Origin: Methanocalculus natronophilus
GTDB lineage: Archaea > Halobacteriota > Methanomicrobia > Methanomicrobiales > Methanocorpusculaceae
Assembly: GCF_038751955.1 (NCBI RefSeq)
Contig: NZ_JBCEXH010000003.1
Coordinates: 1 to 64,000, forward strand
Length of the DNA: 64,000 nucleotides
Reading direction: 5' to 3'
The translations under genes were made by a program, and so were the position numbers. Of this stretch, positions 1 through 64,000 are shown in pieces. The notes under the pieces are model-generated. The model did no database searches, was not told the origin of the DNA, and saw only the letters and a program-made list of their open reading frames with translations. The number at the start of each line of letters is the position of its first letter. Position 1 is the first letter of the stretch.

Positions 1-8
1 ATGGTTAT

Positions 9-845
9 GTGGGATCCTATTGTGATCCAGTGCCCATAAAAAGCGGGAGTTCAGGTTATACCGAAATTCTTCCCCTCGTAACTGATGCTGTTCTGATATT
101 CATTGGTGCATATATCATCGCGAGGATCATCAGCTTTCTTTTGCTACGGCTCTCGGAGCGCTTTGGACATGCCCGGATTGCAGTCAGGATGATAGTTCCG
201 ATTCTCAATATCATCATCTATACTGTTGCCATCATGCTCCTGCTCCACCGGGTTGTTGTCCTCGGAACAATCGAGCTTGTCGCATTCTCAGGGCTGTTTG
301 GAGCGGCAATAGGCTTTGGGCTCAAAGACGTCTTTGCCAATATCATTGGCGGGGTCATCATTGCATTTGAAAAACCGTTCCGGATTGGGGATCGGATCAC
401 TATGGGTGAGTATTATGGAGAAGTTGTTGAAATCGGCATGCTTGATACCCGGATTGTCACCCCTGATGACAACTATGTCACAATCCCAAACTACAAGATC
501 TTTACCCAGAGCGTTGCAAGCGCCAATGCAGGGCTCACAGAGATGATGGTAACCATTGACATCTACATCGATCATGCCGCAGATATCGACTGTGCCATTG
601 CACTCTTCAGGGATGCTGTCGTCACATCCCGGCATATCTATATCTCTGATACATGTTTCTACACGATCCTTACAGAAAACCAGCTTCATGCAATCCGGCT
701 CAGGGCACGTGCCTATGTCTGGGATCTCCGCGACGAGTTTGAATGCAAGGCAGAGATTTCACGAAGGACAAAACGGGCATTCCAGCGTGAGGGAATCCTC
801 CCCCCACGTCTCTATGTGCCAGGGGAGGGGCTTCACACCTCCTGA
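9..845 (+). CDS. MscS-family mechanosensitive ion channel, possibly 5'-truncated
   Basis: Small-conductance mechanosensitive channel family protein, which would open under membrane tension to release osmolytes. About 278 residues are visible. Two or three hydrophobic segments (about residues 20-48, 60-80 and 85-115) are followed by the MscS beta-domain, seen in the stretch FEKPFRIGDRI and the TPDDNYVTIPN signature near residue 150. The third transmembrane helix is Gly/Ala-rich (GLFGAAIGFGLKDVFANIIGG), as expected for the pore helix. The first listed codon is GTG at 9, but the frame stays open to the window edge, so the real start may lie upstream. The gene converges on sudA, with 67 bp between them. 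Family assignment is firm; the conducted solute is unknown. Confidence 0.88.
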   Translation: MGSYCDPVPIKSGSSGYTEILPLVTDAVLIFIGAYIIARIISFLLLRLSERFGHARIAVRMIVPILNIIIYTVAIMLLLHRVVVLGTIELVAFSGLFGAAIGFGLKDVFANIIGGVIIAFEKPFRIGDRITMGEYYGEVVEIGMLDTRIVTPDDNYVTIPNYKIFTQSVASANAGLTEMMVTIDIYIDHAADIDCAIALFRDAVVTSRHIYISDTCFYTILTENQLHAIRLRARAYVWDLRDEFECKAEISRRTKRAFQREGILPPRLYVPGEGLHTS

Positions 846-912
846 AAAACTCGAAAAAGCCTTTTGTTCATCAGTTAGTGCAGAAAAAAGAAAAAGGGGA
901 GGCGTAACCTGA

Positions 913-2256
913 TTATTCCCCATCAAAGAGCTTCCGTACTGACTCAGCTGCTCTCTTTGCAGCACCCATCGCAAGGATCACCGTTGCCGCACCGGTTGCA
1001 ACATCGCCTGCCGCAAAGATCTTCGGAACCGTTGTGCTCCCGTCTTCATCAACCAACAGATTCCCTTTCTTCTCACGGACAAGGCCTTCGATCATCCGTA
1101 TAAGAAGGGGATTTGGGCTCTGGCCGATCGCCTCGATCACCACATCAGCCGGGATGACCCGCTCGCTTCCCGGTATCGGCTTCGCAGCAGGCCGCCCCGA
1201 ATCATCCAGCTCACACATATCCATTGCAACGACCTCTACCCCGGTGACTGTGCCTTCCCCATGTATCCGGGTCGGGTTTGTACAGGTGAGGAACTCTATT
1301 CCCTCTTCTTCTGCATGGTGCACCTCAACGAGCCGTGCAGGCATATCCTCACGCCTCCGCCGATAGACAAGTGTCACATTGGCGCCAAGCCGGCGGGCGG
1401 ATCGTGCAGCATCCATCGCGACGTTGCCGCCACCGACAACAACCACATCAGATCCAACCCTGACGGGGGTGTCACACTCCGGGAACGCATCGGCATGCAT
1501 CAGGTTTACCCGTGTCAAAAACTCGTTTGCCGAGTAGACGCCGATCTGGTTTTCACCCGGAATGCCCATGAACGCAGGAAGGCCGGCACCGGTGGCAATG
1601 ACGACTGCATCATATTCCATCAGCTCATCGACAGATATGCTCCGGCCCACCAGGTGGTTCGTCTGTATGGAGACGCCAAGCTCTTTCACGGCATCAATCT
1701 CTGCCTGCACCACATCATTTGGGAGACGGAATTCAGGGATCCCGTAGGTGAGCACACCACCGGGTGCATGGAGCGCCTCGAAGATTGTGACACGAAAACC
1801 ATTTCGTGCAAGCTCTGCAGCAGCTGTCAGTCCGGCAGGCCCTGATCCGACAACAGCGACTGTTTGTGGCCGTTCTTCTGCAGCAACAGGTGTCTCGACA
1901 CCATGCTCCCTCTCCCAGTCGGCGAGGAACCGCTCAAGCTGGCCTATGGCAACAGGCCTGTCTTTATTCCCGAGGATGCACTCTCCCTCACACTGCACCT
2001 CCTGTGGACAGACACGGCCGCAGATGGCAGGGAGCATATTATCTTCCTTGATAATCCGGATTGCAGACCGGAAATCCCCATCTTCAATACACGTGAGGAA
2101 GCCGGGGATATCGATCCCAACCGGGCATCCGTCCACGCAGAAGGGTTTCTTGCACTGGAGGCACCTGCCAGCCTCTTCGATCGCTTCATCATCCCTGATT
2201 CCGCAGTCCACCTCGCCAAAGTCACGGATTCTGTCAGCTGCCAGTCGATCTGCCAT
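913..2256 (-). CDS. sudA: SudA/NfnB-like NAD(P)H-dependent flavoprotein (glutamate synthase small-subunit family)
   Basis: FAD- and NAD(P)-binding iron-sulfur flavoprotein of the glutamate synthase beta-subunit family, 447 residues. The N-terminal cysteines CLQCKKPFCVDGCPVGIDIP and the later CGRVCPQEVQCEG region would bind [4Fe-4S] clusters. A first dinucleotide fold starts at GSGPAGL (about residue 137) and a second at GGGNVAMDAARSARR (about residue 275). The start ATG overlaps the stop of sudB by one base, so the two are translationally coupled. With that partner it most likely forms a SudAB/NfnAB-type ferredoxin:NADP oxidoreductase. It may be annotated elsewhere as gltA, but no large glutamate synthase subunit lies nearby. 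Physiological electron partners are inferred. Confidence 0.88.
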   Translation of the reverse strand: MADRLAADRIRDFGEVDCGIRDDEAIEEAGRCLQCKKPFCVDGCPVGIDIPGFLTCIEDGDFRSAIRIIKEDNMLPAICGRVCPQEVQCEGECILGNKDRPVAIGQLERFLADWEREHGVETPVAAEERPQTVAVVGSGPAGLTAAAELARNGFRVTIFEALHAPGGVLTYGIPEFRLPNDVVQAEIDAVKELGVSIQTNHLVGRSISVDELMEYDAVVIATGAGLPAFMGIPGENQIGVYSANEFLTRVNLMHADAFPECDTPVRVGSDVVVVGGGNVAMDAARSARRLGANVTLVYRRRREDMPARLVEVHHAEEEGIEFLTCTNPTRIHGEGTVTGVEVVAMDMCELDDSGRPAAKPIPGSERVIPADVVIEAIGQSPNPLLIRMIEGLVREKKGNLLVDEDGSTTVPKIFAAGDVATGAATVILAMGAAKRAAESVRKLFDGE

Positions 2257-3095
2257 TACTGCTCACCTCCACAACCGCATCCTCCTGCATGATAGTGTTC
2301 GCGTGACTCTTTCTCTTCAGCCAGGTAGAACCGCTGGCGGCTCATCAGGAGATCAAAGTCAACGGCATGGGCATCAAACTCCGGCCCATCCACACAGGCG
2401 AATTTTGTCTCCCCATGCACGACCACCCGGCAGGATCCGCACATGCCTGTTCCATCGACCATAACCGGGTTCAGTGAGACAAAGGTCGGTATCCCAAAGG
2501 GTTTTGTCACGCCTGAAGTCACCTTCATCATGATGGCAGGCCCGATCACCCAGACTGCATCCGGTGGCCGGGTTTCGCAGATCTCCTGCAATGGACCTGC
2601 TGCAAACCCCTTGATCCCATATGAGCCGTCATCGGTGGTAACGATCAGATCATCACAGATACCACGCAGCTCATCCTCGAGAATCAGGAGATCCCGTGTT
2701 CGTGCACCAATGATCCCGGTCACTGTATTCCCGGCATTTTTTAGTGCCTGGGCGATGATTGGGAGGCATGCAATACCGACACCGCCCCCGACAAGCACGC
2801 ACCGTCCATATGCTTTGATCTCTGTAGGCTTTCCAAGAGGACCAACTACATCAAGGATGGTGTCGCCTGCTTTCAACTGAGCAAGCTTCTCTGTTGTTGT
2901 CCCGACGGTCATGAAGATAACCCTGACACGATCGTCAGCTACTCCTGATATGGTGAGGGGTATCCGCTCTCCTGTCTCGTTTATCCGGAGGACAAGGAAC
3001 TGCCCCGCTTCTGCATTCCTGCTGACATGCGGGGCTTCAATCCATAATTCATAGACGTTTTCTGCAAGGCGTGCTGATGATGTTATTGTGTACAA
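2256..3095 (-). CDS. sudB: SudB/NfnA-like ferredoxin-NADP reductase subunit, TTG start
   Basis: Ferredoxin-NADP reductase-like subunit with a C-terminal [2Fe-2S] motif, 279 residues. It is related to PyrK and to the alpha subunit of NfnAB. The FAD-binding barrel occupies about residues 1-95, with the flavin motif RIPLTIS. The NAD-binding fold contains LVGGGVGIACLP (about residues 101-112). The cluster ligands lie in GTGMCGSCRVVV plus a later Cys (about residues 215-235), and the tail is Cys/Gly-rich (GGCGCGG). The start codon is TTG at 3093-3095, supported by the typical family beginning MYTITSSARLAENVYEL and a GGAGTGG ribosome-binding site about 6 bases upstream. First gene of a two-gene unit with sudA. 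Confidence 0.87.
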   Translation of the reverse strand: MYTITSSARLAENVYELWIEAPHVSRNAEAGQFLVLRINETGERIPLTISGVADDRVRVIFMTVGTTTEKLAQLKAGDTILDVVGPLGKPTEIKAYGRCVLVGGGVGIACLPIIAQALKNAGNTVTGIIGARTRDLLILEDELRGICDDLIVTTDDGSYGIKGFAAGPLQEICETRPPDAVWVIGPAIMMKVTSGVTKPFGIPTFVSLNPVMVDGTGMCGSCRVVVHGETKFACVDGPEFDAHAVDFDLLMSRQRFYLAEEKESREHYHAGGCGCGGEQ

Positions 3096-3138
3096 TTAAA
3101 ACCACTCCGGATTGACTATTACAATAATCTCGTATACA

Positions 3139-4779
3139 TTACTCCTCAGACTTCTTTACTTTACGCAACCTGACAGCCACACCGCGTTTTGACCGGACCA
3201 TCTCATCAGCCGGCATCATGGCTCTCCCTGTAGCAACAATCCCTTCCCCGACTACAAACACCTCGTCACCATCACGAATCCCGGGATCAGCAGAGATGAC
3301 ACCTGGTGCAAGTATATCTCCATGTGGGACAAAATCATCGATTTTTACCTGGTAGCAGCCGGGAAGCAGCTCCCATCCATCGAAGGTGGGGCGGAGCAGG
3401 CCGCTTGTGGGATCAATTGAGAAGAGCTGACGCCTGCCCAGCATCACTTTCCGGTTTAGCCCCTTCCCTTTGATCATCATCCCTTTTGTATCAACAGTCC
3501 GTCCAAACTGCCACTGGATCGTTGCTGAAATCTGATCAACAGACCGCTTCCTGCCCCCGCTGAGCGCTGCGGCAAGATTGTCAAGTGACTCCCGTGAGGT
3601 GGGGCGTCCGTCTCTGCAGGTCTCTTGGAGCCGGACTCCTGCAGATTCAGCTGCTCTTTGTGCAACCTCACGTGCGCCTCCCTCAAGATGGGCGATGATC
3701 CGCTCATATGGGTGGGCATTCAGGTAGGAAGCGAGGATCCCCGAGAGGAGATGGATCTCCTCATGGTCCCAGTACCCGGTCACCGGGACATCGTAGTGGG
3801 CTGCCGGATAGACTGCCTCAAGTTCCCGGGGAACAACTCCAAGAGGAGAGGTGACGATCAGGGCGTCCGCACGTCCCTGGATCGCATCATTGAACTTTTT
3901 ATGGCTCTGGGAGAAGGAGTAGGGTTTCCGTGCAGAACACGGGAGAAGAACACAGGTATCCGTATGTGAAGGAGTAAATCGTGTAATGGTGCGTCTTGCA
4001 AAGCGGATAACCTCGGGCCGGTTCATTGATTCAGCTGTATAGGCCCTGAAGGTGGTCTTCCTTGCAATTGGTGCTGCAATTTCGGTGAAGCTGGTTTTTG
4101 TATCGAGATGGCGGAGCAGGGCAACGAGCGCCGCATCTGATCTGCTGCGTGATTCGATAAGCTCGCGGAGATCGCCTTGTTTCAGGTGGGCAGCGGCAAG
4201 CGCGATCTCGCTTCTGAGTGCAAGCCTGTTATGTTCCAGAAGATCCTCGTTTCCACATCCGGGGCAGGCACAGATCCCTTCATGCATCCAGGATCCCGGA
4301 TAGATCCCAAGAGGGGTGCAGAAGAGCCCCTGGGCGGATCTCAGATCGACTGCACGGGTGTCAAAGAGATCAAAGCCTGTTGCTATCAGCATAGAGACAT
4401 TGGAGGGGAGGGCAGATGCTGGTGCATACCGGGCGGCATCCGGGGGCAGTTCCCGGATAAACGCTTCGATCCAGTCTGCATAAGCTCTTGGATTTGCAAG
4501 GGCGGTATGCCAGCATGGGAAGAGCACCGCATCTCCCGAAGAAACGCCGCTCATCCTGAGTGGGTGGACAGGGATCGGCTCCCCGGTACTCTCTTCAAAA
4601 TATGCCGCAACGAAGGCTTCATCTGCCTGGAGTGGGATATTTGAATGACTTCTCGTCTCAAGATCGATAAATTGTGCTTCAGGATCGATCACAGCAGGTG
4701 TCTCAAGGGTTGTCTCCCCGTGCGTGAAAATACCGCTCCGCGCAAGCCCGTCACGGCGCCTGATCTCAAACTGTGTCAT
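3139..4779 (-). CDS. arcS: archaeosine synthase ArcS (TgtA2)
   Basis: Converts preQ0 at position 15 of archaeal tRNA towards archaeosine, acting after arcTGT. The 546-residue protein has an N-terminal degenerate TGT-like half (about 1-230) with a CACPGCG cysteine cluster. The middle domain carries the ArcS hallmark PCSARKPYSFSQSH (about residues 279-292). The C-terminal PUA domain (about 465-545) contains GDEVFVVGEGIVATGRA. ArcS usually works with the radical-SAM partner RaSEA, which is not in this window. The start overlaps the tgtA stop by 4 bp (ATGA), so the two archaeosine genes are co-translated. High confidence from the hallmark motif and the neighbour. Confidence 0.92.
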   Translation of the reverse strand: MTQFEIRRRDGLARSGIFTHGETTLETPAVIDPEAQFIDLETRSHSNIPLQADEAFVAAYFEESTGEPIPVHPLRMSGVSSGDAVLFPCWHTALANPRAYADWIEAFIRELPPDAARYAPASALPSNVSMLIATGFDLFDTRAVDLRSAQGLFCTPLGIYPGSWMHEGICACPGCGNEDLLEHNRLALRSEIALAAAHLKQGDLRELIESRSRSDAALVALLRHLDTKTSFTEIAAPIARKTTFRAYTAESMNRPEVIRFARRTITRFTPSHTDTCVLLPCSARKPYSFSQSHKKFNDAIQGRADALIVTSPLGVVPRELEAVYPAAHYDVPVTGYWDHEEIHLLSGILASYLNAHPYERIIAHLEGGAREVAQRAAESAGVRLQETCRDGRPTSRESLDNLAAALSGGRKRSVDQISATIQWQFGRTVDTKGMMIKGKGLNRKVMLGRRQLFSIDPTSGLLRPTFDGWELLPGCYQVKIDDFVPHGDILAPGVISADPGIRDGDEVFVVGEGIVATGRAMMPADEMVRSKRGVAVRLRKVKKSEE

Positions 4780-6221
4780 GTGATCACCACCGCTCCTGGA
4801 AACTGCTTTCTGAAAAGGTCCGCATGATCCGGATCTGCTGAGAAGGTGATCCTCGTCTGTTTGTTTGCAGCGAGGAGCGCATCGATGCCACGAAATGCTG
4901 ATCTGAGCATTGCATCATCCCATGCCGGAACCTCTGCCTGGCCAGCCGGAAATGTTTCTGAGAGCTCAATTGGGACTGCGCCAAAAGGCGGTCTCAGCTC
5001 AAGGTAATCATCAAATCCAGTTGGTTTTGGGCCCCCGCAGAGGATAAGGGCATGATCTCCAAGCGTGATCCGGGAGATCATCTCGTGGAACCTGATCACC
5101 TCGGTCCTGCTGCATGACTCATCTCCCCTGTAGAAGAACCTCCGTTTCGTTGCACGATCAAAACGCTCGAGATCCGGTGTATGTTTCAGCAGCTCACGGT
5201 ATCCATCAAGGAGCCTCGGGTGTGCACGGCACCGTTCATCCACAAGTTCAAAGAGCGTCCCCTCCTGGATGGAGAGCCGTATTCTGGCTATTTCGGCCTG
5301 GGTGACAGCGAGGTTGTGGGTTGCAAGGAGGCGCTCCTTCTCAGGGGAACGCTTCAGCTCCTCTGCGGTATGTGAACGGCAGACAGAACAGGCACAGGGG
5401 AGCTCTGCCATCTCCGCCAGCTTCAGGGTTCCTGCAGGGGTAATGTATCTGCCTTCCCGGGCATAGAGGGCATAGGCAGCCGAGTCGAAGATATCACAGC
5501 CCATAGCAACAGCAAGTGCGAACATCGACGGGTGGCCTGCTCCAAAGAGGTGGACACAGGCAGATGAGGGGAGGCCGCGTTTTGCTGCGAGAACAGATCC
5601 GACAAGCTCCCTGTACCGGTATGCTTCAAGGAGCGGGACAACCGCACCGATCGGGCAGAACGAGAAGCCGAGGTCGCCTGTCTCCTGGCCTGCACGCTCC
5701 CTCAGATCCAGATGAAGCCCGCCCTGTACCGGACCCGCAAGCGGAGCATCATCCCCGAAGAGCTCTTTTGCCTCGCGAAGACGGCTCATCGTGACAGCCA
5801 GATCAGATTCCACGGTTGAACGGGGCGAATCCGGGTGTGTCGGTATATCCAGAGGCACCCAGATGTCACTGCCGATATCCCGCTGGAAACTGATGGTTGT
5901 CTCATTTGTTGTATCAACTGATCCATAGACCGAGAGCTGAAACGATCCTGAGTCCGTCATGATCAGGCCATCAAACCCGAGGAGATCGTGGAGTCCCCGG
6001 TGCAGCGCCTCGTCGCGGAACTCGGCACTCTTTGAGAAGATATAGGCATTGGTGATCAGTCCTTCAATGCCCATTGCTGCCATCTCGGCAGGCGGGATGA
6101 TCTGGATATGCGGATTCACAACAGGAAGGAGAGCCGGAGTTCGAATCCGCTTCCCTCCGACGGTCAGTTTCCCAACCCTCCCGGCGATATCCTTGTGCAT
6201 GATTTCAAACTGTATGGACAT
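4776..6221 (-). CDS. tgtA: archaeal tRNA-guanine transglycosylase (arcTGT), without PUA domain
   Basis: Exchanges guanine-15 of tRNA for preQ0, the first committed step to archaeosine. The 481-residue protein shows the TGT barrel with MTDSGSFQLS (catalytic Asp region, about residue 90), the GPVQGG substrate loop (about 163-168), and zinc ligands CACSVC followed by ATHNL. A second domain (about 355-481) includes SCSRTEVIRFHEMI and a DUF5591-like fold, where the protein ends. No C-terminal PUA domain is visible, whereas many arcTGTs carry one; the downstream arcS product does have one. It lies 3 bp after the AMMECR1 gene and overlaps arcS by 4 bp, so transcription probably begins upstream of AMMECR1. 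Confidence 0.92.
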   Translation of the reverse strand: MSIQFEIMHKDIAGRVGKLTVGGKRIRTPALLPVVNPHIQIIPPAEMAAMGIEGLITNAYIFSKSAEFRDEALHRGLHDLLGFDGLIMTDSGSFQLSVYGSVDTTNETTISFQRDIGSDIWVPLDIPTHPDSPRSTVESDLAVTMSRLREAKELFGDDAPLAGPVQGGLHLDLRERAGQETGDLGFSFCPIGAVVPLLEAYRYRELVGSVLAAKRGLPSSACVHLFGAGHPSMFALAVAMGCDIFDSAAYALYAREGRYITPAGTLKLAEMAELPCACSVCRSHTAEELKRSPEKERLLATHNLAVTQAEIARIRLSIQEGTLFELVDERCRAHPRLLDGYRELLKHTPDLERFDRATKRRFFYRGDESCSRTEVIRFHEMISRITLGDHALILCGGPKPTGFDDYLELRPPFGAVPIELSETFPAGQAEVPAWDDAMLRSAFRGIDALLAANKQTRITFSADPDHADLFRKQFPGAVVIT

Positions 6222-6224
6222 GGC

Positions 6225-6782
6225 TTACTCCCTAAAAATCTGCCCCTCGAATCTCAGAACAGTTATCTCTTCCCTCTGCCAGCACCCGGGGGTGAGGCCG
6301 GCTTTTATGCAGGTCTGATCAAGAAATTCTCCTGGCTCCCAGGCATGGTCTGTTGCCACCTGGGGCAGGAGCAGGCCGCTTCTTCCCATACCCTGCACTA
6401 TAAGACCGTGCCTGCCGACAATGACTTCTTTGTCCCTCTCCGAAGGAGGTCTTTGGATCTCTTCTGGAACAGAGAGAACTGTCAGTTCAAGGCTTATCCG
6501 GGATAGTTCATGCTCTTTCACCGGGGGAAACCGGGGATCGCTTCGTGCAGCAGAGGCAGCAGCCTCGTAGAGTGCATCAGCAAGGCTCATCACGGGGAGG
6601 GGGATGCCTATGCACCCTCGCAGTGCCCCGTTTTTGTTCAGGGTTACAAAAACACCCCGTTTCTCTGAAAATATTGCAGGGAGGGGAGGGTGATTGTATT
6701 GCTTTCCTGATACCACCGCATCAACGATTACTTTGGCCAGGGTAAGACCGGTTTGCCCTTCCTCCTCTGAAAGAAGCTTCAT
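6225..6782 (-). CDS. AMMECR1-domain protein
   Basis: AMMECR1 family protein, 185 residues from the preferred ATG at 6782 (MKLLSEEEG). A longer frame begins at 6830 but adds 16 residues unlike the family. The conserved core LRGCIGIP (about residues 62-69) is the family signature. The later stretches SDPRFPPV and ISLELTVLS are also typical. The molecular function is not established, although the fold suggests a small-molecule or RNA-modification role. It is the first gene of the likely AMMECR1-tgtA-arcS unit, only 3 bp from tgtA. The opposite-strand rnpB starts about 110 bp away, so the two share a divergent promoter region. Confidence 0.9.
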   Translation of the reverse strand: MKLLSEEEGQTGLTLAKVIVDAVVSGKQYNHPPLPAIFSEKRGVFVTLNKNGALRGCIGIPLPVMSLADALYEAAASAARSDPRFPPVKEHELSRISLELTVLSVPEEIQRPPSERDKEVIVGRHGLIVQGMGRSGLLLPQVATDHAWEPGEFLDQTCIKAGLTPGCWQREEITVLRFEGQIFRE

Positions 6783-6894
6783 AGTTCTGGTTCGTCGGCA
6801 GAGAAGAAGATAATATCTCCATGAATCCAAGGTTTAATGATTCTACACTCCCAATATATGTCGCATACAATGAGCTTTCTGCCTGTTGTATCAC

Positions 6895-7254
6895 GATGAG
6901 AGGGAGAGTGCGGCTGACGGTGGCCCATCAGGGCTGCTGAGGAAAGTCCCCCCACCCTCCGGGCGCGCAGCCCCACGCAAGCGGGGATGGCGAGAGTCAT
7001 GGCAATGACACAGAAACGACACGTCCTGCCGCCAGCAATGAAACGATAGAGCATCTCCGGTTCTCCGGTGATTGCGATACTCTGCATCTGATGCAGTTTC
7101 AACTCGTTGAGCGTATCGGCACGGGATCGATGGAACGGTGAATCCCTGCGGGTGCAAGCCAAACAGGGCAGACGGGATGCCCGGATCCCGCCCGGGTACG
7201 GCGCTTAGCCGAATGCCGCAATGAACAGAAGGGGGCTTACTCCTCCCACTCATC
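6895..7254 (+). ncRNA. rnpB: RNase P RNA, archaeal type
   Basis: Catalytic RNA of RNase P, which matures tRNA 5' ends. The sequence shows the universally conserved segments in order: GGAAAGTCC (CR-I) near 6940, an ACAGAAACG block near 7010, GGTGCAAGCC (CR-IV) near 7151, and CGAATGCCGCAATGAACAGA followed by GGGGGCTTAC (CR-V) near 7210-7240. The ends pair as helix P1: GATGAG at 6895-6900 with CTCATC at 7249-7254, extended by GGGAG/CTCCC after one A/A mismatch. The length of about 360 nt fits an archaeal A-type RNA. Candidate weak TATA elements lie at about 6854-6869, and a T-run follows at 7275. Open frames across this region on the minus strand are spurious. Confidence 0.95.
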
Positions 7255-7274
7255 ACCCTGGTTTCAGGGGCAGC

Positions 7275-7281
7275 TTTTTTT
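7275..7281 (+). terminator. T-run terminator of rnpB
   Basis: Seven consecutive T residues lie about 21 bases after the rnpB P1 helix and just before the next start codon. Archaeal RNA polymerase commonly stops at such runs. Confidence 0.6.
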
Positions 7282-7287
7282 CCACCA

Positions 7288-7863
7288 ATGACTTCTAGTA
7301 ATAATATGCACATTCCTACTGCCGAGGAGATCCGATCTGCCCGGAGACGTCTCGGAATGACGCAGGCAGATCTCGCCCGCCGATCAGGGATCAGCCAGTC
7401 GATGGTGGCCCGTATCGAACGTGGATCGGTAGACCCAAGAGTCAGTACACTTCAGAGGATTGTTTTGGTGCTGACTGCAGCAGAACTGCCGGTTGTCACT
7501 GCGGGCAGTGTCATGCATTCACCGGTGGAGTGTGTCTCCCCGGACGATACAATTCTGGCAGCTGTTGAAAAGATGGACAGGATGGCGTTCTCCCAGATCC
7601 CTGTCCTCCAGGATGGCGTACCTGTTGGATGCATCTCAGAAGGTGCCATCCTCTCCGCATTAGGGGAGCAGCGGCACCAGAAAGGGTATCATCCGACTGT
7701 CAGGGACTATATGGAGGCGAGTTTTCCAACTGTGCCTCCTGAGATCGAGATTGAGACGGTTGTTGGGATTCTCGAACAGCACCATGCGGTCCTTGTCATG
7801 AAAGGTGGGCGGGTTGAGGGGGTTATCACCAAGCATGACCTGATATCCCTCATCGTTGGATAA
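7288..7863 (+). CDS. HTH (XRE-type) and paired CBS-domain transcriptional regulator
   Basis: Predicted DNA-binding regulator that senses an adenine nucleotide or similar ligand; 191 residues. The N-terminal helix-turn-helix (about residues 10-65) reads MTQADLARRSGISQSMVARIERG, split across the recognition helix, and ends with a typical XRE tail. Two CBS motifs follow: about 72-125 (SVMHSPVECVSPDDTI) and about 132-190 (VRDYMEASFPTVPPE). HTH-CBS fusions of this type are widespread in methanogens, but target genes are usually unknown. It sits 33 bp after rnpB on the same strand and converges with tpiA. A second in-frame ATG at 7306 could be the true start. Confidence 0.88.
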   Translation: MTSSNNMHIPTAEEIRSARRRLGMTQADLARRSGISQSMVARIERGSVDPRVSTLQRIVLVLTAAELPVVTAGSVMHSPVECVSPDDTILAAVEKMDRMAFSQIPVLQDGVPVGCISEGAILSALGEQRHQKGYHPTVRDYMEASFPTVPPEIEIETVVGILEQHHAVLVMKGGRVEGVITKHDLISLIVG

Positions 7864-7867
7864 GAGA

Positions 7868-8536
7868 TCAGACCATTGATACCAGGTCAAGAAGCACTGC
7901 TTCGGGATCCTCTGCCTTCACAACCCCGGATGCAAGCAAAACACCGGCACAGCCGAGATCCAGGGCAGTACGGAGGCACTCGCCCGACTGGATCCCAGCT
8001 CCCGCCAGGACCAGAACCCGATCATTCTGCTGTTCTGCTGCTTTCACTGACCCAGCGATGATCTCAGGATCGGCTTTTGCAACCGAGATGCCGGATCCGA
8101 TCAGCTCAGGCGGCTCAATTGCGACATAGTCAGGTCCAAGAGCCGCCCCGGCGGCAGTGGTAAGGATATTATTTGTACAGATAACGGAGGTGAGTTCCTC
8201 TTCGCGGGCAGCGGCAAGTGCTGCCTCTATCTCTGCAAGTGCGAGCCGCTTCTCTGAATGATTGATGAGCGTTCCGACACCTCCGGCACTTTTCACCATG
8301 AACGCAGGGGTATGGCCCGTATATGCGCCTCCACCCACACCATCGATATGCTGGGCAAAGACCGGGATACTATAGTGTTTTGCAAGCCTGCGCATCTCGG
8401 TATAATGGGGTGCAATGGCAATGCGAACACCCATATCCTCCATCACGGCCTGGGCTGCCCGTGCAATCCTGTCTGCCAGGTAGCCGGTTCCTTCCCTGTA
8501 TGTCTTGAAATTGATGAGGATGAAGGGAGATTGCAT
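7868..8536 (-). CDS. tpiA: triosephosphate isomerase
   Basis: Interconverts dihydroxyacetone phosphate and glyceraldehyde 3-phosphate in gluconeogenesis and glycolysis. The 222-residue length is typical of the short archaeal TIM. Visible catalytic elements are the lysine in NFKTY (about residue 11), the histidine in INHSEKR (about residue 93), the glutamate in AIEPPELIG (about residue 138) and the phosphate loop [11 protein letters not shown] near the C-terminus. It follows the MBF1-type gene with a 2-bp gap on the same strand, so the two are probably co-transcribed. The 3' end converges on the HTH-CBS gene with 4 bp between stops. Confidence 0.94.
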
Positions 8537-8538
8537 CC

Positions 8539-9045
8539 TTACTTCCTCTTGACTGAGATGACATCACCAAGGGTTGTCTGGGTTTTCCCCCCGGATTTTG
8601 TGTCATCCAATGTATCTTCAGCCTCAACCAGCCGGATGCCCAGTGCAGCCTCGATCTTCTTTCTGACGGCATCCTCAGGTATCAGATCGCCGTTTTCAAT
8701 CTTTTTGATGAGATGCTCTTTCTCTTTTAGTTCAAGAGCCAGATCCTTCTGGCTCATCCCTTTTGCAAGACGGGCTTCCCGGATTCGCTCAGGATAATCC
8801 TCGACGATATCCCCGCCAATGAAATCGAAGACATCGCGTTTCCGCCGGGCAGGCATAGGAGCCTGTCTCGATGTGCCGGAAGAAACCTTTCCCGGAGCCG
8901 GGCGGGGAGAGGCCGGTGCCTGCACCTCGGTTCCAAGCCGTGCACACCTGTCACATACGGTCATTGGCTGTGATCCTTCAATCCTGACGGTTTTTGATCG
9001 GCCTTTGATGAGTTGTCCACAGGCCTCACACTGTTGTGGTTGCAT
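8539..9045 (-). CDS. multiprotein bridging factor aMBF1 (zinc ribbon plus HTH)
   Basis: Archaeal MBF1 homologue, a general translation- or transcription-associated factor; 168 residues from the ATG at 9045 ([10 protein letters not shown]). The 5-codon-longer frame is less likely. An N-terminal zinc ribbon uses CEACG and CDRCA (about residues 6-9 and 32-36). A basic, Pro-rich linker follows. The C-terminal HTH (about 85-140) contains [20 protein letters not shown]. In archaea MBF1 has been found associated with ribosomal subunits. Its minus-strand TATA box at about 9077-9085 lies within the divergent region shared with pan, so the two promoters overlap. Confidence 0.9.
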
Positions 9046-9060
9046 GATATCCCAAAACAC

Positions 9061-9086
9061 TTTATAACCTTTTTTCCTATATATCT
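9061..9086. promoter_or_regulatory. interleaved divergent TATA boxes for aMBF1 and pan
   Basis: TTTATAAC at 9061-9068 lies about 35 bp before the plus-strand pan ATG (9099). CTATATATC at 9078-9086 reads on the minus strand as an A/T box about 36 bp before the aMBF1 ATG (9045). Each box is nearer the other gene's start, so the two pre-initiation complexes would overlap. Confidence 0.45.
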
Positions 9087-9098
9087 ATTTGAAGAGTT

Positions 9099-10358
9099 AT
9101 GGCAGTCAAATCCCGCACCCCAGAGGATTCACGTGTGCCAGAGTCACGTGGATCAGAAGATACCTACCGGGTGGTTCTTGAGCGTCTGACGGAACTCGAG
9201 ACGCGGAATCAGGAGTTGCGGGAAGAACTCCGCCAATCCAGAACCGATCGCCAGTACCTGGAGACCCAGAAGGTCAGGTATGAGCGTGAAGTCCGCAAAC
9301 TCCGATCTGAGATTGAACAGATGCGGAGTCCCCCACTCATCATCGGGACAATCGTGGATGTGGTTGACAGTACCCGTGTGGTCGTCAGGAGCAGTGCAGG
9401 CCCGAAATTCCTTGTGCGAAGCTCCCAGTTTATCAATGTCGACGATCTCAAGCCAGGCGTCCGGTGCACCATGAACCAGCAGACGCTGGCAATTGTGGAG
9501 GTACTCCCCTCAACCTATGATGCACAGGTCTATGGAATGGAAGTTGAAACCCGGCCAACAGAGAGCTACGCCGATATTGGTGGCTTGATACATCAGATAA
9601 CCGAAGTCCGTGAAGCAATTGAGCTGCCACTCAAAAAACCCCATCTCTTTGAACAGGTCGGTATCATTCCACCCAAAGGCATCCTCCTCCATGGACCGCC
9701 TGGAACAGGAAAGACGCTTCTTGCACGAGCAGTAGCGCATGAAACCGATGCAACATTCCTCCGTGTTGTCGGATCTGAACTTGTACAGAAATATATCGGA
9801 GAAGGTGCGCGGCTTGTCCGGGAACTTTTTGAGAGCGCGAAGAAGAACGCACCTTCGATCATCTTCATCGATGAGATCGACGCAATCGGTGCGTCACGGG
9901 GCCAGGAGACCTCGTCAGGTGACCGCGAGGTGCACCGTACCCTGATGCAGCTCCTTGCCGGTATGGACGGGTTTGAGTCACGCGGCGATGTCAAGATTAT
10001 CGGGGCAACGAACCGGATAGATATTCTCGACATTGCCCTCCTCCGACCCGGCAGGTTTGATCGGATCATCGAGATCCCACTCCCGGATGTTGAAGGCAGA
10101 CTCTCGATACTGAAGATCCATGCAAAGCAGATATCGCTTGCAGACGATGTGGATCTGGCAAAGATCGCAACCATCACCGAGGGGAAGAACGGAGCTGACC
10201 TCTCTGCAATCTGTATGGAGGCAGGGATGTTTGCGATCCGCGAAGAGCGGACAAAGGTCACCCAGGCTGACTTTGAAAAGGCAACCAAAAAGATATTCTC
10301 GGATTTCGAGAAAGACCGGTATCTTCCCTCTTCAAGCACCGGGGCAATGTTTGCCTGA
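9099..10358 (+). CDS. pan: proteasome-activating nucleotidase, paralogue 1 (C-terminus MFA)
   Basis: AAA+ hexameric unfoldase that feeds substrates to the 20S proteasome; 419 residues. An N-terminal coiled coil (about 25-85) is followed by an OB domain (about 86-160). The AAA+ module has Walker A GPPGTGKT (about residue 199), pore loop KYIGEG, Walker B IIFIDEID and the second region of homology around ATNRIDILD and LLRPGRFDR. The C-terminus is GAMFA, so the canonical hydrophobic-Tyr-X gate-opening tail is replaced by Met-Phe-Ala. A second PAN gene faces it 656 bp away. The family is certain; whether the Phe tail still opens the 20S gate is open. Confidence 0.95.
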
Positions 10359-10501
10359 GCACGTCGGCTGCCTCCGCTCCCAAACCATTTTTCAAGAGGG
10401 CTTTGTAAGGCCCACCGGAATCGGCAAAATCCGTTTGACCGGGATTTTCAAAAAAACCGACGCTCTCATAAACGTGTCTGCTCCTGAGAGATCTGATCCT
10501 G
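10359..10501. other. short gene-free region between convergent genes, with 3'-end hairpin
   Basis: No gene is visible here. CTGATCCTG at 10493-10501 and CAGGATCAG at 10510-10518 form a perfect 9-bp inverted repeat with an 8-base loop. It covers the last codons of the minus-strand neighbour and could act as a 3'-end structure for either convergent transcript. No strong T-run follows on the plus strand. Confidence 0.35.
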
Positions 10502-10999
10502 TCAGCTCTCAGGATCAGGTTTAAATTCGGGGTCTTTTTGGGAATCAAACTCTGAATCTTCAAAACCTGTGTCCGCTTCCGGGGTATCTGACGTCGCAGT
10601 CTGATGCTTCCTGGATGATTCAGGCCTTTCCCCCTCAAGACAGAGAATCACAAGCTGCTGATCCGGTTTGCCTGGCTGGTGTATGCTACAGGTATATGAG
10701 TATGGCCAGTCCTCCCCGGGATAGGGGAGACTCCGCTCATAGATCTCCTTTGCAAGGTTTTTGGAGATGACGATTCCGTCTCTGGTTTTGAAGAGTGTAA
10801 CTGATGTGTATCGCCTGATGTACCAGCGAAGCTCAGATGCCAGGGAGAGCGCAGATCCAAGCGTTGCAACAGGCACTTCAACACACCCGTCATCCCGTCT
10901 CCTGGGTGAATAGAACCGCAGGATCATCCTGCTCGTTTCAGAGAGTAAAAGAGTGCGGTACAGGTCAATTCCGGGCTTGGGAATAAAAATGACCTGCAT
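10502..10999 (-). CDS. uncharacterised protein between the two PAN genes
   Basis: I do not recognise a named family. The 165-residue product has a compact N-terminal part (about 1-100) rich in beta-type segments: MQVIFIPKPGIDLYRTLLL, then YSPRRRDDGCVEVPV and YTSVTLFKTRDGIVISKN. An acidic, Ser/Pro/Glu-rich low-complexity tail (about 120-165) ends in DPES. There is no signal peptide or membrane segment. It starts 15 bp downstream of pan2 on the same strand, so both are probably on one transcript. This suggests, but does not show, a link to proteasome function, for example as an adaptor. The tail could be disordered. Confidence 0.6.
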   Translation of the reverse strand: MQVIFIPKPGIDLYRTLLLSETSRMILRFYSPRRRDDGCVEVPVATLGSALSLASELRWYIRRYTSVTLFKTRDGIVISKNLAKEIYERSLPYPGEDWPYSYTCSIHQPGKPDQQLVILCLEGERPESSRKHQTATSDTPEADTGFEDSEFDSQKDPEFKPDPES

Positions 11000-11014
11000 G
11001 ATCGTCTGGATATT

Positions 11015-12196
11015 TCAGTAGTACATCCTGCTGTCCGGCTCAGGTGCTTCCTGCCTGAGCTTTGCAACAGCAGATGCAAAGTGGTCCTGGTTCACTGAAT
11101 CTGCACCTTCACGGACGGCTATCATGCCCGCTTCCCGGCAGATTGCTTCAAGTTCTGCCCCGGTTGCACCCTCTGCCATCTTTGCAATCCCGTCGAGATC
11201 CACATCACTCAGTGTGAGGTTCTTTGAATGAATCTTCAGTATCTCGTGGCGTGCCTTCTCATCGGGGAATGGAACTTCAATCAGCCTGTCAAACCTGCCG
11301 GGGCGGAGGAGTGCCGGGTCAAGCATATCCGGGCGGTTGGTTGCGGCCATGATCCGGATCTCACCACGGTTGTTGAACCCGTCCATCTCGGCTAAGAGCT
11401 GCATTAAAGTCCGCTGCACCTCTGCAGAACCCGATGTTCCGTCATGGGTTCTCGTACTGCCCACAGCATCGATCTCATCGATAAAGACGATAGACGGCGC
11501 TTTTTCACGGGCAAGCTGGAAGAGTTCGCGGACAAGCTGTGCACCTTCGCCTATGAACTTATGGACAAGCTCACTACCGGACATCCTGATGAAGGTGGCG
11601 TTGGCATTATGGGCAATAGCCTTTGCAATCAGGGTTTTTCCGGTTCCAGGCGGCCCATAGAGGAGGATTCCTTTTGGTGGCTCGACACCAAGGCGTTTGA
11701 AGACCTCCGGCCTGGTCAGCGGGTATTCGACAGCTTCCCTCACTTCTTCAATCTCATCTGTCAGCCCGCCAATCTCGTCAAATGTCTGTGAAGGGGAAGT
11801 GTCCAGCTCCATCACCCTGACTCGTGCATCAAAGGTCGTACCGACGACCTTGACAATGGAGAGCGCATTATTGACGGCAACCTTGGAACCAGCCTTGAGA
11901 AGCGAATAGATCTCATCATTTGCATGGGTGATATATTCCTGGTTATTCCCCTGCTGGCGGAGATAGACCTCGCCATTTGGCAGCTTCTCGATAACGGCAG
12001 CAACAAAGAGCGGGAGGCGCTTGAGCTGGGTATTCTCCCGCTTCAACTGCGCGTTCTCCTCCCGGAGCTTTTGAACTTCCTTATGCTGGGCATCCACCTT
12101 CTCGCGGAGTTCAACCATTGATTCATACAGCTCTTTGAGCCTCTGGGACTGAATCGTCTGGTCACTGGATACGTTGTCGATGAGGGTTTCGTCCAT
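11015..12196 (-). CDS. pan: proteasome-activating nucleotidase, paralogue 2 (HbYX tail intact)
   Basis: Second AAA+ proteasomal unfoldase, 393 residues. The coiled coil (about 17-60) carries leucine-rich heptads. The OB domain follows, then Walker A GPPGTGKT (about residue 178), pore loop KFIGEG, Walker B IVFIDEID, sensor ATNRPDMLD and LLRPGRFDR. The protein ends RMYY, a canonical hydrophobic-Tyr-X motif that inserts between 20S alpha subunits. It is about 26 residues shorter than paralogue 1, mainly at the N-terminus. The gene precedes the unknown 165-residue gene and is divergent from the phosphomevalonate dehydratase subunit, with 44 bp between starts. An A/T box at about 12199-12209 probably serves the plus strand. 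Confidence 0.95.
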   Translation of the reverse strand: MDETLIDNVSSDQTIQSQRLKELYESMVELREKVDAQHKEVQKLREENAQLKRENTQLKRLPLFVAAVIEKLPNGEVYLRQQGNNQEYITHANDEIYSLLKAGSKVAVNNALSIVKVVGTTFDARVRVMELDTSPSQTFDEIGGLTDEIEEVREAVEYPLTRPEVFKRLGVEPPKGILLYGPPGTGKTLIAKAIAHNANATFIRMSGSELVHKFIGEGAQLVRELFQLAREKAPSIVFIDEIDAVGSTRTHDGTSGSAEVQRTLMQLLAEMDGFNNRGEIRIMAATNRPDMLDPALLRPGRFDRLIEVPFPDEKARHEILKIHSKNLTLSDVDLDGIAKMAEGATGAELEAICREAGMIAVREGADSVNQDHFASAVAKLRQEAPEPDSRMYY

Positions 12197-12240
12197 GTCT
12201 ATAATATACTCTATTCTCCCATCACTTATTAGGTGGTATT

Positions 12241-12645
12241 GTGATAATCAAAGGCCGATCCATTGCACAGGGTAAGGCAGAGGGGGAACTGGTTGTAACA
12301 GACACCCCTCTCTCCTTTCTCTCAGGCGTCGATCCAGAGACAGGTATAGTCATTGAGAAGGGCCACCCTCTTGAAGGAGTCTCGATCTCTGGAAAAGTTC
12401 TTGCATTTCCCTTTGGGAAGGGTTCAACTGTTGGATCCTATGTGATCTATGCCCTCAGGAAAAACAATTGTGCACCTGCTGCCATCCTGAATGAGGAGGC
12501 TGAGGCTATCATTGCGGTTGGTGCAATCATCTCGAAAATTCCGATGGTAGATCGCCCGGAAGGTGGTATCTCCTCCCTGAAAAGCGGCATAACCGTTACT
12601 GTTGATGGTGACAGGGGCGAAGTCATTGTCAGCGGGTCACAGTAG
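12241..12645 (+). CDS. phosphomevalonate dehydratase small subunit (aconitase-X swivel, DUF126)
   Basis: Small swivel subunit of the aconitase-X type phosphomevalonate dehydratase, which makes trans-anhydromevalonate 5-phosphate in the archaeal modified mevalonate pathway; 134 residues. The family signature is visible in VLAFPFGKGSTVGSYV (about 58-73) and in PAAILNEEAEAIIAVGAI. The start is GTG at 12241, supported by AGGTGG four bases upstream and a TATA-like stretch at 12199-12209. The large subunit is not in this window. It is followed after 6 bp by the radical-SAM gene, which may be co-transcribed with it. Family assignment rests on motif recall. Confidence 0.85.
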   Translation: MIIKGRSIAQGKAEGELVVTDTPLSFLSGVDPETGIVIEKGHPLEGVSISGKVLAFPFGKGSTVGSYVIYALRKNNCAPAAILNEEAEAIIAVGAIISKIPMVDRPEGGISSLKSGITVTVDGDRGEVIVSGSQ

Positions 12646-12651
12646 GCTGCC

Positions 12652-13755
12652 ATGAGAATCGTCTGGCGGGAGATCAGGGCAGCCAGAAACACCTATGCAG
12701 TGCTGTTTGCTGCATGTACGGAGTCCGGATACCATCTGGAGTTATCAAGTGCCCCGGATGGGGATATCACCTGCTACAGCATAAACAGCATCAACGAACC
12801 TCTCTTTCGCGAGGAGATCGGGGATGCGCCCGGCATCACAATCGTCGGGGGCCCGCATGCAGCTGCCTGCTACCGTGAGGTTGCACACTATGCTGATTAT
12901 GTCATTGTCGGTGAAGGGGAGAAGACTCTCCCCCGTCTCCTTGATGCCATCTGCAGAGGATCCACAAACCCGGTTCCCGGTGTTGCGACACAGGATGGCT
13001 ATACCCCGGCAGACCATACAGTCCTCCTGGATGCATACCCCTGTTTTCTCCAGGTAAAAGGATACCTTGAGATCTCGCGCGGCTGCCCGTATGCCTGCAC
13101 CTACTGCCAGACCCCCCGGATATTCGGGACCAGGATGCGGCACAGGAGCCTTGATTCAATCGAAGCATCGGCACGCCGGGTATCCGATGCCCGGTTTGTC
13201 ACCCCGAATGCGCTTGCCTATGGGTCAGATGGCAGAACTCCCCGTTATGATCTGGTGGAAAAGCTGTTGAAGCGCCTGGCAGGAAAACGGATCTGGTTTG
13301 GTACGTTCCCCTCAGAAGTCCGTCCGGACTGGATCACCGGGGAGGCACTGGAGATGATCGCTCTGTATACGGATAACACCAGGATTCATTTTGGCGCACA
13401 GTCCGGAAGCGATCAGATCCTCTCGATGATTCAGAGGGGGCATACTGTCGCGGATGTTTTCAATGCAATTGACCTCTGCTGCTCTCATGGCTTTCAGCCG
13501 GTCATCGATATCATCGTTGGTTTTCCAGGTGAAACCGGAGAGGATAGCGAGGAAACAATGGAGCTGGTGCGCTATGCGACCCGGTTTGGAACGGTTCATA
13601 TGCACTATTTCATGCCGATCCCGGGAACCCCGCTTGCAGGTGCCCATCCGAGCCCGCTCCAACCCCAACATGAGAAAGCTTTCGGCTCTCTTGCTCTCTC
13701 CGGAAAAGTTACCGGGTACTGGACGCCACCGGAACGAAGGTTTTTGAATCTGTGA
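12652..13755 (+). CDS. B12-binding-like/radical SAM protein (MJ1487-type)
   Basis: Radical S-adenosylmethionine enzyme of unknown substrate, 367 residues. An N-terminal cobalamin-binding-like domain (about 1-115) includes ITIVGGPHAAACYREV and VIVGEGE. The radical SAM cluster motif is CPYACTYC (CxxxCxxC) at about residues 143-150. It is followed by the typical barrel sequences FGTFPSEVRPDWI, IHFGAQSGSDQIL and VIDIIVGFPGETGED. The architecture matches a methanogen-enriched group found next to diverse genes. It lies 6 bp after the phosphomevalonate dehydratase subunit and 18 bp before the phosphoesterase, so the three are probably one operon. I cannot assign a reaction. Confidence 0.85.
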   Translation: MRIVWREIRAARNTYAVLFAACTESGYHLELSSAPDGDITCYSINSINEPLFREEIGDAPGITIVGGPHAAACYREVAHYADYVIVGEGEKTLPRLLDAICRGSTNPVPGVATQDGYTPADHTVLLDAYPCFLQVKGYLEISRGCPYACTYCQTPRIFGTRMRHRSLDSIEASARRVSDARFVTPNALAYGSDGRTPRYDLVEKLLKRLAGKRIWFGTFPSEVRPDWITGEALEMIALYTDNTRIHFGAQSGSDQILSMIQRGHTVADVFNAIDLCCSHGFQPVIDIIVGFPGETGEDSEETMELVRYATRFGTVHMHYFMPIPGTPLAGAHPSPLQPQHEKAFGSLALSGKVTGYWTPPERRFLNL

Positions 13756-13773
13756 TAGAGATATAGAAAACCT

Positions 13774-14448
13774 ATGATGAAAGTATTGCTTATTGCTGAT
13801 CTCCACGGCACCTATGACTCAATCGACCAGCTTCTTGAGACCGAACCCGATTGCCTCTTTATTGCAGGTGACCTGACCCAGTTTGGCCCTATTGAAGAGA
13901 TAACGTCGTTTCTGAAGCGTCTCTCCCTCCCGGTCTTTGCCGTGCCGGGCAACTGCGATCCACGTGACTCGCTTTCCTGCATTGATGATTCGAATGCAGT
14001 CTGCCTGCATGGTCAGTCCTTTACGATTGGATCTGTTACCATTGCAGGGATCGGGGGCTCCAATCCAACGCCTTTTAATACCGCGTTTGAATGTTCAGAA
14101 GAGGAGATAGATCAGATCATGCAGGATATGATCAGCACGATGCAGAAGAACCAGACGAATATTCTCATCTCCCATGCCCCCCCACATGGTCTCCTGGATG
14201 AGGTGCAGCCTGGTGTTCATGCAGGGTCAGTCAGTATCAGAAAGCACCTGGGTGCGTTTGATATCGTCTGTTGTGCGCATATTCACGAGCAGCGGGGTGT
14301 AGTCCAGGAAGGGAGCACCTGGGTTGTCAATCCAGGGCCCGGCTCTGAAGGCTATGGTGCCCTGATTGTTATTGGAGACGAGGAGGGTGATATCATAATC
14401 GATCTCATTGATTCTTCTCCAGAAGGAGCTCAAGATAACTCTCTGTGA
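13774..14448 (+). CDS. metallophosphoesterase (calcineurin-like, MJ0037/YfcE-type)
   Basis: Calcineurin-fold metallophosphoesterase, 224 residues. Dinuclear-metal motifs are visible in order: ADLHG (about 8-12), AGDLTQFG (about 31-38), PGNCD (about 58-62), ISHAPPH (about 132-138), and CAHIHEQRG near residue 170. These match the small phosphodiesterase group acting on phosphodiesters or nucleotides; the substrate is unknown. Two consecutive ATG codons open the gene. Its last 44 bp overlap the 3' end of the convergent CYTH gene, so the two transcripts are complementary at their ends. Confidence 0.88.
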   Translation: MMKVLLIADLHGTYDSIDQLLETEPDCLFIAGDLTQFGPIEEITSFLKRLSLPVFAVPGNCDPRDSLSCIDDSNAVCLHGQSFTIGSVTIAGIGGSNPTPFNTAFECSEEEIDQIMQDMISTMQKNQTNILISHAPPHGLLDEVQPGVHAGSVSIRKHLGAFDIVCCAHIHEQRGVVQEGSTWVVNPGPGSEGYGALIVIGDEEGDIIIDLIDSSPEGAQDNSL

Positions 14449-14935
14449 GGCGCTCGCCAATAATTCCATATTCTTCTGCAACCCTCTCAATCTCTTTTTC
14501 TGACTCTTCCTGTGATAATCCGGCGGCTGCCTCAATCTCGGCGAATAATCCGAGCTCGTCAACTGAATCAAGCGTAACAGTAGCTCTCCCAATGCTATAT
14601 GACTCACGGTGTTTCCTGACAGATGCTGTTTTGGAAAACCCGATCCGTTGCAGGATCAAATCCATCACGTCAAGCGACTCTACGCGTACATTCAACTCTT
14701 CACGTGCCTTAAAAGAACCCGATCCTGTTTTTGGCCCTTTATAGGTGAGAAGCGCGTAGTTATCTGCCTCTCTCAGGCGGAGCGCCTCATCAGTCGCTGC
14801 AAAATTCCGATCAGGACTGGTATAATATGCATCATACTCAATGCCCTCGCCAAGGAGTGGTGCTCCTGATGCAAGGATACGTTCACGGATTGCCTGTAAG
14901 TCCTGCACATGTACTTTTATCTCAATCTCAAGCAT
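14405..14935 (-). CDS. CYTH-domain protein (class IV adenylate cyclase/thiamine triphosphatase fold)
   Basis: CYTH superfamily phosphohydrolase or cyclase of 176 residues. The N-terminal ExExK signature is present as EIEIKV (about residues 3-8). Other tunnel-fold motifs are ALRLREAD (about 50-57), LTYKGPK (about 62-68), VRKHRESY (about 106-113), VTLDSVDELGLFAEIE (about 119-134) and the C-terminal SYLELL. In archaea such proteins are often labelled CyaB, but many act on inorganic triphosphate or thiamine triphosphate. Activity cannot be told from sequence. It converges with and overlaps the phosphoesterase gene by 44 bp. It is divergent from the FKBP gene, with 58 bp between starts. Confidence 0.87.
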   Translation of the reverse strand: MLEIEIKVHVQDLQAIRERILASGAPLLGEGIEYDAYYTSPDRNFAATDEALRLREADNYALLTYKGPKTGSGSFKAREELNVRVESLDVMDLILQRIGFSKTASVRKHRESYSIGRATVTLDSVDELGLFAEIEAAAGLSQEESEKEIERVAEEYGIIGERLTESYLELLLEKNQ

Positions 14936-14993
14936 ACTGTCGACCTCTTCTTTAAGTATTATTCAGGCGCAGTAATTAAGACAAGGTATCATT

Positions 14994-15671
14994 ATGGCAA
15001 TTGAGAAAGGAGTTTTCATAAACCTCTCCTATACCGGATCCATTGAAGGTATCCCCTTTGATACGACCAGCGAAGAGGTTGCAAAAGAAGCAGGCATCTT
15101 TAATGAATCTGCACGCTATGGGCCGATGCTCATCAAAGTCGGGAACAACCATGTGATTCCGGGCCTTGATGAAGCGCTTGAGGGTGCTGACGTAGGTGTG
15201 GAACAGGAAGTCACTGTCCCCCCGGAGAAGGGTTTTGGACCGCATGAGAAAGAGAAGGTTCAGGCCTACCCGCTGAAGGCATTTGAGAAGAAGCCGGCAG
15301 TCGGCATGCGGATCACCGTTGAAAAGCGGGAAGGTGTCGTCGTTGATATCATCGGCCAGCGGGCTGTTGTTGATTTCAACCACCCGATAGCAGGCAAGAC
15401 GCTTGACTATACCTTCACCATTGAAGAGGTGGTTGAAGATGACGAGGAGAAGATGAAAGGGCTTATCCGCCTCTTTTCCGGCAGGGATATGGATCTCACA
15501 CTTGAGGACGAAAAAGTCACGCTTCACCTCCCTCCCGGAATCAATTATGATCAGCGGTGGTTCCTCTGGCGTGGAACAGTTGTACAGGAACTATTCGGTG
15601 TCCGCGATTCTGTCAGCGAGATTGTCTTCATGGAGACATTCAAGCGGCCTGAAGAAGCAGCTGAATCGTGA
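14994..15671 (+). CDS. long-type FKBP peptidyl-prolyl isomerase (SlyD-like with insert)
   Basis: Peptidyl-prolyl cis-trans isomerase and chaperone of the archaeal FKBP26 type, 225 residues. The FKBP core (about 1-80 and 135-150) contains VIPGLDEALEGADVG (about 52-66). The flap insert (about 83-130) has VQAYPLKAFEKKPAVG and ends DFNHPIAGKTLDY. The C-terminal extension (about 150-225) is the additional domain of long FKBPs. It is probably cytoplasmic, because no signal peptide is present. The gene is monocistronic: it diverges from the CYTH gene and is followed by a clear hairpin and T-run. Confidence 0.9.
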   Translation: MAIEKGVFINLSYTGSIEGIPFDTTSEEVAKEAGIFNESARYGPMLIKVGNNHVIPGLDEALEGADVGVEQEVTVPPEKGFGPHEKEKVQAYPLKAFEKKPAVGMRITVEKREGVVVDIIGQRAVVDFNHPIAGKTLDYTFTIEEVVEDDEEKMKGLIRLFSGRDMDLTLEDEKVTLHLPPGINYDQRWFLWRGTVVQELFGVRDSVSEIVFMETFKRPEEAAES

Positions 15672-15676
15672 AAAAG

Positions 15677-15712
15677 CTGATATTTTATATCAGAACCCGA
15701 TTCTTTTTTTTC
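15677..15712 (+). terminator. hairpin plus T-tract after the FKBP gene
   Basis: CTGATAT and ATATCAG at 15677-15693 form a perfect 7-bp stem with a TTT loop, 5 bases after the stop codon. A tract of about eight T residues follows at 15704-15711. This would end the FKBP transcript before the convergent pelota gene. Confidence 0.6.
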
Positions 15713-15749
15713 CCTCACGTGTGCACGGATTGCAGATCGGGATGGGTTT

Positions 15750-16775
15750 TTACCCGATTGCATACCTGAGCAGTGCGGCAATACCGCCGAGCCCTTCGAT
15801 TCGTTTACCGGGTTCAAACTCTGTTGAAAGGATGAGCATCTGCACATTCATCTGTTCTGCTTCTTCCATAACAGCAGAGACATCAGGGTTGCGAATTGAG
15901 GTGTCTGCAACAATCAGCTCCTCGGCAGCTCCAAATGAGACAGCTCTGCTCACCTCCCCGATACCATAGGCAACCGGATCATCACGTGCAATCCGTTTGA
16001 AGACCTCGTCTGCTGCCCTGACCTCCTGTGCCAGCTGGAGATCCAGGGCCACACGATCAAGAACACCATCACCAATTGCCTGCTGGATTGCACCATACCC
16101 GCTCCGCCTGGTCTCAACAATGGCCATTCTTTTGAAGAGATCAGGTGATTGCGCCTTCACATAACTGCCAAACTCCTCCTTGATGAACCCGGGTCCGGCA
16201 ATGACAACCGGGCCGGTCACCTGGGATAAGAACTGCATCAGGTCCAGAAAGAGCGTCTGGCGGGAATTTTCTCCCCTGGTCTTTCCACTTCCCCGGGTCA
16301 TGGTCGTGACCCGTTCCGGGCCATACTGCCGGATCCTGCAGATCTCAGCTTCTCCCTCTTCAAGGGCAACAATATGGATGACATCGTAGAGCGAGGACTT
16401 CACCGCCCGGTCTATCCGGTCAAGATCAGTCCGTCTCCACCGTCGGATGATGGATATATCATAGCCAGTCTCGACATTCAGTGAATGATGAAACCCCTGA
16501 TCCGGCCCTTCACGGATGATACCGGAGATACGGAGCCTCGTTGCATCCGGTACAAACTCCACCTTCTCTACCAGCAGACCGATCCTGACCGGTCTCTTCT
16601 CGGCTTTATCGGGCCTGATCCGGTCAGTCGACTGTTCAACTGACCTGAGGGTGGTGGCAAAGACCAGATTGCCTGGTTCTATCATGTGGGAGAGATGCCA
16701 GAGATCGTCAATTGACTCCGGCAGCAGCTTGATTTCACCATTATTTCGCTTTAGATCTGAGAATGTTGCTTTCAT
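15750..16775 (-). CDS. pelA: pelota, mRNA surveillance and ribosome rescue factor
   Basis: Archaeal pelota (Dom34), an eRF1-like protein that enters the A site of stalled ribosomes and, with ABCE1, splits them. The full-length protein has 341 residues. Domain A (about 1-130) begins MKATFSDLKRNNGEIKLLPES. The central domain (about 135-250) includes VVIAGPGFIKEEF. The C-terminal domain (about 250-341) contains AYGIGEVSRAVSFGAAEELIVAD. There is no GGQ motif, as expected. Its start overlaps the rqcH stop by 4 bp (ATGA). The partner ABCE1 lies about 2.5 kb away in this window. Confidence 0.95.
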   Translation of the reverse strand: MKATFSDLKRNNGEIKLLPESIDDLWHLSHMIEPGNLVFATTLRSVEQSTDRIRPDKAEKRPVRIGLLVEKVEFVPDATRLRISGIIREGPDQGFHHSLNVETGYDISIIRRWRRTDLDRIDRAVKSSLYDVIHIVALEEGEAEICRIRQYGPERVTTMTRGSGKTRGENSRQTLFLDLMQFLSQVTGPVVIAGPGFIKEEFGSYVKAQSPDLFKRMAIVETRRSGYGAIQQAIGDGVLDRVALDLQLAQEVRAADEVFKRIARDDPVAYGIGEVSRAVSFGAAEELIVADTSIRNPDVSAVMEEAEQMNVQMLILSTEFEPGKRIEGLGGIAALLRYAIG

Positions 16776-18673
16776 GACTCATCGATGATGTCTGATCCGC
16801 CGGCCGGGACAAAGGCAGCGACAGCCTCTGTTGAGAGGACGCTTTTTGCGGCTTTTGCATCGGCTGCAGGGAGCCTTTCACGGAGTATTCTCACAACTTT
16901 TTTCGCAATATCATTGGGCTCAAAGGTGCCCGGGGCAAGTCTCACCATATATGCTGCCCGTTTTGCAACAGCAGCTACCGGGCCACCGATCACGGCGAGA
17001 TCGGGATCTGTCACAACTCCTATTGCAACACCGAGCGTGACATTCCGCATGTACTGCCGCTCACCACGGATCACAAACGCTCCCCGTGCCACATACTCGC
17101 CCGACTCGGGGGTTTTGCTCACCTGATCGGGACGGGCAAGATAGACATCGCCTGAGCCGTACCCTGCCTTCCAGAAGTTTGAATAGGAGGCGGCAAACTG
17201 GGCGACCTCGTCTTTATGCCCGGTCGTGCCTTTCAGGATGACGACACTTCCTCCATGAACATCCGCATGGACAAAGGTGTCACCACCTTCCATGTACTTT
17301 CTGACAAGCTCTTCATTCTGGTCAGCGTCACGGCCGCCGATGACGAGTGCCCCGTCGGAAGTCTCAAACCATCGAAACCTGTGGTACCATTTTGGCTTCT
17401 GCCTCTTTCTGACCGCCTGCTTTACCTTCTTTTCGGGTGCAGGCCGGTTCATGGCCCTGATTGCACCTTCGCGCTTGGACCTGAATTTTTTCATCTGTTC
17501 ATAGTAGACAGCCACATTTCCTTCGACACTTTTTTGAATCCAGATCGTCACCTTCATGCCGAGATCGATGACAACTGATGCATCAGATGGGTTTACCGAG
17601 ACGATCATTGCTGCTGCAGGGTGATCTGCAGTCTTCAGCACCTTTGCAATCTCCTGCCACGACATCTTCTGTGAGGCTGCCTGAAGCGTTGAGATCAGCT
17701 GCTGGACATCTGTATACCGTTCATAGATTAACTCAGCAGCGCGCTCGGCTTCTTTGATCTTTGCCTCAAACTTTTTGATCGCTCCCTCCTGCTGCCGCCG
17801 GATACGCTCCTCCCGTGAGAGCGTCTCCTTTTTGGCTTTCTGTACCGTATCCTGGACTGGGAGTGGATAGTATGCTGCAAGAGCTTCAGAAAAGGTTGGG
17901 TACGTCGCATGCGGTGGTGCACCCTCACGCGAAAAGGGCCAGCATCCGGCAGAATCGATCACGCCGCCCCCACCTGCCCTTCCATCAGCAAGAACGCTTT
18001 CATATGCCTCGTGGAGGCGTGTTAGCATCTGGCTGGTGAGGTGCCTGGTTGGGAACTCCTTCTCAATCCCTGCACGGATGCAGACTTCTTCGGCCATTGC
18101 TCCACCCAGCATCAGTTCAACTGCTGCTGCCCTGACAAGATCCCGATCGGTTGAGCGGATGATTTCAGCAAATTGCGTGCATGAGAGACTGCTCAGATCC
18201 GCTCCGCTCATGTCATAGAGTTCACCCGGAACAATATCCCGCTCTCTGAACCGCCTTTTCTTCAGCGCATTCTGAATTTTGTATTCTTCGTCAGTGAGGA
18301 TGATATTCCCCTCATCAAAGAGCTCGACTATCAGGTGCCAGGTTCCGCCTCCCTTTCCTATCTCAAGTATCAGCACCCGTTCGATGCTCTTCTGGGAAAT
18401 TGAGAGGACTTTCCCTCCTTCAAGGAACTTCCTGAGGTACATTGAGTATCCTGACGGGTTTTTTGGTGCGGGGGGAAGTTTCTCTACCCTGTGGGCACGC
18501 CTCCCTGCCTCGACAAAAAACAAGTGTTTGGACTTATCTTCTCCATTGAGCCTGAAACCAAAGGTGGTGGTGTCATACTCATAGATCTTTCCAAGCCAGA
18601 GAGGGAGAAGACTCTGCAGCTCCGCAACAAGTGCGGCAAGATCAAGCCCGCTCATCCCCTTGTGTGTAGCCAT
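16772..18673 (-). CDS. rqcH: RqcH/NEMF/Tae2-family ribosome quality-control protein
   Basis: NFACT-family protein that recognises split large ribosomal subunits carrying peptidyl-tRNA; bacterial and eukaryotic relatives drive C-terminal tailing. It has 633 residues from the ATG at 18673; ATG codons at 18691 and 18655 are alternatives. The N-terminal NFACT-N domain begins SGLDLAALVAELQSLLPLW. Helical coiled-coil segments follow (about 290-345). The NFACT-R RNA-binding domain (about 430-520) contains KWYHRFRWFETSDGALVIGG and TFVHADVHG. Translational coupling with pelA puts rescue and quality control on one mRNA. Whether archaeal members add tails is not evident here. Confidence 0.92.
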   Translation of the reverse strand: MATHKGMSGLDLAALVAELQSLLPLWLGKIYEYDTTTFGFRLNGEDKSKHLFFVEAGRRAHRVEKLPPAPKNPSGYSMYLRKFLEGGKVLSISQKSIERVLILEIGKGGGTWHLIVELFDEGNIILTDEEYKIQNALKKRRFRERDIVPGELYDMSGADLSSLSCTQFAEIIRSTDRDLVRAAAVELMLGGAMAEEVCIRAGIEKEFPTRHLTSQMLTRLHEAYESVLADGRAGGGGVIDSAGCWPFSREGAPPHATYPTFSEALAAYYPLPVQDTVQKAKKETLSREERIRRQQEGAIKKFEAKIKEAERAAELIYERYTDVQQLISTLQAASQKMSWQEIAKVLKTADHPAAAMIVSVNPSDASVVIDLGMKVTIWIQKSVEGNVAVYYEQMKKFRSKREGAIRAMNRPAPEKKVKQAVRKRQKPKWYHRFRWFETSDGALVIGGRDADQNEELVRKYMEGGDTFVHADVHGGSVVILKGTTGHKDEVAQFAASYSNFWKAGYGSGDVYLARPDQVSKTPESGEYVARGAFVIRGERQYMRNVTLGVAIGVVTDPDLAVIGGPVAAVAKRAAYMVRLAPGTFEPNDIAKKVVRILRERLPAADAKAAKSVLSTEAVAAFVPAGGSDIIDES

Positions 18674-18729
18674 GGTAATACTAAGATACATAAGATGCGA
18701 AGACTAAAAAATACTCCACTGGTGTGAAT

Positions 18730-19308
18730 ATGAGTAAAGGTTCAAAGGTGAGGCGTTTCAAGAAGAAGGATCCAATGGATACACGCGGGGCTGCATCGGA
18801 TCCTGAAGAAGTACATGATGATGCAGAGGATCGTAAGGAGAACCAAACGTCTGCTCTGGATATTGAGGATGAAAAATCTGGAGATGCCGAGGGTTCACAA
18901 GAAGATTCCGGCGAGGAAGAAGAGGAGAGTGAAGCCAGGGAACCGGCTCAGAAATCTCCTGAGAAGAAAGCTTCTGACAAGAAAAGTGCGGCACAGAAAC
19001 GCATTGAGAAGAAGGATCAGCATATCAAGCGTGTAAAACGGACGCTGATTGCATGTATCATGGGAGTTATTGCAGGTGGCCTTTCTTTTATGTTCGGGGG
19101 CACGCCGGATGCGATGGGCATACAGCCAAATACCTTCCTTGCAATGCTTCTCCTCCTTGCCGGTATTGTCTTCCAGAAGCATATATTTACAATCATCGGA
19201 CTTGATATCACCGAGCTTGGCAAGAAAGACTGGTTTTACCAGGGATTCATGACATTCGCACTCTGGTTTATAACCTGGACAATCCTCCTGACAACAAGTA
19301 TCCTCTGA
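18730..19308 (+). CDS. EMC6-like (Rab5IF/EMC6-type) membrane protein with charged N-terminal tail
   Basis: Small polytopic membrane protein, about 192 residues from ATG 18730; an upstream in-frame GTG at 18724 is possible. The first 95 residues are highly charged and low in complexity: a basic start, a long Asp/Glu stretch, then Lys-rich KKASDKKSAAQKRIEKK. Three transmembrane helices follow: about 104-124 (TLIACIMGVIAGGLSFMFGG), 133-152 and 168-190. The last pair, with GKKDWFYQGFMTFALWFITW, resembles archaeal proteins I know as EMC6-like. EMC6 is a core part of a membrane-protein insertase in eukaryotes, and function in archaea is inferred. It lies 6 bp before ABCE1 in the same operon. Confidence 0.65.
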   Translation: MSKGSKVRRFKKKDPMDTRGAASDPEEVHDDAEDRKENQTSALDIEDEKSGDAEGSQEDSGEEEEESEAREPAQKSPEKKASDKKSAAQKRIEKKDQHIKRVKRTLIACIMGVIAGGLSFMFGGTPDAMGIQPNTFLAMLLLLAGIVFQKHIFTIIGLDITELGKKDWFYQGFMTFALWFITWTILLTTSIL

Positions 19309-19314
19309 AGTCGC

Positions 19315-21099
19315 ATGCGTATTGCAGTTGTTCACCGGGATCGTTGCCACTCGAAGAGATGTGGGAACGAATGTATCATCTACTGTCCGCGCGTCAGGAC
19401 AGGTGACGAGACCGTCATCATTAACGAAGATGGCAAGGCAGAGATATCAGAGGAACTCTGTGTCGGGTGCGGTATCTGTATAAAGAAGTGCCCGTTTGAG
19501 GCGATTGACATCATCACCCTCCCGGTTGAACTGGAGTTTCCGACGCACCGGTACGGGAAGAATGGTTTTGTGCTCTATGGCCTGCCGATCCCCGTTGAAG
19601 GGAAGGTTTCTGGAATTCTCGGGGCAAATGGTATCGGGAAGAGTACGTCTGTTGCGATTCTCTCAGGTCAGCTTCGCCCAAACCTCGGAGCAGAAGGTGA
19701 GGAGATCTCTGAATCGTGGGATCTGATCCTGAAGCAGTATGCCGGAACTGAGTTGTTTGACTATATCAAAGCGGTTGCAGACAAGGGATTGAAAGTCGCT
19801 GTGAAACCGCAGTATATTGACGGTATTCCAAAAGTCTTCAAAGGGGCTGTTGAGGATCTCCTGAGAAAGACTGACGAAACCGGCCGCCTGGATCAGTATA
19901 TCAGGGAACTTGGCCTCTCTTCTCTCCTCAGAAAAAGTATCGATACACTCTCAGGTGGCGAGCTCCAGCGTGTCGCCTTTGCAGCCTGCCTCTCCCGGGA
20001 CGCTGATTTTTACTTCCTTGATGAACTGACACCGTTTCTGGATATCTACCAGCGTATGGCAACCGCCCGTCTTGTGCGTGAACTTGCACGGACACGGCCG
20101 ATCATGATCGTGGAGCACGATCTCGCCATCCTCGACCTCCTGGCAGATACCGTTCATATTGCCTATGGCAAACCGGCAGTCTTTGGGATCATCACCAGGC
20201 CAAAAGGTGTCAGGATAGGCATTAACCAGTACCTGGAGGGGTATCTGCCTGAAGAGAATGTCCGGTTCCGCGATCACCAGGTTGTTTTTGAGACGAGATC
20301 GCATATGAAGACGACCGAGCGTGAGGTTCTCCTTCAGATCCCGTCAATGAAGAAGAGTTTCCCGGGTTTTGGGCTCACAATTGACGGTGGGGATATCCGG
20401 AAAGGAGAAGTTCTCGGTGTTGTTGGTGCAAATGGTATCGGGAAATCCACGTTTGCGAAACTTCTCGCAGGTGTACTTGAGCCAGATGAAGGATCCACGA
20501 AGATGGAGACACCCCTCAAGGTTGCCTACAAGCCACAGTACATAAAAGCAGGTTCTTCTGCAACTGTGGAAGAGCTTCTCCGCTCGGCAACCAGGCGGTT
20601 TGATACCTCGTATTACCAGCACGAGATCATTGAACCCCTCTTCCTCGCTCCGATTCTTCAGTCACCAGCAGATACACTCTCCGGTGGTGAACTCCAGCGG
20701 CTTGCAGTCGCACTCTGCCTCTCGCAGGAAGCCGATCTCTATATCCTCGATGAACCAAGTGCTCACCTTGATGTTGAACAGCGGATGAATACCGTAACGG
20801 TTCTGAAACGGTTTGCTGAAGGACGTGAGGCGGGAGTGCTTGTCATAGATCATGATATGTACCTCATTGATATGCTCTCTGAGCGTATGCTTGTCTTTGA
20901 AGGAGAACCTGGCCATTCTGGTTCTGCATATGGACCCTTTGGGATGCAGGACGGGATGAACCGGTTCCTGCAACAGCTCGAAATCACCTTCAGACGGGAT
21001 AAAACCGGACGGCCACGGATCAATAAACTGGGATCATTTCTTGACCGTGACCAGAAATCCCGTGGAGAATACTATTATGCCATTCCATCTGAAGAGTGA
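19315..21099 (+). CDS. ABCE1 ribosome recycling ATPase (Rli1)
   Basis: Twin-ATPase iron-sulfur protein that splits ribosomes after termination or with pelota during rescue; 594 residues. The N-terminal ferredoxin-like domain (about 1-75) has two cluster motifs, including CVGCGICIKKCPFEAI (about residues 50-65). ABC domain 1 has Walker A GANGIGKST, signature LSGGELQR and Walker B FYFLDE. The hinge follows. ABC domain 2 has a second GANGIGKST, LSGGELQR and LYILDEPS. All catalytic motifs are intact. It is co-transcribed with the EMC6-like gene. A T-run follows 21 bp after the stop. Confidence 0.96.
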   Translation: MRIAVVHRDRCHSKRCGNECIIYCPRVRTGDETVIINEDGKAEISEELCVGCGICIKKCPFEAIDIITLPVELEFPTHRYGKNGFVLYGLPIPVEGKVSGILGANGIGKSTSVAILSGQLRPNLGAEGEEISESWDLILKQYAGTELFDYIKAVADKGLKVAVKPQYIDGIPKVFKGAVEDLLRKTDETGRLDQYIRELGLSSLLRKSIDTLSGGELQRVAFAACLSRDADFYFLDELTPFLDIYQRMATARLVRELARTRPIMIVEHDLAILDLLADTVHIAYGKPAVFGIITRPKGVRIGINQYLEGYLPEENVRFRDHQVVFETRSHMKTTEREVLLQIPSMKKSFPGFGLTIDGGDIRKGEVLGVVGANGIGKSTFAKLLAGVLEPDEGSTKMETPLKVAYKPQYIKAGSSATVEELLRSATRRFDTSYYQHEIIEPLFLAPILQSPADTLSGGELQRLAVALCLSQEADLYILDEPSAHLDVEQRMNTVTVLKRFAEGREAGVLVIDHDMYLIDMLSERMLVFEGEPGHSGSAYGPFGMQDGMNRFLQQLEITFRRDKTGRPRINKLGSFLDRDQKSRGEYYYAIPSEE

Positions 21100-21120
21100 T
21101 GGCGGGAAATATGCTATATC

Positions 21121-21136
21121 TTTTTTAAAATAAAAA
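21121..21136. terminator. bidirectional T/A-run terminator
   Basis: Six T residues at 21121-21126, followed by an A-rich run to 21136, lie between the convergent ABCE1 and cheD stops. The pattern gives a T-run on each strand and can end both transcripts. Confidence 0.5.
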
Positions 21137-21143
21137 CCTGATT

Positions 21144-21638
21144 TCAGATTTCCGAACAGTCGCCATCTGCCCGGCGTATCTTTACCATAAAGCCGTTTGC
21201 AGGACAGTACTGTACTGTTCTTCCTTTTGATCCGCCGATATCCTCACCTTTGATCGGGATGCCATGGGACTTTAACCCGGCTTTCACGGCCTCTGCATTT
21301 CGATCCCCGATAGAGAGGTTTCCACTGAAGTTGGCAAACATCTGTGCACCCCCGACCAGCTTTGCCTGAAGATTCTTTGGTGAGCTCCCTTTTCTTGCCA
21401 GATCCCTGAGCATAATCTCAAGTGCGGTATCGGCATACTTTCCGGGGCGATCCTTTTTGCCTCCGCTTTCGGGAAGCATGATATGCGCCATTGCTCCTAT
21501 CCCAAGCTTTGAGTCATGGAGAATGAGCCCGATACAGGATCCAAGACCAATTGAGGTCATTGGCTCAGCTCCTACATGGTAGTCGCCTATACCGATGACA
21601 ATTGCCCGTGGTTCATTACCAGGCTGTTGTGTATCCAT
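21144..21638 (-). CDS. cheD: chemoreceptor glutamine deamidase CheD
   Basis: Deamidates glutamines on chemoreceptors and, with CheC, tunes adaptation; 164 residues. The catalytic Cys lies in GLGSCIGL (about residue 35) and the His in MAHIMLP (about residue 53). The conserved NLQAKLVGGAQMF and IGDRNAEAV follow. It is the last gene of the chemotaxis-archaellum block, 20 bp after cheC, and its end converges on ABCE1. Co-occurrence of CheC and CheD is the rule in archaeal chemotaxis. No receptor gene is in the window. Confidence 0.94.
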   Translation of the reverse strand: MDTQQPGNEPRAIVIGIGDYHVGAEPMTSIGLGSCIGLILHDSKLGIGAMAHIMLPESGGKKDRPGKYADTALEIMLRDLARKGSSPKNLQAKLVGGAQMFANFSGNLSIGDRNAEAVKAGLKSHGIPIKGEDIGGSKGRTVQYCPANGFMVKIRRADGDCSEI

Positions 21639-21658
21639 TCCAGAGACTCCGTATCTCT

Positions 21659-22279
21659 TCAGGTGAGATGTGATTCGAGCAGCTTATCCATCATTTCAAG
21701 TATCTTTGAAAGGGTGTTCATCTCCGGGAGCATGAGCAGATCGCCATTGATCGAATACTGGTCACAGACCAGTGTCGTATGGAAGAAGACGACCTCATTT
21801 ACATCAAATGCAACTTCGGCGAGGAGTTGCTGGATGGCTGCATGCCCCATATCAATGACGAGAACCGGGGGTGAGGGGAGCATGACGATACCGAGGAGTT
21901 CTGCAGTGGCATCCAGAAATGCCGAGACCATGATGTTTCCGATCTCATTTAAAGCACTCTCGTCCATCTCGTTGATCTCACGATCCTCATCCGTCATCCC
22001 TAGCATCGTATTGGTCATCCTGATGGAGGATGATAGCGGCATCATGAATATGACATATCCTGCCTGATCAATCTCTCCCTGCATCTGGAAGATGACAAGC
22101 GCAGCTGTCTCATCAGATACGTGCTTGTAGATATCGGCAAGATCGACGATCTCAACCGCAGGAACGGTCATCTCAATCTGGCCCATCAGCATCTGGGAGA
22201 GTGTCGTTGCTGCATGGGATGCTCCTATGTTTCCAAGTTCGCCCAAGGCATCCATCTGTGCGGGTGTTAGTATAGCCAT
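21659..22279 (-). CDS. cheC: CheY-P phosphatase CheC
   Basis: Dephosphorylates CheY-P and binds CheD; 206 residues. Two pseudo-symmetrical active-site helices are visible: LGELGNIGASHAAT (about 12-25) and ALNEIGNIMVSAFLDA (about 109-124). Each keeps the Glu-x-x-Asn catalytic pair, so both sites look active. The start follows the cheA stop by 2 bp on the same strand, indicating coupling. It acts in the cytoplasm near receptor arrays or the archaellum motor. Confidence 0.94.
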   Translation of the reverse strand: MAILTPAQMDALGELGNIGASHAATTLSQMLMGQIEMTVPAVEIVDLADIYKHVSDETAALVIFQMQGEIDQAGYVIFMMPLSSSIRMTNTMLGMTDEDREINEMDESALNEIGNIMVSAFLDATAELLGIVMLPSPPVLVIDMGHAAIQQLLAEVAFDVNEVVFFHTTLVCDQYSINGDLLMLPEMNTLSKILEMMDKLLESHLT

Positions 22280-22281
22280 TG

Positions 22282-24546
22282 TTACACCATTGTATTTACA
22301 TCAAGTACCGGTACCACATACCCATCGCCGAGGATGGTGATTCCGGAGATTCCCCTGATTACACCGATAATAGAGCTGAGGGGCTTGACCACCACCTCCT
22401 GCTGACCTTCGACAAGATCAACTGCAATGCAGCATTTCTGGTTGTTAACCAAAACGACAACCAGAATCTCGGTATGCTCAGAACTGCCAAACATATCCTC
22501 AAGCATATGGAGTGGCAGCACCTCTTCCCGGAGAAGGATTGAATCCTGTGCTCCGATTCGGTGAATGTTCTCTTTTCTCATACTTGCCACTTCAACAATA
22601 GCACTGATTGGAATGGCAATTCTCCGGCTGTTCAGCCTGACGATCATCACCTCAACAATTGCCATTGTTGGTGGAAGCAGCAGTTCAAATGTCGATCCTT
22701 TCCCTTCCTGTGAGGTAACCCTGATAGATCCTTTTAATGATTCGATAGCACCCCTGACAACATCAAGTCCAACGCCCCGACCACTGATATCCGTAATCTT
22801 TTCAGCCGTGCTGAAACCGGCATGGAAGAGGTAGTTTGTCGCCTCTTCCCTGGTTAACTGGTCTGCCTGGTCAGGGGTGATGATCCCCTTTTCAATTGCT
22901 TTGGCCTTGACCTTCTCTACATTAATCCCGCCGCCATCATCTTTTAGTTCGATAATGACATTGTCACGGTCACGGCGGGCTGAAAGCATGACAAGCCCTT
23001 TGGCTGGCTTTCCCTGTGCAACCCGGATCTCGGGAGGTTCAATGCCATGGTTGACGGCGTTTCTGATGAGGTGGAGGAGCGGATCATTTAACCCGTCCAT
23101 GACACTTCTGTCAAGTTCGGTATCTCCTCCTTCCATGACAAATTCCACGTCTTTTCCATCGTAATGGGCAGTATCACGAACCACTCTTGGGAGCCTGTTG
23201 AAGATGTGATTCAACGGGATCATCCTGATATCCATCATCAGAACCTGGAGATCAGATACAGATCGGTCGATCATTCCAATTGCCTCATCCATCTCTTTGA
23301 TCTGGTTCTTCTCAGCGATCTGCTTGAGGCGGCCCCGGTTGATGACAAGATCCTCAACCAGGTTCATCATCCGGTCAAGCTGCTGGATATCAACCCTGAG
23401 ATTTTTAATCTCCCTGCTTTTTTTATCGTCCTTTTTTCGTGGAGCCTGATCATCTGTGTCTGTTTTCCTCGGCGGAGGCTCTTTTCTGCCTGCTTCAGGA
23501 GATTTCAGTCCTTTAACATCGACAGACTGGATCTCAGGAACCATTGCAGCTTCTTTGAGGAGGTCAGGTTTCGCATCAGATGCCATTGTGAGGTGGAAGA
23601 CTCTGTCGAAGAGCCCGTCCTCAACTGCCTCACGGGGTGGATCACAGGAGAGTATTGTCCCCAGTTCTGAAAGGCGGTCCATGGCAAGGCAGGCACGGAT
23701 TCCCTTCATGGCTGAATCTTCAGCAACACTGATGACAAGATGATAGTGTGGCAGATCCCCGGTTGTACCGGGTTTTGCTTCATCCATATCCGGATCTGCC
23801 TCTTCAGCGCCTTCTTCAAGGCTCTCGATTGCGATATCGGTAACTTCTGTCCCGGAAGCCGCTGATATAAGCGCCTCAGCCCCTGCGTCGCTCTCCATAA
23901 AGACAGTTAATACCCCGGAAAATGCCCCTTCACCATCTTCATCTTCAAGCACACTGAGCGGTGGGTCGGTCCGGTAAATTGTCCCGAATTGTTCGAGATT
24001 CCCAACAGCGATCAGGGCCCTGACATCTTTCATCAGTGAGGCTTCTTCAATTGTGATGGTTATTCTCCATTGTGGATAACCGTTTAAGAGCCCGGGTTCT
24101 GGTCCTTCTGAACCACGCTCCTCCATCTGGACAGGGGAACCCGTCTCCTGCTGTACTGTTTCTTTTGTCACCGCTGAAAGAGACTCGACGAGATCATCCA
24201 CCTGAACAGATGAGCCGTCTTCCCCCTCCTCGATTGCATCAATCATCTCTTCGATTGAGTCAACGGTGCTGAGGAGGAGATCCATCAGCTCCTGTGTGAC
24301 CGAGAGCTCATCATTTCGTATCGCCTGGAATACATCTTCCATTGCATGGCAGAGGTGCTCCATTGTTTCAAAACCCATTGATGCAGAAGCACCCTTCAGG
24401 GTATGTGCAGCCCTAAAGATCTCATCGATTGCACCGGAATCGTCTCCACCTTCGAGGATGAGAAGATTACGAACAATAACCTCGTGGTTCTCCCGCGACT
24501 CGGCAACAAAGAGGCCCCTGTATTGTTCAAACTCCGACTCAACCAT
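22282..24546 (-). CDS. cheA: chemotaxis histidine kinase CheA with two P2-like modules
   Basis: Receptor-coupled histidine kinase phosphorylating CheY and CheB; 754 residues. P1 (about 1-110) carries the phosphoacceptor His48 in IFRAAHTLKG. Two similar ferredoxin-fold modules follow, at about 153-245 (WRITITIEEASLMKDVRALI) and about 262-350 (YHLVISVAEDSAMKGIRACL). Each resembles a CheY-binding P2 domain, so the P2 appears duplicated. A Lys-rich linker leads to P3 (about 370-430). The P4 ATPase has LIRNAVNHGIEPPEIR, DDGGGI and GRGVGLDVV. The C-terminal P5 is CheW-like, starting EVMIVRLNSRRIAIP. It lies 4 bp after cheB. Confidence 0.95.
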   Translation of the reverse strand: MVESEFEQYRGLFVAESRENHEVIVRNLLILEGGDDSGAIDEIFRAAHTLKGASASMGFETMEHLCHAMEDVFQAIRNDELSVTQELMDLLLSTVDSIEEMIDAIEEGEDGSSVQVDDLVESLSAVTKETVQQETGSPVQMEERGSEGPEPGLLNGYPQWRITITIEEASLMKDVRALIAVGNLEQFGTIYRTDPPLSVLEDEDGEGAFSGVLTVFMESDAGAEALISAASGTEVTDIAIESLEEGAEEADPDMDEAKPGTTGDLPHYHLVISVAEDSAMKGIRACLAMDRLSELGTILSCDPPREAVEDGLFDRVFHLTMASDAKPDLLKEAAMVPEIQSVDVKGLKSPEAGRKEPPPRKTDTDDQAPRKKDDKKSREIKNLRVDIQQLDRMMNLVEDLVINRGRLKQIAEKNQIKEMDEAIGMIDRSVSDLQVLMMDIRMIPLNHIFNRLPRVVRDTAHYDGKDVEFVMEGGDTELDRSVMDGLNDPLLHLIRNAVNHGIEPPEIRVAQGKPAKGLVMLSARRDRDNVIIELKDDGGGINVEKVKAKAIEKGIITPDQADQLTREEATNYLFHAGFSTAEKITDISGRGVGLDVVRGAIESLKGSIRVTSQEGKGSTFELLLPPTMAIVEVMIVRLNSRRIAIPISAIVEVASMRKENIHRIGAQDSILLREEVLPLHMLEDMFGSSEHTEILVVVLVNNQKCCIAVDLVEGQQEVVVKPLSSIIGVIRGISGITILGDGYVVPVLDVNTMV

Positions 24547-24550
24547 GGTG

Positions 24551-25612
24551 CTATCCCCCTATCTTCCTGACTGCCCGCGTGATCTCATCTGCCATCTTCC
24601 TCATCGGTACTACCTCCATAACAGCATCATGGTCAAGGGCGGATCGGGCCATGCCATAGACCAGGCACTCACTCTCCAAAACAACATATGTCTGCCCTCC
24701 TGCATCCCTGATCGCCTTCATACCGACACCACCGTCACTTCCCATGCCTGAAAGGATTACCGAGACAATCCGTTTACCAAAGATCTGCGAAGCAGACACA
24801 AAGGTTTTATCCACTGCTGGTTTGACTCCATGAAGTGGCTGGCCGCTTGAATGCACCACTTTACCGATAACCCTTCCGGGTGTTGTCTGGGCATTTGTAA
24901 TTATGGTATGGTATCCGGCTTTTGAGAGGAGAACACGATTTGAATCTATCCGGTCTCCGTTTTCTGTTTCTTTGACAGGCATTGGGCATAACCGGTTGAA
25001 ACGTTCTGCCAGTGCGGCGGTGAAGCCAACCGGCATATGCTGGGTGATGACGACACCTGCTCCCAGATCGGGTGGGAGCATTGAGAGGAGTGAATCAAGC
25101 ATCTGGGGTCCGCCAGCTGAGGATCCGATCAGCACAACGGTCTCTGCACCGACTCTCTCTTTTGGAGTGACTTCGGGGGCGGGTCTTGTTGCCCGAACCC
25201 TTGGTGCAGTTTTCTGCAAGGCAACAAGATGTTTAATCTTGCTTGTAATCTCCTGTTCAATTGCACGAACCTTTCGGATATCAGTTGGTTTCAGGAGAAA
25301 ATCAGATGCCCCAAGCCGGATCGCCTTTAATGTCATCTCGGCTCCATCTGAGGTGAGGGAGCTGACCATGATGATCCGTGGCATTTTTGAGAAGGTTGAC
25401 CTCTGGATTTTCTGGAGGACCTCAATACCATTCATTCTTGGCATCTCGATATCAAGCGTGACAACATCAGGTTCAAGCCGCTCGATCTTTGCGAGTGCAT
25501 CTATGCCGTCCACGGCTGTCCCAAGCACCTCGATTTCGGGATCGCGTCCGATGATATCCTTCAGAATGGTCCGCATAAAGACGGAGTCATCCACGATGAG
25601 GACGGTGATCAT
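24551..25612 (-). CDS. cheB: chemoreceptor methylesterase CheB
   Basis: Removes methyl groups from chemoreceptors during adaptation, activated by phosphorylation; 353 residues. The receiver domain (about 1-120) has VDDS, phosphoacceptor Asp54 in TLDIEMPRMNG and a conserved Lys in LLKPTD. A linker leads to the methylesterase domain (about 160-353) with its triad: Ser in GSSAGGPQML, His in TQHMPVGFT and Asp in GMGSDGGVGM. It lies 6 bp after cheY and 4 bp before cheA. The matching methyltransferase CheR is not in the window. Confidence 0.95.
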   Translation of the reverse strand: MITVLIVDDSVFMRTILKDIIGRDPEIEVLGTAVDGIDALAKIERLEPDVVTLDIEMPRMNGIEVLQKIQRSTFSKMPRIIMVSSLTSDGAEMTLKAIRLGASDFLLKPTDIRKVRAIEQEITSKIKHLVALQKTAPRVRATRPAPEVTPKERVGAETVVLIGSSAGGPQMLDSLLSMLPPDLGAGVVITQHMPVGFTAALAERFNRLCPMPVKETENGDRIDSNRVLLSKAGYHTIITNAQTTPGRVIGKVVHSSGQPLHGVKPAVDKTFVSASQIFGKRIVSVILSGMGSDGGVGMKAIRDAGGQTYVVLESECLVYGMARSALDHDAVMEVVPMRKMADEITRAVRKIGG

Positions 25613-25618
25613 GATGCT

Positions 25619-25981
25619 TCACGAACTAAGGACATTTTTGACTTCATCGAGCACTTTGGGGGCCTGGAATGGCTTCACAACATAGCCCCGCGCCCCGCTT
25701 TTTATAGCAAGCTTCACCATCTGTTCCTGGCCAACAGCAGTGCACATGACAACCTTTGCACCTGGATCAAGCTTTTTAATCTCCTTGAGCGCCTCGATTC
25801 CGTTCATCTTGGGCATTACAACATCCATTGTAACAAGATCCGGTTTCAGCTCCTGGTATTTTTGTACAGCCTCTGTACCATCTCCAGCCTCGCCCACGAT
25901 CTCATGACCACCGGAGAAGAGAATGTTTTTGAGAAGCGTTCTCATAAACATGGTATCGTCAACAATCAGGATTCTACCCAT
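25619..25981 (-). CDS. cheY: chemotaxis response regulator CheY
   Basis: Single-domain receiver that carries the phosphoryl signal from CheA to the archaellum motor through CheF. It has 120 residues from the ATG at 25981, the usual length; an upstream TTG at 25996 adds five residues and is unlikely. Motifs are VDDT (about 8-10), phosphoacceptor Asp53 in TMDVVMPKMNG, a Thr in MCTAVGQ, and the Lys of VVKPFQAP. It lies between cheF and cheB in the motility block. Confidence 0.95.
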   Translation of the reverse strand: MGRILIVDDTMFMRTLLKNILFSGGHEIVGEAGDGTEAVQKYQELKPDLVTMDVVMPKMNGIEALKEIKKLDPGAKVVMCTAVGQEQMVKLAIKSGARGYVVKPFQAPKVLDEVKNVLSS

Positions 25982-26051
25982 TCCGCATCCAACCAACTAT
26001 TTTGTTTGGGACGGTATAAAGAGTTATGTTCGTGGAAAAAAGTTGCAGGGG

Positions 26052-26867
26052 TTAGTTTGTACCTGCTTTTGTTGCATCTGTAATGTACCTGACTCCTTTT
26101 GCGGTCAGCTGGATCTCTCTTCTGATCTCTTTTACTTCGGCCATATTGAGTTTTAATAATTTTTCAAAGACAGAATCTATTTCCTTGAACTGTATCTGTA
26201 GCATATTCTGGATTGAGGAGGAGTCCATCCCCGAATAGACCAGCATTGCAATCTGTTGATCCATTGGTCCAAGCTCGGTTCCCTCCATCTTCATTCCTTC
26301 TGTTGCCTCTGCAAGGAAGTTGTGGAGAATCTGGAGTGTTGATATCTGGGTGAGGACAAAGCTGGAGACGACATCATTCTTTTCAAGATGATCAATCTTC
26401 ACAACATCAGAGGGCTTTTCATTGACCTCCCGTTTCGTCATCTCTATCCCGGTGACGTCAGCTAAGGGAATGCAGATCTGTTTTGTCTGTGTGAGAAACC
26501 AGATATCGGTTTTCAGAACAACAATTGCTCCCTTCTCCCAGGTGGCATTTGTAATAAGGACACCCCCCCGTATTGCAGGTGACATGAAATGAGCCAACAG
26601 CCTGTATCCACTGCATTTCATCAGGATTTTATGCTTGAGTACAAAGAGCACTTTCTCTACAGATAGCAGCTGGATGGTGGTGCCATTTTTTAAGATAAGC
26701 GTGAGTGTGTTCTTCTTCTTCTCCTGCAGATCGACGATTGTTTTCATTGGAATGTTTGTATTCACTGGTGCCGGAATGGCAATCGCATCGTCATCAATTG
26801 AAATTTTACAATTAATCCATTCATCATTGTGGCGTATCTTTACCGGAGCCTGTACCAATCCTGTCAC
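26052..26867 (-). CDS. cheF: CheF, archaeal chemotaxis-archaellum adaptor
   Basis: Archaea-specific adaptor that binds CheY-P and the archaellum motor proteins ArlCDE; 271 residues. It matches the CheF family by its N-terminal WINCKISIDDDAIAIPAP, the middle TDIWFLTQTKQICIPLADVTGIE (shown here in two parts: TDIWFLTQ and IPLADVTGIE), and a C-terminal winged-helix-like region (about 200-271). That region ends ITDATKAGTN. The start codon is GTG at 26867 with a GAGAGGG ribosome-binding site close by. It lies between the unknown acidic membrane protein gene and cheY, linking archaellum and che genes. Confidence 0.88.
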   Translation of the reverse strand: MTGLVQAPVKIRHNDEWINCKISIDDDAIAIPAPVNTNIPMKTIVDLQEKKKNTLTLILKNGTTIQLLSVEKVLFVLKHKILMKCSGYRLLAHFMSPAIRGGVLITNATWEKGAIVVLKTDIWFLTQTKQICIPLADVTGIEMTKREVNEKPSDVVKIDHLEKNDVVSSFVLTQISTLQILHNFLAEATEGMKMEGTELGPMDQQIAMLVYSGMDSSSIQNMLQIQFKEIDSVFEKLLKLNMAEVKEIRREIQLTAKGVRYITDATKAGTN

Positions 26868-26906
26868 CTTCCCTCTCTTCTGGATCTTTTGCTGGTATAT
26901 GCGTGC

Positions 26907-28055
26907 CTATTCCTCATCATCCTGCTTTTTTCCGCCAAGGGCAACAACCATGGCAGATAGTTCCTCCTCAAGTTCTGATGCCGTGACATCGATATCCTTG
27001 AGGTCGCGGACGAGGCTCAGGTCTACTTTCTTTTTTACATTCTTTGACCCCTTTGCCAGTTCACCGAGGAGATCCCCTTCTCCCCCCCCGCCACCAGAAG
27101 AAGAAAAGAACGATGACTGTTTCTTTGTCTCCCCTCCTGCATCAAAGCCGACGTTTGAAGCAATTGTTTCATCTGGTCCTCCAAAGGTAAAGTCATCGTC
27201 ATCGTCATCGTCAAGTTCTTCTTCATCCGGCATGGGGGCGGTAACAACGGCTTGTGGTTCATCGTCCTGCTCCTCAACCTCGTCAAGAGCGATGCCATCA
27301 TCCTCGTCTTCGATTTCAAGAGAGTCAAGATCGATAGAGTCGAGATCCATATCCGGTGTAAGCATGTCAGAGTCGGAATCCCCAGCCTGCAGTTCTTCAT
27401 CTTCAAACTCTTCATCAGAGAAACCGCCTTCTGCTGCGAGGATGGAGGCGACATCGTCCATCATGTCGCCTGCGTCCTGATCCATATCTGCACTAAGGCT
27501 TTCGCCTCCCTCATCCAGATCACTGAAGGCATCGTCACGTTCGAATCCTTCAATTCCCTCCTCGTCGAGGTCATCCAGTGATATATCACCGAAGGGATCA
27601 TCCCCGGCATCGTCTGTTGCTTCCGGTATTCCTGCTCCTGCCAGAGCTCCTGTCGCGGCTGCATCTGCTGTTGTTCCCTTCTGTTCCGGCGTGGCTGCAG
27701 CAGCTTTTGATGCTTTCTTTCCGGCTTTTTTTCTGCGTGGGAAGAGCCCTTTGATCTTCAGGTACCAATTATAGAATGTAGGGAATTTCTGCTGGTATTT
27801 TGATGGCTCTTTTGGGATTTCTGGTTCCGGAGGCTCTTCCTCGTGTGGCTGGGTTTTTTGCTCCTTTTCCCCGGCAGTATCTTGTTTCAGGCGCAGGCTG
27901 GATAGCGAGAGTGATCCTGTCAGAAAGAGCAGCATGACACCGACGAGGAACGCTATCAGTACGATAGTGAAGACCGGAAGCTCAATGAATATAAATATAA
28001 ATCCAACAATAATAATCCCGAAGAAGAGAATGAGCCGCCTGACTGAATCCCTCAT
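26907..28055 (-). CDS. uncharacterised acidic membrane protein between arlJ and cheF
   Basis: I do not recognise a named family. The 382-residue product starts with two transmembrane helices (about 8-25 and 28-50), then a Pro/Glu-rich linker. A basic patch follows around residues 90-115, with YNWYLKIKGLFPRRKKAGKK. A long Asp/Glu-dominated region (about 145-305) contains runs such as DDDDDDD. The C-terminal helix SLVRDLKDIDVTASELEEEL (about 345-370) looks structured. The predicted arrangement is a membrane hairpin with a large negatively charged cytoplasmic tail. The start overlaps the arlJ stop by 4 bp and cheF follows 39 bp later. Location suggests a motor-platform or chemotaxis link, which is inference only. 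Confidence 0.72.
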   Translation of the reverse strand: MRDSVRRLILFFGIIIVGFIFIFIELPVFTIVLIAFLVGVMLLFLTGSLSLSSLRLKQDTAGEKEQKTQPHEEEPPEPEIPKEPSKYQQKFPTFYNWYLKIKGLFPRRKKAGKKASKAAAATPEQKGTTADAAATGALAGAGIPEATDDAGDDPFGDISLDDLDEEGIEGFERDDAFSDLDEGGESLSADMDQDAGDMMDDVASILAAEGGFSDEEFEDEELQAGDSDSDMLTPDMDLDSIDLDSLEIEDEDDGIALDEVEEQDDEPQAVVTAPMPDEEELDDDDDDDFTFGGPDETIASNVGFDAGGETKKQSSFFSSSGGGGGEGDLLGELAKGSKNVKKKVDLSLVRDLKDIDVTASELEEELSAMVVALGGKKQDDEE

Positions 28056-29662
28056 ATGAGCTCGCCTCCTGTTGTCACAAGCCCTTCCATGCTGAAGAAG
28101 AGCTCAACAATTGGTGGAATGACCAGGAAGAGGACTCCGGATATCACAAGCATCAGGGCAAGGAACGGGTATGCGATGCTTCTGTCTCCGCCAACTGCAA
28201 GCTGTGCAACAATGACATTTGCAATACAGATGATGACGATGATATTGACGACATAGGCGCCAACAGCAGCCTCCGGGAAGTCGATAAACATCCCGATCAT
28301 CCCCCCGCCAAATGCTCCTCCGATAGCGTCACCTGACGCTGCGGCAGTTGCCTCCTCAAAGCCCATCATCACCTCTGTTATTGCACGGGAGAGGGTAACC
28401 ATGATATGATAAAGCGATATGAAGATGCCTGCCATTGCCGCGTGCATCGGGACAAGAAGGACAACAAAACCCATGCTTACAAGCTCACGCCGCTTCCGTG
28501 TCAGCACCTGTTCGAGCATGGAGTCAGCAACAACGGTTCCGATCTTCTTTGCATCTCCACCCATCTTTACAGTGTCACGGAAGATGTTGAAATATTTATA
28601 GATTAAATTACTGCCGCACTCGCCGATGAACCGTTTCCATGAGAGATCTTCATCAAGGCCGAGATTCAGTTTGGAATAGACAGAAAGGAGATGGGGAGAG
28701 AGGTTCTCCATGGTTTTTTTATCAACCTCACCAAGTGCCTGTGCCATGGTTGCTCCTTTTCCTCCCATGATTGCCCCAACACCCCTGATGAAATTCGGGA
28801 ACTCCTCATCGCGGGCAATGACATTCCGATTGTCTATAAAGGCGATGATGCCAAGCGGAGCGAGCATGAAGCCGACAATCAGAAACACAACACCCGCAGG
28901 CACCCCGATTGCCCAGGTGACAAGCCAGGCAGCTAATGTTGCCGGCAGGATGACTTTCTCCATCCGCTTGAGCATCCCCTGCTCTTTCGATGTCCATTCA
29001 GGTGATTTATAGACCCGATCATCTGATGGAACTGTCTGAAACATGGTGCCGATGCCAAAGATAGTGATCAGGAGCACAATCCAGTACGTGATCCCGAGGG
29101 TTTCTGAAACAGTACCGGGTGTATAGATAGCAACCGAGACCATGATTGTGACCGCAATCACAACCGAGGAGAGGATCATCGCGATGTAGGCATCAGACCA
29201 CTTCTTCAGAAGCTCAAAACCGGCCTCCATGTTGTTCCGGTAGATCTCCATTGAAGAGGAGAGCTCCCCATCCAGAAAGTCTTCATCGGGAACTCCGGAC
29301 TCCATGGCATTGCCAAAGCGGTTTAAGAGTGTCTTGAGAAGTGCATTCTCGGTTCGCTCGGCAACCATTGCGAGAGACTGGACATAGCTGTATCCAAACC
29401 GCTTGACAAAGAACTCTACTTTTTTTATTGATTTTGAAGATGCATACTCTTTCTTTTCTGCAGTGCTTGCAAATATCTCGGGCCTCGTGGCACGCGCAAT
29501 CGCAAGCGAGTTCATATAGGTGACCATAAAGAGAATGTCGGATGCCATTTTCCGGTCATCAAAGACTTTTGTGATCCTGGCATAGATCGACTGGAAGAGG
29601 TCCTCAAATGGAAGCTTCCCGTTGTTATTTTCCCTGAGGCGTTCAACGACATTCTCAAACAT
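28052..29662 (-). CDS. arlJ: archaellum membrane platform protein ArlJ (FlaJ)
   Basis: Polytopic membrane platform of the archaellum motor, homologous to TadC/PilC; 536 residues. Cytoplasmic T2SSF domains (about 80-150 and 290-410) alternate with membrane segments: about 158-205, 245-285, 395-430 and a C-terminal cluster 455-530. Conserved text includes RFGNAMESGVPDEDFL and GGKGATMAQALGEVDKKTM. It starts 2 bp after the arlI stop and is followed, with a 4-bp overlap, by the unknown acidic membrane protein gene. Confidence 0.94.
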   Translation of the reverse strand: MFENVVERLRENNNGKLPFEDLFQSIYARITKVFDDRKMASDILFMVTYMNSLAIARATRPEIFASTAEKKEYASSKSIKKVEFFVKRFGYSYVQSLAMVAERTENALLKTLLNRFGNAMESGVPDEDFLDGELSSSMEIYRNNMEAGFELLKKWSDAYIAMILSSVVIAVTIMVSVAIYTPGTVSETLGITYWIVLLITIFGIGTMFQTVPSDDRVYKSPEWTSKEQGMLKRMEKVILPATLAAWLVTWAIGVPAGVVFLIVGFMLAPLGIIAFIDNRNVIARDEEFPNFIRGVGAIMGGKGATMAQALGEVDKKTMENLSPHLLSVYSKLNLGLDEDLSWKRFIGECGSNLIYKYFNIFRDTVKMGGDAKKIGTVVADSMLEQVLTRKRRELVSMGFVVLLVPMHAAMAGIFISLYHIMVTLSRAITEVMMGFEEATAAASGDAIGGAFGGGMIGMFIDFPEAAVGAYVVNIIVIICIANVIVAQLAVGGDRSIAYPFLALMLVISGVLFLVIPPIVELFFSMEGLVTTGGELI

Positions 29663-29664
29663 GG

Positions 29665-31539
29665 CTAATCCTTCCCGATATCTATCTTCAGGAGACCCTG
29701 CTTTCGTACCTTTGTCAGCATATGGAAGAGATCATAGTACCTGGTATAGCCGGCTTCGTGGAGTCTCTCAAGGATCTTTGCCCTTTTCTCTATTTCAAGG
29801 TATATCTCACTTTTGTTTCGTTCAGGGATACCAAGCATTGTTGCTATTTTATATTCGAGGAGGAAGCTGATTCCTTTCGCATTAAAGGTAAAGGTGTCAG
29901 TGACAGGCTCCCAGGAGAATGCCTCGACAAACGAGAAGCCCTGTGATTCAGGGTCGAATCCGACAAGCTCGGAGATGGAGAGCACCCTCCTGACGGTCTC
30001 ACCACTTGGCCGCTTTACGGCACTCTGGATGACCACAACATTCAGGCTGTCAACAAAGGTCTTTGGGATCAGGATCGGATCACCCGTCAGACGCTGGATC
30101 AGCTTCTCAACCGTTGAGGCGTGGAAGGTGCTCATCACCGGGTGGCCGGTCTGCATGGCACCAAACGCGACTGAGCCCTCAACCCCACGGATCTCTCCGA
30201 CCAGGATCTGGTTTGGACGCTGACGGAGGGCTGCACGGAGGAGATCAAACATCGTCACCTCTCCACCTTCACCCTCGCCTTTGCCTTTTCCTTTTGCAAC
30301 CTCACGTGTCCAGTTCCGGTGCGGGATGTTCAGTTCCGGCGTGTCCTCAATTGTGACAATCTTATTCTCTGGCGGGAGGAAGGCAGTGATGGCGTTGAGT
30401 GTGGTGGTTTTGCCTGATGCAGTCTCGCCTGATACAAAGAGGGACATCCCATACTCAATGAGAATCCAGAGGTATGCCGCACACATGTAGTCCATGCCGC
30501 CACCGTCGATGATATTGAGGATCGAGAGCGGCTCTCCCATTGCTTTCCTGATGGTGAAGTTGCTTCCATGCCTGCTGATCTCAGTTCCATAGACGATATT
30601 GATACGGGATCCGTCAAGGAGCGTGGCATCCACAATCGGGCTTTTGTAGGTGATGGGGTGTTTTATCCGCTCAGCCATCTTCAGCACAAAAAGGTCGAGC
30701 TCATCGGATTTCTTGAATTCGATGACTGATTTCAATCCTTTGAAGATCTTGTGCTCAATAAAGATTGGTCCGACCCCGTTACAGGAGATATCCTCGATGT
30801 ATCCATCTGACAGAAAGGGTTTCAAAACACCCATATCGACTTTATCCCTGATGAGCTGGTATTCAAGTGCTGTATACTGGGCGGGGGTTACGATCACCTT
30901 TCCGTCCGCAGTCATGGGAATGCCGGGGAATTTCTTTGCCAGGGTCTCATTTCGTGTATCGCCGATATCTTTCTGGAGAAAGTCCAATATTTTGTCTTTT
31001 AATGACGCTGGCGTCTCTTCCACCCTGGGGAGGATGAGTGTTGTGTCCTGGGATGACTTGATGTGGGTGATCTCTTTTAAGAGCTTTTTGAGGATATCAG
31101 TCCGCTCTTTCTCGGTTACCGGATCATACTCCAGGGCATCCAGAAGATCAATGAGTTTACACTCAATTGCACCCATGAGGTAGCCGACACTATGCAGAAA
31201 CGAGGGCTCGATCGGGATGTAGTACTGCCTGACATCGTTTGGATCGGGGAGGATATGTACAAATGTGTCTTTTCCTGCAGGATAGATGACATTTGGGCTC
31301 TCCATCGACTTGAGATCCCCTTTCAGCTCTGATAAAAAGAGTGGGATCCCATAGACGTCAACTGGGAATATGAGGAGGTATTCGAGGAGATGCGGGCTTT
31401 CACGGACATATTCCCTGGCATTTGCCGGGAGCATCCTGTATAGTGCGGATGATTCGAGATCACCCTCGTATATGTCCTCGATATCTGCTGTCTGAGGCTG
31501 GAAAGGCAGTGTTACGTCAAGTGCAAGCGATGATGCCAT
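29665..31539 (-). CDS. arlI: archaellum motor ATPase ArlI (FlaI)
   Basis: Hexameric secretion-type ATPase that drives archaellin assembly and rotation; 624 residues, longer than many ArlI proteins because of an extended N-terminal region (about 1-220). The catalytic domain has Walker A GETASGKTTTLNAI (about residue 378), the Asp box TIEDTPELNIPH, Walker B ILVGEIRG and the His box GHPVMSTFHAST. It follows arlH by 5 bp and precedes arlJ by 2 bp. Confidence 0.95.
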   Translation of the reverse strand: MASSLALDVTLPFQPQTADIEDIYEGDLESSALYRMLPANAREYVRESPHLLEYLLIFPVDVYGIPLFLSELKGDLKSMESPNVIYPAGKDTFVHILPDPNDVRQYYIPIEPSFLHSVGYLMGAIECKLIDLLDALEYDPVTEKERTDILKKLLKEITHIKSSQDTTLILPRVEETPASLKDKILDFLQKDIGDTRNETLAKKFPGIPMTADGKVIVTPAQYTALEYQLIRDKVDMGVLKPFLSDGYIEDISCNGVGPIFIEHKIFKGLKSVIEFKKSDELDLFVLKMAERIKHPITYKSPIVDATLLDGSRINIVYGTEISRHGSNFTIRKAMGEPLSILNIIDGGGMDYMCAAYLWILIEYGMSLFVSGETASGKTTTLNAITAFLPPENKIVTIEDTPELNIPHRNWTREVAKGKGKGEGEGGEVTMFDLLRAALRQRPNQILVGEIRGVEGSVAFGAMQTGHPVMSTFHASTVEKLIQRLTGDPILIPKTFVDSLNVVVIQSAVKRPSGETVRRVLSISELVGFDPESQGFSFVEAFSWEPVTDTFTFNAKGISFLLEYKIATMLGIPERNKSEIYLEIEKRAKILERLHEAGYTRYYDLFHMLTKVRKQGLLKIDIGKD

Positions 31540-31544
31540 AATTA

Positions 31545-32306
31545 CTAAACCCGTGCGACTGACATCGGAATAATCTTCATCCCGTATCCCGGGTGGACTT
31601 CAAACGATACCAGGTTTCCTGTTGTCTTCCGTGCGCCACGCACCTTTCCAACCTCCATCACCATTACGTACTTGTCTCCGACAAGTGCCTTCTTCATCAC
31701 AAGGTGTGCATCACAGGTTGAACGTACCCTCACCAGCGAATCCTCTTCAAACGCATATGTATGGAGTGTGATGAGGATCGTCTTCCCGTTATCAACAAGT
31801 GTCTTACAGTTTGTGAAGAATGTCATGATGGTGTCAGTTGTTGCATACTCGGAGAAGAGCGTGAGCGAATCGATGATGATTACTTCTGCCTTGCTTGCCT
31901 GAATGTGCCTGACGAGACGGGTTAAAATCCCCTGCATATCTTCTTCGCCCCAGTCAAACCCGACGACGTGGAGTGGAAAGATCCTGAAGTAGCCCCAGGC
32001 ATAGTAATCTGAGATATCAAGGCTCATCGATTCCATCTGTGAGAGGAAACTCTTGACCGTGTTTTCTGTGGTAAAGAGATCAACTGAGAAGGAGTTCTTC
32101 ATTGCACCCCACATGATCTGCTGGGTGATGACGCTCTTGCCGGTATCGTTCTCCCCTTCAATCAGTGTCATGGAATAGAGGGGGAGTCCGTCGGCGATCT
32201 TTCTGTCGATCTCGGGGTTGCCTGTTGAGAGGATCTGCTTGTCAGAACCCCCGAGGAGATCGTCCATGTAGGATGATCCGGAGTCATCATCATCAAATAA
32301 TGCCAT
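31545..32306 (-). CDS. arlH: archaellum ATP-binding protein ArlH (FlaH)
   Basis: RecA/KaiC-like ATP-binding motor component that docks on ArlI; 253 residues from the ATG at 32306. A longer frame to 32387 overlaps arlF and is unlikely. A GGAGGA ribosome-binding site lies 8 bases upstream, overlapping the end of arlF. Walker A reads GENDTGKSVI (about residue 47) and Walker B VIIIDSLTLF. The acidic N-terminus (ALFDDDDSGS) precedes the fold. ArlH proteins usually bind ATP without fast hydrolysis. Confidence 0.93.
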   Translation of the reverse strand: MALFDDDDSGSSYMDDLLGGSDKQILSTGNPEIDRKIADGLPLYSMTLIEGENDTGKSVITQQIMWGAMKNSFSVDLFTTENTVKSFLSQMESMSLDISDYYAWGYFRIFPLHVVGFDWGEEDMQGILTRLVRHIQASKAEVIIIDSLTLFSEYATTDTIMTFFTNCKTLVDNGKTILITLHTYAFEEDSLVRVRSTCDAHLVMKKALVGDKYVMVMEVGKVRGARKTTGNLVSFEVHPGYGMKIIPMSVARV

Positions 32307-32310
32307 CTGC

Positions 32311-32772
32311 TCATCCTCCTCCAATGTATCCTGATGCAGATGATCCGGTTGGTGTGGCCACTTTTGCCCAGATGGGGATCTCCCCACTGATAGTGGTGCT
32401 CATGTTCAGGGTTTCGCCGGGATCAAGAAATCCGGGGTTGATGATATCCGGGGAAATCTGCTCCAGTGTCCACTCTTTTCGCTCCTGGCTCCCGTCACCA
32501 TACGCGAGAAAGAGATCCATCTGCTGCGGGTTCTGGATGACGGTATCTCCGTCATTTTTTACCATGAGATAGAGTTTCGTGTCCTCTTCAGCAATAGCAT
32601 AACCGGTGATGGAAACCGAACTGCCGCGAACCCCGGCATGGACTTCCGTCATGTCACGCTGTGCTGCCATCACCGTCTCTGCAGTAAGGAGTGTTGCCCC
32701 AACCAGGAGATATGCAACAAGGATCAGGAGGAACACCCCTATTGCTGCCCCTATCAGGTTTGCAATTGCCAT
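32311..32772 (-). CDS. arlF: ArlF-like archaellum stator/filament-associated protein
   Basis: Membrane-anchored protein of the FlaF/FlaG family, 153 residues. A single N-terminal hydrophobic helix (about 4-30, LIGAAIGVFLLILVAYLLVG) precedes a beta-sandwich. The sandwich reads SVSITGYAIAEEDTKLYLMV, then KNDGDTVIQNPQQMDLFLA. The pattern is closer to ArlF than to ArlG, although it comes second in the operon. In other archaea ArlF binds the S-layer and anchors the rotor. It lies 12 bp after arlG and 4 bp before arlH. Assignment of F versus G is by eye and could be reversed. Confidence 0.72.
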   Translation of the reverse strand: MAIANLIGAAIGVFLLILVAYLLVGATLLTAETVMAAQRDMTEVHAGVRGSSVSITGYAIAEEDTKLYLMVKNDGDTVIQNPQQMDLFLAYGDGSQERKEWTLEQISPDIINPGFLDPGETLNMSTTISGEIPIWAKVATPTGSSASGYIGGG

Positions 32773-32784
32773 CCTGAACCCACC

Positions 32785-33288
32785 TTAAACAACTGTAAAG
32801 TCAATATTTCTCCGAACCCCGTTTGGGAGGACTACCTGGAAGGTCATCCTGTCCCCGGAGCCCACATCCTGCTCGTTACGTGCAATGATCTCAAGTGTCT
32901 CACCCCTGTCCCAGAGGCCGTTGTCGTTGTCGTCATGTAACGTATATGTCCACCCGCCTTCGGAGAGATGTTCATCGGGTTTGATGTATTGCAGTCGCCT
33001 CACCTCGCCGGTTTTTCCCATGAAAACATCAAAGCGGGGGATTAATCCCTCACCGACTGGATTGACCCCGGTATTTTTTATCCAGATATATGCGGTACTG
33101 TCGGTTTCACTTATTACGGTATTCACAATGGCAATATCAGTTCGCATCCGCTCGTCCATCTCGTGGGATCCGGCAACAAAGGTCTCTGATGCCCGGTAGA
33201 CTGATGGATAGATGGCACTGACCAGAACACCGGCTGCTATGATGGCTGTTATCAGGAAGATTGCTGTAACGAAAGTCTCTGAAGTCAT
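32785..33288 (-). CDS. arlG: ArlG-like archaellum stator protein
   Basis: Membrane-anchored FlaF/FlaG family protein, 167 residues. The N-terminal helix (about 5-28, TFVTAIFLITAIIAAGVLVS) precedes a beta-rich exterior domain. That domain has MRTDIAIVNTVI, AYIWIKNTGVNPVG and a Ca-binding-like DDNDNGLWDRGE loop. The RTDI...KNTG pattern fits ArlG, which with ArlF forms a stator complex outside the membrane. It lies 56 bp after arlCDE on the same strand. Confidence 0.72.
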   Translation of the reverse strand: MTSETFVTAIFLITAIIAAGVLVSAIYPSVYRASETFVAGSHEMDERMRTDIAIVNTVISETDSTAYIWIKNTGVNPVGEGLIPRFDVFMGKTGEVRRLQYIKPDEHLSEGGWTYTLHDDNDNGLWDRGETLEIIARNEQDVGSGDRMTFQVVLPNGVRRNIDFTVV

Positions 33289-33344
33289 GATTGTGCACCA
33301 GCTGTGTTTTGATTATGGTAGAATATAGTATGGTTTGTATAGAG

Positions 33345-34220
33345 TTATATTTTATCGATCAGGTGTGCCCACTCCTCTCCCGGTTCATCTTTTGGTAGCT
33401 TCGGCCTCCGGGAAGGGCCTTTCTTTGTGTCCCGCTCCATCATCACCGCGATCATATCACGGTCAAGTGAGGTGTCATCCGGATCAAGGATCTGGTTCAG
33501 AATATAGAGTTCTGATACAAATTCATCTGCGCCCACTTCGTGCTCTTCACCCAGTGAGGCGGGCATAATCCGGGCAATCTCTTTTACCTCGTCAGCTGCT
33601 TCTTTTGTTATATATCCTATTGACTGATATGAATCAAGCATGATATCCAGGCGATCATGGCCATATTTTGTGATCGCTGTTTTTGTCCAGTTAAAGAGCT
33701 GATAGACTTTATGCAGGCAGAGTTTCCCGTCTGCTGCCTGTTTCCCTGATAACTGTGCTGGCAGCGGGGTGGTGGTATCAACCTCTGGTACCTGGGGGAG
33801 GTGCCTCTGATCCGGTATCCCGGATTCATACTCCCTCTCGTGTGGAACTGGTGCCTGTGGCCTTCTGCGTGGCTTCTCCTCGACGTCATCAAAAAACTCT
33901 CTTTCGGGGCGTGCCAGGAGCTCCTCAACCTTCTTCTCAAGCTCCTCGATTCTGGCAGCATCTTCAGTGGTCCGGTTCTCAAGCTCTCCAATCCGTGCCG
34001 CATCATCGCCTGAGAGCCCCGCAACAATTTCGCCACCCTGGGCAAGAACCGTGAGCGGATTGTCTGATTCGTTCAGACGCTCGCGTAAGTCGATCAGGAG
34101 TTTCTTGATCGACTTCTTCATGAGCTCCACCTCCTGCTCCAGGTTCTGCAGCTTCACCTCGGGATCGTCGGAGGATGCGGTCGCCAGGATATTGTCGACC
34201 TGAGACTGGTTCACTGCCAT
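33345..34220 (-). CDS. ArlCDE-type archaellum cytoplasmic ring/switch protein
   Basis: Cytoplasmic motor protein combining coiled-coil and ArlD/E domains, and the receptor for CheF/CheY signals; 291 residues. An N-terminal helix-rich coiled coil (about 15-115) carries Glu/Leu heptads, including a short duplication of IGELENRTTEDAAR/IEELEKKVEEL. A Pro/Arg-rich linker follows (about 118-165). The C-terminal FlaD/E domain (about 165-270) includes LHKVYQLFNWTKTAITKYG and YITKEAADEVKEIA. It is the first gene of the arl motor transcript, with its own TATA box 22-31 bp upstream. Confidence 0.88.
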   Translation of the reverse strand: MAVNQSQVDNILATASSDDPEVKLQNLEQEVELMKKSIKKLLIDLRERLNESDNPLTVLAQGGEIVAGLSGDDAARIGELENRTTEDAARIEELEKKVEELLARPEREFFDDVEEKPRRRPQAPVPHEREYESGIPDQRHLPQVPEVDTTTPLPAQLSGKQAADGKLCLHKVYQLFNWTKTAITKYGHDRLDIMLDSYQSIGYITKEAADEVKEIARIMPASLGEEHEVGADEFVSELYILNQILDPDDTSLDRDMIAVMMERDTKKGPSRRPKLPKDEPGEEWAHLIDKI

Positions 34221-34241
34221 ATGTAGAGTATATTATTCGGG

Positions 34242-34251
34242 ATATATATAA
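34242..34251 (-). promoter_or_regulatory. TATA box of the arlCDE-to-cheD transcript
   Basis: On the minus strand the sequence TTATATATAT lies 22-31 bp before the arlCDE ATG at 34220. This spacing predicts an almost leaderless mRNA and separates motor-gene transcription from the archaellin transcript. Confidence 0.6.
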
Positions 34252-34633
34252 TGGTTTTGCTGGTTTGCAGCGGTTTGGGTTGAAATTGGGATAATATACA
34301 AAGAGAACTGGGGGCCTGGTGTGGATGTTGCCAGCTGGGGGCTCCATCATCGGGTATTCATCTTCTGTTTGCATGAGGGGACATGAGGTATAGATGAGGA
34401 TTTATGGAAGGGATAGATGGGGCTGAATTGGAGGTGCTGGATTACCTGGTGCTGATTGGCAGGTTATAGGTTGCAATTGATTGATTGATTGCTACGTCGG
34501 GCATATCGTGTCCAGCAGGATCATATCCTGGAGTCCAGGTATACTGCGTCACTACTACGTCTATCGAATGAATGGAAGTAATCACGAGTGCCCTCAGTTA
34601 GGGCTGGTTCAAAAAAAGGTTGGTTTAGAGAGT
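34252..34633. other. gene-free spacer between archaellin and motor transcripts
   Basis: No supported gene is seen in these 382 bp. The region contains short AT-rich and G-rich tracts and a TTGATTGATTGATTG run near 34478. Close to the archaellin stop there is a seven-base T-run on the minus strand (34611-34617). Confidence 0.5.
34611..34617 (-). terminator. T-run terminator of the archaellin transcript
   Basis: Seven T residues on the minus strand begin 16 bases after the second archaellin stop codon. This would separate abundant archaellin mRNA from the motor operon. Confidence 0.5.
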
Positions 34634-35236
34634 TTACCTGAGAATGTTCACTGCCCTAAGATCTCCAGGCGTTGTCCGCACAACAGTGGTGAGTGCACCT
34701 ACCTCAGGTTGCATTGAAATGGTAAACCGGGTGTCTGGTCCAATTTTTTCAGTTGGATTCACTGTTATCTGGAACTTCTCCCTCGGGTTTAAGACGAGAT
34801 CTTCTTTATCTTCTGGTGGAACAGAATCGAAGATCTTACTGACGGACCATTTTCCTTCACCTGGATCAGGGTGTTCATCCGAATCGTCTTCTAGTTCAAG
34901 GATTTCTCTTCCCTCTGGTGTAGCTATTGTAACTCTCATACGGGCTATATCCATTGGCTGATTTCCAGCGGTAAGCCCAATGGTGAATGAAATGTTCTCA
35001 ATGCTGGCTATATCGTTTGGATCAGTTGCTGTTAAATTAAAGGCATAGACATCTCCGAGCACTTCGATACTGGATGCTGCCTGTCCCATGCCTGTGTGAA
35101 CAACAGCCTGTGCCTCCTGGGCGGTGAAGAATCCTGCCCCGAGCATCACATACGAGAATACTGCGGCAACGACAACAAAGGCAATCAGGACGATTGCAGC
35201 CTCAAGGCCTGTAAATGCATTTTCATTCTGTTTCAT
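34634..35236 (-). CDS. arlB: archaellin, copy 2
   Basis: Filament subunit of the archaellum; 200 residues from the ATG at 35236 (MKQNENAFTGLEAAIVL). The longer frame to 35320 overlaps copy 1 and is wrong. AGGTGAT lies four bases upstream as a strong ribosome-binding site. The class III signal peptide should be cut by the prepilin peptidase after AFTG, exposing LEAAIVLIAFVVVAAVFSYV. The beta-rich C-terminal half (about 60-200) forms the outer domain. The N-terminal 40 residues are nearly identical to copy 1, while the rest is divergent. It starts 10 bp after copy 1. Confidence 0.94.
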   Translation of the reverse strand: MKQNENAFTGLEAAIVLIAFVVVAAVFSYVMLGAGFFTAQEAQAVVHTGMGQAASSIEVLGDVYAFNLTATDPNDIASIENISFTIGLTAGNQPMDIARMRVTIATPEGREILELEDDSDEHPDPGEGKWSVSKIFDSVPPEDKEDLVLNPREKFQITVNPTEKIGPDTRFTISMQPEVGALTTVVRTTPGDLRAVNILR

Positions 35237-35246
35237 GTTCATCACC

Positions 35247-35828
35247 TTAGTAGACCTCGAATATTCTATCCTTTGGTAGTGACAGCGGTGCGTGCCTGGA
35301 AATCGGGAGCGATGCCCCAACAGGTGGTTTCACCTCGATGGTGAATGGGCTATTTGGCCACACAATATCAACTGCGCTATTATACTCTTTATTTATCGTG
35401 ATGTCCAGAATGTCACCACGCTCAAGGAATGTCTTAGCATCGTCACCCTCCAATTCCACTCCTCCAGAATACCATGTCAGATTAACTTTATCAGAGTCAA
35501 ACTCATGGTACTTGGTTGCGTTCGAAGCAATATAGGTGAACCTGCTAGTGTCCATTGGTGCTCCGCCGGCGGCAAGAACGACAGTGAATGTGATATTCGT
35601 GACATTATTCGGTCCAACTCCGGTTTCTATCACAACCGGGCCCGAAACCTCCATATTGGCAGTTGCAGTGCCGACTGCGCCGAACACAGTCTCCTGGCTC
35701 TTCTGGGTTGTGAAGAACCCTGCTCCGAGCATAACATATGAGAATACCGCAGCGACCACGATGAACGCGATTAAGACAATCGCGGCCTCAAGGCCGGTGA
35801 AGGCATCCTCTTTTCTTTTCAGACTCAT
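35247..35828 (-). CDS. arlB: archaellin, copy 1
   Basis: First archaellin of the pair, 193 residues. The signal is MSLKRKEDAFTG with predicted cleavage before LEAAIVLIAFIVVAAVFSY. The outer domain (about 55-193) carries N-linked glycosylation candidates such as NVT, NIT, NAT and NLT. AAGGTGAT lies about 6 bases before the ATG. The transcript starts from the TATA box near 35930 with a leader of about 75 nt. Two near-identical N-termini with different outer domains suggest a filament with two subunit types. Confidence 0.95.
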   Translation of the reverse strand: MSLKRKEDAFTGLEAAIVLIAFIVVAAVFSYVMLGAGFFTTQKSQETVFGAVGTATANMEVSGPVVIETGVGPNNVTNITFTVVLAAGGAPMDTSRFTYIASNATKYHEFDSDKVNLTWYSGGVELEGDDAKTFLERGDILDITINKEYNSAVDIVWPNSPFTIEVKPPVGASLPISRHAPLSLPKDRIFEVY

Positions 35829-35924
35829 GTATGAATCACCTTCTTTTGGTTTAATTTGTTTTGAATACCGGGTAACAATCCAACTACTGTGGTCCAGTAT
35901 TCATAAGTCTACTACTATACGCAA

Positions 35925-35940
35925 TAGTATATATAGATAT
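35925..35940 (-). promoter_or_regulatory. archaellin promoter TATA box
   Basis: The minus strand reads ATATCTATATATACTA here, about 100 bp before the archaellin ATG. It is the strongest A/T box of the intergenic region and predicts a transcription start near 35905. Confidence 0.6.
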
Positions 35941-35957
35941 GTATCATACACAGTACA

Positions 35958-36116
35958 TGAGTACCAGGTGAGTACCAGGACATGATGTTTCCGGGTATCA
36001 GCTGGTCATAAATCAGCATAATACCGGTACTATACTGGCACTATATCACCAAGAATGCCTGTAAACCCCCCTCCTGATACCACAGGGGGTGGTACTCCTG
36101 AAAGCTGGTACTCCTG
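35958..36116. repeat. four copies of GAGTACCA around the archaellin promoter
   Basis: TGAGTACCAGG occurs twice in perfect tandem at 35958-35979, just upstream of the archaellin TATA box. The inverse, TGGTACTCCTG, occurs at 36090-36100 and 36106-36116. All four share the 8-mer GAGTACCA or its complement TGGTACTC. Position and symmetry suggest regulator binding sites for archaellin or the divergent gene. Confidence 0.55.
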
Positions 36117-36185
36117 CGGTCCTGCAGCAAGCGGTGGAGCGGGGCAGGTGCTGCCTGCGTCTCGATTTGAACTGGTGGAACCGGA

Positions 36186-36256
36186 TGAAGAAAAAAATAA
36201 AAACATAAAAAACATGAAAATATTAAAATAGCATAAAAATTAAAAAACATAAAAAT
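36186..36256 (+). repeat. A-rich leader with repeated CATAAAAA-like units
   Basis: About 70 bases are almost entirely A and T, with imperfect repeats of CATAAAAA (for example near 36199, 36231 and 36247). They lie immediately before the GGGGGTGA ribosome-binding site of the next gene. This probably forms an unstructured 5' leader. Confidence 0.45.
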
Positions 36257-36269
36257 AAGGGGGTGAATC

Positions 36270-37055
36270 ATGGACAAAAAAGATCTGGTCTTCTTTCTGG
36301 GGGGGCTTGTCGTTCTCATCATCATCGCGGTGGTTATCCAGCCGATGATGACAGGGGAGAGCCCGGACATGGGCGTGCCTGAGCTGCCGTTCATCGGCCA
36401 GCAGGACCGGGAGGCTCCCCTTCCTCCTCCCCCGACACCGGTTCCATTAGCCCAGATCCGGATACCCCACCCGTCTACAGTTGAAGGCGGGGAGATCGGG
36501 GATCACCCGGCACGTGTATGGGATGGGTCCCCCATCCGCCTCCAGCATGTTGATCCGGCAACATACCACCTGACACGCGAGGATACGCATATACCGGCAC
36601 ACCGTCCCGTCGATGACCCGCCACCGACTGCTGACCTGGCAACCTATGCCACCTTCGGTGCGGGGACGGGTGATGGCATCACATCCGGAACTCCGCTGAC
36701 AACAGAAGTATTCACCATACCCTTCCCCCGCTGGGAACTCTGGTATACACTTGAGACTTCGGTTGATCCTGCAGATACGGGAAGCGTTGATGGTGATCGG
36801 ATCACCGGCATCGTTGGCTATCCACGGTTTACCATAACAGTAATTGATGCAGATGATCCAGGCAGAGTGGTTGCCACCCTCAGCCCTGCCCATGGCATAA
36901 TAGACAGCAGCCTCTGGGATGGTGGATCAGATCCAAGGCCATGGAAGCATAAGTTCTTTGAAGGCGGGCGGAGCTACTACATGATTGTCGAGCGGCGCCT
37001 CGTCGACTCCTATGAGATTGAGATCAAGGTGCCGGTCCAGCCAGGGCAGACATAA
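36270..37055 (+). CDS. single-pass membrane protein with exterior beta domain, unknown function
   Basis: Unrecognised protein of 261 residues. The N-terminus MDKKDLVFFLGGLVVLIIIAVV is a membrane anchor (about 6-25). A Pro-rich stalk follows (about 38-65, with PLPPPPTPVPL). The large exterior-type domain (about 100-261) contains FPRWELWYTLET, YPRFTITVIDADDPG and YYMIVERRLVDSYEI. Such a jelly-roll-like domain behind an anchor is common among methanogen surface proteins. A GGGGGTGA ribosome-binding site lies five bases before the ATG. It is divergent from the archaellins and may share control elements with them. The M1 peptidase gene follows 156 bp later. Confidence 0.7.
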   Translation: MDKKDLVFFLGGLVVLIIIAVVIQPMMTGESPDMGVPELPFIGQQDREAPLPPPPTPVPLAQIRIPHPSTVEGGEIGDHPARVWDGSPIRLQHVDPATYHLTREDTHIPAHRPVDDPPPTADLATYATFGAGTGDGITSGTPLTTEVFTIPFPRWELWYTLETSVDPADTGSVDGDRITGIVGYPRFTITVIDADDPGRVVATLSPAHGIIDSSLWDGGSDPRPWKHKFFEGGRSYYMIVERRLVDSYEIEIKVPVQPGQT

Positions 37056-37211
37056 CGGAAAAACAGCCAGAACTGAGAATAAACTATTCACTTTACCCCC
37101 TTCTGGCCTGCTTGAACCTCTCAAATTTCTCCTCTCCTTTCTCCCCCGGCCCTCTCCCCATCTCCCCCCCCCACCATCACCTTTTATCCTTTCCAGATCG
37201 AATACATCCCC

Positions 37212-40070
37212 ATGCCTGCGCAATCCGGGTATTCCCGCAGCGACTTTTCGCCCGCCCCCGTTGATGTCATCCACCTTGACCTGACGTTTGATATCCATGA
37301 TACCGAGACGTATGTTGCTGCTGAATCCCTCTTCAGGACAAAAGATCAACCCATACGATCCATCAGGCTCAATGCACGAGATCTTGAGGTCCGCTCCATC
37401 TCATGCAGGGGCCGGTGGTGCGACTATACAGTGGAGGAAGATGGGATCCTCATCTCCTTTGAAAACGATATCCCGCCACATACCGGTTTTATCATCCTGA
37501 CCGATACCATCTGCCGCCCATCCCACACCCTCCTCGAGGGCCTCTACTATGATCACGCTCATGATCAGACTCCTGCTCACGATAACACTCCGGATGGAGC
37601 GCCCCCCACCCAGATCACCCAGTGCCAGCAGTGGGGCTTCCAGCGGCTTCTCCCCTGTATCGACGAGATGACTGCCAAATGCACCTATCGGACAACAATC
37701 ATCGCAGACTCGCGCTACACCCATATGATCTCAAACGGGGATATTGCCGTTCCCCGCCACCGCCTGGAACCGGGAAGACGGATTAGTGATCGGATTGGGA
37801 GCACCAGTCCCACAGCACCGCGTGACTCAATCACCTATGAAAATGTCACAACGCCGATGGCGCCATATCTCTTCTTCCTCGGTGTTGGAACATACGACTC
37901 CTTCCAGAGGGAGTTTGAGTACCCCTCAGGCAGATCCTTTCTCCTGGAACTCCTCTGCCCGCCCGGCTCAGACCCCATCCGGGCAGGCCAGGCACTTGAT
38001 ATCCTTGAAGACGGGATTCTCTGGATTTATCTCTTCACCGGACCTCACTGCCATGACTCAATTGGGATACGCCATGAGATATACCGTCTCTTCAGGAAGC
38101 GGGCAAAACTCAGGAGACGCGGAGCAGACCCAAACGATCTCAGGCGAATAACTGAACAGATGCGCAAACTCGATGCTGAGATCATCTCCGGCTATGTCTA
38201 TTCCGGCTCAGTATACCGGGAGATCGGGATGCAGAACTCGGATTTCGGCGGGATGGAGAATGTTGGCAATACAACCATCCTGACAAACCGGCTGATGCCT
38301 TTTGATGGGATGACTGATCCCGGGTTTGAATACCTGCTTCGTGTCAAGGTACATGAATTCTACCATAATCTCAATGGATCAGAAGTTACCGGAGAGACGC
38401 CATTTGAGATCTGGCTGAATGAAGCAGTCACGGTACACGTGGAGCAGCAGTATCATGCATTCCATTTTGGTGACGCATACAGCCGCATCCAGTCAGCAAT
38501 CCAGCTCCTTGACCCGGCAGACGGGACATTTGCCCGTGACACCGGAGCAGCGGCGATGCCGATCGAGCCGGATGGATTCAATGATCCAAACGACCTGATC
38601 ACCCCGGTCACCTATGTGAAAGCCCCCGAATTTGTAAGAATGGTCGAGTTAATCCTTGGTAAAGAGCCATTTGCCTGGGCTCTCTCGATATATCACAGGA
38701 AATATGCCCATTCGAACGCAAGCCGGGATGACTGGGTCAGCCTGATGAGCTCCATTGCCGGGATGGACCTTGCGCCGATGGCAGAAGGGTGGCTGAAACG
38801 ATCCGGCTTTCCGCGGGTCTCCGTCAGGACACACCATAATTCAGGTGCACGCCAATGCAGGATCATCCTTACCCAGTCTGGTGGGGATCCCCCGTGGATA
38901 TTTCCCTTCTCTCTTGCCCTGATGCGATCTGATGGCACTGTGATTGCAGAAAAGTGTCATCCCGTCAGAGATGCAGAAGAGGAGATTATCTTCTCTGATG
39001 TTGATTCCCCTGCCTATCTCTCTCTCAACCGGGGTTTCTCCTTCTATGGCCTCATACCCGATTTTCCGGGCACCCGGGAATGTATCCTGCAGGCACGAAC
39101 CGATCCTGATGTGGTGGCACGCTTTGTCGCCTACCAGAAGCTTGCCTCCCGGGAGATTGCCTGCCTGATGCAGGATCCATCAGCTGATCCCTCCCCCTCC
39201 TTCATCTCTCTCTTTATCGATCTCCTCTCTGATACCGAGCTGATGGAGACGGCAGGCGCACAGTTTCTGACCATCTTTGAAGATGCCGGCACTCAAGGTC
39301 CTGCTCACCGGTACCGCTCGGCATATGAGGCACGGGTCAGGCTTGAGAGAGGAATTGCAGAGAAAGAAGGAGCAATTCTTCAGGCACTCTACCGGGCATA
39401 CCATACCTCTGACCAGATGTGGGATTCGCCTGGAAAGATGGCGGCCTGCATCCGTAACCGGCAGGTAAAAAACCTCTGCCTCAGTCTTCTGGCCCGCCTG
39501 GACACACCGGCGATCCATTCCATGATCTGCAATCAATTCAGAAACGCGACAGCTCCAACTGATCGGATGCATGCCTACGCTCTTTTGCTTGCATCGTCAG
39601 CACAGAATCGCCTCACACACTTCAGGAGTATGATGGAGGAGTCGCATACGAATCCTGTTCTCTGGGAGCAGTTTCTCGCTCAGACTGCAGGATCTGAAGC
39701 AGCTGATATCGTGGATCTCCTCAGGGAGATTGAAGCATCAGGCTATCTCACAATTGGGCAGGCAAATGATCAGCGGGCGCTGTATGGCAGGTTTGCCAGG
39801 AACAGGAAATATTCGCTCGAGACAGACGAGGGGCGATCCTTCTTGTATGACGCACTTCTACAGATGATGACAGTCAATGACTACATGACAGGTGGCCTTC
39901 TTGCCACCTTCTCCCATATCGATCAGATGGATCCCGCCTTCCACCTGCCGCTGATGGAACTGCTCCATTCCCTCCTCGAGAAAGCCGAATCACCGACTGT
40001 TCTCCTGACACTGAAACGGATCATCTCCGGCAATCCGGGAGCCCTCCGGGTTTATGATAACAGGCGGTAA
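37212..40070 (+). CDS. M1-family zinc metallopeptidase (aminopeptidase N-like)
   Basis: Gluzincin aminopeptidase family protein, 952 residues. The N-terminal beta-domain (about 15-230) leads to the catalytic domain. That domain has GGMENVGN (the family GxMEN exopeptidase motif, about 347) and the zinc site HEFYH (about 381-385), followed after 18 residues by the third ligand Glu in WLNEAVTVHVEQ. A C-terminal helical repeat region (about 590-952) completes the usual M1 layout. No signal peptide is evident, so a cytosolic role in peptide breakdown is likely. All metal ligands are present. The gene is preceded by a pyrimidine-rich stretch without a clear promoter. Confidence 0.9.
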   Translation: MPAQSGYSRSDFSPAPVDVIHLDLTFDIHDTETYVAAESLFRTKDQPIRSIRLNARDLEVRSISCRGRWCDYTVEEDGILISFENDIPPHTGFIILTDTICRPSHTLLEGLYYDHAHDQTPAHDNTPDGAPPTQITQCQQWGFQRLLPCIDEMTAKCTYRTTIIADSRYTHMISNGDIAVPRHRLEPGRRISDRIGSTSPTAPRDSITYENVTTPMAPYLFFLGVGTYDSFQREFEYPSGRSFLLELLCPPGSDPIRAGQALDILEDGILWIYLFTGPHCHDSIGIRHEIYRLFRKRAKLRRRGADPNDLRRITEQMRKLDAEIISGYVYSGSVYREIGMQNSDFGGMENVGNTTILTNRLMPFDGMTDPGFEYLLRVKVHEFYHNLNGSEVTGETPFEIWLNEAVTVHVEQQYHAFHFGDAYSRIQSAIQLLDPADGTFARDTGAAAMPIEPDGFNDPNDLITPVTYVKAPEFVRMVELILGKEPFAWALSIYHRKYAHSNASRDDWVSLMSSIAGMDLAPMAEGWLKRSGFPRVSVRTHHNSGARQCRIILTQSGGDPPWIFPFSLALMRSDGTVIAEKCHPVRDAEEEIIFSDVDSPAYLSLNRGFSFYGLIPDFPGTRECILQARTDPDVVARFVAYQKLASREIACLMQDPSADPSPSFISLFIDLLSDTELMETAGAQFLTIFEDAGTQGPAHRYRSAYEARVRLERGIAEKEGAILQALYRAYHTSDQMWDSPGKMAACIRNRQVKNLCLSLLARLDTPAIHSMICNQFRNATAPTDRMHAYALLLASSAQNRLTHFRSMMEESHTNPVLWEQFLAQTAGSEAADIVDLLREIEASGYLTIGQANDQRALYGRFARNRKYSLETDEGRSFLYDALLQMMTVNDYMTGGLLATFSHIDQMDPAFHLPLMELLHSLLEKAESPTVLLTLKRIISGNPGALRVYDNRR

Positions 40071-41038
40071 TACACCAGCAACTGAAAAGAAGTGCCTTCC
40101 TCTTCGATCTTGATGAGTGGTGGTCCTGGGATCATCAGGAATGATTGATGCGGTCAGGAGATTTGGTATGGAGGGATTCCCTGCTCCGTTTAGTTCTCAA
40201 GTAAACTGTGTTGTTCTTCTCCATAGTTCTGATAGTCCATTCCTATCCAAAGGCTGTCATACTACATGAATGGCTTCAAATCGCTAATTTTAGGCCAATA
40301 TAATGAAAAAGGACGTCATATATCCTCACATTCATATCAATGACTCCATCTTCAGGCTTTAAGAGTAGTAGTGGTAGAAGAGTCAGCGACAGGGCCTGCG
40401 TTACGTTGAAGAAGAGCCACTCGTATTTGCGTATCGGATAACCCCCCACCGCCCCTGCCCCGTCCGCACATGCTTCGCAGGGGAGGTTGTACCGGGTTGC
40501 CGCAGATGCTGGCGCGGGAGGGGGCGGGAATGCTTCGTTTGGCTTGCCAGAAGCAGATACCACCCCGATTCCTTCGGAATCGCCTTTCAGGTTGCTCTGA
40601 TGAGCAAGGGTGTATCAGCTCTGTCAGCCAGCTCCTCTTCGCCTGACCCCGCCCCCCGATACCCGCGCCGCACCTGCTTCACTCACTCCCAAATGTTCCC
40701 GGTTTCTGCATCGGGATCTCTACCCGGGATCTTTTCCCACGCTCCGAAGCATTCAGGAGAAACCCTTGTGTTCAGAAGCTTGGAGAAGACCCATCACCCA
40801 GGGAGCGCATCTCCTGAAAATACCTCTTTTGTAAAAAGCTGGCAAAATTGATTATTTCATGTTCTATTGCATTTTTTACTTTTGAAATCTGTTTCAGCAC
40901 AGTAAAAGCTTTACTGTTCAATTTTAACTAAAAATCTCTTCTATGGGCTTTAAGGAGGTTAATAAATCCTTTTTTTCAACAACAATCTTTAAATATAGAT
41001 TTCTGCAATCAGTACATACCCGGACAGGGAGATACATT
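40071..41038. other. gene-free region of almost 1 kb with inverted repeats
   Basis: No supported gene is seen. Short open frames here are Pro/Ser-rich or unlike known proteins. Base composition changes sharply: AT-rich to about 40440, GC-rich with C-runs to about 40850, then AT-rich again. A perfect hairpin CGATTCC-TTC-GGAATCG sits at 40566-40582. An 8-bp inverted repeat ACAGTAAA...TTTACTGT lies at 40899-40917. A TATA-like CTTTAAATATAG near 40987-40998 should drive the next gene. The middle part could be a decayed insertion, but no transposase remnant is recognised. Confidence 0.5.
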
Positions 41039-41461
41039 GTGACCCAGACCATTCAGATACCAAAAGAGATCTCAGATGTTGAGATCATGAACCGTTTTAA
41101 AGACGAGAATATGTGGGGCCTCTGCACGGCGATTGACCTGAAAAACTGCAATCCTGAAGCAATCAGAAACCCCGAAATGATTCACCAGTTCGTGGTGGAG
41201 GTCTGCGACCTCATCTCGATGAAACGCTTTGGCGAACCCCAGATTGTGCATTTCGGTGCAAACGACCGTGTGGCCGGGTACTCACTCGTCCAGCTGATCG
41301 AGACCTCCTGCATATCCGGGCATTTTGCAAATGACACAAACAGTGCATACATCGATATATTCAGCTGCAGGGAATACCCGCCGCAGATAACAGCCCTGTT
41401 CTGTCAGAAATTTTTTGGAGCAGACGAGATCAAAACAACAGTCTTCTTCCGCTCCATCTGA
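41039..41461 (+). CDS. S-adenosylmethionine decarboxylase-like protein
   Basis: Prokaryotic AdoMet decarboxylase (SpeH-type) family protein, 140 residues from the GTG at 41039. A longer frame begins at 40943, but the TATA-like box near 40990 would lie inside it; GGGAGAT lies five bases before the GTG. The segment TSCISGHFAND keeps the Ser that becomes the pyruvoyl group and the downstream His. The Cys in DIFSCREYP falls 20 residues after the Ser, as in the bacterial enzyme. The usual HTWPE stretch is replaced by HFAND, so substrate or activity may differ. If active, it would make the aminopropyl donor for polyamines. Monocistronic. Confidence 0.75.
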   Translation: MTQTIQIPKEISDVEIMNRFKDENMWGLCTAIDLKNCNPEAIRNPEMIHQFVVEVCDLISMKRFGEPQIVHFGANDRVAGYSLVQLIETSCISGHFANDTNSAYIDIFSCREYPPQITALFCQKFFGADEIKTTVFFRSI

Positions 41462-41516
41462 AACGTCTCAATTTTTTTCCACAGCTTTAATTGTTCAGGC
41501 GTTCTAATCCTTTTTT

Positions 41517-42167
41517 GTGGAATTACCTGACAGGACAGAGTACCCTATCATTGGCGTGATCGTGCCGTTTCTCATCCTCTTTCTCTACATCGGCATATCT
41601 GCGCTATTTCTCCCCCCACTCCTCACTGCAAGCCTTCTCACGGTGATTGCAACCTATATCGTCTCACCGATTGGAAGATGGGCAATCCCCGTCATGGTTG
41701 GTATCGGTTTTCCCTGGTGGTATGCCGGGTTCACAATCTTCCTGCTGGATCTCCTCGGCGCACTCTTTATGGCATGGAATTTCCAGCATCTCTTTGCACT
41801 TCCTAAAATCGGTTCGTCCATGCAGAAGCTGGTTTTCAGAGTCGAGGAGCTGATCGGTGAGAACCCATGGATGGAGCGGTTCACGCTTGCCGCCCTTCTG
41901 CTCTATGTCACGCTTCCGGTGCATGGTGCAGGTGCCCTGATGGGATCCATGATCGGGCGATTCCTCGGCCATCCTCCCTGGCGGGTCTTCCTGGTGGTTG
42001 CCACAGGCTCTCTCATCGGCTCGTCTGTGATGGCGCTTGGATCAGATGCCCTGAGGCTGCTGCTCATCAGTAACATTGCAGTTGGGACAGGACTCATTCT
42101 CCTGCTCATTATCATTACTGCAATCGGGTATCTCGGGTACCGGTCACTCAGACGGAGAAGATTATGA
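41517..42167 (+). CDS. small multidrug export family membrane protein (COG2426-like)
   Basis: Polytopic membrane protein of the Sm_multidrug_ex family, 216 residues with five or six helices (about 10-32, 35-55, 60-85, 120-145, 155-175 and 185-208). Family-typical text is LPVHGAGALMGSMIGRFLG (about 137-155), which reads as a re-entrant motif. Despite the family name no drug substrate is firmly established. The start codon is GTG at 41517. Its last 6 bp overlap the 3' end of the convergent polB gene. Confidence 0.82.
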   Translation: MELPDRTEYPIIGVIVPFLILFLYIGISALFLPPLLTASLLTVIATYIVSPIGRWAIPVMVGIGFPWWYAGFTIFLLDLLGALFMAWNFQHLFALPKIGSSMQKLVFRVEELIGENPWMERFTLAALLLYVTLPVHGAGALMGSMIGRFLGHPPWRVFLVVATGSLIGSSVMALGSDALRLLLISNIAVGTGLILLLIIITAIGYLGYRSLRRRRL

Positions 42168-44567
42168 GATCCCAAACATTGAGAGCGTCGTCTTCTCGGG
42201 GTCGATGTCCGACCAGTCCCATCCAAGCCCCTCAATGATCCGTGATATCGGCCCTTTCACCGTCTTTTCAAGCATCTTCTCCCAGTCAATGATGAACTCC
42301 GGCGGTACCTGGTCTGCATATTCAAAACAGAGCACATCGGTGTTTGGATAGGTGCTGGCGACATATTTTACATAGACCCGCTTGGGTTTGCTTCCTTTCT
42401 TAAAATCGGCCCGTAAATAGGTGTTGGCATAGATTGCTCCCCGGATATGGGCATCTTTTGTATCATAATCATCAAGATGCTTGCCAATTCCTCCCGGAAT
42501 CCCGGCATCGTCCAGTGAACACCGCCCCTGCCGGTAATGCCTGATCACCTCGCCAAGATATTCCCTGACAGCATCAAACCCCTCACCTTTCAGGATCATC
42601 TCGATAACTGTTCTCTGGACGATCTTTGTGATATGTGGAGAATCGGATCTCCGCATCTCGAAACCGACAATATCGGTCTGATCCACAAGGGATCCCTCTT
42701 TCCAGATGAGGTGGCCTGCATACCGCTTCTTCTTCCCTGCCTGGAAAAATCGCTGGTAGACCTTCTCGAACTTGATTGAGAAGAAGTGTGTATCAGCATT
42801 CAGCACCTGCCGGGCAAAGGTATCAAAGCTTGCATTCAGCTCTTCCTCGATACTATGGGCAATTGGAATAACCGTCTCCAGATCACCCGGGGGGAGCTGG
42901 ACAAAACAGGAGTCGGTATCTCCATACAGGACAGTATACCCCAACTGATCGATTATATCCCGGGTATGCTGGATGATTGCCCGTCCAACCGAGGTGACTG
43001 CAGATCCGATCTCGCGGTCGTACAGCCTGAAACGGGCATACCCGGAGACTCCATAATAGGTGTTCATGATCACTTTCAGCACGTTCTGCTGGAGATCATA
43101 GAGGAGGTACTCATCTGATCCATAGGGGTAGGTATTTCTGATCCGTTTCTTCTCATCTCGCTCCTCCAGAAGCTCGCTGATAATACTCCTTGTCAGGCCG
43201 TCAGGCGCTTTTTTGAACCTGATGCCGTTTGGTGCCTTGATCTCACCATCCGGATCCTTTGTCTCGGGGGATGCGTTCAGGGTCATCATCGCCATCGGGT
43301 AGAGTGATTTTAAATCCAGCACTACGACGTTCTCCCTGACCCCGGTTGCCGCTTCAAAAACTGTTGCTCCCTCAAACTCATCGGCAGAAGCATGGCCCTT
43401 GGAAGGAAGGACAAATGATCCGGCTGCTTTTCTCAGGATATAGATATCAATGACGTTTGATGAATTGAGTGTCCTGTCAAGCGGGCAGCCGACATACCTG
43501 GCAATCTCCTGGTAGAACCTGATGATGCTGTTTTTCGCATCTATCCCGACACAGAGCTCAACATCCTTGTAGTTATACTCGATCAGCCTGACAGGATCGT
43601 GTTTATAGAGTGAATACACCGTTCCGGTATACCTGACCTTCCCTTCACCAAGCTCCTCTTCTGCGATGGCATCAAGCCTGTAGGATTCCTTCTGTGATGT
43701 CTGCACCTTCCTGTATGCCTCAAGAAGATCAAAGATCACTCTGCCCCGGATGGCGTTTCGTTCGGTCTGGCCGGGGAGTCGTGAGAGATCAACTGCATTG
43801 AGCCCGAGTGTATTGATCCTCTGGACAATATAGGGAATATCAAACTCCAGGACATTCCATCCGCTGATAATATCCGGGTTTGTATCCCTGATATACCTGA
43901 TAAATGCCTCGAGCAAGGATTTCTCATCCGGATAGGCACAGATGGTATGCATCTTCTCCGAGAAGCAGCCGTTTGCATACCCTCCGTTCTTCATCTCCGT
44001 CTCGTGATCTGTCTCTCTATCCACAGACGTGAGGAGGAAGGTGGTATACCTGCAGTCAAAGGAGTCATAGCAGGTGATGCAGAAGATCGGCTGCTTCCCG
44101 GGTTCTGGAAACCCGTCACTATCATCACATTCGATATCAAGGAAACAGACCCGTGCGGGGGCATCAACAACGGCCGGTTTCACGTCCCTGTAATCAACGG
44201 TTGTATCCGGAACAATTACCCCGCCGGTTACATCGCAGTCGATCATGAACCGGGTGGCAAAGGGGATGTCTGCTTCAAAGTGGTGGTAGCGTTCACGTAT
44301 CTCCCTGACATCACCCGGACGCTGTGTATAGAGGCGGACAACCTCCTGGCCCTTGATTGTCCGTGCTCTGGTATCTGAGACTTCTATGGAATCGGGATTG
44401 TTTCCGGAGTGTGCTTCTTCTACAGGTACATAGAAATAGGGCAAAAATCCGGTCACCACGACTGTCACCGCTGATCCGCTTTTATCCCTGCCAAAGATAT
44501 GTATCAGCGGCCCGCCCGCGGTATTGCTGTATTCTACCTGGATAACGGCAATCTCGTATTCAGACAT
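42162..44567 (-). CDS. polB: family B DNA polymerase
   Basis: Replicative or repair DNA polymerase B with proofreading, 801 residues from ATG 44567 (MSEYEIAVIQ). A GGAGG site lies four bases upstream; the 28-codon-longer frame is unlikely. Exonuclease motifs are VCFLDIECDD (Exo I), GWNVLEFDIPYI (Exo II) and YNYKDVELC (Exo III region). Polymerase motifs are LDLKSLYPMAM (A), KVIMNTYYGVSGY (B) and LYGDTDSCFV (C), all intact. No intein is present. The start overlaps the mdh stop by 8 bp. Confidence 0.96.
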   Translation of the reverse strand: MSEYEIAVIQVEYSNTAGGPLIHIFGRDKSGSAVTVVVTGFLPYFYVPVEEAHSGNNPDSIEVSDTRARTIKGQEVVRLYTQRPGDVREIRERYHHFEADIPFATRFMIDCDVTGGVIVPDTTVDYRDVKPAVVDAPARVCFLDIECDDSDGFPEPGKQPIFCITCYDSFDCRYTTFLLTSVDRETDHETEMKNGGYANGCFSEKMHTICAYPDEKSLLEAFIRYIRDTNPDIISGWNVLEFDIPYIVQRINTLGLNAVDLSRLPGQTERNAIRGRVIFDLLEAYRKVQTSQKESYRLDAIAEEELGEGKVRYTGTVYSLYKHDPVRLIEYNYKDVELCVGIDAKNSIIRFYQEIARYVGCPLDRTLNSSNVIDIYILRKAAGSFVLPSKGHASADEFEGATVFEAATGVRENVVVLDLKSLYPMAMMTLNASPETKDPDGEIKAPNGIRFKKAPDGLTRSIISELLEERDEKKRIRNTYPYGSDEYLLYDLQQNVLKVIMNTYYGVSGYARFRLYDREIGSAVTSVGRAIIQHTRDIIDQLGYTVLYGDTDSCFVQLPPGDLETVIPIAHSIEEELNASFDTFARQVLNADTHFFSIKFEKVYQRFFQAGKKKRYAGHLIWKEGSLVDQTDIVGFEMRRSDSPHITKIVQRTVIEMILKGEGFDAVREYLGEVIRHYRQGRCSLDDAGIPGGIGKHLDDYDTKDAHIRGAIYANTYLRADFKKGSKPKRVYVKYVASTYPNTDVLCFEYADQVPPEFIIDWEKMLEKTVKGPISRIIEGLGWDWSDIDPEKTTLSMFGIS

Positions 44568-45426
44568 CCAGCCTCCGGCAGAGTGCCTGGAGATGGCTTG
44601 CGGCAGCATCGAGGTGTTTTCGCTCCCACGCATCAAGTCTCCAGTCATCATCTATCTCTGCTCCCTTTTGTGAGATGGTGGCAGGAACTCCCATTGCACA
44701 CCCTTCATAGCCATACTCACCGTCTAAAGAGAGAGAGCAGGTGATCGTCTCTTTCTTTGTACCACTCAGCATCCGGATCAGATCGACTATATGGAGTGCC
44801 GGGCCAAACGCCGTCCCCCCCTTGCCAGCAATGATCTCCATGCTGGAACCCCGAAGTCCGGCGAGGATCTCTTCACGCAACTGATCAGCAACAGGCTCGC
44901 GAAGCCTGGAGAAGATCGGTACCTGGTGCTCGCCATGCTCGCCAAGTACATATGCCTCACCTTCTATCCCGCGCTTTTGCAGCGCCACTTCAAACCGGCG
45001 CGAGTCGAGCTGGCCGCCAAACCCGATACAATCTCTGCGTGGAAGATCAAGTACACGCGAGAAGTAGTAGCAGAAGATGTCCATTGGGTTCGATACCACA
45101 ATCAGTTTTCCAGAGAAGCCGTCAAGGTGCTTTCTGCAGGCTTCGGCAACCGGAAGGTTGGCATCAAAGAGATCCGCACGTGTCTTAATCGACGGATTCC
45201 GCGGCGAGCCGGCAGCAAAAATACAGATGTCCGCATCCCTTATTGCGCCCGTCTCTGTTGATATTGGTATCCCAAGTGGCGTATGGCGAAGATCGAGAAC
45301 CTGGGCGCGAAGGAGTGGCTCATAGGTATCTGTCAGGATCAGCTCATCAATAATCCCAAGGGCAGCTGCTGCAAACGCACATTCCCCGCCGACACGACCA
45401 ACACCAAGTACTGCGAGGCTCGTCAT
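44560..45426 (-). CDS. mdh: malate/lactate dehydrogenase family
   Basis: NAD(P)-dependent 2-hydroxyacid dehydrogenase of the LDH/MDH family, 288 residues from ATG 45426 (MTSLAVLGVGRVGG). The longer frame to 45528 runs into pyrD and is rejected. The nucleotide loop is GVGRVGGE (about 8-15). Substrate-binding Arg regions are AAGSPRNP and TRADLF. The catalytic His lies in LGEHGEHQVP (about 164-173). In methanogens the enzyme most often serves the reductive partial TCA path from oxaloacetate. It is divergent from pyrD, with 52 bp between starts, and is followed by polB. Confidence 0.88.
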   Translation of the reverse strand: MTSLAVLGVGRVGGECAFAAAALGIIDELILTDTYEPLLRAQVLDLRHTPLGIPISTETGAIRDADICIFAAGSPRNPSIKTRADLFDANLPVAEACRKHLDGFSGKLIVVSNPMDIFCYYFSRVLDLPRRDCIGFGGQLDSRRFEVALQKRGIEGEAYVLGEHGEHQVPIFSRLREPVADQLREEILAGLRGSSMEIIAGKGGTAFGPALHIVDLIRMLSGTKKETITCSLSLDGEYGYEGCAMGVPATISQKGAEIDDDWRLDAWERKHLDAAASHLQALCRRLDV

Positions 45427-45478
45427 ACTACAGGTACTTGGGGTATGCTCATTATTAAACAGCACCAATTCCCTCTGG

Positions 45479-46366
45479 ATGATCACGCTGCAGAACGATC
45501 CTGTCAATGTGGGCGGCATCACGCTCAATAATCACCTTATCCTGGCAGCAGGTGTCCTTGGAACGACTGGTGCATCGATTCGCCGGATGCTCAGGGGTGG
45601 CGCGGGGGGAGCAGTCACCAAGTCGATAGGCCCGGTGCCTGCTGCCGGCCACCCGGGCCCCTGCCTCATTCCGCTGGATGGCGGGCTCCTGAATGCCATG
45701 GGTCTCCCAAACCCGTCACAAGAGTTTGCCTCTGAACTGGCACACCTGGCAGAAGAGCCGGTCATCGTCAGCATCTTCGGCGGCACACCTGATGAATTCC
45801 AGACAGTTGCCTCCTGGTTTGCAGATATTGCAGCAGGATATGAGCTGAACCTCTCCTGCCCCCATGCAGAAGGATATGGTGCGGCGATCGGATCTGATCC
45901 CCGGATGGTGCGTGCCTGCACCGAAGAGGTGGCGGCCTTTGGCCTCCCGACATGGGTAAAACTCACCCCCAATGTCACTGACATAGCTGTGATCGGAGAG
46001 GCTGCAGAAGCCGGAGGTGCGACTGCGCTTGTTGCCATCAATACTGTCCGGGCGATGCGGATCTCAACCAAACTCCGCCGCCCGGTACTTGGAAACCGGT
46101 TTGGAGGGCTCTCAGGGCCCATGATCTTTCCGATTGCGCTCCGCTGTGTCTATGATCTCTATGAAGCCTGTTCAGTTCCGATCATCGGGTGCGGTGGGAT
46201 ATCATCTGCTGCCGATGTCATTGAGATGATGATGGCCGGAGCGTCTGCGGTGCAGATCGGATCTGCAGTCTATGATGATATCGGGGTCTTTGACCAGATA
46301 GCTTCAAAACTCTATTCAGATCATGGCTGTTCTGCGGCCGAGATCGTGGGGTGTGCCCATGAATGA
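45479..46366 (+). CDS. pyrD: dihydroorotate dehydrogenase, class 1B catalytic subunit
   Basis: FMN enzyme oxidising dihydroorotate to orotate in pyrimidine synthesis, 295 residues. Motifs include TKSIGPVPAAGHPGP (about 43-57), NLSCPHAEGYG (about 124-134, catalytic loop region), WVKLTPNVTDI (about 159-169), and the phosphate-binding GCGGISSAADVIEM near residue 239. A PyrK partner overlaps its 3' end by 8 bp, which identifies class 1B (NAD-linked heterotetramer). Confidence 0.94.
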   Translation: MITLQNDPVNVGGITLNNHLILAAGVLGTTGASIRRMLRGGAGGAVTKSIGPVPAAGHPGPCLIPLDGGLLNAMGLPNPSQEFASELAHLAEEPVIVSIFGGTPDEFQTVASWFADIAAGYELNLSCPHAEGYGAAIGSDPRMVRACTEEVAAFGLPTWVKLTPNVTDIAVIGEAAEAGGATALVAINTVRAMRISTKLRRPVLGNRFGGLSGPMIFPIALRCVYDLYEACSVPIIGCGGISSAADVIEMMMAGASAVQIGSAVYDDIGVFDQIASKLYSDHGCSAAEIVGCAHE

Positions 46367-47126
46367 CGGCATGCCGCGGGTTGTAACAATCCGTGAGATG
46401 ATCCGGGAAACGCCGGCGGTTGCCACCATCAGGTTTGACCATGCATTTGACAGTCTACCCGGCCAGTTCTGCATGGTCTGGGTGCCGGGAATTGATGAGG
46501 TCCCGATGGGCTTCTCAGGAGCAGACCAGATAACCGTTCAGGAGGTTGGCACGGCAACCAGAGCACTCACCTCACTCACCCCCGGCGACAACATTGGTAT
46601 CCGGGGGCCGTTTGGGAATGGCTTCTCTCCGGTTGGGCGCGTACTTGCTGTTGCTGGCGGGGTTGGTGTTGCCCCGCTCCTGCCGCTTGCTAAAGAGGGA
46701 TCAGTTGCCACCTTCATCCTTGGTGCACGAACAAGGGACGAACTCATTGCAGCTGATATCCTCGCTGACCAGACAGATCTGCATATTGCAACAGATGATG
46801 GAACCGCAGGCTACCATGGCTTTGTCACAGGCGTACTTGACTCGGAGATCGATATTGCCTCATTTGACACCATCTGTGTCTGCGGGCCCGAGCTGATGAT
46901 GAAAAGTATCCTCGATCGCCTTGCTCTTCGTAACATGGAGCAGAGGGGGCAGTTCTCTCTCCACCGCTATATGAAATGCGGTGTGGGTGTCTGCGGGTCA
47001 TGCTCACTTGATCCCGATGGGTTGCGGGTCTGCAGGGATGGCCCGGTCTTCAGCGGTGATCAGATCTCCTCCTCAGAGTTTGGCGAGTATGCCCGTGATG
47101 CAGGCGGGCAGAAACAAAAGATCTAA
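46359..47126 (+). CDS. pyrK: dihydroorotate dehydrogenase electron-transfer subunit
   Basis: FAD and [2Fe-2S] subunit that passes electrons from PyrD to NAD; 255 residues from ATG 46359, which overlaps the pyrD stop. The reductase barrel includes LPGQFCMVWVPG. The NAD fold carries VAGGVGVAPLLPLA. The C-terminal cluster is MKCGVGVCGSCSL plus a later Cys in LRVCRDGPVF. It is paralogous to SudB earlier in the window. The gene is followed 4 bp later by the convergent mobA-like gene. Confidence 0.94.
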   Translation: MNDGMPRVVTIREMIRETPAVATIRFDHAFDSLPGQFCMVWVPGIDEVPMGFSGADQITVQEVGTATRALTSLTPGDNIGIRGPFGNGFSPVGRVLAVAGGVGVAPLLPLAKEGSVATFILGARTRDELIAADILADQTDLHIATDDGTAGYHGFVTGVLDSEIDIASFDTICVCGPELMMKSILDRLALRNMEQRGQFSLHRYMKCGVGVCGSCSLDPDGLRVCRDGPVFSGDQISSSEFGEYARDAGGQKQKI

Positions 47127-47130
47127 AAAA

Positions 47131-47730
47131 TCACTCATTTCCATTTATTGCGTCAAGGTCAGTGAGCTCATTAATATTGGTAAAAGACCGGAGATCCGGA
47201 TCCAGCTTCCTGATATCCTGGATCGGGATGAAGAGCTGGTTGATTGACCTGATCATTGAACGGAGAGAGTAGGAGGTGTGCGTCTGTATGTACTCTCGCA
47301 GGCTTTCTTTCCTGTAGACTGCATGAAGTGGTTCATACATATCATCACTCCAGTATGGCACTGCGGCATCATAATCGCCAATTGCAGAGAAGAGATGTTC
47401 AACAACATCTGAACGTATACAGGGCATATCACAGGCGGTGATAAAGATGAGATCTCCCTCTGCCTCTTCAATCCCGGCGATAATCCCGCCAAGAGGCCCG
47501 ATCCCACGGACTGAATCGCTTGCGGTTTTGATGCCCGCCATATCCTGGAACTTCCGGCATTGTTCTTCGTCCCTGGCAACGATGATGATCTCGTCAGTGA
47601 CATGAGCGAGTGTCCCGATCATATGAGAGATGAAGGTCTCTCCTTTGTACTCGAAGAAATACTTCTCCATACCCCCGGATCGCCTTGCCTCACCGCCGAC
47701 CAGAATTAGTGCTGTTCTCTCCCCCGGCAT
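47131..47730 (-). CDS. mobA: MobA-like nucleotidyltransferase (molybdenum cofactor guanylyltransferase family)
   Basis: GTP-dependent nucleotidyltransferase family protein, 199 residues. The N-terminal loop ALILVGGEARRSGGMEKYFF (about 7-26) corresponds to the LxGGxSxRMGxDK signature, with a degenerate middle. Other motifs are GPLGGIIAGIEEA (about 77-89) and ITACDMPCIRSD (about 97-108), where Asp binds metal. It would attach GMP to molybdopterin for formate or formylmethanofuran dehydrogenases. It is followed by no partner gene here, and precedes the pyrK end convergently. Confidence 0.85.
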   Translation of the reverse strand: MPGERTALILVGGEARRSGGMEKYFFEYKGETFISHMIGTLAHVTDEIIIVARDEEQCRKFQDMAGIKTASDSVRGIGPLGGIIAGIEEAEGDLIFITACDMPCIRSDVVEHLFSAIGDYDAAVPYWSDDMYEPLHAVYRKESLREYIQTHTSYSLRSMIRSINQLFIPIQDIRKLDPDLRSFTNINELTDLDAINGNE

Positions 47731-47743
47731 GTATCGTCACGTA

Positions 47744-48214
47744 TTATAATTTGTTTCTTCTGTTAATGACTGTCTTTTGTTTCACGGCTGCTGATTCAAG
47801 TTTGAGTAGATCTTCTTTGATCCGTATATCCGGTGTAAATCCACCGATACCATGCTTTCCGACAACCCGGTGGCAGGGGATTATGATGGGGGTTGGGTTT
47901 CTCCTGAGTGCGGCACCAACGGCCCGTGGATGCGTGCCTGCTGCAGCTGCCACCTCCGCATAGGTTTGCGTCTCTCCATAGGGTATTGCAGCGACAACAC
48001 GGTAGATGCGGGCAGAAACCGAGTCCCCTTCCTCTGCTGGTGATCGGAAGAGAGAGAAGCTCTGTCTCTTTCCAGCAAGGTATTCGGTCAGTTCAGGGTG
48101 AAGCGGAGAATCTGCATCACTTTTTCCAAACCAGATACGCAGGCAGCAGCTGCCATCCCAGACTGCTGATACCGGCCAGAGGCCAAACCGCCCGGTCCCC
48201 TCGCTCACCGCCAC
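47744..48214 (-). CDS. ogt: methylated-DNA-protein cysteine methyltransferase
   Basis: Suicide repair protein that removes alkyl groups from O6-alkylguanine; 156 residues. The active-site motif IPCHRVVGKHGIGGF (about 121-135) is intact, preceded by the DNA-binding GAALRRNPTPI. The helix-turn-helix region is IPYGETQTYAEVAAAAG. The start appears to be GTG at 48214, overlapping the helicase stop by 10 bp, so the two repair-type proteins are coupled. Confidence 0.93.
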   Translation of the reverse strand: MAVSEGTGRFGLWPVSAVWDGSCCLRIWFGKSDADSPLHPELTEYLAGKRQSFSLFRSPAEEGDSVSARIYRVVAAIPYGETQTYAEVAAAAGTHPRAVGAALRRNPTPIIIPCHRVVGKHGIGGFTPDIRIKEDLLKLESAAVKQKTVINRRNKL

Positions 48215-50202
48215 CTGGCAATCACCCCTGGCAGCGTGTCTGTCCGAACCGTCGTCATCTCTTCCTGCATCCAGGGAGGGAGGCCGCCCTTCACCTCGGG
48301 CTCAAGAAACCTGCTATCCCCGAGTAGCAGCACACCGCGGTCCTCAGGTGTCCTGAGTACCCTTCCAAGAGCCTGGGCTGCTTTATTGATTGCCGGGAGG
48401 GTGTATGCGATGAACTCACCCTCCCTGTTGAATTTGCGTTTGAAATACTGGATGCTCATCCCGCGGACACGAGTATACGGGGCAAGCGGCAGGCCAACCA
48501 CCATGGCCCCGGCAAGCAGCTCTCCGCGATAGTCAAGGCCTTCACTCCATTTCCCACCACTTACCGCAAAGAGGATGCCTGATCGCCTCTTCCCGGGGAG
48601 CGAAAGAAACTCTGCGAGGAGTTCATTGGCTTCACGTGCATCCCGGGATTCCACAAAGACTTTTTTCTTTTTGATTCTGCACTTTGATGCGTAATCGCTC
48701 ATGATCTGGTATGAGGGGAAATAGACGGCAAGGTTTCCTTTTGCTTCAGCGAATGCTTCAATTGCCAATACTGTCCGTTCGATATTCCCTTTGTCCTGCC
48801 GCATCCGGAAGGCTGTCGTAATGTCTTCAGCCACAAGCAGAAGACGGTTTTCTTTTGGAAATGCGTTTGGGATTGAGAGGGTACAAACCGGCATATGTTC
48901 AAAATAATACCGTTTGAAACTCTCTATCGGGGAGAGGGTGCCGGATATGAAGATACAGGCATGGTGGGATGCAGCAATGGCCTGCAGCTTTCCTGCCGGA
49001 TCAATATTCCGGACTTCCAGGATGACCGAATCCTCGTCTTTTTTATACACGGTCAGGTACGCCGGATCTGTTGAAGAGCAATGAATCCGGTAGAGGAATT
49101 CACAGAGGCGCTCAATGGATGTCTCTTTATATTCCCCTGTCTGGAGACTCTTCTCCCGGACAAGATCACTGATTGCAATGACATCCTCAACAATTGCAGC
49201 CATCGAAGGGTAGAGTGATCCTTTCGTCAGTATACGGTCAAAGATTGCAGGGTCAAACCAGTCTTCTGTCTCAGTGGATTGCCGGAGCCCCTCCATGAAG
49301 TCTCCTATCCTGGGGAGGACGTGCCGGACGGCTTCTGCACCTTTCACTTTTGTCTTCAGGGATGCGAGTTCATTGGATGCCTGCTGGATATCCCGCTCCC
49401 TGAATTCGACGCTCTGGATACCCTGCACCACGTCACCGACATTATGGCCTTCATCAACCAGGAGAATGATATCCTGCGGCTCGACATTCAGCGTCACCAG
49501 CAGCTGCTCCCGGATCTCGTCATTGAAGAGATGATGATAATTGACGATGACGACATCAGCATGTTTTGCAGCAGTCATCATCAGATCATAGGGGCAGAGC
49601 GTGCCTGCAAACGCATGCAGGTAGTCGGGATTGATGACACTCATCGCAGCCTTCTCGGCTTTTTTCCGGATGTCCTGGGATGGCACAAGCCGGAGTGCGT
49701 CATCACCTTCGAGGTATACCCTGCTGTTTACGAAATACGGGCAGATGAGCGGGTGGTCACGGTCCTGCTTTTTTATCTGCCGTATGATCTCGGGATCTTT
49801 GGCGGGAACAAGCGATCCTTTGACTGCCCGCTCCCGCATCAGGGCAGTCGTGAACGTCTTGACTCCTTCACACTGCCGATAGACATCCCCAACCCCGCCA
49901 AGCGGACACATACTCCGTTTCCCGATCAGGTAGGTGAATTTCAGCCCCGGCTTCTTCTGCCGGATCAGCTCGAGCTCCCGTATGAAGGTGTTCAGCTGGC
50001 TGATTGTCCGGACGGCAATCAGGATGGTTTTTCCGCCTGCACCTGCAAGGAGGGCGGAAACAACACTGGACTTTCCACTGCCTGTTGGGGCATCAATCAT
50101 CAGGATACCTCCTCCTACAGCAGTCTCTGCGGCAGCGTCAAGCATCCGCTCCTGGTGCGGGCGATAGTGATTGTAGGGAAACCAGTCGTCAATTGAAGTC
50201 AT
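48205..50202 (-). CDS. XPD/DinG-like superfamily 2 DNA helicase with four-Cys iron-sulfur region
   Basis: 5'-to-3' DNA helicase of the Rad3/XPD group, 665 residues. Motif I is APTGSGKSS (about 39-47). Four cysteines (in RSMCPLGG, RQCEGV, LICPYF and TLCPYD, about 97-205) would hold the [4Fe-4S] cluster. Motif II reads DEGHN rather than DEAH. C-terminal helicase motifs include SGTLSPIESF and QALGRVLRTPEDRGVLLLGD. It probably acts in DNA repair, and the gene is coupled with ogt downstream. Confidence 0.9.
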   Translation of the reverse strand: MTSIDDWFPYNHYRPHQERMLDAAAETAVGGGILMIDAPTGSGKSSVVSALLAGAGGKTILIAVRTISQLNTFIRELELIRQKKPGLKFTYLIGKRSMCPLGGVGDVYRQCEGVKTFTTALMRERAVKGSLVPAKDPEIIRQIKKQDRDHPLICPYFVNSRVYLEGDDALRLVPSQDIRKKAEKAAMSVINPDYLHAFAGTLCPYDLMMTAAKHADVVIVNYHHLFNDEIREQLLVTLNVEPQDIILLVDEGHNVGDVVQGIQSVEFRERDIQQASNELASLKTKVKGAEAVRHVLPRIGDFMEGLRQSTETEDWFDPAIFDRILTKGSLYPSMAAIVEDVIAISDLVREKSLQTGEYKETSIERLCEFLYRIHCSSTDPAYLTVYKKDEDSVILEVRNIDPAGKLQAIAASHHACIFISGTLSPIESFKRYYFEHMPVCTLSIPNAFPKENRLLLVAEDITTAFRMRQDKGNIERTVLAIEAFAEAKGNLAVYFPSYQIMSDYASKCRIKKKKVFVESRDAREANELLAEFLSLPGKRRSGILFAVSGGKWSEGLDYRGELLAGAMVVGLPLAPYTRVRGMSIQYFKRKFNREGEFIAYTLPAINKAAQALGRVLRTPEDRGVLLLGDSRFLEPEVKGGLPPWMQEEMTTVRTDTLPGVIARWR

Positions 50203-50287
50203 GCACGGGAACTCTCTTTAATCAGGGGAATGATTTCTGAATTGTCAACTCTTCCTGGAGAAGTCTTCTACAGGATTTGGTTTGGGG

Positions 50288-50342
50288 ATTATAAAGTGGT
50301 GACGTACCCGGGTTCTGTTTTCAAAGCTTCTGTTTTCAAAGC
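50288..50342 (+). promoter_or_regulatory. purB promoter with 15-bp tandem repeat
   Basis: ATTATAAAG at 50288-50296 is a likely TATA box. Two perfect tandem copies of TTCTGTTTTCAAAGC (50313-50327 and 50328-50342), plus a degenerate third copy, lie where transcription should start. The ATG follows at 50405. Confidence 0.45.
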
Positions 50343-50404
50343 TTTTGTTTGCCAGGATACTTCTGATGGATCTGTTTATTCCTGCAGACGATCCATCTGT
50401 ATAC

Positions 50405-51745
50405 ATGCCGATTCACCCGATAGACTTCCGGTATGGTACCCAGGAGATGCGGCGGATCTGGAGCGAAGAGGCGCGGTTTAACGCAATAATCCGCTCAGAA
50501 GCAGCCCTGGCAGCAGCGGAAGCCGAAGTTGGCCTGATCCCCTCTGATGCAGCAGAAGCAATTGCTGCTGGTGCATCAAAGGTAACACTTCGCCGTGCAA
50601 ACGAGATTGAGGCTGAGATCAACCATGACATGATGGCAGTTGTGAAGGCGCTCGCCGAGGTTTCCGGGCCAGCGGGCCGCTGGGTGCATTACGGTGCAAC
50701 CTCCAATGACATCCTTGATACCGCAACCGCACTTCAGGTAAAAGATGCTCTGGACTGCATCGAAGAGAAGCTCAAAATTCTCCTTGGGATACTTATCGAG
50801 CGGAGTACTGCAACCCGGATGCTCGTCTGTGCAGGCCGGACACATGGCCAGATCGGTGTCCCGACAACCTACGGGCTCAGGTTTGCGATCTGGGCTTCCG
50901 AGATCGGCAGGCACATTCTCCGTCTCCGGGATATCCGGCCCCGTGTCGTTGTTGGCCAGCTGACCGGTGCGGTCGGTACACAGGCGGCATTTGGTGATGA
51001 TGGAATGGAAGTGCAGGCTGCGATGATGCGCCATCTTGGGATCGGATCAGTGGATGTCTCAAACCAGGTCATCGCAAGGGACCGGTATGCTGAGTATTTC
51101 TTTATGCTCGCAAACATCGCAACCACTCTCGACAAGATCGGAATTGAGATCCGCAGCCTCCAGCGGACCGAGATTGCAGAGGTTGAAGAGGCATTTGGGA
51201 AGAAGCAGGTTGGATCAAGCACCATGCCGCATAAGAGAAACCCCATAAAAAGCGAGCAGGTTGGCGGCCTTGCCCGGGTGATCAGATCAGCAGTTGAGCC
51301 GGCACTCTTAAACAACACCCTCTGGGACGAGCGCGATCTGACCAACTCCTCGTGTGAACGGGTGATCTTTCCTGAAGCAACCATCCTCTGCGATCACTGC
51401 CTGAAGGTGATGGCTCAGGCGCTTGATGGCCTGATCATAAAGGAAGAGAATGTCAAAAAGAACCTGGATCTCCAGCATGGGATCAACCTTGCCGAGTCGG
51501 TGATGATCGAACTGACACGGCGCGGGATGGATCGGCAGGCAGCACACGAAATAATCCGGGAAACCAGCATGAAGGCACTTATGGAGACGCGTCCTCTTGC
51601 GGATATCCTCTCAGAAATCCCTGAAGTGACCGCGCTCATCTCGCCAGCCGAGATCGAGGATGCACTCCAGCCAGAACGGTATATCGGGACAGCTGTCCAG
51701 CAGGTTGAGCGGGTGATCAAAAAGCTTGCCCCCCTTACCTCGTAA
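50405..51745 (+). CDS. purB: adenylosuccinate lyase
   Basis: Cleaves adenylosuccinate and SAICAR in purine synthesis; 446 residues from the ATG at 50405 (MPIHPIDFRYGT). Earlier in-frame ATGs at 50345 and 50366 give an atypical extension. The fumarase/aspartase signature GSSTMPHKRNPIKSEQ (about 280-295) carries the catalytic Ser loop. The general-acid His region is GRTHGQIGVPTTYG (about 138-151). YGATSNDILDTA is the third conserved region. It is monocistronic, with a leader of about 85 nt. Confidence 0.95.
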   Translation: MPIHPIDFRYGTQEMRRIWSEEARFNAIIRSEAALAAAEAEVGLIPSDAAEAIAAGASKVTLRRANEIEAEINHDMMAVVKALAEVSGPAGRWVHYGATSNDILDTATALQVKDALDCIEEKLKILLGILIERSTATRMLVCAGRTHGQIGVPTTYGLRFAIWASEIGRHILRLRDIRPRVVVGQLTGAVGTQAAFGDDGMEVQAAMMRHLGIGSVDVSNQVIARDRYAEYFFMLANIATTLDKIGIEIRSLQRTEIAEVEEAFGKKQVGSSTMPHKRNPIKSEQVGGLARVIRSAVEPALLNNTLWDERDLTNSSCERVIFPEATILCDHCLKVMAQALDGLIIKEENVKKNLDLQHGINLAESVMIELTRRGMDRQAAHEIIRETSMKALMETRPLADILSEIPEVTALISPAEIEDALQPERYIGTAVQQVERVIKKLAPLTS

Positions 51746-51776
51746 TCTCCCCCTTTTTTTTCTGCAATCCTTGAGA

Positions 51777-52187
51777 TCAGGCTGGAAATGATCTTCCGTC
51801 CACCTGATCCGATGCCGGACGCGAGATATGCATCTGCACAATCTCCCACCGGTGTCCGGTGCCCCGGAGCACCATTGTGAAGCGCCAGCAGAACTCGTTT
51901 TCATCTGCTGTGAAGATGATATCTCCCATCACCCACCCGATTGTACCTTCAGCTTTTATCGTGCAGTCTGCCATCCTGACCGAGAGGCTGTCAATCTCCT
52001 CAAAATCGCGGCTGAGCTGTCTCTCCATCTCCTCCCGGTTTCTGATAATCTCATCCGCACCTGTTCCAAATCCCATCATGTCAATGGCAGTGATTCCGAG
52101 GATTCCCTCACGATCCTTCTGTGAGTAGAGATTACAGAAACGATCGAGCACCTCCTGTATCTGATCTTCTGTCTGTCTGCTGAGCAT
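51777..52187 (-). CDS. SnoaL/NTF2-like fold protein
   Basis: Small alpha+beta barrel protein, 136 residues, of the SnoaL-like or calcium/calmodulin-kinase association type. The helix LSRQTEDQIQEVLDRFCNLY leads into a cone with GILGITAIDMMGFGTGADE, GTIGWVMGDIIFTA and FCWRFTMVLRGTGHRWEIVQ. Members bind diverse ligands or are enzymes, so no reaction can be inferred. It is monocistronic, converges on purB and is followed upstream by the ABC transporter genes on the same strand. Confidence 0.8.
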   Translation of the reverse strand: MLSRQTEDQIQEVLDRFCNLYSQKDREGILGITAIDMMGFGTGADEIIRNREEMERQLSRDFEEIDSLSVRMADCTIKAEGTIGWVMGDIIFTADENEFCWRFTMVLRGTGHRWEIVQMHISRPASDQVDGRSFPA

Positions 52188-52281
52188 GGGATGCTATAGA
52201 TGACAGGGGTAGAAAAAGGTGTATGGTGGTCTGGTGTTTGGGTGATAGAGAGGAACCGGTTGTTCCCGGGGGTGTCCTCAC

Positions 52282-53451
52282 CTAATCATTCGAAAGCGCT
52301 TCGATTGGATTTAACTGTGCTGCCCGGTGAGCCGGGTAGACTCCGGCTGCAATACAGATGACGACGCCGATACACATGCCGTAGATGACGGTAAAGAGGG
52401 TATGAAATGTCATCAGATACTTGACATCCTGCATGATCAGCATGATCAAAAGCCCTCCACCGACGAAACTGAGCACTCCTCCGATGACTGATCCGATCAG
52501 CCCGAGAATTGCTGCTTCATAGAGGAACATCTTGCTGATGTCCACTTTTTGTGTCCCGATGCTCCGGAGAATACCAATCTCCTTGATCCGTTCATTCACC
52601 GAGATAAGCATCACATTCAGGATGCTGACTGCGGCAACAAGGAGCGATATGCCACCTATTGCAATCACAAAGAGCGATATCTGGCCGATAGCCTCCTGTA
52701 TGGATTCGAGGATCCCCCTGAAATCCATCACATTCACGACATCCTCCCGCCGGTTCAGCCGTCTTTCAATCTCGTCCTTTATACCGTCAATGTCATCAAC
52801 ATTCTCAATGGTTATGACCACCTGGTCATACTTGCCCCGCCCACCGTATCGGGATTCATACCATCGTTCTGATGCGATAATGGCATTATCTGTCTGAATA
52901 CCTGCACCAAATCCGGTGTTCTCGAGGATGCCGACAACCCTTGCCCGCTGTTCGCGTCCACCTGTGCCGATTGTGATGAAGTTTCCTTCACGAAGATCAT
53001 AACGGCGGGCAAAACTCTCCCCGACCATCACACCTTCGGTTCCTGAGACATAACGGCCTGATTTTATCTCAGTAAGCCGCTGGATCTCATGAGGATCGAC
53101 TCCATAGACAGAGGCATATCCACGATCATCACCAACCCTGATCTGGTCATAGGTCTGGTAAAATGCAATAACCGGGTTTCTCCCGGCTGCCATCTCGATC
53201 TGCCGGACATCCCTCTCTGTTATCCCGCTCTTTTCAGCGTCTGTAGAGGGTACTGCCGGGGTAATAATGAGCTGGTTGCCCATGCCCATCAGCTCATCCC
53301 CGACAGACTGTTCTATTGCGCCGCCAAGCATTCCCATCGAGGTGATTGCAACAACGCCGATGATGATACCAATGGCAGCAAGGATGGATCTGAAGAGGTT
53401 AAGTCTCACATTCCTCAACGCCAGGTCAAATGTTATGCCAGGGCGTATCAC
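52282..53451 (-). CDS. MacB/FtsX-type ABC transporter permease
   Basis: Permease of a lipoprotein- or peptide-type ABC exporter, 389 residues. A first helix (about 18-40, SILAAIGIIIGVVAITSMGM) is followed by a large exterior MacB domain (about 45-260). Three C-terminal helices (about 267-290, 315-345 and 350-378) form the FtsX module, with VNERIKEIGILRSIGTQK. The stop-to-start overlap with the ATPase gene is 4 bp. The substrate is unknown. Confidence 0.9.
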   Translation of the reverse strand: MIRPGITFDLALRNVRLNLFRSILAAIGIIIGVVAITSMGMLGGAIEQSVGDELMGMGNQLIITPAVPSTDAEKSGITERDVRQIEMAAGRNPVIAFYQTYDQIRVGDDRGYASVYGVDPHEIQRLTEIKSGRYVSGTEGVMVGESFARRYDLREGNFITIGTGGREQRARVVGILENTGFGAGIQTDNAIIASERWYESRYGGRGKYDQVVITIENVDDIDGIKDEIERRLNRREDVVNVMDFRGILESIQEAIGQISLFVIAIGGISLLVAAVSILNVMLISVNERIKEIGILRSIGTQKVDISKMFLYEAAILGLIGSVIGGVLSFVGGGLLIMLIMQDVKYLMTFHTLFTVIYGMCIGVVICIAAGVYPAHRAAQLNPIEALSND

Positions 53452-54128
53452 TGGATCACCCCGTCACGGATCGTGATTATGCGGTCGGCATAGGTTGCAA
53501 TCTCATCTGAGTGGGTAACCATCACAATCGTCTTTCCATGACCGTTGAGTTCTGTCAGGAGATCCATGATCTGCTGGCCGGTTTTGGAGTCCAGGTTGCC
53601 TGTCGGCTCATCACAGAGGAGGATCCTTGGGTCGTTTGCAAGGGCGCGGGCGATTGCCACACGCTGCTGCTGGCCACCGGAGAGCTGGTTTGGCGTATGG
53701 TGGATATGCCCTCCTTCAAGCCCGACCAGCCCGAGCAGTTCGGCGGGCCTGCCGCTTGTATCCCTGGCGCCCGTTTTCAGGATCAGGGGGTACTCAACAT
53801 TTTCAAATGCAGTTAATAGCGGGATTAAATTGAACTTCTGGAAGATGAAGCCGATTGCATCCCGCCTGAGGTCTGTCAGCTCGATATCCGAGAGTTCCCG
53901 GGTGTTCTTCCCTTCAATATACAGGTTGCCTTCTGTCGGCTGGTCAAGGCAGCCGATCTGGTTCAACAGGGTTGTCTTCCCCGATCCTGATGCACCCATG
54001 ATCGCAACAAACTCCCCAACACCGATATCAAGGGTGACACCATCCAGTGCATAGACATCCCCTGCCTCCATCGGGTATATTCGCCTGACATCTTCCAGCC
54101 GAATACAGGTATCTCTCATTCCTTCCAT
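53448..54128 (-). CDS. ABC transporter ATP-binding protein (MacB/LolD type)
   Basis: Nucleotide-binding subunit of the MacB-type exporter, 226 residues. Walker A is [11 protein letters not shown] (about 43-53), the signature [15 protein letters not shown] (about 147-161) and Walker [13 protein letters not shown]. Initiation may be at the ATG at 54128 or at 54119. A TATA-like element lies inside a 19-bp palindrome 39-57 bp upstream. The gene is divergent from the 68-residue putative regulator, whose promoter region carries the TGTTACA array. Confidence 0.93.
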
Positions 54129-54166
54129 TACGTATGCCGGCTCCGTACTGTAAATATTGGTTTTTT

Positions 54167-54185
54167 CACCTTATAGTATGAGGTG
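54167..54185 (-). promoter_or_regulatory. 19-bp palindrome over the ABC transporter promoter
   Basis: CACCTTATAGTATGAGGTG pairs at 8 of 9 positions around a central G and includes the minus-strand TATA-like TACTATAAG. A protein bound here would block the ABC transporter promoter. Confidence 0.5.
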
Positions 54186-54248
54186 ATTTGTGGAACCCGG
54201 GTGACTGTTGTTTCATCCTGGAACTCCCCCTGCTCCATTGTTGCAGGG

Positions 54249-54320
54249 TGTAACAAACGTATTCCGGATATGTTACAATATGTTACACTGCCCCGAAACA
54301 ATATGTTACAATATGTAACA
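54249..54320. promoter_or_regulatory. array of five TGTTACA/TGTAACA heptamers
   Basis: Heptamers start at 54249 (TGTAACA), 54271, 54281 and 54304 (TGTTACA) and 54314 (TGTAACA). Two pairs share the spacer ATA: a direct repeat at 54271-54287 and an inverted repeat TGTTACAATATGTAACA at 54304-54320. The last abuts the TATA-like ACATATAT before the 68-residue gene. Spacings of about 10 and 22-23 bp match turns of the helix, which suggests cooperative binding. Confidence 0.6.
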
Positions 54321-54351
54321 TATATCATCTCTCACGCAGATCAGTATTCCC

Positions 54352-54558
54352 ATGTCCAGAGTGGTCAGGATTGCAGATGATGCCTATGATCTCGCACATG
54401 CGTATGGATCGTCTGTCAGCGAGGGTGTCCGTATCATGGACGCACTCATCCGGGAGTTACGGAGCAGATCCAAAGACGGCATTGATGAGAAAGCAATGGA
54501 GCGATTGATCAGGACAGCAGTCCGTGAAGAGATCGAGGCTGCAATCTACCGTGGGTAG
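54352..54558 (+). CDS. 68-residue putative DNA-binding protein (ribbon-helix-helix-like)
   Basis: I do not recognise a named family. The 68-residue product starts with a short strand-like segment, MSRVVRIADDAYDLAHAYG, then a helix, SVSEGVRIMDALIRELRSR. A second charged helix ends AVREEIEAAIYRG. The strand-helix-helix layout and size resemble ribbon-helix-helix regulators or antitoxins. No toxin-like partner is adjacent. The start ATG is about 32 bp after the TGTTACA array, consistent with autoregulation. It lies divergent from the MacB-type transporter and 86 bp before the asparagine-synthetase-like gene. Confidence 0.6.
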   Translation: MSRVVRIADDAYDLAHAYGSSVSEGVRIMDALIRELRSRSKDGIDEKAMERLIRTAVREEIEAAIYRG

Positions 54559-54644
54559 TCTGATTACCGGGGGTAGCCTGATGTATCATATGCGTTTCTT
54601 ATATGGAGAGAGTTGTGTGTACTATGTTTTCTGAGGTTTCACGG

Positions 54645-55661
54645 ATGGCTCAGGACTGCCTGATCAATGGATGGGTGGAGGAAGACGGCTCTCTCCTTCC
54701 CGATGACGAGATAAGGCGAGCAATCCTGCATGAACCTGATCGCGTCTGCAGGTTTGGCGGGGAATTTGCCATCACCTGTGGCAGATACCGGCTCCGCGAT
54801 CATCTCGGGATATTTCCAGGAGACGCTCCACCGGGGATATTTGAGAAAGATGCCAGCCCGATCTGCAGGATAGATCCGAACCCCCCGCTCATGCCGCTTG
54901 CCGATGCAATTCAGACGGCAGTCCGCCTGCGAAGCTCTGTACACAGTGTCGTCGCCCTCTCAGGGGGCGTTGATTCGGCTCTCATCGCCCGCCTGGCAGG
55001 TCGTCCCTGCATCGGTACCGGTCTGCCCGGATCGCACGATCTTCTCCGTGGCAGGGCCGTAGCTGAGCGTCTGGGCTGTCAATTTACCGCAATTGAGATC
55101 GATCCTGGAGAGGTTGAGGACGTGCTGATCCGGATTCTCCCGCATCTTCCTTCCAGAAGCCCTGTTGACGCCGGGATAGCAGCAACCCTCTTCTTCCTCT
55201 GCCGTGCAGCCGCTGAGATGGGCTATGATCGGATACTCTCCGGTCAGGGTGCCGACGAACTCTTCTGCGGATACACAAGGCATCTACAGAGCCTGGATCT
55301 GGCAGCAGATCGTGCAGGGGATCTGGCAGATCTCCCGCGCCAGCTTGCACGGGATCAGGCAGTTGCCGGCATCAGCGGTGTCTGGCTCTCCATGCCCTAC
55401 CTGGATCTCCGGGTTCTGCGCGCCGCAGACCATCTGCCTGTGAATGATATGATACAGTCAGGTGTCAGAAAATATCCCCTCCGCCTGGTTGCATCTGCTC
55501 ATATGCCAGAGGATATCGCATGGTATGAGAAGAAAGCGATGCAGTATGGGAGCGGTGTCTGGAAGACCATCCAGGCTCGTGCACAGGAAAGAGGTTTTAA
55601 AAGGGCAGTACAAGGGTACATGAATCATTTGCAGGAAGGTGGGGCAGAAGATGGTCTCTAA
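54645..55661 (+). CDS. asparagine-synthetase-like protein lacking the glutaminase active site
   Basis: ATP-pyrophosphatase of the AsnB C-terminal family, about 338 residues from ATG 54645. TGAGGT lies upstream of this ATG; ATGs at 54603 and 54624 are alternatives, but a TATA-like TTATATGG at 54598-54605 makes the first improbable. Only a shrunken N-terminal remnant (about 1-65, with FAITCGRYRLRDHLGIFPG) of the glutaminase domain remains, without the N-terminal Cys nucleophile. The synthetase domain has SGGVDSA (about 107-113), the ILSGQGADELFCGY loop (about 196-209) and LSMPYLDLRVL. The 3' end overlaps gatC by 11 bp. The function is uncertain: an ammonia-dependent Asn synthetase or another amide-forming enzyme. 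Confidence 0.82.
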   Translation: MAQDCLINGWVEEDGSLLPDDEIRRAILHEPDRVCRFGGEFAITCGRYRLRDHLGIFPGDAPPGIFEKDASPICRIDPNPPLMPLADAIQTAVRLRSSVHSVVALSGGVDSALIARLAGRPCIGTGLPGSHDLLRGRAVAERLGCQFTAIEIDPGEVEDVLIRILPHLPSRSPVDAGIAATLFFLCRAAAEMGYDRILSGQGADELFCGYTRHLQSLDLAADRAGDLADLPRQLARDQAVAGISGVWLSMPYLDLRVLRAADHLPVNDMIQSGVRKYPLRLVASAHMPEDIAWYEKKAMQYGSGVWKTIQARAQERGFKRAVQGYMNHLQEGGAEDGL

Positions 55662-55920
55662 AGAGGAAGTGGAACACATTGCCGCTATCGCTGATATCGG
55701 CATTGACGACTCGGAACTTGAGCTATTTACCAGCCAGTTCAATGAAATAATCGGATATTTTGATATTCTTGACTCAATCGAGGAGGGTTTGGACAGTACT
55801 CAGACCCGGCACAATGTCTTCCGCGAGGATGTGCCTCTCCCCTCACTCTCACAGGAAGACGCTCTTTTGAACTCAACTGATCCGGAAGATGGGTTCATTC
55901 GGGCACCGCGGGTGATCTGA
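55651..55920 (+). CDS. gatC: Asp/Glu-tRNA amidotransferase subunit C
   Basis: Small scaffold of GatCAB, which converts misacylated Asp-tRNA(Asn) and Glu-tRNA(Gln); 89 residues. The start is ATG 55651 (MVSKEEVEHIAAIADIGI), overlapping the preceding gene by 11 bp. An AGGAAGGTG ribosome-binding site lies 9 bases upstream, and a GTG at 55639 is an alternative. The typical helix ELELFTSQFNEIIGYFDILD and LRDDVP-like FREDVPLPS are seen. The stop is directly followed by the gatA ATG. Confidence 0.93.
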   Translation: MVSKEEVEHIAAIADIGIDDSELELFTSQFNEIIGYFDILDSIEEGLDSTQTRHNVFREDVPLPSLSQEDALLNSTDPEDGFIRAPRVI

Positions 55921-57219
55921 ATGGGTGGCCGGTTTGTCTTTGAAAAGCCTGATCCCCACAACGCATTCATCACCAGGTGTATGGATGTTGCATACGGAGA
56001 TGGTCCGCTCTCCGGCATCCCAATAGGCATCAAGGATAATATCTCCACTGCCGGTATTCCCACCACCTGCGCTTCAAAGATACTTGAAGGCTATATTCCA
56101 CCCTATGACGCCCATGTGATCACCCTCCTCAGATCAGCTGGAGCTGCAATCGTTGGCAAGACCAATATGGACGAGTTTGGTATGGGAACCACCACGGAAA
56201 ATTCCGCATATGGTCCGACACAGAACCCGGCTGATCCAACACGTGCACCCGGCGGATCATCCGGGGGATCGGCAGCAGCCGTGGCATCAGGGCTTGTCAG
56301 GATGGCGCTTGGTACAGATACCGGCGGCTCCATCCGGTGCCCTGCATCCTTCTGCGGGATCGTTGGCCTGAAACCGACCTATGGCCGTGTATCCCGCCAC
56401 GGGCTGATCGCGTATGCAAATTCGTTTGAGCAGATCGGCCCTCTTGCCCGGAATGTAGGGGATTGCGCACTCCTCTACTCTGTCATTGCCGGTTATGATC
56501 CAAAGGATGGAACAAGCCTTGATCTCCCACCCCCTGCCCCACTGCAGGCAGAGATACAGGGGAAGCGGATCGGTGTTCCTGCAGAGTTCTTTGGCGAAGG
56601 CGTAAACCCTGAGGTGGCTGATGTCGTCAGATCCGCAATAGACCGGCTTGCAGACCTTGGAGCAGAGGTTGTCTCCTGCACCATGCCGAGCATGCGGTAT
56701 GCCCTTGCTGCCTACTATGTCACCTCAATGGGAGAGGCTGCATCCAATCTCGGGAGATATGATGGTGTCAGGTATGGGCCGGCACCTGAATTCTTCCGCC
56801 CCTGGCATGATGCCTACTCGCGTCTCAGAAAGGAGTATTTCTCTGAAGAGGTCAGGCGCCGGATCCTGCTTGGGACATTTTCCCTCTCTGCCGGATACCA
56901 GGGCAAATACTATGCAAAGGCCCAGAAGGCACGTTCTATGGTTCGCTCAGACTTTAACCGTCTCTTTGAAGAGGTTGATATCATCGCGGGACCGACGATG
57001 CCCTCGGTTGCCTTCCGGCTTGGAAAATCCTGTGACCCTCTCTCGATGTACCTGGCAGATATCCTGACGGTTCCTGCAAACCTTGCAGGCATCCCGGCAG
57101 TCTCGGTTCCCTGCGGAACAGCAGGCGGCCTGCCTGTCGGCCTCCAGCTGATGGGAAGGCACTTTGCAGAGGATGAAATCCTTGCGGCTGCACTTGCCTT
57201 TGAGGAGGGATCAGCATGA
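55921..57219 (+). CDS. gatA: Asp/Glu-tRNA amidotransferase subunit A
   Basis: Amidase subunit of GatCAB that releases ammonia from glutamine; 432 residues. The Ser-cisSer-Lys triad is visible: Lys in GIPIGIKDNIS (about 37-44), cis-Ser in PGGSSGGSAAAVASG (about 104-118) and the nucleophilic Ser in GTDTGGSIRCPASF (about 128-141). The C-terminal part (about 350-432) includes GPTMPSVAF and LPVGLQLMG. It is adjacent to gatC and overlaps gatB by 4 bp (ATGA). Confidence 0.96.
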   Translation: MGGRFVFEKPDPHNAFITRCMDVAYGDGPLSGIPIGIKDNISTAGIPTTCASKILEGYIPPYDAHVITLLRSAGAAIVGKTNMDEFGMGTTTENSAYGPTQNPADPTRAPGGSSGGSAAAVASGLVRMALGTDTGGSIRCPASFCGIVGLKPTYGRVSRHGLIAYANSFEQIGPLARNVGDCALLYSVIAGYDPKDGTSLDLPPPAPLQAEIQGKRIGVPAEFFGEGVNPEVADVVRSAIDRLADLGAEVVSCTMPSMRYALAAYYVTSMGEAASNLGRYDGVRYGPAPEFFRPWHDAYSRLRKEYFSEEVRRRILLGTFSLSAGYQGKYYAKAQKARSMVRSDFNRLFEEVDIIAGPTMPSVAFRLGKSCDPLSMYLADILTVPANLAGIPAVSVPCGTAGGLPVGLQLMGRHFAEDEILAAALAFEEGSA

Positions 57220-58628
57220 CTGTCATCATCGGCCTTGAGATCCACTGTCAGCTGAATACACAAACCAAGCTTTTCTGCGGTTGTTCGACAGACTACCGGG
57301 AAGACGGACCAAACACCCATGTCTGTCCGGTCTGTCTCGGCCTTCCGGGTTCTCTCCCGATAACAAACAGGCAGGCTGTCATCTATGCCCTTCGTGTTGC
57401 AAAGGCGCTCCACTGCGAGGTTCCGGAGGTCTCGGAATTTGCCCGGAAGAACTACTTCTACCCGGATCTGGCAAAAGCCTACCAGATCACCCAGTATGAC
57501 AAGCCCCTTGCGGTTGGCGGCTACATCGATATTGAGGGTGAAGATGGCGGCGAGAAGCGGATACAGCTTACCCGCATCCATATGGAAGAGGATCCCGGCC
57601 GCCTTCTCCATATGGGAAGCGGTGATCGCGGCCGCTACACTCTCGTCGACTACAACCGTTCCGGCGTTCCCTTAATCGAGATTGTGACTGAACCTGAGCT
57701 TTCATCCCCAAAAGAGGCGAGGAGATTTTTAAACAAACTCAGGGCAACACTTGAATATCTTGGAACCTTTGATTCTGAAAAAGAAGGCTCACTCAGGGTT
57801 GATGCGAATATATCCATCAAAGGTCATGAGCGGGTTGAGGTCAAGAACATCACCAGCTACAAGGGTGTTGAAAAGGCTCTTATGTTTGAGATTACCCGGC
57901 AGAAGGGGATGATCCGGAGGAATGCGACAATTGTGCGTGAGACACGGCATTACCAGGAAGCCCGCGGGGTCACTACATCAGCCCGTTCAAAAGAGTTTGA
58001 ACATGACTACCGGTACTTCCCTGAGCCGGATCTCGCGCTTCTCAGGGTCAGTTCGTGGGTAGATGAGATTACCCTCCCCGAACTCCCTGATGCCAGGCTG
58101 GATCGGTTTATGAAGGACTATGGCCTCTCGAAAAACCATGCACGCACCCTGACAGGCGATCTCAGGCTTGCAGACTTTTTCGAGGAGGTCTGCACCGGTA
58201 TCCCGGAGATTGCAGCTCCCTGGACTGCTGATATCCTGCTTGGAGAGCTGAACTACCGTGATATGCCCATCTCAAAGGTTCCGGTACAGGCGTTTCGATC
58301 TCTTCTCATGGAGGTGAAGAAAGCCTCTGTCACAGACAAATCCGCTGTTGAGGTACTGAGACTGATGCTGAACCAGGTGATGGACGGCACTCCTCCTGAG
58401 ATGGCAGACGAGATCATCGCCCGGCTTGGCCTGGCAAAAGAAGAAGGAGATTCAATTGTGGAGATTGTCACCTCGGTTCTTGCAGAGCATGAGGCTGCTG
58501 TCGCTGATCACCGTGCAGGAAAGCCCGGGGCGATCAACTTCCTTGTCGGCCAGGTGATGAAAGCAACGAGAGGAAGAGCTGATCCAAAAGAGATTGGACG
58601 GATCATAGGGGATCTCCTGAAAGAATAG
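57216..58628 (+). CDS. gatB: Asp/Glu-tRNA amidotransferase subunit B
   Basis: tRNA-binding and transamidating subunit of GatCAB, 470 residues. The N-terminal signature GLEIHCQLNTQTKLFCGCS (about 6-24) and CPVCLGLPGSLP belong to the cradle domain, with zinc-type cysteines. The activated-intermediate site lies near YFYPDLAKAYQITQYDKPL (about 81-99). The conserved RSKEFEHDYRYFPEPDL follows near residue 252. The helical and YqeY-like tail (about 330-470) ends the protein. The topA gene follows 10 bp later. Confidence 0.96.
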   Translation: MTVIIGLEIHCQLNTQTKLFCGCSTDYREDGPNTHVCPVCLGLPGSLPITNRQAVIYALRVAKALHCEVPEVSEFARKNYFYPDLAKAYQITQYDKPLAVGGYIDIEGEDGGEKRIQLTRIHMEEDPGRLLHMGSGDRGRYTLVDYNRSGVPLIEIVTEPELSSPKEARRFLNKLRATLEYLGTFDSEKEGSLRVDANISIKGHERVEVKNITSYKGVEKALMFEITRQKGMIRRNATIVRETRHYQEARGVTTSARSKEFEHDYRYFPEPDLALLRVSSWVDEITLPELPDARLDRFMKDYGLSKNHARTLTGDLRLADFFEEVCTGIPEIAAPWTADILLGELNYRDMPISKVPVQAFRSLLMEVKKASVTDKSAVEVLRLMLNQVMDGTPPEMADEIIARLGLAKEEGDSIVEIVTSVLAEHEAAVADHRAGKPGAINFLVGQVMKATRGRADPKEIGRIIGDLLKE

Positions 58629-58638
58629 AAGCGGGGAC

Positions 58639-61431
58639 GTGTTTGTTGTGCACCTGATAATAGCTGAGAAAAATATTGCAGCACGGAGGATAGCTGAGAT
58701 CCTCGCAGGAAAGGAGAAGGTCCAGGCGAAAAAGGATGGGGCAGCCAACCTCTATATTTTTGGAGATACCCGTGTGATCGGCCTTCGCGGCCATGTTGTC
58801 GAGGTTGATTTCGAACCAGGATATGACAACTGGCGCAGTACAACCCACCCTCCCCGCACCCTGATTGACGCAGGCATCATCAAGCGGCCGACAGAGAAGA
58901 AGATCGTGGCAATCCTTCAGAAAATCGCAAGGAAAGCTGAATCTGTCACGATTGCAACCGATTATGACACCGAAGGCGAACTGATCGGCAAGGAAGCCTA
59001 TGAACTTGTCCGTGCCGTCAACAGGGACGTTGCAATCGATCGTGCCCGGTTCTCAGCTATCACGGCAGAAGAGATAAAAAAGGCCTTTTCTGAAACAAAT
59101 CCTCTCGACTTTCATCTTGCAGCAGCAGGAGAGACCCGCCAGATTGTTGATCTTGTCTGGGGAGCATCACTGACCCGTTTCATCTCGATTGCAGCAAAAC
59201 GGGGTGGCGGGAACATCCTCTCTGTTGGCCGTGTCCAGAGCCCGACGCTGGCGATGATCGTCGAACGCGAACGGGAGATCGAGGCTTTTGTTCCGGAGAC
59301 GTACTGGATGGTCAGGCTTCTGACAGAGCGGGACGATTCCCCCTTTGAGGCACGGCATACGCATGGCAGGTTCAAAGAGAAGAAAGAGGCCGAGGCTGCG
59401 GTTCAGGCATCAGTTCCCCCGCTTACCGTCACCGACGTGATCGAAGGCGAGAAGAATGATCGCGCCCCATCCCCTCTTGATACAACAACCCTGATTGTTG
59501 CTGCCGGGCGTCTTGGTTATTCTGCTGCAAATGCGATGCGGGTGGCAGAAGATCTCTATATGAACGGGTACATCTCCTATCCGAGAACTGACAACACCGT
59601 CTACCCAAAGAGCCTGAACCTCCGGGGGATCGTCACTGATCTCTCACGGGGAGTGTTTGCAGAGGATGGACGGTGGGTAACTGCCAATATGCGGCAAAAC
59701 CCGACCCGCGGCAAGAAAGAGACAACAGATCACCCGCCCATACACCCTGTAAGCTATGGGAGCCCTGATCAGATCGGTGAGGGGGCATGGAAACTCTATG
59801 AGTTCATTGTCAGGAGATATTTTGCAACCCTCTCTCCTGATGCGAAATGGAAAACCCAGAAAGTCAATCTTCTAGCTGGCAGTGAACACTATACCACAAC
59901 CGGCAGCCGGCTGCATGTTCCCGGGTACAGATCAGTATACCCGTACTCTGATGCAAAAGAGCTGGTGCTGCCAAAACTCGCAGAAGGGATGGTGCTCCCA
60001 ATCAATGCTGTTCACCTGGATGAGAAGGAGACAAAGCCGCCCGCACGCTACACCCAGAGCCGCCTGATCCAGAAGATGGAGGAGCTTGGACTCGGTACAA
60101 AGAGCACCCGGCATGAGGTGATCCAGAAACTGATTGCCAGGAAGTACATCGAAGGTAACCCGCTTCGTCCGACACTTGTCGGACGTGCAGTCACCGATAC
60201 GCTCTCTGAGTATGCAGATACCATCACAAAACCCGGGATGACCAGGTCACTTGAAGACCATATGAACCAGATCAAGGTCAATACGAAGGGAAAAACAGAG
60301 GTTATTGAAGAATCCCGAGAGATGCTGAACCGTGTCTTCGACCAGCTCGAGGAGAACGAGGAGCTGATTGGCCGCGATATCATGGAGATGACGGTGGAGG
60401 AGTCGATGATTGGTCCATGCCCGTCATGCGGCCATCAGCTTCGTATCAGGAGGATGGGGAGTTCCCAGTTTATCGGGTGTATGCACTATCCGGACTGCAG
60501 CTTCAACATCAGCCTGCCACCCGGGACGTGGGGTGGTGCCGTCAGGACAAAAGATCTCTGCCCGGAACATAATCTCCATCATATCAGGCTTGTCAGAAAA
60601 GGGGCACGGCCATGGGATCTCGGCTGCCCTCTCTGTTCGCATATTGAATCAAACAGGGAGGCTCTTGCTATGATTCCGGACTGTACAGGTGACCGCATCA
60701 AAAAACTTCATGCCAATCATCTCTATGCAATAACGGACATAACAAACCTGCAGGCAGAAGAGCTTGCCCGAATTCTGGGGATATCGGAAACGGCAGCAGA
60801 ATCGCTACGGAGGGGTGCAGAGGAGGTCATTGAACGGCTCAGGCGGAGAACCGGGATGAAGAAGTTCATCCGGAGCCATATCGCACCAAGAAGAGGGAGA
60901 AGTCCGGCAAAGGTTGCCAAAACACTCTATGAGGCAGGTGTTGAGGATATCACTGCGCTTGGTGGCGCTGACCCAAATCTCCTGAAACAGGCAGGTATAA
61001 GCGATGATGAAGCGGCAACACTGCTGCAGGCGGCAAAAAAGGAGAGTGATACACGAATTCTCCGTGAGATTGGTATACCTGCTGTCTCCCTGAAAAAATA
61101 CCAGGCTGCCGGGATCTCTGCTCCAGAGGACTTTATGCGGATACACCCGGCAGGAATTGCGCTTGCATCCGGTGTTACCATCGAGACTGTGATAAAGCAT
61201 GTCTCACTCGTCTGCGACTATTATCAGCAGCCCGCACCGGAAAAGATCAGTAAAGCCGCATTTGAAAAAGGACAAAAAGAGCTTGTAGAGATCCCCGGTA
61301 TCGGGGATTCCACCCTGAGAAAACTTGCGGATGCTGGCATTTATAATAAAAAAACACTTCTTGCCGCAGAGGGTGATCTTTTCGGACTGTCGGGAGATGT
61401 TGTATCAAAATTGCAAAAGGAGGCGGCATGA
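58639..61431 (+). CDS. topA: DNA topoisomerase I (type IA) with long helix-hairpin-helix tail
   Basis: Type IA topoisomerase relaxing negative supercoils, 930 residues; GTG start at 58639, or the second GTG at 58648. The TOPRIM domain starts [17 protein letters not shown] and carries [10 protein letters not shown] (about 114-123). The catalytic Tyr lies in YISYPRTDN (about residue 314). Zinc ribbons begin at [12 protein letters not shown] (about 593) and CPLC (about 668). The last 230 residues hold several helix-hairpin-helix-like units, for example [15 protein letters not shown] and [15 protein letters not shown]. The start is 10 bp after gatB; the stop overlaps the GGGP synthase start by 4 bp. 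Confidence 0.95.
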
Positions 61432-62114
61432 GCATGAACTGGAAAGACTGGGTTCATATCACAAAGCTTGATCCGGATCGCCATCTGGATATAGCTGCCA
61501 TCGAGACGGTGGCAACGAGCGGAACAGACGCACTGATGCTTTCGGGCACACTCAATGTCACCCCGGAAAACCTGACCGAACTCTATGACTGTGTCAGGGA
61601 TTACTCCCTTCCAATCGTCGTGGAACCAGCAGATCCCGGTGGTGCACGGTTTGATGGGATGGATCTCGTCTTTGTGCCGAGTGTTTTGAATGCCTCGCAT
61701 CCCCGGTGGATCGTCGGCCAGCACAAAGCCTGGGTTCAAAGATACAAGATAGACTGGAACCGGGTTGTTCCTGAGGCTTATATCGTCCTGAACCCGGCAT
61801 CCTCTGTAGCAAAAGTGACGGGATCAGACTGCGGGCTTGCACCTGATGAGGTTGCTGCCTATGCAACTGTTGCAGACCGGTACTTTGGATTTCCTGTTGT
61901 CTATATCGAATATTCCGGCACCTATGGGGATCCAAATGTCGTGAAGGCGGTATCAGAGGCCGTCTCTGATGCGCGAATCTTTTACGGTGGAGGAATCAAC
62001 AGCGCAGAGCGTGCGCTTGAGATGAGTGCTTTTGCAGATACAATCGTTGTCGGCAACGCCGTCTATGAAGCAGGAATCGATGCATTGAAGGCGACTGTCC
62101 GGGCGGTCAGGTGA
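61428..62114 (+). CDS. geranylgeranylglyceryl phosphate synthase
   Basis: Prenyltransferase joining sn-glycerol-1-phosphate and geranylgeranyl diphosphate, the first committed step of archaeal ether-lipid synthesis; 228 residues of TIM-barrel fold. Typical text includes [11 protein letters not shown] (about 8-18), [15 protein letters not shown], the substrate loop [11 protein letters not shown] (about 164-174) and [12 protein letters not shown] (about 185-196, phosphate-binding). It overlaps topA by 4 bp and precedes trmJ by 3 bp, so it belongs to a topA-to-dcd operon. Confidence 0.93.
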
Positions 62115-62117
62115 GGG

Positions 62118-62864
62118 ATGCCGACTGTTGATATTGTCCTCGTTGAACCTCTCTATGAAGGAAATGTCGGGTTTACCGCGCGGGTCATGAAGAACTTTGG
62201 GTTCTCCAACCTGGTTCTTGTCAACCCCTGCGACCTTGGAGACGAGGCGATTGCCCGTTCCTCCCATGCCAGGGATCTGCTTGCCAGGGCAGAGCGCCTC
62301 TCCCTTGATGAAGTCTTTGCACGGAGTGCAGTGACTATTGCCACCACCGGTACGCTGGGCAAATCAGTGACAAATCCGATGAGGATGCCGTATTATTCTC
62401 CCGCAGAACTCCGTGAGATAATCGCGCCGGTGGACGGGCGCGTCTCCATCCTCTTTGGGAGGGAGAACTGGGGGCTGAATAACGAGGAGATACGGGAGTC
62501 TGATATCATCTGCACCATACCGACATCAGAGGAGTACCCGATAGTCAATATCTCCCATGCGGTTGGAATCGTCTGCTATGAACTGGCAAACCTTCCAAGG
62601 GGTGAGTACCTGCTGGCATCCCGGCTTGAGATGGACTGCCTTTTTGGGCATATCAGCTCGTTTCTGGACAGGATCTCACACCCCCCGGAGAAGCGGGCAA
62701 CCACGCTCCTGTTGATCAGGCGGATACTCGGCAGGACGCAGCTCACCGCACGTGAGGCAAGTACCCTGCATGGACTCATGAGACGGACAGAATGGCATCT
62801 TGACAATCCGGAAGGAAGCGATAAATCGGATCAGGTGCCACCTGACAGTAATGATCCTTGTTGA
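62118..62864 (+). CDS. TrmJ-type SPOUT tRNA 2'-O-methyltransferase
   Basis: SPOUT-family RNA methyltransferase similar to TrmJ, which methylates the ribose at position 32 of tRNA; 248 residues. Motif 1 lies at [20 protein letters not shown] (about 8-27), where Asn and Arg are conserved. Motif 2 is [16 protein letters not shown] (about 112-127) and motif 3 [14 protein letters not shown] (about 143-156), part of the trefoil knot that binds AdoMet. A C-terminal helical part extends the fold. The stop lies inside dcd (14-bp overlap). Confidence 0.9.
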
Positions 62865-63408
62865 CTGGCAGATCATCGACCGGGTGAATCGCGGGCATAT
62901 TCTCATTGATCCCTATAACCCGGCGCTGGTTCAGCCAAACTCCCTTGATATCCGGCTTGGAAACCATTTTGTCTGGTACCGCTCCGGTGACACGGTTATT
63001 GACCCCTATGACAGGACGAGCATCGAATCGGAGACTGAAGAGATGGTTTCTGATCACTTTGATATCCAGCCGGGGATGTTTGTATTAGCCGAGACGCTGG
63101 AAGTGATCGGTCTTCCGGATAATATCGTTGCATCCATTGAAGGGAAGAGCAGCATCGCACGGTTTGGGGTTGAGCTTCACCAGACAGGCGGCTGGATTGA
63201 CGCTGGCTTTCGGGGAACTATCACGCTTGAGATGTGTAACGTGAATGTCCGGCCGGTCCGGGTCTATGCAGGCATGCCGATTGGCCAGCTCGTCTTTTAC
63301 ACAACCGAACGCGCGGCAACACCCTATGATAAAAAACCTGATGCAAAATATATGGATCAGCGGCAGGCAACCCTCTCCCGGTACGCAGGGAATAAGCGGC
63401 CGGATTGA
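62851..63408 (+). CDS. dcd: dCTP deaminase
   Basis: Deaminates dCTP, and in many methanogens also cleaves the product to dUMP; 185 residues from ATG 62851 ([15 protein letters not shown]). The longer frame from 62800 lies within trmJ. The trimer-fold signature [20 protein letters not shown] (about 96-115) includes the nucleotide-binding Ser/Arg and the catalytic Glu region. [10 protein letters not shown] follows. It is translationally coupled to trmJ by a 14-bp overlap and is the last gene of the unit. Confidence 0.94.
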
Positions 63409-63412
63409 ATTG

Positions 63413-63424
63413 GTATATAATATA
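63413..63424 (+). promoter_or_regulatory. TATA box of thrS
   Basis: GTATATAATATA begins 5 bases after the dcd stop and about 40-50 bp before the thrS ATG, giving a predicted leader of about 15-20 nt. GGAAGG lies 10-15 bases before the ATG as a ribosome-binding site. Confidence 0.6.
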
Positions 63425-63462
63425 TCGATACGCATACGTACTCGGATTTGGGAAGGTTTACA

Positions 63463-64000
63463 ATGCGGCTTCTTCTGATACATTCGGATTACATTGAGTA
63501 TAAGGCACAGAAGAAGACGGCGATGGCAGAAGAGGATATCCGGCCACAGGACTCCTTTGAAGATGCCCTCACCGCCTTCTGTGCAGTAGAATCAGTCGAC
63601 GAGGAGGATATCGGGGATGTTGTCTCACAGGCAGCAGGCGAGATCCTCGGAACTGCGGAAAAGGTTGGTGCGTTCCGGGTGATGATCTATCCCTATGCCC
63701 ACCTCTCAACAGATCTCGCCTCTCCACAACAGGCAGTACATGCTCTTGTGGCACTTGAAAAGGCACTTGAAGGGTCAATCGAGGTGAAACGGGCGCCATT
63801 TGGCTGGTATAAGTCATTTACGATCTCCTGCAAGGGTCATCCCCTCTCGGAACTCTCGCGAACTATTCTCCCAGGCGGATCAGATCAGCCAAAGAAAGAG
63901 GTTGCCCGCGAGTGGTTTGTGCTCACCCCGGAAGGAGAGAGGAAAGATATTGGGGAGTACCAGCATGACTCGGACTTCAGCCGGCTTATTGCAAAAGAGA
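63463..64000 (+). CDS. thrS: threonyl-tRNA synthetase, N-terminal part (cut by window end)
   Basis: The frame opens with ATG 63463 and stays open to the end of the window (179 codons). The sequence begins [19 protein letters not shown], the archaeal ThrRS editing domain related to D-amino-acid deacylases, which removes misattached serine. Further typical segments are [20 protein letters not shown] (about 65-84) and [20 protein letters not shown] (about 110-129). The catalytic and anticodon domains lie beyond the window. Confidence 0.93.

Follow-up and report, generated by a model that had tools for sequence, protein, structure and literature searches.

Between a divergently transcribed MacB-type ABC transporter operon and a small gene of Methanocalculus natronophilus lies a cluster of short repeats of the form TGTWACA (Table 1), which raises the question of which protein binds these repeats and which gene they control. 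The initial annotation of this locus had proposed a cooperative operator through which a protein of 68 aa regulates its own gene, and possibly also the transporter. Here we followed up that proposal by comparing the 64-kb window, i.e., the whole stretch of DNA analysed, with related genomes and with viral contigs.

The heptamer array and the small protein

The array consists of six heptamers in three pairs at positions 54239-54320 (82 bp), with spacers of 3 bp and a pair pitch of 32 bp and then 33 bp. Five heptamers, two ATA spacers, 10-bp steps, gaps of 22-23 bp, and contact with a TATA-like stretch had been described, and all of these were found as claimed; the five copies are correct, but a sixth, TGTTGCA at 54239-54245, had been overlooked. 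This heptamer is degenerate (one mismatch) and completes a further pair (pair 1 in Table 1), which aligns with pair 1 of five sibling genomes; pair 3 is the best-kept block within the upstream region in the alignment of the genus. TGTTACA occurs nine times in the window against 2.96 expected, with five of the occurrences inside 72 bp of the array. The genome-wide search that had been suggested found exact TGTTACA-N3-TGTWACA only at the array in the whole host genome (2.0 Mb, 143 contigs); allowing TGTAACA as the first heptamer added two exact sites, both on another contig.

Table 1. Coordinates of the array, its neighbours (positions of the 64-kb window), and the viral loci (contig positions).
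Feature	Position	Strand	Remarks
Operator pair 1	54239..54255	.	TGTTGCA-ggg-TGTAACA; slot about -113; TGTTGCAgggTGTAACA
Operator pair 2	54271..54287	.	TGTTACA-ata-TGTTACA; slot -81; TGTTACAataTGTTACA
Operator pair 3	54304..54320	.	TGTTACA-ata-TGTAACA; slot -48; adjoins TATA-like stretch; TGTTACAataTGTAACA
TATA-like stretch ATATAT	54320..54325	+	putative TATA box, from sequence
68-aa probable ribbon-helix-helix regulator, predicted array binder	54352..54558	+	no Shine-Dalgarno
AsnB-like protein (Asn_synthase domain)	54603..55661	+	44 bp downstream; probably co-transcribed
ABC transporter ATPase	53448..54128	-	divergent; not a conserved array partner
MacB/FtsX-type permease	52282..53451	-	divergent; not a conserved array partner
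Viral homologues with three-pair arrays	L185:4421-4693; L191:4058-4331; L196:8541-8813

No family of Pfam or NCBIfam covers the 68-aa protein. RHH_1/CopG (PF01402) did not match the window protein at the curated cut-off, and only one of 34 members touched this family (E 0.089). The residues V4, R6, Y18, S23, G25, and M29 are invariant in the alignment, and we take V4 and R6 to be the strand residues that face the DNA, the register being set by analogy with NikR. The AlphaFold monomer (pLDDT 83.6, pTM 0.46) has an extended segment at residues 1-8, helices at 9-18 and 22-41, and an extra helix at 46-67. Foldseek gave no match to this model in the PDB, and a profile search of the PDB returned only weak matches to proteins without evident relevance. 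Because the secondary structure fits but the fold search was empty, we infer the fold from the model: the protein is probably of the ribbon-helix-helix type with an additional C-terminal helix.

Relatives of this protein were found in 48 of 100 related genomes, with one copy each. A survey of the phylum (394 genomes) detected it in 39 genomes, all belonging to the order of the host, and a survey of the class in 76 of 232 genomes, where the few second matches came from fragmented assemblies, plus one weak match. Neither the 100-genome nor the 394-genome survey found it in f3 and f6, two families of the order (families are labelled f1, f2, and so on).

Conservation of the lattice and its candidate target genes

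At least one pair lies within 130 bp upstream of the gene in 40 of the 42 orthologues read, which are not independent of one another, and at least two pairs are present in 37 of them, while dinucleotide-preserving shuffled sequences gave 0.0095 pairs per sequence and never two pairs. The 220 heptamers share the consensus TGTWACA; G2 and C6 each fail once, and the central base is A in 126 and T in 94. Because the central base is free, each heptamer has its own dyad and is a near-perfect 7-bp palindrome. The spacer is generally 3 bp, but mostly 4 bp in family f5, in whose genomes all exact matches with a 4-bp spacer fall within the array of the small gene.

The pairs are also fixed in position. 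Successive pairs follow at a pitch of 31 or 32 bp in 68 of 76 cases, and they occupy slots about -112, -80, and -48 from the start codon in f1 and most of f5, or about -79, -47, and -16 in f2, f4, and one f5 genome; at slot -16 the last heptamer mostly overlaps into the ATG. The region -30 to -26 from the ATG is 85-95% A+T in the orthologues. A Shine-Dalgarno-like motif was seen in one of the 42 orthologues, and such signals being nearly absent, the mRNA of the small gene is probably leaderless, as judged from the sequence.

In the host genus (six genomes) the heptamers are conserved while the surrounding upstream DNA has diverged, and in four families of the order the array occurs together with the small gene. 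Where the gene was not detected, in eleven genomes, only scattered near-matches are present (58 vs. 42 for the control pattern, two mismatches allowed). The array and the 68-residue gene are thus kept together in relatives and mostly absent together, as the joint conservation raised by the initial annotation would have it. One locus, L086 (G032:C243:4692-4740), has two array pairs in a genome where the regulator is undetectable, owing to loss or an assembly gap.

Which neighbouring genes share this history? The proposed control of the MacB transporter is unsupported: its operon is divergent from the array in the host genus only, a gene intervenes between transporter and array in four of five sibling genomes (the assignment in the fifth being less certain), and in other genera the transporter does not neighbour the array. 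The next gene downstream encodes the AsnB-like protein in f1 and a calcineurin-like phosphoesterase (named by eye) in f2, while f5 has no consistent downstream neighbour. The AsnB-like protein (~350 aa; no separate glutaminase domain was matched in Pfam) is single-copy through nearly the whole order. We rejected its gene as an obligate partner, as it is present in 90 of 100 genomes and mostly distant from the small gene outside f1. Further neighbours in the window are GatC/A/B-like and topoisomerase genes, named by eye from their sequences. On these comparisons of gene order, the lasting linkage of the array is to the regulator's own gene. The exceptions are two genomes of a single genus, G063 (L050) and G097 (L047), in which the array is missing before the regulator and two pairs instead lie directly before the phosphoesterase gene immediately downstream of it, suggesting that the phosphoesterase gene is a true target there.

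No wider regulon was found in pattern scans of the host and its relatives. Outside the array, two-mismatch matches somewhat exceeded the control in five of the six genomes of the genus and equalled it in the sixth. The strongest extra exact matches, which we rejected as a regulon, have the opposite orientation, and those that we opened, among them sites in the gap between a tRNA gene and the rRNA region and sites at the terminus of a UDP-glucose-dehydrogenase-like gene, are unlike the three-pair lattice. One-mismatch sites common to three f4 genomes were likewise set aside, lying near ferredoxin-type genes and not at a copy of the small gene. Four TGTWACA-like heptamers spaced by 10 bp directly follow a tRNA gene in an rRNA region in two genomes (G002:C43:3443-3479 and G007:C30:85-121); they may be a processing stem and not an operator.

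Proposed autorepression and its alternatives

The array is very probably the on/off switch of the 68-aa protein's own gene, as its conserved position in dozens of related methanogens and in some tailed viruses argues. The autoregulated cooperative operator of the initial annotation is strongly supported by its occurrence in four families, by a lattice fixed to the promoter, and by its absence together with the gene, with binding as the predicted step. We consider it likely that the 68-aa protein is a cooperative ribbon-helix-helix autorepressor, dimers of which load pairwise and mask the promoter, a model in which fold, binding, stoichiometry, and repression are all predicted. Each near-palindromic heptamer would fit one dimer. 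Within a pair, where the heptamers are separated by a single helical turn, two dimers would be in contact, and the three pairs, which follow one another about every three turns along the same face of the DNA, would allow cooperative loading. The promoter-proximal pair, which adjoins the putative TATA box (-48) or lies between it and the start codon (-16), would when occupied block TBP/TFB or RNA polymerase. The outcome would be tight negative feedback on the regulator and any co-transcribed gene, such as the AsnB-like gene here, although the pairs at -112 and -80 could be activating instead. The two orthologues without an array before their own gene (G063 and G097) speak against this model.

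That another regulator uses the array as its operator and controls the small gene, while the small protein is not the binder, seems to us improbable. The weak fold assignment of the 68-aa protein and the predicted nature of its binding leave room for it, but a third-party regulator would have to match the phylogenetic pattern of array and gene, which are gained and lost together across genomes and which both occur on virus contigs in tail-gene clusters. We regard it as quite improbable that the array is a centromere-like or terminus element and the protein a DNA marker like omega, ParG, and SegB, with autoregulation being secondary. A single array per genome with hardly any other sites would suit such a role, and ribbon-helix-helix centromere proteins are known to use promoter-overlapping arrays (PMC9499535, PMC12284271). 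The gene also lies far from the main orc1/cdc6, at a genus mean of 0.403 of the genome length (P 0.0004 vs. uniform placement), compared with 0.306 for the AsnB-like control, as measured in 14 complete or nearly complete genomes of nine genera that are non-independent, with orc1 assumed to mark the origin. Against it, no adjacent ParA-type ATPase gene of the kind that defines SegAB and ParABS systems was found among the window neighbours examined (those in relatives were compared as clusters, some of them named), and the lattice keeps a fixed register with the start codon and the TATA stretch, as expected of an operator. It is highly improbable that the protein is antitoxin-like, one half of a toxin-antitoxin pair that regulates itself through repeated sites. 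Small ribbon-helix-helix antitoxins frequently autoregulate from repeats, and in L185 the viral copy has a HicA gene nearby. However, no partner resembling a toxin has been retained (AsnB-like in f1, phosphoesterase in f2, none evident in f5), and no adjacent toxin gene, as in type II systems, was found in the window or among the neighbours examined in relatives.

The preferred model, autorepression by the small protein, has precedents. MetJ binds tandem near-palindromic boxes with one dimer per box and represses promoters cooperatively; its boxes are 8 bp and contiguous, it requires a co-repressor, and it has many targets, while no such regulon was seen here. The omega protein (ParB) of plasmid pSM19035 is a ribbon-helix-helix dimer that recognizes 7-bp sites in direct or inverted orientation, with one dimer per heptad, high affinity requiring two or more heptads, and arrays overlapping promoters, its own among them (PMC9499535). 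The present system resembles omega in its small protein, here probably of the same type, its direct and inverted heptamers, and its array over the gene's own promoter. However, the heptads of omega (WATCACW) lack palindromic symmetry, adjoin one another in runs of 7-10, and function in partition together with a ParA, whereas the present heptamers are near-palindromic and grouped into separate pairs at intervals of three turns, and the listed neighbourhood contains no ParA gene.

Among archaea, CdrS of haloarchaea is a small ribbon-helix-helix regulator that binds a symmetric motif ahead of promoters (PMC7439475, PMC8406309). It shares a transcript with ftsZ2, and 18 of its sites have been mapped, whereas essentially one array exists here; neither ftsZ nor ftsZ2 is among the listed window neighbours of the small gene, and the neighbours vary in relatives. 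SegB of Sulfolobales, also of the ribbon-helix-helix type, binds palindromes just upstream of its own operon (PMC12284271), but it has the ATPase partner SegA, TCTAGA-S-TCTAGA sites, and tens of chromosomal sites, unlike the single array described here. The earlier remark that no archaeal regulator with a TGTTACA site is known holds for the open-licence papers searched, in which none is described. Small autoregulated ribbon-helix-helix proteins acting on repeated sites are already known (omega, MetJ, and antitoxins); what is new here is the family of proteins, together with its operator sequence, its viral copies, and a three-turn lattice locked to fixed slots. The comparison thereby defines, from sequence alone, both the operator and its small archaeal regulators, which form an undescribed family spread across the order. 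Cooperativity and occlusion of the promoter become testable in vitro through the lattice, in which palindromic heptamers stand in pairs with a three-turn pitch and fill three of four fixed slots around a probably leaderless promoter.

Viral and proviral copies

Viral contigs were scanned for two linked pairs. Three of them (L185, L191, and L196) encode homologues 41-56% identical to the chromosomal proteins, each with an array of three pairs that has the chromosomal pitch and ends on the start codon. They lie in contractile-tail clusters, in which sheath, tape measure, baseplate hub, and baseplate J were recognized. L182 and L226 encode more distant look-alike proteins with similar pairs, and a three-pair array follows a neck-protein gene at L192:12708-12787, where a copy of the regulator is not recognizable. 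Two further groups of contigs were rejected, namely L183, L186, L187, L189, L193, L195, and L197, which are mutually similar, low in G+C, and carry direct-orientation repeats, and L184, L188, and L190, whose array matches are plain tandem repeats; in neither group was a homologue found. A search of 50,697 phage records returned no relative.

In a tree of 40 rows, which has few columns and is weak, the viral proteins fall into a single clade, and those from chromosomes group mostly by family. We entertain, as a doubtful reading, that the gene and its lattice are a self-regulating module exchanged between methanogen chromosomes and tailed viruses, each reading the operators of the other; the module might then have originated, equally tentatively, as a domesticated viral repressor or as a host regulator recruited by viruses. 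The viral copies in any case pose a testable question of regulation shared by methanogens and their viruses.

Proviral regions of two genomes (L132, L141, and L134 in G014 and G010) carry one near-perfect TGTTACA-N3-TGTAACA pair. It lies ~17 bp before a small membrane-protein gene beside a capsid-like gene, in three of ten related elements, and is possibly a host operator used by the provirus.
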